In this document: piece after piece, positions 1-23,580 of the stretch
Position numbering within the stretch: position 1 is the first letter of the stretch
Layout of the letters: the number at the start of each line of letters is the position of its first letter
DNA from: a virus
Length of the DNA stretch: 23,580 bases
IMG/VR virus record: IMGVR_UViG_3300020020_000157
Location: 1-23,580 of that record
Direction: 5' to 3' (one strand)
Translations under genes and position numbers: made by a program
The notes under the pieces: model-generated
Told to the model about the DNA's origin: nothing
The model's database searches: none
What the model saw: only the letters and a program-made list of their open reading frames with translations

Positions 1-407
1 TATTGCGTCGGCGCCTGGTAGATCTGCGCCTCGGTGGCCGTGGCGCCGTTGGCGATCTGCTGCTGAGCGGCGCCGACCGCCTTCTCCCGGTCGGCAAGGT
101 TCCGGCGCATCACAACCAGACGCGCCTCGGTGGCCCTGATCGCTGCCTGCGTGTCGGGCGACGGCTGCTTCATGGCCACAACCTGCGCTGTCACAGCCTC
201 GATTTCGCTGCGGAAAGCGGCCGTCAACACGCCGTCGGTCTGCGTCTTGACCGCGGCGACCTCAAGGCGCGTGGCTTCGGCAACACTGGCGAGAGCGTCG
301 AGGCGCCGGTTCTGCTGCCCCTGCATCAACCACTGCCCGCCGACGCTGACCCCGGTCGCGGCGATGAGCGCAACCGCGGCGATGAGCGCGACCACGATCG
401 TGTCCAT
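1..407 (-). CDS. Membrane-anchored coiled-coil protein after endolysin, holin/DUF2746-like (partial)
   Basis: The frame opens with ATG at 407, sharing one base with the endolysin stop (TGATG), and stays open to the left edge, giving about 135 visible residues. The N-terminus is a hydrophobic helix (residues about 3-23, MDTIVVALIAAVALIAATG) with no charged residue after Asp2. A long Gln/Ala/Arg-rich region without Gly-Pro breaks follows and is predicted to be helical coiled coil. The last two bases before the edge are TA, so the next codon is a stop or Tyr. Known pattern: actinophage endolysins are often followed by small one-TM proteins annotated as holin-like or DUF2746. The lysis role is inferred from position and the single TM segment; no diagnostic holin motif is seen. 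It could also be a spanin-like or structural membrane protein. Confidence 0.6.
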   Translation of the reverse strand, partial: MDTIVVALIAAVALIAATGVSVGGQWLMQGQQNRRLDALASVAEATRLEVAAVKTQTDGVLTAAFRSEIEAVTAQVVAMKQPSPDTQAAIRATEARLVVMRRNLADREKAVGAAQQQIANGATATEAQIYQAPTQ

Positions 408-1321
408 CAGTCGGCTTGTTCGTCGAGCTGCTTGTCCACGCGCGCCTCAACAGCGTCCAACGACTCCTCCGACAGCGTCACCTCACCGACCACCGGCGCG
501 GCGGCCGGCGGGTACTCCACGCCCCACACGTCCGGGTCGCCGCTGGACGTGAACACGCCGCCCTGATTGGACAGGTTGCCCAGCAGCAGCGCCTGATGCG
601 CCTGGGCGTTGGTGATCGGGCCGTTTCCGGGGCCCGGGATGGACGCGTCGTCGACCCACTCGGCCCTGACCTTGCGTCGCAGCATGCCGTCACACAGCCA
701 CACCTGGGCAGGGTCGTCCGCATCGCTGAACCGAACCAGCATCTGAGCCATGTCGTTACCTCCGTCTGGGTTGACGCCATTGAGCAGGGCCATGAAGTAG
801 TCCCACGGGAAGTTTGGTCCCGGATCGGTGTGGCTCGTGACGCCGAACGCCAGGCGCAGGTCGTTGTGCGACGTGACACCCGGCCTAAACGCCTTGAGCT
901 CTGCGATCGACCGGCGCACGAGCGGAATGCCGTACCGGGCCGCGTCGGCACGGATGATGGGCGCGATCTGGCCGAGCATCGCCACGCCGAAATCGTCGAG
1001 CCACTGCTCGCGGGTCTGCGACGCGAAGCCCGCCAACTCCCAGTTGATCCCACGATTGTTGCCAGCGCGGTTGCCCACGGTGTACGCGGTGTCGGCCAGC
1101 CGCACGCACTGCACAACCGAGTTCGAGTCGGCGCAGTAGTGCGCGCTGACTACCCGATCATCAGGCAGAGTGGCGAAGTAGTTGGCTACGTTCTCGGCGG
1201 TGGTGGGGAGTTCGTGGGCTTCCATGTCGTGAATCACGACCCACAACGGCGGACCGTCGGGTCGGCCGGGCTGGTAGCGCTTGGCCTGCACGAACGGCAG
1301 CCCGGGGTGGTCTGTGCTCAT
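407..1321 (-). CDS. Endolysin, N-acetylmuramoyl-L-alanine amidase (Amidase_2 type)
   Basis: A 304-residue protein starting with ATG at 1321, overlapping the upstream stop (TAATG). Residues about 20-180 form an Amidase_2 zinc amidase domain: the strand WVVIHDME with His31, the central SAHYCAD strand (His61), the GVTSHNDLR motif (His152) and the family-typical HTDPGPNFPW (His164, Asp166). His31, His152 and Asp166 are the most likely zinc ligands. The enzyme would cut the bond between N-acetylmuramic acid and L-alanine of the host peptidoglycan at the end of infection. After residue about 190 comes a small region with a DPAQVWLCDG segment and an amphipathic acidic C-terminal helix. No LysM, PG_binding_1 or SH3b domain is recognisable. 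There is no signal peptide, so release should depend on a holin, perhaps the next gene. Confidence 0.92.
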   Translation of the reverse strand: MSTDHPGLPFVQAKRYQPGRPDGPPLWVVIHDMEAHELPTTAENVANYFATLPDDRVVSAHYCADSNSVVQCVRLADTAYTVGNRAGNNRGINWELAGFASQTREQWLDDFGVAMLGQIAPIIRADAARYGIPLVRRSIAELKAFRPGVTSHNDLRLAFGVTSHTDPGPNFPWDYFMALLNGVNPDGGNDMAQMLVRFSDADDPAQVWLCDGMLRRKVRAEWVDDASIPGPGNGPITNAQAHQALLLGNLSNQGGVFTSSGDPDVWGVEYPPAAAPVVGEVTLSEESLDAVEARVDKQLDEQAD

Positions 1322-1980
1322 TACGCACGCTCGCCGATGAGCTGGAAGGCGGTACCGGCCACGAAGTTGCCGGCGGTCGGCAGGAACGTCAGCGAGGTGT
1401 ACGGGCCGGCCGCGAGGAATACACCGCCACCATTCGCCAATACACGTAGAGAAACGTTGGCGATCGCCCTGAACAGGTAGTTGATTCCAGCGGTCGACAG
1501 GACCGAATCCCAGTTGGGGAAGTCGACTTCACCCACGGCGAAATAGCCCGCACCTGTGCCAGTACCGGGCGTGTAGCCGATGAACTGGGCAGTGTTGCCG
1601 GCTGTCGCAAAGGGAGTCTCGGTCGCGCCGTCCTGCTCGGTGAACGCGGTCCCATACACCGCTGCCGCCGATCCGTTGATCCGCATCAGCGTGGTTGTGT
1701 GTGAAGCGCCGGTGTCGCCCCGGGCCAGATATTCGACGTGCAGCGACCGCAGCGTCGTCGGGATACCGGAGAACGTGATCGACGGCTCAGCGCCGGTGCA
1801 GACGTGCCGGTCCCGGTAGGGTAGCCGTGCCGTGAGCAGCGCCTCCGCTGCGGCGAGGCGAGCGTCAAGCCCAGCCACCGTCGCCTCGGTGTCCAGCGCC
1901 AGATTCTCGCCGAGGATCGCGCCGTTGGGCGGGTCGGACAGGCCCTGGTAGCGCCAGGCGAAAACTGGGGTTGTCGCCAA
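1321..1980 (-). CDS. Fibre-like virion protein (tail tip or adsorption candidate)
   Basis: 219 residues. The start is TTG at 1980, chosen because an AGGAGG lies six to seven bases upstream on the minus strand and the gene ends in a TAATG overlap with the endolysin. Residues about 25-55 form a short helical stretch (TEATVAGLDARLAAAEALL) that could trimerise. The remainder is Gly/Thr/Ala-rich beta sequence of the type seen in actinophage fibre heads (LHVEYLARGDTG, then a LMRINGS strand, then LTFLPTAGNFVAG). It is the last structural gene before lysis and follows the baseplate genes, so a role at the tail tip is plausible, but no receptor or enzymatic motif is visible. The fibre assignment is inference from architecture and position. 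Confidence 0.55.
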   Translation of the reverse strand: MATTPVFAWRYQGLSDPPNGAILGENLALDTEATVAGLDARLAAAEALLTARLPYRDRHVCTGAEPSITFSGIPTTLRSLHVEYLARGDTGASHTTTLMRINGSAAAVYGTAFTEQDGATETPFATAGNTAQFIGYTPGTGTGAGYFAVGEVDFPNWDSVLSTAGINYLFRAIANVSLRVLANGGGVFLAAGPYTSLTFLPTAGNFVAGTAFQLIGERA

Positions 1981-1994
1981 CGGGTCCTCCTCGA

Positions 1995-2022
1995 TTAACC
2001 GATCGTGCTATTTCGATAGGTA
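1995..2022 (+). promoter_or_regulatory. Candidate plus-strand promoter for the metalloprotease gene
   Basis: The 67-bp gap between two divergent genes is AT-richer than its surroundings. It holds TTAACC (1995-2000), sixteen bases of spacer, then TAGGTA (2017-2022), a weak match to actinobacterial housekeeping -35/-10 elements (TTGAC and TAGGAT-like). Transcription would start just upstream of the GGGGGC Shine-Dalgarno-like run before ATG 2048. The lone plus-strand gene needs its own promoter, which is the main argument; the sequence match alone is poor. Confidence 0.25.
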
Positions 2023-2047
2023 GCGGTGGTCTGTCACGCTCGGGGGC

Positions 2048-2614
2048 ATGACCGCAACCCGGAGGTTCGTGGCACTCGTGCTGCTCGGCGCGCTCGTGGG
2101 TGGATGCTCAGCGGCCTCGGCTTCGCCCATCCCTCGGTCGCCGACAACGGTCACGCCGCTGCGCTACGTCGTGGCGGGAGACGCGGAGTTCCGATCCGAG
2201 GTGTGGGCGATCCTCGACGCGGGGTGGACGCCCGAGCTCGTCGTACTGGCCGAGAGCGGCCCAGTCGACTTCTTCATCTGGCTCGGCGATCCGGTCGAGA
2301 CGATTTCGCGGTGCGGCATTCCCGCATGCTCGGGCGGTAACGCGGTCGTGATCGACAAGGATCGGTGGTTCAACGGGCGCTACAACAAGCCGCCGGACAT
2401 GATCCCCGCCGTGTGGCGCCGGTTCGTCATCAACCATGAGGTCGGCCACCAGTTGGGTATCCCCGACGACGTCGGTCCGTGCAGCGTCATGAACCCGGAA
2501 GTCTGCACTGGCGTATGGCCGATCATGCCCGACGATTACGTACGGGCATGGGCGCGAGACAATCTCGCCGCCCCCCGGTGGCCGAACGGGAACGTTGGCA
2601 ACGCTAAAGCTTGA
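2048..2614 (+). CDS. Secreted lipoprotein zinc metalloprotease, DUF3152-like (opposite-strand moron)
   Basis: 188 residues, the only plus-strand gene recognised. Start ATG 2048 is preceded by GGGGG four to five bases upstream. The N-terminus is a classical lipoprotein signal: TRR, a hydrophobic core (FVALVLLGALVGG) and lipobox VGGC with Cys20 as acylation site, so the mature protein should be tethered outside the membrane of the expressing cell. The zincin helix is NHEVGHQLGIPD (His130, Glu131, His134, Gly137, Asp140), followed by a Met-turn-like CSVMNP (Met148). The region before it (C89...C94, VVIDKDRW, RRFVINHEVGH) resembles DUF3152 proteins of actinomycetes. The third ligand position is Asp rather than the usual His, as in snapalysin (M7). 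It overlaps the 3' end of the convergent tail gene by 11 bases. Likely a lysogenic-conversion or virion-independent gene; substrate unknown. Confidence 0.85.
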   Translation: MTATRRFVALVLLGALVGGCSAASASPIPRSPTTVTPLRYVVAGDAEFRSEVWAILDAGWTPELVVLAESGPVDFFIWLGDPVETISRCGIPACSGGNAVVIDKDRWFNGRYNKPPDMIPAVWRRFVINHEVGHQLGIPDDVGPCSVMNPEVCTGVWPIMPDDYVRAWARDNLAAPRWPNGNVGNAKA

Positions 2615-3347
2615 AAACGGTCAGCGTGCGACGGTGGAAGTCGACGTTGGCTGAGGCCCCGGCCAGCGTGCGGTACTTCATCGTGATGGTCGTGTCGCCG
2701 GGCGTGAGGCCACCGAATACTGCCTGAGTGGTCGTCGACGTAACCAACACCGGCGTGTTTGTGCCGGCAGACGTAGAGAGAGTCAGAGTGTTCGAACCGA
2801 CGAGCGGGTCGACCGCCTCGCTCGGCGATCGCGTGTTAGCCCCCGCGAACTCGACGTCGAACCGACCGCCGTGCGTCGTCGTGGCGGCGGTGGCGGCGAT
2901 CCACTGGATCTGTGCGGTCGCGATGATCAGGATCCGCCCGCTAGGACCTACCGGCACCGTCACCCGCGGCCCCACCGTGGCGAGGTCGGTGTAGGTCGCG
3001 CTACCCGTGGCCTCGCCGGCGAGGATGAAGTCGGTGTAGATCTGGCTGTTAAGCAGCGACACCGCATCTGTCGCGTCAGCCGTGTTGGGGATCACGATCC
3101 GGCCGTCGATATACATGGTCTTCGCCGGCCCACCGACGGACATGATGCCAACCACGGCACCGGGCACCAGCAGCGTCATTTCGCCGACGCCCTTTAGGGG
3201 AAGATTCGCCAGCACCGTCCCGCCGACCAGCACCGTGTTCTCGAGCGTGACCTGGTCGAAGGTGACGATCACACCCTGACGGAAGCGCACGTCCTGGCTC
3301 GGCGGCTCGGGCGCGGCGGCGAACAGATCGGCTAGGTCGTCGTTCAA
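2604..3347 (-). CDS. Baseplate-like tail protein with N-terminal OB-fold and C-terminal fibre domain
   Basis: 247 residues, TTG start at 3347 directly after the TAG of the upstream gene, with a GGGGGTG run a few bases before it. Residues about 18-80 (RQGVIVTFD, TVLVGGTVLANLPL, TLLVPGAVVGIMSVGG) match the short barrel that opens many actinophage tail-tip proteins, where a gpV/gp5-like OB fold sits at the tail end. Residues about 100-247 are a Thr/Ser/Ala-rich beta domain (GRILIIATAQIQW, GGLTPGDTTITMKYR) resembling fibre or jelly-roll heads. It probably builds the tail tip with the DUF5047-like protein encoded immediately upstream. Its 3' end overlaps the convergent metalloprotease gene by 11 bases. 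Family is assigned by pattern only. Confidence 0.6.
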   Translation of the reverse strand: MNDDLADLFAAAPEPPSQDVRFRQGVIVTFDQVTLENTVLVGGTVLANLPLKGVGEMTLLVPGAVVGIMSVGGPAKTMYIDGRIVIPNTADATDAVSLLNSQIYTDFILAGEATGSATYTDLATVGPRVTVPVGPSGRILIIATAQIQWIAATAATTTHGGRFDVEFAGANTRSPSEAVDPLVGSNTLTLSTSAGTNTPVLVTSTTTQAVFGGLTPGDTTITMKYRTLAGASANVDFHRRTLTVFKL

Positions 3348-4481
3348 CTAGGACACCCCCAGCAACACGACAGTCTGTTCCCTCGTCGTCGCCGTCATTG
3401 GCGCCGAGGCGACCAGCGGGATCGTGATGCGCTCGATGATGTGCTTCTCGACGCCGTGGCGGTTGCTGTAACGGATCCGGATCGGATCCCACGGCTCCAA
3501 CGCCGGGTTCGGCACCGCCGTGAAGTCGACCGAGTACGGCAGGCCCAATTGCTTACGCAGCATCGAACTCGCCGCAGACGCGGCCTGGGTGTCGTTGGTT
3601 ATGAACGGCGAACTGAAGAACCGCGGCACCGGACCGAACGCGCCGTGAAAGTACGTCGGCGACAGCGGGTTGTTATCGACCACCACCGCACGTGCCGGCG
3701 TCTGCGTGTCGGTCGCCTCCCCGAACGCGACCACCGCGTTGTACACCCGATCACGGGTCAACTGCCGCGCCATCGAGACGAGCACCCCGCCCTGGCCGGA
3801 GTCCACATCGAACACCGGAGAGTCGGTGGTGGGCTGCTCGCGGATGACGAGGATGCCGCGGTGGTCCCAGTACCAGATCTTCCCTAGCGACGTAACGAGG
3901 TCGTTGAGGAAGCCGTAGCGGTCCTCTTCGGCGATCAGGTCCCGGCCGAGCGTGTCGGTGTCCCCGCCGTCGGTCCATTCGATCGTCGCCGACGGCCAAA
4001 CCTCGGTGACGAGTTCTTCGACCACGCTGCCGTACGTTCGCGCCGCGAGGAACTGCACCGGGGCCAGGAGTCTGCCGTCGACCAGGCCAGCCATCCGGTC
4101 CTTGCCGACGATACGGATAGGGCCGTCTGGTGCCGAGTCCTGGGCCGGGCCTTGGATTCGGTAGTAGCCGAGACTTACCCACTCGGTGGTGCCGTTACCA
4201 AAGATCACGGCTCGACGAACGAAGACCTCGTTGCCGTACGGAGCCAAGGTCAGGTTCCCGTGCGTGGGCCACATCGCGGTGCCGTTGGTGACCAGGTCCA
4301 ACGTCGCGCGCACATCCGAGTGGGCGTCGGCGATGACGTCGCCGGAGAGGATCGGGATCTCGATGCCGTCCGGGTCGGTGCCCGTGGCGAACTGGGTAAC
4401 CACCCGGGCGTCGGCCGTCATCGTGTGGGAGCCGCGCAATGTGCGCAAAAAGGCGTCAGACACGGGGCGGATTGGACTCAC
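3348..4481 (-). CDS. Minor tail protein, DUF5047-like (tail-tip hub candidate)
   Basis: 377 residues with GTG start at 4481, preceded by GCGAGGCG as ribosome binding site. The opening (VSDAFLRTLRGSHTM) matches the start of DUF5047 proteins of actinobacteriophages. The body reads like a tail-hub fold: ILSGDVIADAHSDVRATLDL, then EWVSLGYYRIQGP, then RIVGKDRMAGLVDGRL, and a later VYNAVVAFGEA segment that recalls gpD/gp27-type hub domains. Such proteins cap the tail tube and hold the fibres. It would normally be translated right after the 5147-6094 gene, but an HNH endonuclege gene lies between them. It abuts the next tail gene without a gap. Confidence 0.72.
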   Translation of the reverse strand: MSPIRPVSDAFLRTLRGSHTMTADARVVTQFATGTDPDGIEIPILSGDVIADAHSDVRATLDLVTNGTAMWPTHGNLTLAPYGNEVFVRRAVIFGNGTTEWVSLGYYRIQGPAQDSAPDGPIRIVGKDRMAGLVDGRLLAPVQFLAARTYGSVVEELVTEVWPSATIEWTDGGDTDTLGRDLIAEEDRYGFLNDLVTSLGKIWYWDHRGILVIREQPTTDSPVFDVDSGQGGVLVSMARQLTRDRVYNAVVAFGEATDTQTPARAVVVDNNPLSPTYFHGAFGPVPRFFSSPFITNDTQAASAASSMLRKQLGLPYSVDFTAVPNPALEPWDPIRIRYSNRHGVEKHIIERITIPLVASAPMTATTREQTVVLLGVS

Positions 4482-4507
4482 CGCCTCGCATCAATTACAG
4501 AAGTCGC

Positions 4508-5056
4508 TCAGGCCCCGCCGCCGTGCAGTCGTTGACCCGCCCCGTCGAAGCGCCAATGGCACGAGACACAAAGCGGGATGTAGTGATCTGGTTTCAGGCT
4601 GTACCTACATCCCCGCCTGTCAACCAGATCCTGCGGATCCGCCTTGTCGTAAGCCCAGTGCGCGGCCCGCTCACCGCAATGGAGACAAGCGTGTCCTCTG
4701 ACCGGACCATGACGAGCCGCCGCACGGCGATGGGCGGCGGTGTACCCCGCGGACCCACCCTTCCATCGCGGATGACTCTCGGCCGGAGACCCGGCAATCC
4801 ACCCGCCGTGATCAACGTGATTTGGGTCCCCGTGCTTATACCACCGCTGGTAGTGCATGATGCAGTAACCGCTACTGCGATGCTTGCGTTCGCAGCCAGG
4901 AACCGCACAGGGGGGACGACCGGTCTTTATCGGGGCCGTGCCGACGCTCCCGGTTTTGCGCCAACGGCGGTAGTGAGCATCGCAGAGTTGTGCTGGCGTG
5001 CAGACCACAATGCGCCGATCGCAGCCGTCAACAGAACAGGTTCGGGTAGCCTGCAT
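4508..5056 (-). CDS. Free-standing HNH homing endonuclease with two zinc knuckles
   Basis: 182 residues, ATG start at 5056 with AAGGGG seven bases upstream. Two tandem N-terminal knuckles each have a CxxxxC...CxxHY pattern: Cys7, Cys12, Cys25, His28, and Cys50, Cys55, Cys65, His68, each followed by RW..(T/H)G. These are typical DNA-contacting modules of phage HNH enzymes. The C-terminal part carries CLHC (124-127), AHWAYDKADP, then SLKPDHYIPLCVSCHWRF with Asp157-His158, Cys163/Cys166 and His167, a treble-clef HNH site. It should nick or cut DNA at an allele lacking the insertion. It lies between two intact tail genes, so it is free-standing and not inside an intron or intein. Its basic, Trp/Cys-rich composition differs from its neighbours. 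Confidence 0.88.
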   Translation of the reverse strand: MQATRTCSVDGCDRRIVVCTPAQLCDAHYRRWRKTGSVGTAPIKTGRPPCAVPGCERKHRSSGYCIMHYQRWYKHGDPNHVDHGGWIAGSPAESHPRWKGGSAGYTAAHRRAAARHGPVRGHACLHCGERAAHWAYDKADPQDLVDRRGCRYSLKPDHYIPLCVSCHWRFDGAGQRLHGGGA

Positions 5057-5095
5057 GGCTAGCCCCTTCCTCGCCTAGATCGAGTGAGCGGGTTA

Positions 5096-5129
5096 GAGGC
5101 CACTTGGGGTTCGCGCCCCGGGCGGCCTC
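5096..5129. promoter_or_regulatory. Imperfect hairpin between tail gene and HNH gene
   Basis: GAGGCC at 5096-5101 pairs with GGCCTC at 5124-5129. Inside, GGGG (5106-5109) pairs with CCCC (5116-5119) around the six-base loop TTCGCG; on the plus strand two further G-U pairs make the stem nearly continuous. It lies 17 bases past the stop of the 5147-6094 gene and about 40 bases before the HNH start. No T-tract follows on the minus strand, so it is not a classical terminator; a role in RNA processing or in limiting HNH expression is inference. Confidence 0.5.
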
Positions 5130-5146
5130 GCCTATTCTTCCATGAA

Positions 5147-6094
5147 CTAAGGGACGATCACCTCGTCGGACGACCCGACTAGCTCCAGCAATAAGCTCCA
5201 GCTGCTGTGCGCCGCAATCACGTCGGTCCATGAGCCGAACGTATTGATGACCGTCTGCCAACTCGACGTGGCACCAACCACATCCGGGCCGGGCGCGGCC
5301 ACTTCGACCACGGGGATGCTGGTGAACCGCATCGGGTCCGGCGGTATCGGATACTCAACCGCCGTGCGACCGGCGTAGAGGAACACGCCGCCGGTGGGGA
5401 TGACAGACCCGGGTGGCACGTGCAGGAACAGGATGTCGCCGCCGGCTAGCAGCAGGTCCAGGTCGGTGCCGGCGTCGTCGGTGTTGGTGCGCACCTTGAG
5501 CGTGTACTGCTTGGACCCGCGTACGTCGGTGACCGCGACCGGAAGGGACCGGCCCACCACGGGGAATGCGCCACCGCGTTCTGGCCGTTCGAAGCGGAAC
5601 GTGTCACCCAGCGGCGTCGAGATGGTCAGGTTCAGGAACGGCCGGGCCACCGACTTGAGCCATATCGCAGTGAGGGTGGGTGTGATGTCCGCGATCTCGG
5701 ACTGCCCGAACGGCACCAATGTGCGCAGCCGGTAGTAGTTGACCACGTTGGGGGCGAACTCGTAGTCGCTCAGGCTGAACGTGCCACCGGCGACGGAGAT
5801 TGTGTCGCCGCCGCGGACCGTGGTCCAGTTGATCTGGTTGGTGGACCGTTCGACCGTGGCGAGGGTGAACACGTCCATGCCGGTGGCCGTGATGCGCACC
5901 CGCGACAGCACCGGGTCGTAGACGAGGGTGAGAGCAATATCGGCGTTGAGCGGCGACGACGACCGGCCCCACAGGTCACCCTCAACCAACTCGGTAAGGA
6001 CGAGGATCCGGCTGAGTGCGCCGATGGCGGCGGTGGAGGCCGCGGCGCCGCCCGGAACCCAGGCGGCGACGTCATCGTCCACCAGGACGGGCAT
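5147..6094 (-). CDS. Minor tail protein (distal tail/baseplate candidate)
   Basis: 315 residues; ATG 6094 overlaps the upstream stop (TGATG). Residues about 60-130 look like an FN3/beta-sandwich domain (TLATVERSTNQINWTTV, VVNYYRLRTLVPFG). Residues about 150-250 (LNLTISTPLGDTFRFERP, KQYTLKVRTNTDDAGTDLDLLL, ILFLHVPPG) resemble a Dit-like belt seen in actinophage minor tail proteins. The C-terminus has two Trp repeats (SSWQTVINTFGSWTDV and HSSWSLLLEL). It lies two genes downstream of the tape measure, where distal tail proteins are usually encoded, and it precedes the DUF5047-like protein apart from the HNH insertion. Tail-tip function is inferred from order and fold pattern. Confidence 0.6.
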   Translation of the reverse strand: MPVLVDDDVAAWVPGGAAASTAAIGALSRILVLTELVEGDLWGRSSSPLNADIALTLVYDPVLSRVRITATGMDVFTLATVERSTNQINWTTVRGGDTISVAGGTFSLSDYEFAPNVVNYYRLRTLVPFGQSEIADITPTLTAIWLKSVARPFLNLTISTPLGDTFRFERPERGGAFPVVGRSLPVAVTDVRGSKQYTLKVRTNTDDAGTDLDLLLAGGDILFLHVPPGSVIPTGGVFLYAGRTAVEYPIPPDPMRFTSIPVVEVAAPGPDVVGATSSWQTVINTFGSWTDVIAAHSSWSLLLELVGSSDEVIVP

Positions 6095-6564
6095 CAGGCC
6101 TTCTCGAAGTCCATACTGGCCCGCACGTTGACCGCGTTCGTGGGGGCGGTGCAGCGGATGACGAACCCCTCAGCGAATGCCGAGTCCGGTGTCCGGTCGC
6201 GGGGGAAGTTCGCCACCACAAGCCCGCCGATGGGGGTGAGCAGAAACTCCCTGAACACGGTGAGCACTGTCGGCTCGGCCGTCCACGTCTTCCCGGCGGT
6301 CATGCCCGATGCCACGGCCCGGCCGTAGTTGGTGCGGATCGTGGTGGTGGTCGAGTTGGTGCCCGGCGAGTTGGTGGCCCACGTCGCGTAGCAGAGTTCG
6401 ACGAGAACGGCCTTGTCGCTGGCGGTCACGCCGTCGAAGCCGATGGCGTAGCCGATCCAGTCCATCCCGAACGCGGCGTTGGCCTTGACGCCGATGATGG
6501 TCTTGACCGTCGCCCCGACTAGCGCCACCGCGCCCTCTGTCGTGCAGCTGTAACCGGTCTTCAT
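6094..6564 (-). CDS. Small beta-rich virion protein, paralogue of the 12924-13415 product
   Basis: 156 residues; ATG 6564 follows AGAGGGG at about seven bases. No enzymatic motif. The sequence is a run of beta strands (GATVKTIIGVKA, MDWIGYAIGFDGVTASDKAVLVELCYATWA) and a C-terminal strand set (TVFREFLLTP, EGFVIRCTAP, NVRASMDFEKA). The first half follows the same pattern as the product of 12924-13415 (VKT-hydrophobic-hydrophobic, then an aromatic-rich strand, F-x-G, then a Met/Leu strand), so the two look homologous although one lies in the tail module and the other in the head-side block. It lies directly after the tape measure and is coupled to the next tail gene. Likely a small decoration or fibre protein; exact location in the virion unknown. 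Confidence 0.5.
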   Translation of the reverse strand: MKTGYSCTTEGAVALVGATVKTIIGVKANAAFGMDWIGYAIGFDGVTASDKAVLVELCYATWATNSPGTNSTTTTIRTNYGRAVASGMTAGKTWTAEPTVLTVFREFLLTPIGGLVVANFPRDRTPDSAFAEGFVIRCTAPTNAVNVRASMDFEKA

Positions 6565-6584
6565 GGATATCCCCTCTTGGTTTG

Positions 6585-8573
6585 CTACACGCCGGCCAGC
6601 ACGCGGCGGCGGGTGTCCCGGTCTCGCTCGGTGACAACTTTGACCATGCGTGGCTCGATGGCCTGCCCGTCGAGGAGCACGGTGACGGTGAAGTTCTCGG
6701 CTGACATCGGCGTCAGGTTCGCGGGATGTACCATGCCGCTGGCCGGGAAGGTGACCGTCTCGAACCCACGCTCGTTGATCATGTACGGGATGCCGGGAAG
6801 CACCGCCCCGCCGGAGGCTCGGCGTCCCTCCCGCCCACCCACGCCGGCGGTGGCGGGGCTGAGCGGAATGGGCGGTACGTACGACGAGGCCCGCTCGCCC
6901 TGACGGAAGGTGGCGGTGAGCGTGATCGTCCGGTCATACAGACGGTTCAGCTCACGATCGGTCTCCTGGATCGCCGCCAGCGCCTGGGCGTTCTGGGCCT
7001 GGATCATGGTGATCTTCTCAGCCGGGATCAGATCGAGCGAGCCGACGTAGTGGTCGACTGCGGCCTTGTTGAACCCCATCTGCAATAGCAGGTTGCGCAG
7101 TTGCCGCTCAAGTGCGTCGGTGTCCCCGCCCGCTTCGGCGGTCTTGATAATCATGTCGCCGTACATGTCGGTCAGGTCCCGCACCATGTCGGCGTTGTCG
7201 CGACCGGCCTGGGTGTTGCGGTCCAGCGACCCGGCGCCCTTGTCGCCCTCTTCCTTCTGCTCCTTGATCTGCTCAGTCAGCCTCGCAACTGTGTCGGCGG
7301 CCCGGTCTTGCAGTTCCTCCATGCTGAAGTAGGCGGGGATGAGTTCCGCGGCCGTCTTGATCAGATCGTCCAGCGCGTCGTTCATACTCTTGAGTCTTTG
7401 GGCGGCGATGTCGGCGCCCTCGCCGACCTCCTCGAGCGAACCGACGAACGGGTCGATCGTCTCAGGCGCTCCGCCCGTCGTGATCATGATGTCCCTGAGC
7501 ATGGTGCCCAGGAATGGCACGTTGCGGAACATGCTCTCCGTGACCTGGACCATGCCCATGAACGCGTCGGAGAGCATGTGGATATACGCGCCGGTGAGAA
7601 TGATCGTGCCGTTGATGAGTTTGAACATGGCATCGAGGCCCATCACGGCACCCTCGGATGCGGTGATCTCATCCATGAACGTTCCGAGCGCTTCGCCCAG
7701 GTCGCCCATGCCCTCGGCCGCTACCGCCGCGAATGGGCCCATGCGGTCGAACGCTTTGTTCAGGCCCGGCATGATGTTCTTGCCCAGGTCGCCCAGACCT
7801 CCGGCGATGGTGTTGACGTGCGGGGCCATCTTCGCGAACGCCTCGGGCAGGTGCATGTCCTTGAACGCCTGGTCGATGATTGTCATCGCCTGCAGCGCCG
7901 GCCTGACGAACGCATCGGCGCCGCGGAAGAACTCTGCCGATATTGAATCGCCCAGCGTCTTCGCTGCCGCGATCACGTTGGCGTCCTTCGCCGCCATCAA
8001 CAGACCACCGGCCACACCGGCGGTGCCGATGAGACCCGCGCCCAGTCCGGCCGCACCCGCGCCGAGGACCGGGCTGATCGGCCCGGGACCGACAACGGCT
8101 GCGACGCCGCCGCCGATCATGTTCATTCGTGTCGGGACCTTCGACAGCATGTCGCTGACGTTGGCGAAGCCGCCTTCGTTGGGGTCCGGCGTCAGCTGCC
8201 TGCGAAGCCTCTCCAGCCGGTTCAGAAGCGAACGCTGCTTATCAAGGGCAACGCCGTCCATGGTGTCGCCGGTGCGGGCGAACTCCAGCCCCAGTCCATG
8301 CACCGCACGACGGGTCGCCATGATCCGGGCATCCAGCACGGACAGACTGGCGGCGGCGCCCAGTGCTTCGTCGCCGAGGTCGTCGACTTGCCGCTTCGCC
8401 ACGGCGGTGGCCGCCGTGAGCTGGGTCATGTCCCGCGAGACTTCGTCGGTCTCGTCGCCGAGCTTCTCCATCTCGGCCGACACCCGGCGGGTGACGGCAG
8501 CGGTCTGGGCGGCGTCCTTGTTGTATCCGGCGGTGAGCAGTTCCAAAAATACGGAGACCCGGCGGGTAGCCAT
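6585..8573 (-). CDS. Tail tape measure protein
   Basis: 662 residues, the second-longest complete gene here, ATG 8573 with GGGAGG upstream. It follows the G/G-T chaperone genes, the invariant position of the tape measure. Residues about 20-125 are predicted coiled coil. A Gly/Ala-rich hydrophobic region (about 150-195; AAVVGPGPISPVLG, then GLGAGLIGTAGVAGGLLM) is the membrane-inserting segment common in siphovirus tape measures. A second helical region runs from about 390 to 560. The C-terminus has the GYMVNERG-like signature (GIPYMINERGFETVTF) seen at the end of many tape measures, then a small domain ending RRRVLAGV. At roughly 0.15 nm per residue the tail would be near 100 nm. No peptidase or lytic transglycosylase motif is seen. 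Confidence 0.93.
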   Translation of the reverse strand: MATRRVSVFLELLTAGYNKDAAQTAAVTRRVSAEMEKLGDETDEVSRDMTQLTAATAVAKRQVDDLGDEALGAAASLSVLDARIMATRRAVHGLGLEFARTGDTMDGVALDKQRSLLNRLERLRRQLTPDPNEGGFANVSDMLSKVPTRMNMIGGGVAAVVGPGPISPVLGAGAAGLGAGLIGTAGVAGGLLMAAKDANVIAAAKTLGDSISAEFFRGADAFVRPALQAMTIIDQAFKDMHLPEAFAKMAPHVNTIAGGLGDLGKNIMPGLNKAFDRMGPFAAVAAEGMGDLGEALGTFMDEITASEGAVMGLDAMFKLINGTIILTGAYIHMLSDAFMGMVQVTESMFRNVPFLGTMLRDIMITTGGAPETIDPFVGSLEEVGEGADIAAQRLKSMNDALDDLIKTAAELIPAYFSMEELQDRAADTVARLTEQIKEQKEEGDKGAGSLDRNTQAGRDNADMVRDLTDMYGDMIIKTAEAGGDTDALERQLRNLLLQMGFNKAAVDHYVGSLDLIPAEKITMIQAQNAQALAAIQETDRELNRLYDRTITLTATFRQGERASSYVPPIPLSPATAGVGGREGRRASGGAVLPGIPYMINERGFETVTFPASGMVHPANLTPMSAENFTVTVLLDGQAIEPRMVKVVTERDRDTRRRVLAGV

Positions 8574-8585
8574 CGCGGCCTCCCG

Positions 8586-8966
8586 TCAGGTCCGTCGAGT
8601 CGAGATCACCACGCCGCGTTTCTTGGACTTCGCCACGTCCTCAGACACCGCCTGCGCGATGCGGGACGGCTGGCACACGTCCCGCACGACCGTCCACGAC
8701 CCGGCGGTGGAAGGGTCCCGGCACACCGACATCGGATGCCCGCACGACGGGCAGATGTCCTTGCGCTCGGCCAGCAGAGCCAGGACAAGACCCCGGTCCG
8801 TGTCGGTCCACTCCGGTTCGGTGACGCTGCGCACCATGACGCCCTGCTCGTATTCGTAGGTCGTCTCGACCGGTGCACCCCGGAAACGGCTGTAACTGGT
8901 GCCGGCTTCGAGCGCCGCCTCTACGTCTGCTCGGAGGTCCCGGTCAGCTCGGAGGCGGCGTCGGAG
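8586..8966 (-). CDS. Tail assembly chaperone T domain, made as G-T by -1 frameshift
   Basis: This is the -1 frame extension of the upstream chaperone gene. Translated as join(9472..8966, 8966..8586), the fusion is about 295 residues, of which the last 126 come from this frame. The frame has no well-placed start: the only ATG (9026) lacks a good ribosome binding site and lies deep in the G coding region. The T part begins LRRRLRADRDLRADVEAALEAG, followed by TTYEYEQGVMVRSVTEPEW, a pattern found in actinophage T domains. It then has a zinc-ribbon-like CPSCGHPMSVC and a basic tail. G and G-T coat the tape measure during tail assembly and are absent from the finished virion. It ends 12 bases before the tape measure start. 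Confidence 0.82.
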   Translation of the reverse strand, partial: LRRRLRADRDLRADVEAALEAGTSYSRFRGAPVETTYEYEQGVMVRSVTEPEWTDTDRGLVLALLAERKDICPSCGHPMSVCRDPSTAGSWTVVRDVCQPSRIAQAVSEDVAKSKKRGVVISTRRT

Positions 8967-8972
8967 TTTGGG
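8913..8972 (-). promoter_or_regulatory. Programmed -1 ribosomal frameshift site (slippery heptamer plus stem)
   Basis: Reading the minus strand, the G frame at 8972-8966 is C CCA AAC, a canonical X XXY YYZ slippery heptamer in the right phase. After a five-base spacer (8965-8961) comes CGCCGCCTC (8960-8952), which pairs perfectly with GAGGCGGCG (8921-8913), giving a 9-bp GC-rich stem with a loop of about 30 bases. The G stop codon (8923-8921) lies at the base of the right arm. Slippage by one base joins G to the T frame, as in lambda and most long-tailed phages. Confidence 0.85.
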
Positions 8973-9472
8973 ACGTCGACCTCGCCCATGTTCAGGTTGA
9001 GACTGCTGGAGACCAGCCGGTTCCATGCCTGGGCGTGCAGGACGTCCGCCAGCTCGCCGACCTGCTCGACGCTCATCACCGGATCCACACAGGATCGGGA
9101 AACAAGGTCGGCGTAGAACGGGAAGATCCGCTCACCCCAGTCGTCGTCGGATTCCTTCTCTTCGCGGGTGGGCATGCTGGCCCAGAATTTCGACCAAGCG
9201 CGGCCGCCCATGGCCCGCAGCCGGAAGTCCACCGTGGACTCCCGCATCCGCTCCTGAGTCTCGACGATCTGCTCAGCGATGACCCGCTTGCCCGGGTCGC
9301 CGAGACTTGTCGGTGGCGGCGCCTCGGCGAGTTGCAACTCCAGTTGCGCGATCTCCTCGACCAGTTCACCGGCCAAGCACAGCGGGACGGTGCGGGTCGG
9401 CAGCGTGGCGAGCTTCTTGATGTCGTCGAAATTCCTTGGCGCCGCAGTGGCGGGCTTCGCGCGGGCGGCCAC
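8921..9472 (-). CDS. Tail assembly chaperone (gpG-like)
   Basis: 183 residues. The frame is open further upstream to 9535, but the start is taken as GTG at 9472 because it overlaps the stop of the tail tube gene (TAGTG) and the protein then begins MAARAKPATAAPRNFDD; the upstream part reads through the tube gene's own codons. The protein is helical and acidic (AGELVEEIAQLELQLAEAP, then KRVIAEQIVETQERMREST), with a WSKFWASMP segment typical of actinophage G proteins. It sits between tube and tape measure, and ends in a -1 frameshift window, so most ribosomes should make G and a minority G-T. It acts as a chaperone that keeps the tape measure soluble and recruits tube subunits. Confidence 0.86.
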   Translation of the reverse strand: MAARAKPATAAPRNFDDIKKLATLPTRTVPLCLAGELVEEIAQLELQLAEAPPPTSLGDPGKRVIAEQIVETQERMRESTVDFRLRAMGGRAWSKFWASMPTREEKESDDDWGERIFPFYADLVSRSCVDPVMSVEQVGELADVLHAQAWNRLVSSSLNLNMGEVDVPNSDAASELTGTSEQT

Positions 9473-9966
9473 TAAGCCACCACACTTCGCGTGTTCGGAT
9501 CGAGGTAGATGGTCAGGTCGACGGTGAAGTCCCATGCCGTGTCCGGGGCGGGCTTGACCGGCGCGTCGGCGCCGGACTCAACCGGATACACCCCGACAGT
9601 GCCGGTGGACCCACCAGTGCCCTGGCCGATCGTCCACGCGGTGGCCTTGTCGATGCCCGTCCGCACACCGAAGAACCCCACCGCCCGGTACACCAGCAAA
9701 GTCCACGGCGTGTCCGTCGGAGAATTGTGGTGCAGCGTCAGGGCGATCGACGGCTTGCGCCGGCCCACCCGCTCGAGGTCAAACGTGGACCCGACGTTGC
9801 CGACGTTGACCTTGCCGGTGGTCATGCCGATGTCCAGACCGTCCGGCGTGATGAAGTCGGTCAGGTCGGTGCCGGCGTTGAGCTCGGCCACCGTCGGCAG
9901 TGCGATGTTCGCGCACGCGGTCATCCACACACACCGGACCCGGCCGTCCATGATGACGACAGACAC
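9472..9966 (-). CDS. Major tail (tube) protein
   Basis: 164 residues, GTG start at 9966 preceded by AAGGAG at seven bases, a strong site fitting an abundant protein. It lies directly upstream of the chaperone genes and downstream of the terminator, the usual slot for the tube subunit. The pattern fits a small tube fold: VRCVWMTACANIALPTVAEL, then a DLTDFITPDGLDIG segment typical of actinophage tube proteins, then a charged strand (TFDLERVGRRKPSIALTLHH), a long strand (PWTLLVYRAVGFFGVRTG) and VYPVESGADAPVKPAPDTAWDFTVDL. Hexamers of it would stack to form the tail. It is rather short, with no C-terminal Ig-like decoration domain. Confidence 0.86.
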   Translation of the reverse strand: MSVVIMDGRVRCVWMTACANIALPTVAELNAGTDLTDFITPDGLDIGMTTGKVNVGNVGSTFDLERVGRRKPSIALTLHHNSPTDTPWTLLVYRAVGFFGVRTGIDKATAWTIGQGTGGSTGTVGVYPVESGADAPVKPAPDTAWDFTVDLTIYLDPNTRSVVA

Positions 9967-9969
9967 TGG

Positions 9970-10176
9970 TTACTCCTTCGTCTTCTTGGCCGGCTTGGCT
10001 GCCGGTTCGGCGTCGAGATCCTCGTAGACCTCGGCGTAGTCGGGCAGGTGCAGTGCGGCGGGTTCAGGCACCCACGCAGAGACGCGGTACCAGCCGTGCG
10101 TGCGTTGAAGTTCGAGAGCGCCCTCGGGAAGGATGCCCACGGCGGCGACGTCCGGATGCCGGACCACGGCGAACAC
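9970..10176 (-). CDS. Small connector-region protein of unknown function, Lys/Ala-rich tail
   Basis: About 68 residues from GTG 10176, which starts three bases after the upstream stop and has a GGCGGG run before it; an upstream GTG at 10200 is also in frame but overlaps the previous gene and lacks a ribosome binding site. The body (VVRHPDVAAVGILPEGALEL, then HGWYRVSAWVPEP and LHLPDYAEVYEDLD) is compact and acidic, and the end is AEPAAKPAKKTKE, a basic disordered tail. The 17188-17523 product also ends in an Ala/Lys-rich tail. Its place just before the tube gene suggests a tail or connector role, but no family is recognised. Confidence 0.6.
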   Translation of the reverse strand: MFAVVRHPDVAAVGILPEGALELQRTHGWYRVSAWVPEPAALHLPDYAEVYEDLDAEPAAKPAKKTKE

Positions 10177-10178
10177 GG

Positions 10179-10511
10179 CTACACCCGCCACACTTCGCAC
10201 GTCACGGATGTGATGAACGAGTGCGCCACGGTCGCCACGTCGCTGGCGTTGATCATCGATGTTGGAATGAAGATGACCTTCGTGGTGGCGTTGGTCACCG
10301 AAACCGTAGGGTTCGTCGCGACGCTGCCGGCGATGGTGAGGTTCGGGTCGGTGATGGTCACCGTGTCGGGTGAGCCGCCACCGTTGATGACCCGCACGTG
10401 TACGCCGAGCGCTCCGAACTGGCTCCGCGCGATGGTGTCCGAGGCCGCGACCGCGACCGGGGCCGGTGACGTGCCTGCAATGGCTGCAGACGTGGATGTG
10501 AGCGCGGCCAT
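10179..10511 (-). CDS. Small beta-rich structural protein
   Basis: 110 residues; ATG 10511 has GGAGG seven bases upstream, a strong site. The sequence is a single small beta domain: ASDTIARSQFGALGVHVRVINGG, then SPDTVTITDPNLTIAG, then TKVIFIPTSMINASDVATVAH and ITSVTCEVWRV. The pattern of alternating Val/Thr strands and a GGGSPDTV turn is common in small actinophage proteins lying between tail terminator and tube gene. It may be a tail-completion or decoration protein. No catalytic residues and no signal peptide. Function is not established from the sequence. Confidence 0.6.
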   Translation of the reverse strand: MAALTSTSAAIAGTSPAPVAVAASDTIARSQFGALGVHVRVINGGGSPDTVTITDPNLTIAGSVATNPTVSVTNATTKVIFIPTSMINASDVATVAHSFITSVTCEVWRV

Positions 10512-10551
10512 GCCGCAGCCTCCTTAGTGGATGGACGGAACAGCCGGAAAC

Positions 10552-10971
10552 TCAGCCGGTGCTGGTGAACGAGTACAAAGAGATCGCATCCATGACGAGC
10601 CGGCCGGTGGTTTCGTCGCGTTGCGGCGGGAGCGTCTCGTCCTGTTTGATCGGCCCGCAGTCCCGGCCGGCGATCACCGGCCGGACGTTGAGCAGCGTCG
10701 AACGAACCAGCATCCCGACCGCCCGAGCCGCGGCCGCGGTGAGCCCGACGCAGTGACAGTTGTAGGTGGTAGTGACCGTGACCTGGCTGGCGTTGAGTGC
10801 GGTGCCGATTCCGTCACGCGTCCAGTCGACCGAGACGTACAGGACGACGTATGGCGGATCCGGTGTTGGGTCGGGAACCTTGCCGTCGAAGACCCGACCG
10901 GCGAGCGCGCCGTTGGCGTTGAGCAGCGTCAACCCGACCTGGGCGTGGAGCTCATCGAGGAGGTCGCTCAC
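10552..10971 (-). CDS. Tail terminator protein
   Basis: 139 residues from GTG 10971, which overlaps the stop of the gp10-like gene (ATGTGA junction) and has GGAGGG just upstream. The frame is open to 11250, but the extra N-terminal stretch is Arg-rich shadow sequence of the gp10-like gene. The protein has the helix-strand-strand-helix layout of lambda gpU/HK97 terminators: DLLDELHAQVGLTLLN, a VPDPTPDPPYVVLYVS strand after a Pro-rich loop, a strand with TVTTTYNCHCVG, a helix (TAAAARAVGMLVRSTLLNVRP) and a last strand (RLVMDAISLYSFTS). Terminators form the ring that stops tube growth and joins the head. Gene order agrees. Confidence 0.8.
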   Translation of the reverse strand: MSDLLDELHAQVGLTLLNANGALAGRVFDGKVPDPTPDPPYVVLYVSVDWTRDGIGTALNASQVTVTTTYNCHCVGLTAAAARAVGMLVRSTLLNVRPVIAGRDCGPIKQDETLPPQRDETTGRLVMDAISLYSFTSTG

Positions 10972-11369
10972 ATGCCCTCCAGCAGCTCCACGGCCGCGTC
11001 GCCCACAGCGTTGGCGAACCTGGGATCTTCCGCGATCAGCGCCGGCAGACCGCCCGGGTGCGGCGCGTTGTTTACGCTCCCCATCTCGGCGAAGAAGGCC
11101 AGCGACGCCTGCGGATTGCGCCGGCTCACGCCGATCTCGGCCTCGAAGTGGGTGCCCCTGTCGGGTACCCGGTCGTAGCCGATGCCGCGCACCACGTGCG
11201 GCAAGTTCTCCGGGCCGCCGCCGATGCGGGGCGACCAGCGCCGCTTCCAATCCAGCTTCACATTCGTTGCCCCGCGGCCGACCACGGCGGCGAACTTCTT
11301 CGGCCCCTTTTCCGGTATTGCCTCGAGGTCTCGAATCAACTCATCGAGGCCAGTGATCTTTACGCCCAT
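10968..11369 (-). CDS. HK97 gp10-like tail completion / neck protein
   Basis: 133 residues, ATG 11369. The opening (MGVKITGLDELIRDLEAIPEKGPKKFAAVV) is the typical start of the HK97 gp10 family: a short strand, then a helix pair. Then come a WKRRWSPRIGG loop, a strand with GIGYDRVPDR and an EIGVSRRNPQASLAFFAEMGSV region; the FAEMGS segment before a Pro-rich loop (HPGGLPALIAED) is the family's most recognisable part. These proteins sit between head closure and terminator and help complete the tail top. Its neighbours are exactly those two proteins. It starts a few bases after the DUF6093 gene and overlaps the terminator start. Confidence 0.85.
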   Translation of the reverse strand: MGVKITGLDELIRDLEAIPEKGPKKFAAVVGRGATNVKLDWKRRWSPRIGGGPENLPHVVRGIGYDRVPDRGTHFEAEIGVSRRNPQASLAFFAEMGSVNNAPHPGGLPALIAEDPRFANAVGDAAVELLEGM

Positions 11370-11371
11370 GG

Positions 11372-11773
11372 CTACGAGAGGATCTCTTGTAGCGGCAGGC
11401 GGCGGGCGGTCTTCTCGCTTGCGTGGTTCTCGCCGGAGACCGGGAACGACTTACCCACCAGTTCGACGTCGTTGCGACACGTCACGCACGTGACGATGTC
11501 GTCGACCTTGATGCCCTCGCTGCCCACGACCGGGAGTTGCAGTTCCAGGGCTGAGATACGCAGTTGGGCCTGGCCCACAGTTGTGGGGCCTGCCCATGGC
11601 GCCTTCGCCTGCTGGAATCTGCAAGGACCGGCGTAGATCGTGGTCAGCGGGAAGACGTCCTCTCCGGTGAGCGGGTTGGTGGTCGGCGTACCACGGCGCT
11701 GGATGGTGCACGCGTCGAAGAACCCGACACTGGCGGCGGCGCGACCGGCGGCCAAGACTGTCTCGCGGGTCAT
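11372..11773 (-). CDS. Head-closure (stopper) protein, DUF6093-like
   Basis: 133 residues, ATG 11773. It follows the DUF6093 layout of actinophage connector proteins: N-terminal helix (ETVLAAGRAAASVGFFDA), a strand beginning CTIQRRG, the TNPLTGEDVFPLTTIYAGPCRFQQ segment, then ISALELQLPV, then VDDIVTCVTC and a last helix-strand (ASEKTARRLPLQEI). Stopper proteins fold as a small beta barrel and plug the portal channel after DNA packaging. The gene is directly upstream of the gp10-like gene and directly downstream of the 11774-12058 gene, as expected for a connector set. Confidence 0.85.
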   Translation of the reverse strand: MTRETVLAAGRAAASVGFFDACTIQRRGTPTTNPLTGEDVFPLTTIYAGPCRFQQAKAPWAGPTTVGQAQLRISALELQLPVVGSEGIKVDDIVTCVTCRNDVELVGKSFPVSGENHASEKTARRLPLQEILS

Positions 11774-12058
11774 CTACTCCTCCGCCCGCATCAGTTGGTG
11801 CTCGATCCGAAGTTGGGCGGCGCGGACGATGCCGACGATGCGGTACCAAGGCATGTCGCCGCCGGCCAGGATCCACCCGACCGCCGAGAATCCGTCCCCG
11901 TCTGCGTCGAAGCCTTGGGCTGCCGTCAGGACCACATAATCGGTGATGACCATGGGCTCGCCGTCGGGTCCTCGGCCCCAGCCCTCGAAGTCATTGACCT
12001 CGCGAATTGCCGCCTCAAGGTTCTCGTAAGCGACCTTCTTGGCGGTGTCGTCGGCCAC
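11774..12058 (-). CDS. Small acidic connector-region protein, unknown function
   Basis: 94 residues; GTG start at 12058 with GGGAGG upstream, and the gene ends directly at the ATG of the stopper. The protein is helical at both ends (DDTAKKVAYENLEAAIREVND and WYRIVGIVRAAQLRIEHQLMRAEE) with a central YVVLTAAQGFDADGDG strand-turn. Short acidic proteins of this kind that mention a 'test/obligation' loop (MVITDYVVL) are frequent in actinophage connector modules, but the family's function is not known to me. It may regulate or assist assembly; it has no membrane segment and no cysteine. Only position supports a structural role. Confidence 0.6.
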   Translation of the reverse strand: MADDTAKKVAYENLEAAIREVNDFEGWGRGPDGEPMVITDYVVLTAAQGFDADGDGFSAVGWILAGGDMPWYRIVGIVRAAQLRIEHQLMRAEE

Positions 12059-12079
12059 TGCGACCTCCCTGGCAGTCCG

Positions 12080-12922
12080 CTACGGTCGGGCGGTTGATGT
12101 GGTGACCGGCCGCAGGATCACGTCAGCGTTGAGTTGGGGTGTAACCCCGGAATCGGGGCGCAGGGTGACAGGAGTAGCGCCGATCCCGCCAGATGCCGTC
12201 GCAGTGAAACTGAACGCGACCGATGCGATACCGAAGCGCTCCGGGAAACCAACGGCAGTCGCAGCGAACGTAAAGTCGGTGAGGGCGGCCCCCATGACCG
12301 GACCGGCAGCGGCACCGGACGCGCTGGCGGTGAAGACCAGCGCGGCGAGCACCTGGCCGCCCGTTCCGCGTACGCCGGCCGCTGTCGCGGCGAACGTTTC
12401 CGCCGCAACCGCTTGGCCCTGCACCCCGGGTACACCGTTAGCGGTGGCGCCCAGCGTGTAGGCGCCGAGGCCTTGGCCGTTGTGGCCCGGTACCCCCAGG
12501 GCGGCGCCGGTGTAGGTATAGGCACCGAGAGCGGCCCCGTTGTGGCCGACGGTGCCGACCACGGTGGAGCCGAAGGTGTAGGCACCGAGGGCGGTGCCGT
12601 TGACTGGGGGTGCTCCGGCTACCCCGGATGCGGTGCCGTCGAAGACGATAGTTGCGGCCGCGGCGCCGACGACGCCGGGGACACCAAGGGCGGGGGATCC
12701 GAAGGTGTAGGAGCCGGCCGCTTGCCCGACCACACCGGGGACGCCGGCTGCGGTGGAGCCAAACCCGATGGCGGCTGCGGCCTGACCGACGACGCCGGGT
12801 GTGCCTAGTGCGGTGCCGGTGAAGGTGAAGGCGGCGAGGGCGGTGCCGGTGACCGCACCACCGCCCGCGACGGCTGCTAGCGGTAGCGGCGCATATCTGA
12901 CGTTGCTGCTGCCGCGCGCCAC
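12080..12922 (-). CDS. Tandem-repeat beta protein, virion appendage candidate
   Basis: 280 residues from GTG 12922. After a 24-residue leader (with SSNVRYAPLPL), residues 25-252 consist of about eleven repeats of 20-22 residues, consensus G-x-A-x-x-A-Y/F-x-F-x-x-T-A-x-G-V-P-G-V-x. Then a 28-residue C-terminal piece (TLRPDSGVTPQLNADVILRP) follows. The regular aromatic-Thr-Ala-Gly rhythm suggests a solenoid or a chain of short beta hairpins. There are no Cys and almost no charged residues until the C-terminal part. It sits in the block between the head-tail adaptor and the stopper with four other fibre-like genes, so a head- or neck-attached fibre is the best guess. Repeat number is likely variable between relatives. 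Confidence 0.65.
   Translation of the reverse strand: MARGSSNVRYAPLPLAAVAGGGAVTGTALAAFTFTGTALGTPGVVGQAAAAIGFGSTAAGVPGVVGQAAGSYTFGSPALGVPGVVGAAAATIVFDGTASGVAGAPPVNGTALGAYTFGSTVVGTVGHNGAALGAYTYTGAALGVPGHNGQGLGAYTLGATANGVPGVQGQAVAAETFAATAAGVRGTGGQVLAALVFTASASGAAAGPVMGAALTDFTFAATAVGFPERFGIASVAFSFTATASGGIGATPVTLRPDSGVTPQLNADVILRPVTTSTARP
12167..12850 (-). repeat. Coding tandem repeats, about 11 units of 60-66 bp
   Basis: DNA encoding the repeat region of the 12080-12922 gene. Units are diverged at the base level but share runs such as those encoding GVPGVVGQA (two copies near the N-terminus) and LGAYT (three copies in the middle). The spacing is 60 bp for most units and 63 or 66 bp for the others, always in frame. 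Confidence 0.75.
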
Positions 12923-12923
12923 G

Positions 12924-13415
12924 TCACGCCGGTTCTTCCCAGATGATCCACGGCAGGGAGTTGACTGTCACAGCGAACGTTGTTCGGATTCGCAGGAACC
13001 GGGAGGCTTTGACCCGGACGTGCCGGCCTGGTGTGAACCAGATGCTGTAGCCGGTCTGCGGGTGCACCAGTTGTGAGTCGAGGTCCCGAGTGGTGGCGCC
13101 GATGGTGCCCTCACCGGATGCGTTGTAGCCGGTCGCCGACGCGCCGCCGACGCACAACGAGGCAACCTGGTCGTCGGATTCCCACTCGATTGGGGTGACT
13201 GTGGTTACCGACGCTGCGACGTCGGTGTCCATCAGGGTGCAGATTCCGGCCGCCTCAGTGGCCACGATGCCGGCAAAGGAAACACCCCAGGCGAACACTC
13301 GGATGTCGGTGGTTGATGGTGTGGCCACCTGGAGCACCGTCTTGACGGCTGTACCGGTAGCGACCACGACGGGAATGTTCGACGCCCGCGGTATCGCCAA
13401 ATAGAGAGATCCCAT
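12924..13415 (-). CDS. Small jelly-roll-like virion protein, paralogue of the 6094-6564 product
   Basis: 163 residues, ATG 13415 with GGAAG seven bases upstream. Strand-rich throughout: SNIPVVVATGTAVKTVLQVAT, DIRVFAWGVSFAGI, GICTLMDTDVAAS, WESDDQVASLCVGG, GYSIWFTPGRHVRVKASRF and TFAVTVNSLPWIIWEEP. This order of strands, with a VKT turn and a long FAWGVSF strand, matches small trimeric jelly-roll proteins of actinophage heads and tails, and it is shared with the 6094-6564 product. The gene belongs to the appendage block, two bases after the previous coding region. Function beyond a structural role cannot be read from the sequence. Confidence 0.55.
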   Translation of the reverse strand: MGSLYLAIPRASNIPVVVATGTAVKTVLQVATPSTTDIRVFAWGVSFAGIVATEAAGICTLMDTDVAASVTTVTPIEWESDDQVASLCVGGASATGYNASGEGTIGATTRDLDSQLVHPQTGYSIWFTPGRHVRVKASRFLRIRTTFAVTVNSLPWIIWEEPA

Positions 13416-13418
13416 GTG

Positions 13419-14147
13419 TCATCTTCCGTAGGACGTTCCGCCGGGTGATATCGAGCTGACTCTGTATTTGCGGCTCTGGTTAGGTCGCCCGGCCGCCGCC
13501 GGGGGGGCCGGCTCGAGCGCTAGGGTCATCATCGCTTTGAACGCCACCCCGGTCAGTGTGGCGGTTGACTGTCCGGTGGCCCCTGCGGACGCTTTGATCG
13601 CGCTGATGAGGGCGATCGCACCGTCGGCGCCGAGGGCGGTTACCGCGTCGATCCGTTCTGTGATCGACGTGTAGGCGCCGTTGGTGAGCGCGCCGGTGGC
13701 GAAGTCGTCAGACCAGCCCCCGATTTCCAGGATGAGGCAGTCGGCGATGGTGGTGGTTGCCCCGGGCCACAGGGCGCTGTTGTCGGCGGTGGCGTCTACG
13801 GCCACCCCGACAACGTTCCACGGGTTGCCGGTGGTTTTGCAGCCGCGGATGGCGATGTAGGCACCCAGGTTGTGGTCGCCGGAGTCGCCCCAGGCGTGGG
13901 CGGTCAACCCAGCCGTCCAGCGCCGCCAGATGACGGTTAGCCGGGTGTTGGTGTCCTGCACGACTGGGCTTACCGAGTCGATGTGGGCGAACCCGTTTGA
14001 CGCGGCGGTGGGGAAGTCGGCCACGGACTCGCCGATGCCGATGATGACGTCGCCGTCGGCGAAGCTGACCACCGGCAGGGCGGGGGTTATCGACGAGGCC
14101 GACGCGGAGGCGACACCAACCGGCGTCAGGACGGTTGGCGCCGCCAT
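13419..14147 (-). CDS. Fibre-like beta-sandwich virion protein
   Basis: 242 residues; ATG 14147 three bases after the upstream stop, with AGAGG as ribosome binding site. Residues about 1-210 form one beta-sandwich domain: ALPVVSFADGDVIIGIGES, then RLTVIWRRWTAG, then HNLGAYIAIRGC with a following NPW, then DCLILEIGGWSDD and ATLTGVAFKAMMTLALEP. The same order of elements occurs in the first 227 residues of the next gene upstream (14151-16343), so the two probably arose by duplication. The C-terminus is a short basic tail rich in Ser/Arg/Gly (NQSRKYRVSSISPGG). Such proteins are commonly annotated as minor tail or head fibre proteins in actinophages; the target is unknown. Confidence 0.55.
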   Translation of the reverse strand: MAAPTVLTPVGVASASASSITPALPVVSFADGDVIIGIGESVADFPTAASNGFAHIDSVSPVVQDTNTRLTVIWRRWTAGLTAHAWGDSGDHNLGAYIAIRGCKTTGNPWNVVGVAVDATADNSALWPGATTTIADCLILEIGGWSDDFATGALTNGAYTSITERIDAVTALGADGAIALISAIKASAGATGQSTATLTGVAFKAMMTLALEPAPPAAAGRPNQSRKYRVSSISPGGTSYGR

Positions 14148-14150
14148 GGG

Positions 14151-16343
14151 CTACACCTCTGCCGGCGGGTACAGCGCGATGTAGTTGGCAGTCGGGGCGT
14201 CTGGGGCGTCGATTGTTTCGGTGTGTGAGGTGCCGCCGGTGACCGGGACGGTGGTTGGGGCACCCGACTCCTCGTAGTACAGGGTGGTGTCGGCGCCGGC
14301 TGGGGCGTCGACTGACACCGCGACGATGCCGCCGCTGACCGCGTCGGTGGCTTGGGATGCCAGGGACCCGAACAGCGGCTGGGTGACGGCGGGTTGGATC
14401 GCCAACTCCATGAACGCGCTGAGCACGCCTACGTCTGGGGTGGCGTCGCCCGAGAACCCGATTCGGACTTCCATTGCGTCTAGCCGGGCCTGGGTGAGTA
14501 GGTAGTGCGCCGCGGATGATCCGAGGGTGGGGCGCATCATGCGGACGAGCCAGTACGCCACGGTGGTGGACGCGTCAACCCCGTGGTCAACTCCGCCGGA
14601 TGCCCAGTTGTATTCGGTGGTGCCGTCGAACACCCGGATGCCCGGGCCGAATGCGGTTGTGCCCGACGCCGCCCACATCAGGAAGTACCAGCGGACCGCC
14701 CGCAGCCCATCGTCTGGGGCGCCCGCGCGGGTGTCCATCGGGAACTTCATGTATTCGGTGGTGGCGACGGCGGTCTGGACAACTCCGTCAGACGACGCCC
14801 CGATGGTGGGGGGAACGTCGTCGATGGCGTTGCGGGCGTTGGTGGCGTTCCACGCGCCGATGGTGCCGTTGGCGGTCATGACGCCGAAGTTGCCGGTGGT
14901 GCCCACCACGGTCGCGGTGCCGGCCGGGTCGACCTTGAGCAGGTGGATCTGGATGTCGCCGATGGGGTAGTTGTTGGCGACCTTGGACAGCATCACGTCG
15001 TCGTAGCGGACGGTGGCCGTCTTTGACGTGGTCCAGCCGAGCCGGAACGTGGAAATGGTCGCAACCGACGTGCCGGCGCCCACGGCCTGGGTTTGGACGA
15101 CTGGGGCGGTTGGGGCGCCCACGGTGGCGTCGTAGGTGACCTGCCAGTCGCAGGTGTGGTTGGCGACGGTGGCGAGATACCGGAAGTCGATGCCGATCCA
15201 TTTGTTCGCGACCACAACCGCGTCGGACGCGATTTCGCTGCCGGTACCGATTTTGACGCCGATTTTTTGGGTGGCCGACCGGTACCAGATGGTCATGCCG
15301 TTGGCCAACGACCCGGCTTCAACCGAGGCGAGCTCAACGTCTGCGCCGGGTAGTGAGGTTGGGAAGTAGACGTGGATCCGGCCGACCAACGGCCCCTGCC
15401 ACGACGACGGGCCGCCACTTGCTGGTGTGAATGGGCCGTACAGCGACAGGACACCAGGGTTGGTCCAGGTCAGGCATTCGGCTGCTGCGGCCGCTGCCAG
15501 CTCAAGGGCGTAGGTGCCGGTTCGGGGTGTGGAGGTGGTGACCGCCGGTGTGCCTACGGTGCCGTCGAACACCGGCCCGGTGTTGCCGACAGCGATAGAG
15601 GTGGTGGTGAGGGTGGTGGTGGTGCCGAACTCGAACCCGGTCAGCACGTCGGCGGTGACCGCGAATTGGGCGTCCTGAGCGGTGAACATGACCACGGTGG
15701 CACGGGTGTGACACGACGCGTCCAGCGTCGCGGTGCATTCATGGGTACCGGGCGCCTGCGACGTTTTCGCCGACACCGACATGCCTACGCCGTTGGCCCC
15801 GTCGGTGCGGCCCTCCTGCAACAGTTCCGTCCAGCCGTTTGTGTGCGCCGACCAGGTCGGGACGGTGGACGTTTGGGCCCGGGCGGGGTGCACCGCGAAC
15901 CCGAGCAGGTCATACGACGACGCGGCCGTGGTTGTGCCGGTCGACCGGCTGGTGGTCGGCACAGCGTCGTCGAACGGGTTGGTGCTGGACGCTAAATGCA
16001 CCGGCGCGGCCTGGTCCAGGCCGACGAGCTCGAACACGGACCAGCAGCATTGGTCGCCGGCACCGGTGACGAAGTCCAACGTCCACGACGTTTCCCCGCC
16101 GGTCGTGTTCTTCCAGAACACGTACGGGGTGGTGCGTTGGAACGGTGACGCGATCTCATCCGACGCCCACGCAAAACCGGTGGGCGGGCCTAGGCCGGTG
16201 GCCGCCGAACCGTCGGATGCGCTCATGGCGCAGATCACCACGGTCGACCCGGCTGTGGTCGCCGCGAGCAGCGTGACCGTGCCGCTGGTGCCGTCGAAGT
16301 CGCCTGAGTTTTGCTGCAGGATGCTGTCCAACGTGAGCGGCAT
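14151..16343 (-). CDS. Large multidomain fibre protein with LamG-like domain
   Basis: 730 residues; ATG 16343 with GGAG ten bases upstream. Four beta-rich segments can be told apart. Residues about 1-227 repeat the domain of the 13419-14147 product (VFWKNTTGGETSW, WSVFELVGLD, YDLLGFAV, CHTRATVVMFTA). Residues about 228-460 look like a concanavalin-A/LamG jelly roll (TYALELAAAAAAECLTW, VGRIHVYFPTSLPG, MTIWYRSATQKIGVKIG, VRYDDVMLS), a carbohydrate-binding type of fold. Residues about 463-640 (YPIGDIQIHLLKVDP, TTEYMKFPMDT) form a further lectin-like domain, and about 645-730 an FN3-like end. No enzyme signature is visible. Best guess is an appendage that binds host surface glycans; placement within the connector block suggests the head or neck rather than the tail tip. 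Confidence 0.6.
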   Translation of the reverse strand: MPLTLDSILQQNSGDFDGTSGTVTLLAATTAGSTVVICAMSASDGSAATGLGPPTGFAWASDEIASPFQRTTPYVFWKNTTGGETSWTLDFVTGAGDQCCWSVFELVGLDQAAPVHLASSTNPFDDAVPTTSRSTGTTTAASSYDLLGFAVHPARAQTSTVPTWSAHTNGWTELLQEGRTDGANGVGMSVSAKTSQAPGTHECTATLDASCHTRATVVMFTAQDAQFAVTADVLTGFEFGTTTTLTTTSIAVGNTGPVFDGTVGTPAVTTSTPRTGTYALELAAAAAAECLTWTNPGVLSLYGPFTPASGGPSSWQGPLVGRIHVYFPTSLPGADVELASVEAGSLANGMTIWYRSATQKIGVKIGTGSEIASDAVVVANKWIGIDFRYLATVANHTCDWQVTYDATVGAPTAPVVQTQAVGAGTSVATISTFRLGWTTSKTATVRYDDVMLSKVANNYPIGDIQIHLLKVDPAGTATVVGTTGNFGVMTANGTIGAWNATNARNAIDDVPPTIGASSDGVVQTAVATTEYMKFPMDTRAGAPDDGLRAVRWYFLMWAASGTTAFGPGIRVFDGTTEYNWASGGVDHGVDASTTVAYWLVRMMRPTLGSSAAHYLLTQARLDAMEVRIGFSGDATPDVGVLSAFMELAIQPAVTQPLFGSLASQATDAVSGGIVAVSVDAPAGADTTLYYEESGAPTTVPVTGGTSHTETIDAPDAPTANYIALYPPAEV

Positions 16344-16385
16344 TTTTAGATAACTCCAACCAGGTCCGGGGGCGTTGCGGGGGTT

Positions 16386-16778
16386 TTACGCGGCGACGCT
16401 CAATGTCAGGTCCAGGTCGCCGATGGGGATGGTGAAGGTGTCCCCGACGATAACCGCGTTAGCGGTCATCGTCCCCGAGCAGAGGAACGTGCCGGCGGAG
16501 CTTGCCGTGAAGGCCGCCCAGTGGGTGTAGTCCTCGGACGTGTCCACTTCACCGGTGGTCCAGGTCACTGCGGTGTCGTTGGCGATCGTCCCACCGGATG
16601 CGGCTCCGAAGGACACCTGTTTGCGGGTGGCGTTACCGGCTATGGCGGTCGTACCGGCCGCGCCGGGATCGGCGGTGTGCAACTCGATCCAGAACGCCGT
16701 GGGCGCGGTGTAGTTGGTCGCGTTGCCGATCGCGTCGAGGATCTTCGCAGCCTCGCCGGAGGCCAAGCCGAGAGCCAT
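16386..16778 (-). CDS. Small virion fibre/decoration protein of a common actinophage type
   Basis: 130 residues; ATG 16778 with GAAGGAG six bases upstream. The sequence follows a pattern widespread in actinobacteriophages: an N-terminal helix (SGEAAKILDAIGNATNYTAP), a strand (FWIELHTADPGAAGT), a RKQVSFGAASGG turn, AVTWTTG, then THWAAFTASSAGTFLCSGTM and a final strand set (VIVGDTFTIPIGDLDLTLS). It is usually left as a hypothetical or minor tail protein; the LHTADPGAAGT segment is the most characteristic part. It is the first gene of the appendage block and follows the head-tail adaptor by ten bases. Structural role inferred. Confidence 0.6.
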   Translation of the reverse strand: MALGLASGEAAKILDAIGNATNYTAPTAFWIELHTADPGAAGTTAIAGNATRKQVSFGAASGGTIANDTAVTWTTGEVDTSEDYTHWAAFTASSAGTFLCSGTMTANAVIVGDTFTIPIGDLDLTLSVAA

Positions 16779-16788
16779 CGGTTCTCCT

Positions 16789-17172
16789 TCAGTCGGTCAG
16801 CGGGTCGAGGGCGGGAGACACAACCCAGTGCCAGTCGGGCGCCGGGAAGCTAAACCTCGGCGAACCGGCCCCGCCGTACGCGGACGCGGCGGCCTTGAGA
16901 ATGTCCGCCCGCCGCGCAGCGTCATCGCCCCTCGCATAATCGTCGATGGATTCCGATGCGACGCCGGTCGGGTTGCGGAACGCGATCCCGGCCAGCTCGA
17001 TCGCCCACGCCCAGATGTCGTCCGGGACCGGGTCCGGCGGCCACGGCGTCAGTTGGGTGGCGTTCTTGAGCCACCCTGACGCGTAGCGCCGGACCCGGGT
17101 CGCGGTTTCTGTATCGACGCTCGGGACCTGCAGCCACGACGGCAGATCGACTAAATCAAAAAGATCCGCCAT
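16789..17172 (-). CDS. Head-tail adaptor (connector) protein
   Basis: 127 residues, ATG 17172. The layout is that of gp6/gp15-type adaptors: DLFDLVDLPSWLQVPSVDTETATRVRRYASGWLKNATQ (a short motif followed by a long helix), then PVPDDIWAWAIELAGIAFRNP, the family's helix with Trp-Ala-Trp, then a short GVASES turn, a helix (DDAARRADILKAAASAYGG) and a strand-like end (FSFPAPDWHW). Adaptors dock under the portal and recruit the stopper. Here the stopper gene is about 5 kb away because the appendage block separates them, which is unusual. The start lacks a good Shine-Dalgarno sequence. Confidence 0.78.
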   Translation of the reverse strand: MADLFDLVDLPSWLQVPSVDTETATRVRRYASGWLKNATQLTPWPPDPVPDDIWAWAIELAGIAFRNPTGVASESIDDYARGDDAARRADILKAAASAYGGAGSPRFSFPAPDWHWVVSPALDPLTD

Positions 17173-17187
17173 GTCAGGCCACTTGTC

Positions 17188-17523
17188 CTAGGCCTTGGCT
17201 GCCTTGGCCGCGGCCTTGTCGGCTGCCGCCTGCTCCGCTTCGGCCTTCTTCGCCGCAGCCTCGGCCGCTTCCATCTGCTGCTTGGCAGCTTCGGCCGCGG
17301 CCTTCTCCTCTTCGGTCTCGGCCTTGTCGACCGCCTTGGCTTCGCCGGAGTCAAGCCATTCGGCGTACTCCCGCCGGACGAGGCTGGCCACGTTCTCCGG
17401 GTCGGCCTCGACCGGCAGAACAGCGTCCCGGTAGAAGCCGGCCACAGTCCACTTGCCGGTAGCCGGGTCGAGTAGTTTCACAGTTGCGTATGCCACGGTC
17501 ACCCGGGCTCGGCGCGTGCTCAT
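17188..17523 (-). CDS. Small protein with Ala/Lys/Glu-rich helical tail, unknown function
   Basis: 111 residues; ATG 17523 overlaps the upstream stop by four bases (ATGA). Residues 1-57 form a small domain (VTVAYATVKLLDPATGKW, AGFYRDAVLPVEADPENVASLVRREYAEWL). Residues about 58-111 are almost only Ala, Lys, Glu and Gln in heptad-like spacing, predicted to be a long single helix or coiled coil. Small proteins of this form often lie between the capsid and adaptor genes in actinophages. The tail may bind DNA or help assembly, but nothing in the sequence proves it. No family name is assigned. Confidence 0.62.
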   Translation of the reverse strand: MSTRRARVTVAYATVKLLDPATGKWTVAGFYRDAVLPVEADPENVASLVRREYAEWLDSGEAKAVDKAETEEEKAAAEAAKQQMEAAEAAAKKAEAEQAAADKAAAKAAKA

Positions 17524-17915
17524 GTGTGCATAACCACCTTTACGACGTTGCCGGCAGCGGTGGTTAGCGCGGTGCCGACGATCTTCTCGAACGTGTTGGC
17601 GCCGATGGTCGTAACCACCCCGGCCGCACCGGCGACCACCTTTGCGCCAGCGGTGATGGCACCGCTGGACGTGATGCTCAATACCGGGCCGAACATGAGC
17701 GCCCTGACCGGCGCGGCACTGGCTGCACCGGCGAGCGCGTAGCCGACCACCGCAACGGATGCGGCGCCGGCTGGACCGAGAGTGCCATCACCACTGACCT
17801 CGAGCAGTTGGCCGTCGGTGATGGTGGCCGAAGCGGTCGAGCCGCCGTAGATGTGCTCGAAGCCTTCGTGCTGATGGTTGGCGTTACGAAGAATCGACGC
17901 CGAGATGACGGGCAT
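17520..17915 (-). CDS. Capsid decoration protein (DUF2190/gpD-like)
   Basis: 131 residues, ATG 17915, one base after the major capsid stop. The features are those of small head-stabilising proteins: ASATITDGQLLEVSGDGTLGPAG, VAVVGYALAGAASA, a SITSSGAITAGAKVVAGAAG segment and the end IVGTALTTAAGNVVKVVM. The same ordered elements occur in the 18880-19266 product. Such proteins fold as a beta-tulip and bind as trimers at the quasi-threefold points of an expanded HK97 capsid, locking it after DNA packaging. The short N-terminal part (RNANHQHEGFEHIYGG) would be the capsid-binding arm. Being next to the capsid gene supports the call. Confidence 0.75.
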   Translation of the reverse strand: MPVISASILRNANHQHEGFEHIYGGSTASATITDGQLLEVSGDGTLGPAGAASVAVVGYALAGAASAAPVRALMFGPVLSITSSGAITAGAKVVAGAAGVVTTIGANTFEKIVGTALTTAAGNVVKVVMHT

Positions 17916-17916
17916 G

Positions 17917-18858
17917 TCAGCTCACCACACCGGTGATCTCGTAGCCCGCGCCGACTTCCTGCACGTACGGGACCGTCAGGCGACGGGCCTGCAGATCCCA
18001 GGCGTCCTGGCCCTCCTTACGGATCGGCTTGACCTCAACGCCCGCGAAGCCACCCATCTGGGCGTATCCGGGTGCGCTGCCCGTCTCGTCGGCCATGCCG
18101 CCGAGTTGGGTGGAGTCCAGGATCCACGCCCTAGTGGCGACCGGCAGGTTAGGCGTCTTGACGACCGTCAAGTTCGCCACCGTCTCAATCATGCCGGTGT
18201 AGATCGGGTTGTCTGACGTCTCCCGCTTGCGCAACTGGGCGATGGCGTCGTTGAGCATCAGGTACGTGTACCCCTTCGGCGACACGACCAGCGTGTCCGC
18301 CTTGAAGCCCTGGTTGAGATCCTCCATGAACTGAATCCCGAGAAGGATGTCATCCAACGGTTTGCGGTTGGCGGGGGTCGCGTTATCCCACGACCCGGCC
18401 GTGGCCACCTCTGCGGTGATCGCCGTGCCGATGGCGGCCATGGCGACCGTGTCCACCTGCTTGATGACCGTGGTGGCAACCTTGGTCAGTGCCCGGTCGA
18501 CGGCCGACATCGGGTAGGACTTGCGGGTGATCTCCTCATCGGTCAAAAGAGCTTTTTGGCCCCATTTCTGAATTGCCGCGATACCGGCGGTGCCGGTACC
18601 CAGGTTGGCGTACGGGTATTCAGACCCGGCCGACACGGCCTCGACGGTCCGGTCGGAGATGAACGGCTCGGTCATGTCATACAAAACCGCGCCGCCCGAG
18701 GCCCGCGAACGGTCCTTGAGCAGCTGGTCGGCCACGAAGCGCAGATCCGTCCAGTCCCTGAGTCGCCGCTGGATACGGGTCGGGTCCGAGAGGAACCGAC
18801 TGATGGTGAGCAGGTCGCCCGAAAGGGTCGGGGCGGCTGCCGGGAATGCGTAAGGCAT
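17917..18858 (-). CDS. Major capsid protein (HK97 fold)
   Basis: 313 residues; ATG 18858 with AAGGAG eight bases upstream, a strong site. The order of elements fits an HK97-type capsid subunit: an N-terminal helix region (TISRFLSDPTRIQRRLRD), an extended E-loop stretch (GGAVLYDMTEPFISDRTVEAV, SAGSEYPYANLG), a spine helix (PMSAVDRALTKVATTVIKQVDTVAMAAIG), an A-domain segment (NRKPLDDILLGIQFMEDLN, TLVVSPKGYTYLML) and a final P-domain part (GVEVKPIRKEGQDAWDLQARR). It lacks a long N-terminal scaffold (delta) domain, which agrees with a separate scaffold encoded upstream with the protease. Two decoration genes flank it. Confidence 0.93.
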   Translation of the reverse strand: MPYAFPAAAPTLSGDLLTISRFLSDPTRIQRRLRDWTDLRFVADQLLKDRSRASGGAVLYDMTEPFISDRTVEAVSAGSEYPYANLGTGTAGIAAIQKWGQKALLTDEEITRKSYPMSAVDRALTKVATTVIKQVDTVAMAAIGTAITAEVATAGSWDNATPANRKPLDDILLGIQFMEDLNQGFKADTLVVSPKGYTYLMLNDAIAQLRKRETSDNPIYTGMIETVANLTVVKTPNLPVATRAWILDSTQLGGMADETGSAPGYAQMGGFAGVEVKPIRKEGQDAWDLQARRLTVPYVQEVGAGYEITGVVS

Positions 18859-18879
18859 CTACCTATCTCCTTTCGGGGT

Positions 18880-19266
18880 TTACCGGCGGCCCTGGACGCG
18901 CAGCTTGAGCGGGGAGCCCGCAGCTGTCGTCACGGCCGTGCCGATGAGGCTGCCAAGGGCCGCCGCCGTACCGACGGTGGCAGTTTTTACCTGGCCGGAT
19001 GCGTCAGTGACAACACCGGCAAGAACGGTGATGGCACCTGACGCGACGAGTTCGTGGATGCAGCCATCCAGCGGCCACACGGTGAGCTTCGCGCCGGACG
19101 CGGCGTCGTGGGCGGCCACGCCGGCCACGACAAGAGAGTCAGCGCCGGAGACGGTCACCGTGCTCGCAGCGGACCAGACGACGACGTTGCCCCCGGCGAC
19201 AACGCCGCCAGTGGTGACCGTGAACGGCTCAGCGCCGCCGGTGTAGACGGGCGTGTAATCAGCCAC
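18880..19266 (-). CDS. Second capsid decoration protein (DUF2190/gpD-like)
   Basis: 128 residues from GTG 19266, overlapping the end of the protease gene by eight bases. Elements in order: PFTVTTGGVVAGGNVVVWSA, TVTVSGADSLVVAGVAAHDA, SGAKLTVWPLDGCIHEL, SGAITVLAGVVTDASGQV and LIGTAVTTAAGSPLKLRVQG. The pairs SGAIT...VV...G and GTA-TTAAG-K are shared with the 17520-17915 product, so the two look paralogous. It is translated just before the major capsid protein. Decoration proteins stabilise the shell; two related ones could form mixed trimers or occupy different sites. Confidence 0.7.
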   Translation of the reverse strand: MADYTPVYTGGAEPFTVTTGGVVAGGNVVVWSAASTVTVSGADSLVVAGVAAHDAASGAKLTVWPLDGCIHELVASGAITVLAGVVTDASGQVKTATVGTAAALGSLIGTAVTTAAGSPLKLRVQGRR

Positions 19267-19768
19267 GGTTGGCCGCCCGTCGGGTCGGGTCGCTTAGGCG
19301 GGCAATCTCCCGGTCGAGTTCGTCCTCTTCCACTTCGCCGTCGCCGGCGTAACCCGACGCCGCGACCGGGATCATGTTGCGCTGCATGCTGGAGATCGCT
19401 TCGCGGGCGCCCTCCGGGTCCAACTTCCAGTTGTGCGTCCAGTAGTCCTTACGGGCTGGGGCGAACTTGCCGTCCTTAATGGCCTGGATGATGATCTGAT
19501 CCGCCTCGTCGTCACGCCGACGCTGCGCATCGGCCTCAAGACGCTTGATGCGCTCCTGGTTCTCTTCCCAGGCCGACGCCTCAACCCTGATCATGCTGTC
19601 GGCGAACTTCTCGGGCCTGCGCGCAGACGCCGCTACGGGCACGGCTTCGGGTGCCGTCTCGGGCGTCTCGGCCTTCGGGACGAAGCCGGCCTTCGCAAGA
19701 GCGGCCATCACCTCGTCATCTGTGAGGTCGTCGAGACCGACAGCCTCTCGGAACTTTGCCGGATCCAT
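19259..19768 (-). CDS. Possible nested scaffold from an internal in-frame start
   Basis: ATG 19768 is codon 224 of the protease gene and has GGAGA about seven bases upstream. Starting here would give a 169-residue protein (MDPAKFREAVGLDDL...) that is exactly the scaffold half after the Pro-rich linker. Mu (Z within I) and lambda (Nu3 within C) use the same arrangement to make excess scaffold. The site is good by eye, but use of it is not shown. Confidence 0.42.
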   Translation of the reverse strand: MDPAKFREAVGLDDLTDDEVMAALAKAGFVPKAETPETAPEAVPVAASARRPEKFADSMIRVEASAWEENQERIKRLEADAQRRRDDEADQIIIQAIKDGKFAPARKDYWTHNWKLDPEGAREAISSMQRNMIPVAASGYAGDGEVEEDELDREIARLSDPTRRAANRG

Positions 19769-20437
19769 GCCGGTCTCCGTTTCTGTGGGTGGGACAACCG
19801 CCTCGTCGGCGGGGTCTGGGGTGGGCGTAGGCCCGGGGATGAACGCCTCGACCGGATCGGGCTCGATGGTCAGAACGGGTTCGATCACTCCGCCCTGCGC
19901 CCGAGCGGGAACCTGCGGCGGAGTGGCCGGGTCGTCCTCGGGCGCAGAGGCAAACAGCGGGGTCGCCGACGACGCGGCCAAAGCGTTCTGCAGATCGGCC
20001 AGGGACTTGATGTTGCGTACGGCGGGCGGCACCGCACCCAGGAACGCCAGCGCCGACAAGGTCAGCGAGTATTCGCGGCCGTCGTGCTCGACGTTCTGCC
20101 AGCCCTGCACGCTGCGGTTCGGCCAGCGCGACGGAGCCGACGCAGCCAGCCAGCCGGGCATGCCGACGATGTCTCCGAGCAGGACCGGGCCGCGGTCGTC
20201 CTCGAGGTAGCGGATGTTCGTCACCGACCCGAACGTCGGCTCGCCGTCGTTGAAGCGACTGTCCTTGTGGCCGAGTCTGATCGGCACCGCCTGGCCGCCG
20301 GACGCGGTGTAGAAGTCGGCCGCGTCGCGCAGCATCTCGGCGGTGAAGTTGCCGTCGCCAACCGTCACCGACCACGCACCGGGGCGGGCGAGCTCCACGC
20401 CGAGCATCTGGGCTGGGGCTGTCAGGGCGCGCGTCAT
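19259..20437 (-). CDS. Prohead protease (Mu gpI-like) fused to scaffold domain
   Basis: 392 residues, ATG 20437. Residues about 10-150 match the Mu gpI-type prohead protease: PIRLGHKDS (His57), GSVTNIRYLEDDRGPVLLGDI, WPNRSVQGW (candidate nucleophile Ser109), and SLTLSALAFLGAVPPAVRNI. His57 and Ser109 are the expected catalytic pair. A Pro/Thr/Glu-rich linker (about 165-220) leads into an acidic/helical scaffold region (about 224-392; ENQERIKRLEADAQRRRDDEAD, WKLDPEGAREAISSMQRN) ending DREIARLSDPTRRAANRG. The protein should build the prohead core, then digest itself and the scaffold on maturation. A hairpin sits directly before the start codon, and an HNH gene lies upstream. Confidence 0.83.
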   Translation of the reverse strand: MTRALTAPAQMLGVELARPGAWSVTVGDGNFTAEMLRDAADFYTASGGQAVPIRLGHKDSRFNDGEPTFGSVTNIRYLEDDRGPVLLGDIVGMPGWLAASAPSRWPNRSVQGWQNVEHDGREYSLTLSALAFLGAVPPAVRNIKSLADLQNALAASSATPLFASAPEDDPATPPQVPARAQGGVIEPVLTIEPDPVEAFIPGPTPTPDPADEAVVPPTETETGMDPAKFREAVGLDDLTDDEVMAALAKAGFVPKAETPETAPEAVPVAASARRPEKFADSMIRVEASAWEENQERIKRLEADAQRRRDDEADQIIIQAIKDGKFAPARKDYWTHNWKLDPEGAREAISSMQRNMIPVAASGYAGDGEVEEDELDREIARLSDPTRRAANRG

Positions 20438-20468
20438 CAGCCCACCTACCTCTCGGGTACGTGGGCTG
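20438..20468 (-). promoter_or_regulatory. Hairpin directly before the protease start
   Basis: CAGCCCAC and GTGGGCTG (20468-20461 and 20445-20438 on the minus strand) pair perfectly over eight bases. A G/G mismatch and a second four-base stem (TACC/GGTA) close on the five-base loop CGAGA. The Shine-Dalgarno candidate GAGAGG lies in the loop and inner stem, and the ATG follows the hairpin at once. The structure could control translation of the protease or mark an RNA-processing site; no T-tract makes it a terminator. Confidence 0.55.
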
Positions 20469-20487
20469 GCGCCCTAGATTGACGAAG

Positions 20488-21285
20488 TTAGAAGAGTCGG
20501 CCGGGAAGTGGTGGCTTACCCGTAACGGCCAGCGCGACGTGGTAAGACCAGTCCTCCTGGCGGGTCCGCGCATTCTTCGAGAAGTTGCAGAACAGATGAG
20601 CCAGCGCCACGTTCGTCCAGACGTGCCCGGGGCAACCGGGCTCGTTGAACGGAATGATGTGGTCGAGGCTCGCCATCATGGGAGCGCGACCGGCGAGGGT
20701 CTTGTCGACGGGAAGCCTGCACAGATGACAAACCCAGCCGTCGCGCTCGAAGACCGCCCAGCGGGAGAATTGTTCAGCGGGTAGCGACTCCATGCGGGCT
20801 CGTCGGACGACTTGATTCGCCATCGCGGTGCAACTGTTGGTGCAATGGCGCTTGTTGTAGCGCGCCTCATTCGGGATCGGCTTGCCGCAGTACTCGCAGG
20901 CCCGGTTGGCGAAGTACTCGGCGCTGCCCGGAAACATGCGCTCACGCCGTTCGCACCGCTCACCGCAGTACCGACGTCCAGCCTTAACATCCACCAGCGC
21001 GGCCCCACAATGAGCGCAGGCCACGTGTCGAATATAGGGGGCGACGACGCCCCTCCGGCGACGCTTGGTCGCCGCCGACGCGCACAGCGGCGAGCAGTGC
21101 AACTGGTGGCGGTTACGGTCAGGCGGAAGCGGCACGCTGCAGACTTGGCAGTCCGCGGCGCCATACGGGACGCCCGGGTGCTTCCGGTTCCACATGTAGC
21201 ACCGGTTGCAACAAGTGACCTGCTTCTGTGGGTACCGCGGCGTGAATTGCCCATGGCAAACCACGCACACCTTAGGCTGGTGCAC
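20488..21285 (-). CDS. Free-standing HNH endonuclease with four N-terminal zinc knuckles
   Basis: 265 residues, GTG start at 21285 with AGGAG six bases upstream. Four CxxC...CxxxC-type knuckles follow each other: Cys7/10/25/29, Cys46/49/64/68, Cys90/93/107/111 and Cys130/133/148/152. A linker helix (AEQFSRWAVFERDGW) leads to the HNH nuclease: CHLC (186-189), SLDHIIPFN (Asp208, His209), WTNVALAH (Asn225, His230) and Cys233. The C-terminus is short (GKPPLPGRLF). The enzyme is expected to cut DNA in a related phage lacking the gene. It lies between the ART protein and the protease, both intact, and hairpins lie on both sides. The many Cys and basic residues contrast with the structural genes. 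Confidence 0.88.
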   Translation of the reverse strand: MHQPKVCVVCHGQFTPRYPQKQVTCCNRCYMWNRKHPGVPYGAADCQVCSVPLPPDRNRHQLHCSPLCASAATKRRRRGVVAPYIRHVACAHCGAALVDVKAGRRYCGERCERRERMFPGSAEYFANRACEYCGKPIPNEARYNKRHCTNSCTAMANQVVRRARMESLPAEQFSRWAVFERDGWVCHLCRLPVDKTLAGRAPMMASLDHIIPFNEPGCPGHVWTNVALAHLFCNFSKNARTRQEDWSYHVALAVTGKPPLPGRLF

Positions 21286-21303
21286 GTTCGACTCCTACTA
21301 GTC

Positions 21304-21343
21304 GGACCATGCCCCGGGGCGGTTGCATCCGTCGCCGGGGTCC
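21304..21343. promoter_or_regulatory. Bulged inverted repeat upstream of the HNH gene
   Basis: GGACC (21304-21308) and the CCCGG at 21313-21317 together match the reverse complement of CCGGGGTCC (21335-21343), giving a GC-rich stem with a four-base bulge; CGG/CCG can pair within the loop. It lies between the stop of the ART gene (21353) and the Shine-Dalgarno of the HNH gene. No T-tract follows on the minus strand. Confidence 0.4.
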
Positions 21344-21352
21344 TTACTTCTT

Positions 21353-23580
21353 CTAGCCAGGACCGAGCGGGTTCGACCCCTTACGCTCGCCGGACCAGAT
21401 GCCGAAGACCTCCCAAAACCACTTACTGGCGAAGATCTTCGCTTTATGCACTCCGACATGCTCTGTCAGCAGCGCTACGAGCGTGGTCCAGGGCGTTGGC
21501 GAGCCTCGCCAACGCATCAACCCAGGACCCTTTGTCCAGTAGTGGTGCAGTTCGTCGTTTCCGGGTGTGACGTCGTGCCCGGCGGCGGCGCGAACGCGGC
21601 TAGCCTTCTTCACCATCGCCGCAGTCGGTGCCAGTTCGTCGATCTGCTCCGGTGTGAAGCCCAACGACCGCAGCCGTGCCCGCTTCTGGCGGATGGTGAG
21701 ACCGGAAAGGTCCGGTACAACCCCGTGATACGCAGCGGTGCCGTAAGACGGAGTAGTGTCCACGACCCACTTCGCGACGTCCATATGCTCGGCGAGGCTG
21801 TTCCCGGTCATCTTGCCCGGCGCCACCTTCTTGGCGGCGGCGGGTGTGCCGGTGGCCTTGCGGGGGGCGGCGGGCCGTGGTCGGGGTGAGGGGTCCTCGG
21901 CCGGTGGCGGAAGCTCGTGCGTTGCGGCTTTCGGGCTAGGCTCACGGACGATCAAGGCCGACCGGTTAAACACGAGGACTTCGTCCTCAAGGCTTCCTTC
22001 GATGCGCATTGCGTCGAAGCCGCGAGATGCCACATACCGACCCAGATCGGAGAACACGCGGTGTTCATCACTGTCGGGATCGAGGCCGGCGAGGAAGGTC
22101 TTGTGCTCCTCTTTCAATTCGCGCCAGTCCGCGACTCGCGCATCGGGGGGGAGCGCCATCCGAATCGGATTCGGCCCGTATCGGCGGGCGGTGTGCAACT
22201 GCCGGGACGTGTAGATACCACTGCCCCACACCCCAGTAGGCAGGTAGGTGTCACCAGCCCGCAGCCGGTCGGCGAAATCGTCTTCGTTTCCTCCCGCGCT
22301 GCCCAGCGCGAACACGCCTCGATAGAGCGGCAGGTGGCCATCGGCCACCAAGCGGTCAAACTCGGCAACGCTGACTACGCGCGGCGGCCGGTCGAAGCCC
22401 TGCCGCTCGGCGATTGCGAACGCGACCTCATCGCCATGAGGGCCTGCGATCTGGCCATATGAGCCCTCGCTCGTGCGGCGACTGGTTGCTGTCGCTAGCG
22501 CCGAACTGGCCACCTCGGCGGTAGCACCATCGCCGATGAGATCGGAACCGTTGACTCTAGCCGCTACGCCGGGTGTGCCGGTGGCCTTGCGGGGGGTGGC
22601 CTTCTTGGCCGGTGCCCGCTTCGCCGGCGGCTTCCCGCCCCGCTCCTTGCGTGCCCACTGCGCGGCCTCGTCCGGACTGGCCTCCTCGACGACGGCCTTG
22701 CTGAGCCGCACCTTCTCGCCGTCACGGTCGTACTCGTAGCCGGGCCGCACCACGTGCACAACCGCAGACGCCTTCGTGCCGGCGATCATCTGATGCCGCG
22801 TCCGGTCGAAAGACTCCACCCCGCCGGCCGAGCCAGTCGGGGTCAAGCCGTGGTCCTTCGCAATGTCGGCGCGAACCTTGTCGACCTTGCGGCGATCACC
22901 GGTCGCCACCGCGGCGAGTAGCCGGTCCACCACATCGTCGGGTGCCCCGCCCTGACGCGCAGCCTTCAGCCGGCGCTCCACCACGACCCGATCGGCTTCG
23001 CTGTCGAGAAGCTCATCCACCTCGGCGAGGGTGTCGGCGACAGTGCGGGCCTTGTCGATCTGAGACTGGCGGTCGGTGGCGTCCTTCTGAAGGCCGCGGT
23101 TCTTCTCGGTCCTTGCCCACTGCGCCAGCCGTGGCTCGCCGTTGGCCTCAGCCCATTTCTCCATCTCGGCAAGCGAGTCGAAGCGCTGCACCAGCGCGCC
23201 GCGTTTGCCGTTCTCGTCCTCGCGGAACAAGGCCGGGTGGCCGTCCTTGTCGCGGTAGACGGCCACATCCAGGTCGCGGAGGGACTTCGGCAGCGGGCGG
23301 GGCGAGGCATCACCGAACGAGATTGCGTGCTTGTCCTGGCCGCCAACGTGAATCGCGGCGTCCCGATCCGCCTGGGTGAGTGCCTTCTGGTTTGACTGCG
23401 GCACGACAACCGGATCGCCCGGCCCGTCATAGTCGCCGCGATTCATCCGCGTCAACGCCGCATCAACGTCGCTGCGTGGAAGATCACCCAGCTTGCGGCG
23501 AAGATCCGACAGCATCACGTGGTCGGTGCCGACCTCGCGGTACGCCGCCCGGATCCGGTTCTCGACCTCGATCTCGCGGA
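21353..23580 (-). CDS. ADP-ribosyltransferase-containing minor capsid/toxin protein, MuF-like context (partial)
   Basis: The frame is open from the right edge; residues are counted from the in-frame GTG at 23518, with at least 20 more codons before it. Residues 1-70 contain NQKALTQADRDAAIHVGGQDKH, a motif recurring in actinobacterial phage proteins. Residues about 110-225 are helical. An Ala/Lys/Pro linker (298-320) leads to an ADP-ribosyltransferase domain (about 325-530): LYRG with Arg400, GSGIYTS (STS-like motif, Ser438), and EDEVLVFNRSAL, an ExE motif with Glu511/Glu513 that would favour arginine targets. A second, similar linker (548-569) is followed by a C-terminal module with HHYWTKGPGLMRW. 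It lies upstream of the protease, where MuF proteins occur; phage MuF-ART polymorphic toxins are known. The MuF domain itself, if present, is outside the window. Confidence 0.68.
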   Translation of the reverse strand, partial: REIEVENRIRAAYREVGTDHVMLSDLRRKLGDLPRSDVDAALTRMNRGDYDGPGDPVVVPQSNQKALTQADRDAAIHVGGQDKHAISFGDASPRPLPKSLRDLDVAVYRDKDGHPALFREDENGKRGALVQRFDSLAEMEKWAEANGEPRLAQWARTEKNRGLQKDATDRQSQIDKARTVADTLAEVDELLDSEADRVVVERRLKAARQGGAPDDVVDRLLAAVATGDRRKVDKVRADIAKDHGLTPTGSAGGVESFDRTRHQMIAGTKASAVVHVVRPGYEYDRDGEKVRLSKAVVEEASPDEAAQWARKERGGKPPAKRAPAKKATPRKATGTPGVAARVNGSDLIGDGATAEVASSALATATSRRTSEGSYGQIAGPHGDEVAFAIAERQGFDRPPRVVSVAEFDRLVADGHLPLYRGVFALGSAGGNEDDFADRLRAGDTYLPTGVWGSGIYTSRQLHTARRYGPNPIRMALPPDARVADWRELKEEHKTFLAGLDPDSDEHRVFSDLGRYVASRGFDAMRIEGSLEDEVLVFNRSALIVREPSPKAATHELPPPAEDPSPRPRPAAPRKATGTPAAAKKVAPGKMTGNSLAEHMDVAKWVVDTTPSYGTAAYHGVVPDLSGLTIRQKRARLRSLGFTPEQIDELAPTAAMVKKASRVRAAAGHDVTPGNDELHHYWTKGPGLMRWRGSPTPWTTLVALLTEHVGVHKAKIFASKWFWEVFGIWSGERKGSNPLGPG
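21841..21867. repeat. 27-bp direct repeat, copy 1 (C-terminal side of ART domain)
   Basis: Exact 27-base match to 22570-22596, beginning CGGGTGTGCC and ending in six G. It encodes the ARKATGTP-like linker after the ART domain on the minus strand. The distance between copies is 729 bp, a multiple of three. Confidence 0.9.
22570..22596. repeat. 27-bp direct repeat, copy 2 (N-terminal side of ART domain)
   Basis: Partner of 21841-21867, in the same orientation and reading frame, encoding the linker before the ART domain. The bases on both sides of the match differ between the copies. Confidence 0.9.

What the first reader, a model, noticed from the sequence alone, without database searches (positions are those of the whole stretch)
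2048..2614. Lone opposite-strand lipoprotein metalloprotease inside the late operon
A gene with a clear lipobox (Cys20) and an HExxHxxGxxD zincin motif sits on the plus strand between tail and lysis genes transcribed the other way. A secreted, lipid-anchored protease has no role in siphovirus assembly. Orientation and position fit a moron expressed from its own promoter, possibly in a lysogen: surface remodelling, superinfection exclusion or a fitness factor are options.
Basis: partly seen in the sequence, partly recalled or inferred. Interest (0 to 1): 0.75.

Follow-up and report, generated by a model that had tools for sequence, protein, structure and literature searches.

The report
Surface-anchored protease gene in an actinophage
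A bacterial virus, probably of actinobacteria, carries a backwards-facing extra gene for a small zinc protease predicted to sit on the outside of the infected cell; two other, largely unrelated viruses carry a similar gene (one at the same spot), so it is probably a real accessory that changes the host surface, although what it cuts is unknown.

Summary
Window 2048-2614 (+) is a genuine 188-aa gene. It encodes a lipoprotein signal peptide (lipobox LVGGC, Cys20), the zinc motif HEVGHQLGIPD and a Met-turn (CSVM). It passes Pfam's cut-off for DUF3152, an uncharacterised actinobacterial family; its predicted fold matches solved metzincins, with snapalysin, an Asp-zincin, tied at the top. The window is a slice (100% identical) of a 51-kb viral contig that carries a tyrosine integrase and a repressor on this gene's strand, opposite to the lytic genes, so the phage is probably temperate. 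Two other environmental phages encode relatives. In one apparently complete 42-kb genome with unrelated tail and endolysin proteins, the relative sits in the same place: opposite strand, between the last tail gene and the endolysin. None was found in 50,697 named phages, and none of this compact type in 396 sampled Actinomycetota genomes. Best reading: an accessory ('moron') surface protease expressed apart from the late operon, probably in lysogens. Superinfection exclusion is plausible but untested. The second phage lacks a detectable integrase, which weakens a purely prophage explanation.

The parts
2048..2614 (+). Gene for the 188-aa lipoprotein metzincin (P0001), DUF3152-related
   Evidence: ORF, codon statistics, Pfam DUF3152 29.0 bits
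2048..2107 (+). Lipoprotein signal peptide and lipobox LVGGC; Cys20 codon at 2105-2107
   Evidence: read directly from the translation
2435..2467 (+). Zinc-binding motif HEVGHQLGIPD (H130, E131, H134, G137, D140)
   Evidence: sequence; NHEVGH invariant in 23 aligned proteins
2480..2491 (+). C145-S-V-M148, Met-turn
   Evidence: V147 and M148 invariant in 23 aligned proteins
2604..2614 (.). 11-bp tail-to-tail overlap with the stop end of the minus-strand minor tail gene
   Evidence: ORF coordinates; an 8-bp overlap of the same kind in L009
1981..2047 (.). 67-bp non-coding gap upstream of the gene, the only place for a promoter of its own
   Evidence: ORF coordinates; no sigma-70-like site found
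2604..3347 (-). Flanking minor tail protein
   Evidence: phrog_7565, E=3e-10
1321..1980 (-). Flanking ORF of unknown function
   Evidence: no Pfam or PHROG match
407..1321 (-). Endolysin, Amidase_2
   Evidence: Pfam E=1e-13, endolysin PHROGs

Best explanation
The gene is an accessory ('moron') cargo gene of a temperate phage, probably of an actinobacterium. Its product is exported, lipid-modified at Cys20 and tethered outside the cytoplasmic membrane, where a compact metzincin domain of DUF3152 ancestry (zinc held by H130, H134 and D140, E131 as catalyst) cleaves proteins at the cell surface. It is transcribed apart from, and opposite to, the late operon, most likely in the lysogen, since its strand is that of the repressor and integrase. 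The likeliest benefit is a changed envelope that hinders adsorption or DNA entry of competing phages; a general fitness effect is the alternative. Shown here: gene, family match, motif, predicted fold, strand, integrase on the same contig, recurrence in other phages, absence at the matching junction of distant relatives. Inferred: export, lipidation, zinc binding, proteolysis, lysogen expression, host group. Untested guess: superinfection exclusion.
For: Gene and family. Fold: metzincins on top in Foldseek and VIA-align, snapalysin Z 8.9. Temperate context and shared strand with repressor and integrase on the parent contig G001; same strand layout in temperate Gordonia phage Walrus. Recurrence at the tail-endolysin junction, opposite strand, in G003 with non-homologous flanking proteins; a third phage carries a lipoprotein relative. 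Absent at the junction in L085, L088 and Streptomyces phage Samy. Precedent: Ltp of TP-J34, a prophage-expressed lipoprotein blocking DNA injection (PMC3952083).
Against: No promoter or terminator found by the scan. G003, apparently complete, has no integrase by Pfam, so the same layout exists without an obvious prophage state. In G006 the relative lies elsewhere, co-oriented with its neighbours. No PADLOC match. The third zinc ligand is Asp and activity is unproven.
Confidence: 0.5

Rival explanations
1. A lytic-phase envelope protease: made during lytic growth from its own promoter, it helps lysis or release by degrading surface proteins, or stops progeny sticking to host debris; the lysis-proximal place reflects function.
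For: Place next to the endolysin in two unrelated phages; G003 lacks a detectable integrase.
Against: Opposite strand to the lysis genes in both; same strand as repressor and integrase in G001; not near recognised lysis genes in the parts of G006 read.
Confidence: 0.18
2. A host-fitness lipoprotease (nutrient acquisition, envelope maintenance or competition) picked up from an actinobacterial chromosome, expressed by lysogens but without effect on other phages.
For: The family is common in Actinomycetota chromosomes, so host-side roles exist.
Against: The compact active-site form was not seen in 396 Actinomycetota genomes; it recurs in phages.
Confidence: 0.2
3. A structural or virion-associated protein encoded against the operon.
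For: It lies next to tail genes.
Against: Lipoprotein signal peptide and opposite strand; no tail-type family; the protease fold fills the modelled mature protein.
Confidence: 0.05
4. A chance or decayed ORF with no product.
For: No promoter found.
Against: Codon statistics, over-cut-off family match, intact motif and signal peptide, relatives in other phages.
Confidence: 0.03

Closest known systems
DUF3152 (Pfam PF11350), e.g. M. tuberculosis Rv3207c and chromosomal proteins of Micromonosporaceae
   Same: Over-cut-off match; NHEVGH, C89, V-M Met-turn, C153 and W157-P shared; exported
   Different: Asp instead of His as third ligand; short CSVM loop in place of CPGxGxxAPVMxQQT; much shorter protein; lipobox; phage-borne
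Snapalysin (peptidase M7, 1kuh, 4hx3)
   Same: HExxHxxGxxD zinc motif and metzincin fold, Z 8.9
   Different: Sequence match far below the Pfam and NCBIfam cut-offs; snapalysin is a free secreted enzyme (own knowledge)
Ltp of Streptococcus thermophilus phage TP-J34 (PMC3952083)
   Same: Phage-encoded surface lipoprotein; proposed exclusion of other phages
   Different: Not described as a protease; resides in the lysogeny module, whereas this gene lies inside the late region
Prophage-mediated defence genes of mycobacteriophages, e.g. Sbash 30 and 31 (PMC6426596)
   Same: Accessory genes in the central part of temperate actinophage genomes, expressed from the prophage
   Different: Different proteins; expression not measured here

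Membership tests
DUF3152 (PF11350) | Whole-protein score above Pfam's curated cut-off (25.1 bits) | tested here: met
   29.0 bits, E=1e-6
DUF3152 (PF11350) | NHEVGH helix motif, conserved Cys pair and W-P | tested here: met
   Invariant or nearly invariant columns shared
DUF3152 (PF11350) | Third His (HExxHxxGxxH) and the APVMxQQT loop of chromosomal members | tested here: not met
   D140 and GPCSVMNPE instead; hence called a divergent, compact variant
Snapalysin, peptidase M7 | Score above the family cut-off (Pfam 25, NCBIfam 300) | tested here: not met
   12.9 and 15.8 bits
Snapalysin, peptidase M7 | HExxHxxGxxD motif | tested here: met
   H130-D140
Metzincin superfamily | Metzincin fold with extended zinc motif and Met-turn | tested here: met
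   Model pLDDT 75, pTM 0.74; top matches are metzincins; moderate scores
Lipoprotein | n-region, hydrophobic core and lipobox ending in Cys | tested here: met
   MTATRRFVALVLLGALVGGC, read by eye, no dedicated predictor run
Phage moron | Extra gene between genes that are adjacent in relatives | tested here: met
   Junction collinear without it in L085, L088 and Samy, distant relatives only
Phage moron | Own promoter and terminator | tested here: inconclusive
   None found with sigma-70-type consensus; actinobacterial promoters poorly covered
Phage moron | Expressed from the prophage | not testable with these tools
   Needs RNA data; only strand and integrase context available
Superinfection-exclusion lipoprotein | Blocks infection by other phages | not testable with these tools
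   Needs phage challenge; no PADLOC match

The most novel reading that the evidence does not exclude
Environmental actinophages carry a so far undescribed class of compact, surface-anchored DUF3152-type metzincins, repeatedly installed against the late operon at the tail-lysis junction, that exclude competing phages by cutting surface receptors or incoming tail proteins: superinfection exclusion by proteolysis.
Probability: 0.17. Interest if true: 0.78.

Novelty: new variant of a known kind. Interest (0 to 1): 0.48.

Why it matters
The best-known superinfection-exclusion lipoproteins act by binding or blocking; a membrane-tethered protease would be a different way for a phage to remodel the host surface. 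The gene also gives a small, testable entry into DUF3152, a widespread actinobacterial exported family (including Rv3207c) with no established function that I could find. Recurrence at the same kind of junction in an unrelated phage marks that junction as a place to look for cargo genes.

Tried and rejected
tblastn of P0001, the L009 and L012 proteins and a canonical DUF3152 protein against 50,697 named phages: nothing. Viral-contig scan for NHE[FILM]GHxLG gave other zincin-like proteins and non-proteins; L036 and L093 from the Met-turn patterns were not clear DUF3152 members. L007 and L010 are DUF3152 proteins without an obvious signal peptide in viral contigs of another kind; L011 is only a weak match. 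Pattern for the compact active site in 396 Actinomycetota genomes: none. A profile search (67 of 346 genomes positive) gave mostly long forms; the short hits I read were canonical or diverged DUF3152, a snapalysin-like protein or unrelated zincins. A tree grouped the three phage proteins with weak support (61/91) and long branches: inconclusive. Alignments with the full C-terminus misplaced the Met-turn and were replaced by a trimmed one. No tRNA in the contigs to hint at attB. Literature: one paper in the library names DUF3152, not in phages. Rejected: antisense artefact.

Full report
What is there. The ORF at 2048-2614 (+) encodes 188 aa. Its N-terminus MTATRRFVALVLLGALVGGC looks like a standard lipoprotein signal sequence with Cys20 at +1. 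Downstream are NHEVGHQLGIPD and CSVM. Pfam DUF3152 is matched at 29.0 bits (cut-off 25.1, E=1e-6); M7, M10 and others stay below their cut-offs. A codon model trained on the window's own late genes scores this frame +31.8 and all five other frames negative, so it is a gene and not an antisense shadow. Over the 51-kb parent contig a similar model genes, only five of them on the plus strand: the integrase, a small ORF after it, a DUF2637 membrane protein, this gene and one doubtful 76-aa ORF. The HTH repressor just before the integrase is also on the plus strand but falls under the codon threshold; Pfam and PHROGs recognise it.

Context. The window is identical over all 23,580 bases to G001:8083-31662 (IMGVR_UViG_3300020003_000002, 51,133 bp). 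G001 carries a tyrosine integrase, which with the repressor makes the phage very probably temperate. The repressor-integrase block on one strand against the lytic genes on the other is the layout of Gordonia phage Walrus. The protease gene overlaps the stop of the minor tail gene 2604-3347 by 11 bp. On its other side, after a 67-bp gap, follow an ORF without family (1321-1980) and the Amidase_2 endolysin. No sigma-70-type promoter or intrinsic terminator was found; this says little for an actinobacterial host. That the host is an actinobacterium is inferred from the relatives of the tail protein, integrase, endolysin and protease.

Relatives. tblastn against 50,697 named phages found nothing, also with two phage relatives and a bacterial member as queries. 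A degenerate pattern for NHEVGHxLG in viral contigs led to L009 in G003 (42,530 bp) and L012 in G006 (81,007 bp); both proteins pass the DUF3152 cut-off (54.6 and 34.4 bits). Both contigs have exact 127-bp terminal repeats, so they look complete. G+C is 66% in G001, 61% in G003 and 44% in the 12 kb of G006 that was measured. Between G001 and G003 only a few short matches were found at E below 1e-4, probably among HNH endonucleases; G001 and G006 (two parts compared) share the protease and one further small protein. In G003 the protease is on the plus strand directly between the last tail gene and an Amidase_2 endolysin, both minus-strand, with an 8-bp tail-to-tail overlap. BLASTP finds no homology between the flanking proteins of the two phages, so the layout either arose twice or the flanks diverged beyond recognition. 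With roughly sixty gene positions per genome, a coincidence of place and strand in one of two other carriers has a chance of a few per cent (my estimate, made after seeing the data). The tail-lysis interval is also a place where actinophages tolerate reverse-strand genes: mycobacteriophage Sabbb has a reverse HTH gene there. G003 has no integrase by Pfam, so the relative there need not be a prophage gene. In G006 the gene is co-oriented with its neighbours and not seen beside tail genes.

Presence and absence. Viral contigs whose endolysin is 56-64% identical to the window's and which have tail-type genes just upstream (L085, L088) are collinear at this junction without the gene. So is Streptomyces phage Samy, related through the DUF5047 tail protein. 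These are distant relatives, but they fit an inserted accessory gene.

Protein. In an alignment with 22 relatives (numbering of the full protein, column positions plus 19) L56, W60, F75, C89, N129-H134, V147, M148, C153 and W157 are invariant. Chromosomal members have HExxHxxGxxH and CPGxGxxAPVMxQQT; P0001 has HExxHxxGxxD and a short GPCSVMNPE. The compact pattern was not found in 396 Actinomycetota genomes, while a family profile matched 67 of 346. AlphaFold gives pLDDT 75 and pTM 0.74. Foldseek's best hits are MMP-13 and karilysin, and the VIA-align list holds metzincins, with snapalysin tied at the top at Z 8.9. Scores are moderate, but the listed matches agree and the motif supports them. 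By sequence it is a divergent DUF3152 member; it is expected to work like an Asp-zincin metzincin.

Function. A lipid-anchored extracellular protease on the repressor/integrase strand of a temperate phage is best read as cargo that modifies the lysogen's surface. Ltp of phage TP-J34 is the closest working precedent: a prophage-expressed lipoprotein that stops DNA injection (PMC3952083). Mycobacteriophage defence genes expressed from the prophage are another (PMC6426596). Whether the product excludes phages, helps the host otherwise or acts in the lytic phase cannot be decided from sequence.

Verdict. New variant of a known kind, interest 0.48.

Noticed in passing
window 21353-23518 (-); the full frame is G001:29435-33511: End of a very long ORF (about 1,358 aa in G001), starting like a portal-type protein and ending in a low-similarity region with an 'LYRGV...GIYTS' stretch that recalls ADP-ribosyltransferase-like domains; no Pfam family over cut-off.
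   Followed up: partly
L004:6016-7467 (-), outside the window on G001: Second exported protein after the lysis genes: 483 aa with signal peptide, Pro/Thr/Ser-rich linker and a possible beta-helix; no Pfam, PHROG or PADLOC match.
   Followed up: partly
window 12080-12922 (-): Protein of about 20-aa Gly/Ala/Thr-rich repeats (GxPGVVGQAA...), tail-fibre-like, no Pfam match.
   Followed up: no
window 4508-5056 and 20488-21285 (-): Two HNH-type endonuclease genes inside the structural region, codon usage of the first unlike the other genes.
   Followed up: no
L007:7625-8101 (-) and L010:2153-2620 (-): Strong DUF3152 matches (about 80-88 bits) without signal peptide in two viral contigs that do not look like actinophages, possibly giant viruses.
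   Followed up: partly
L011:6134-6832 (-) and L034 near 1263-1851 (+): Two further exported zincin-like proteins in phage contigs, similar to each other, not clear DUF3152 members.
   Followed up: no
L004:666-1004 (-) and L021 near 65251-65592 of G006 (-): A small protein shared at about 65% identity by the otherwise different contigs G001 and G006.
   Followed up: no
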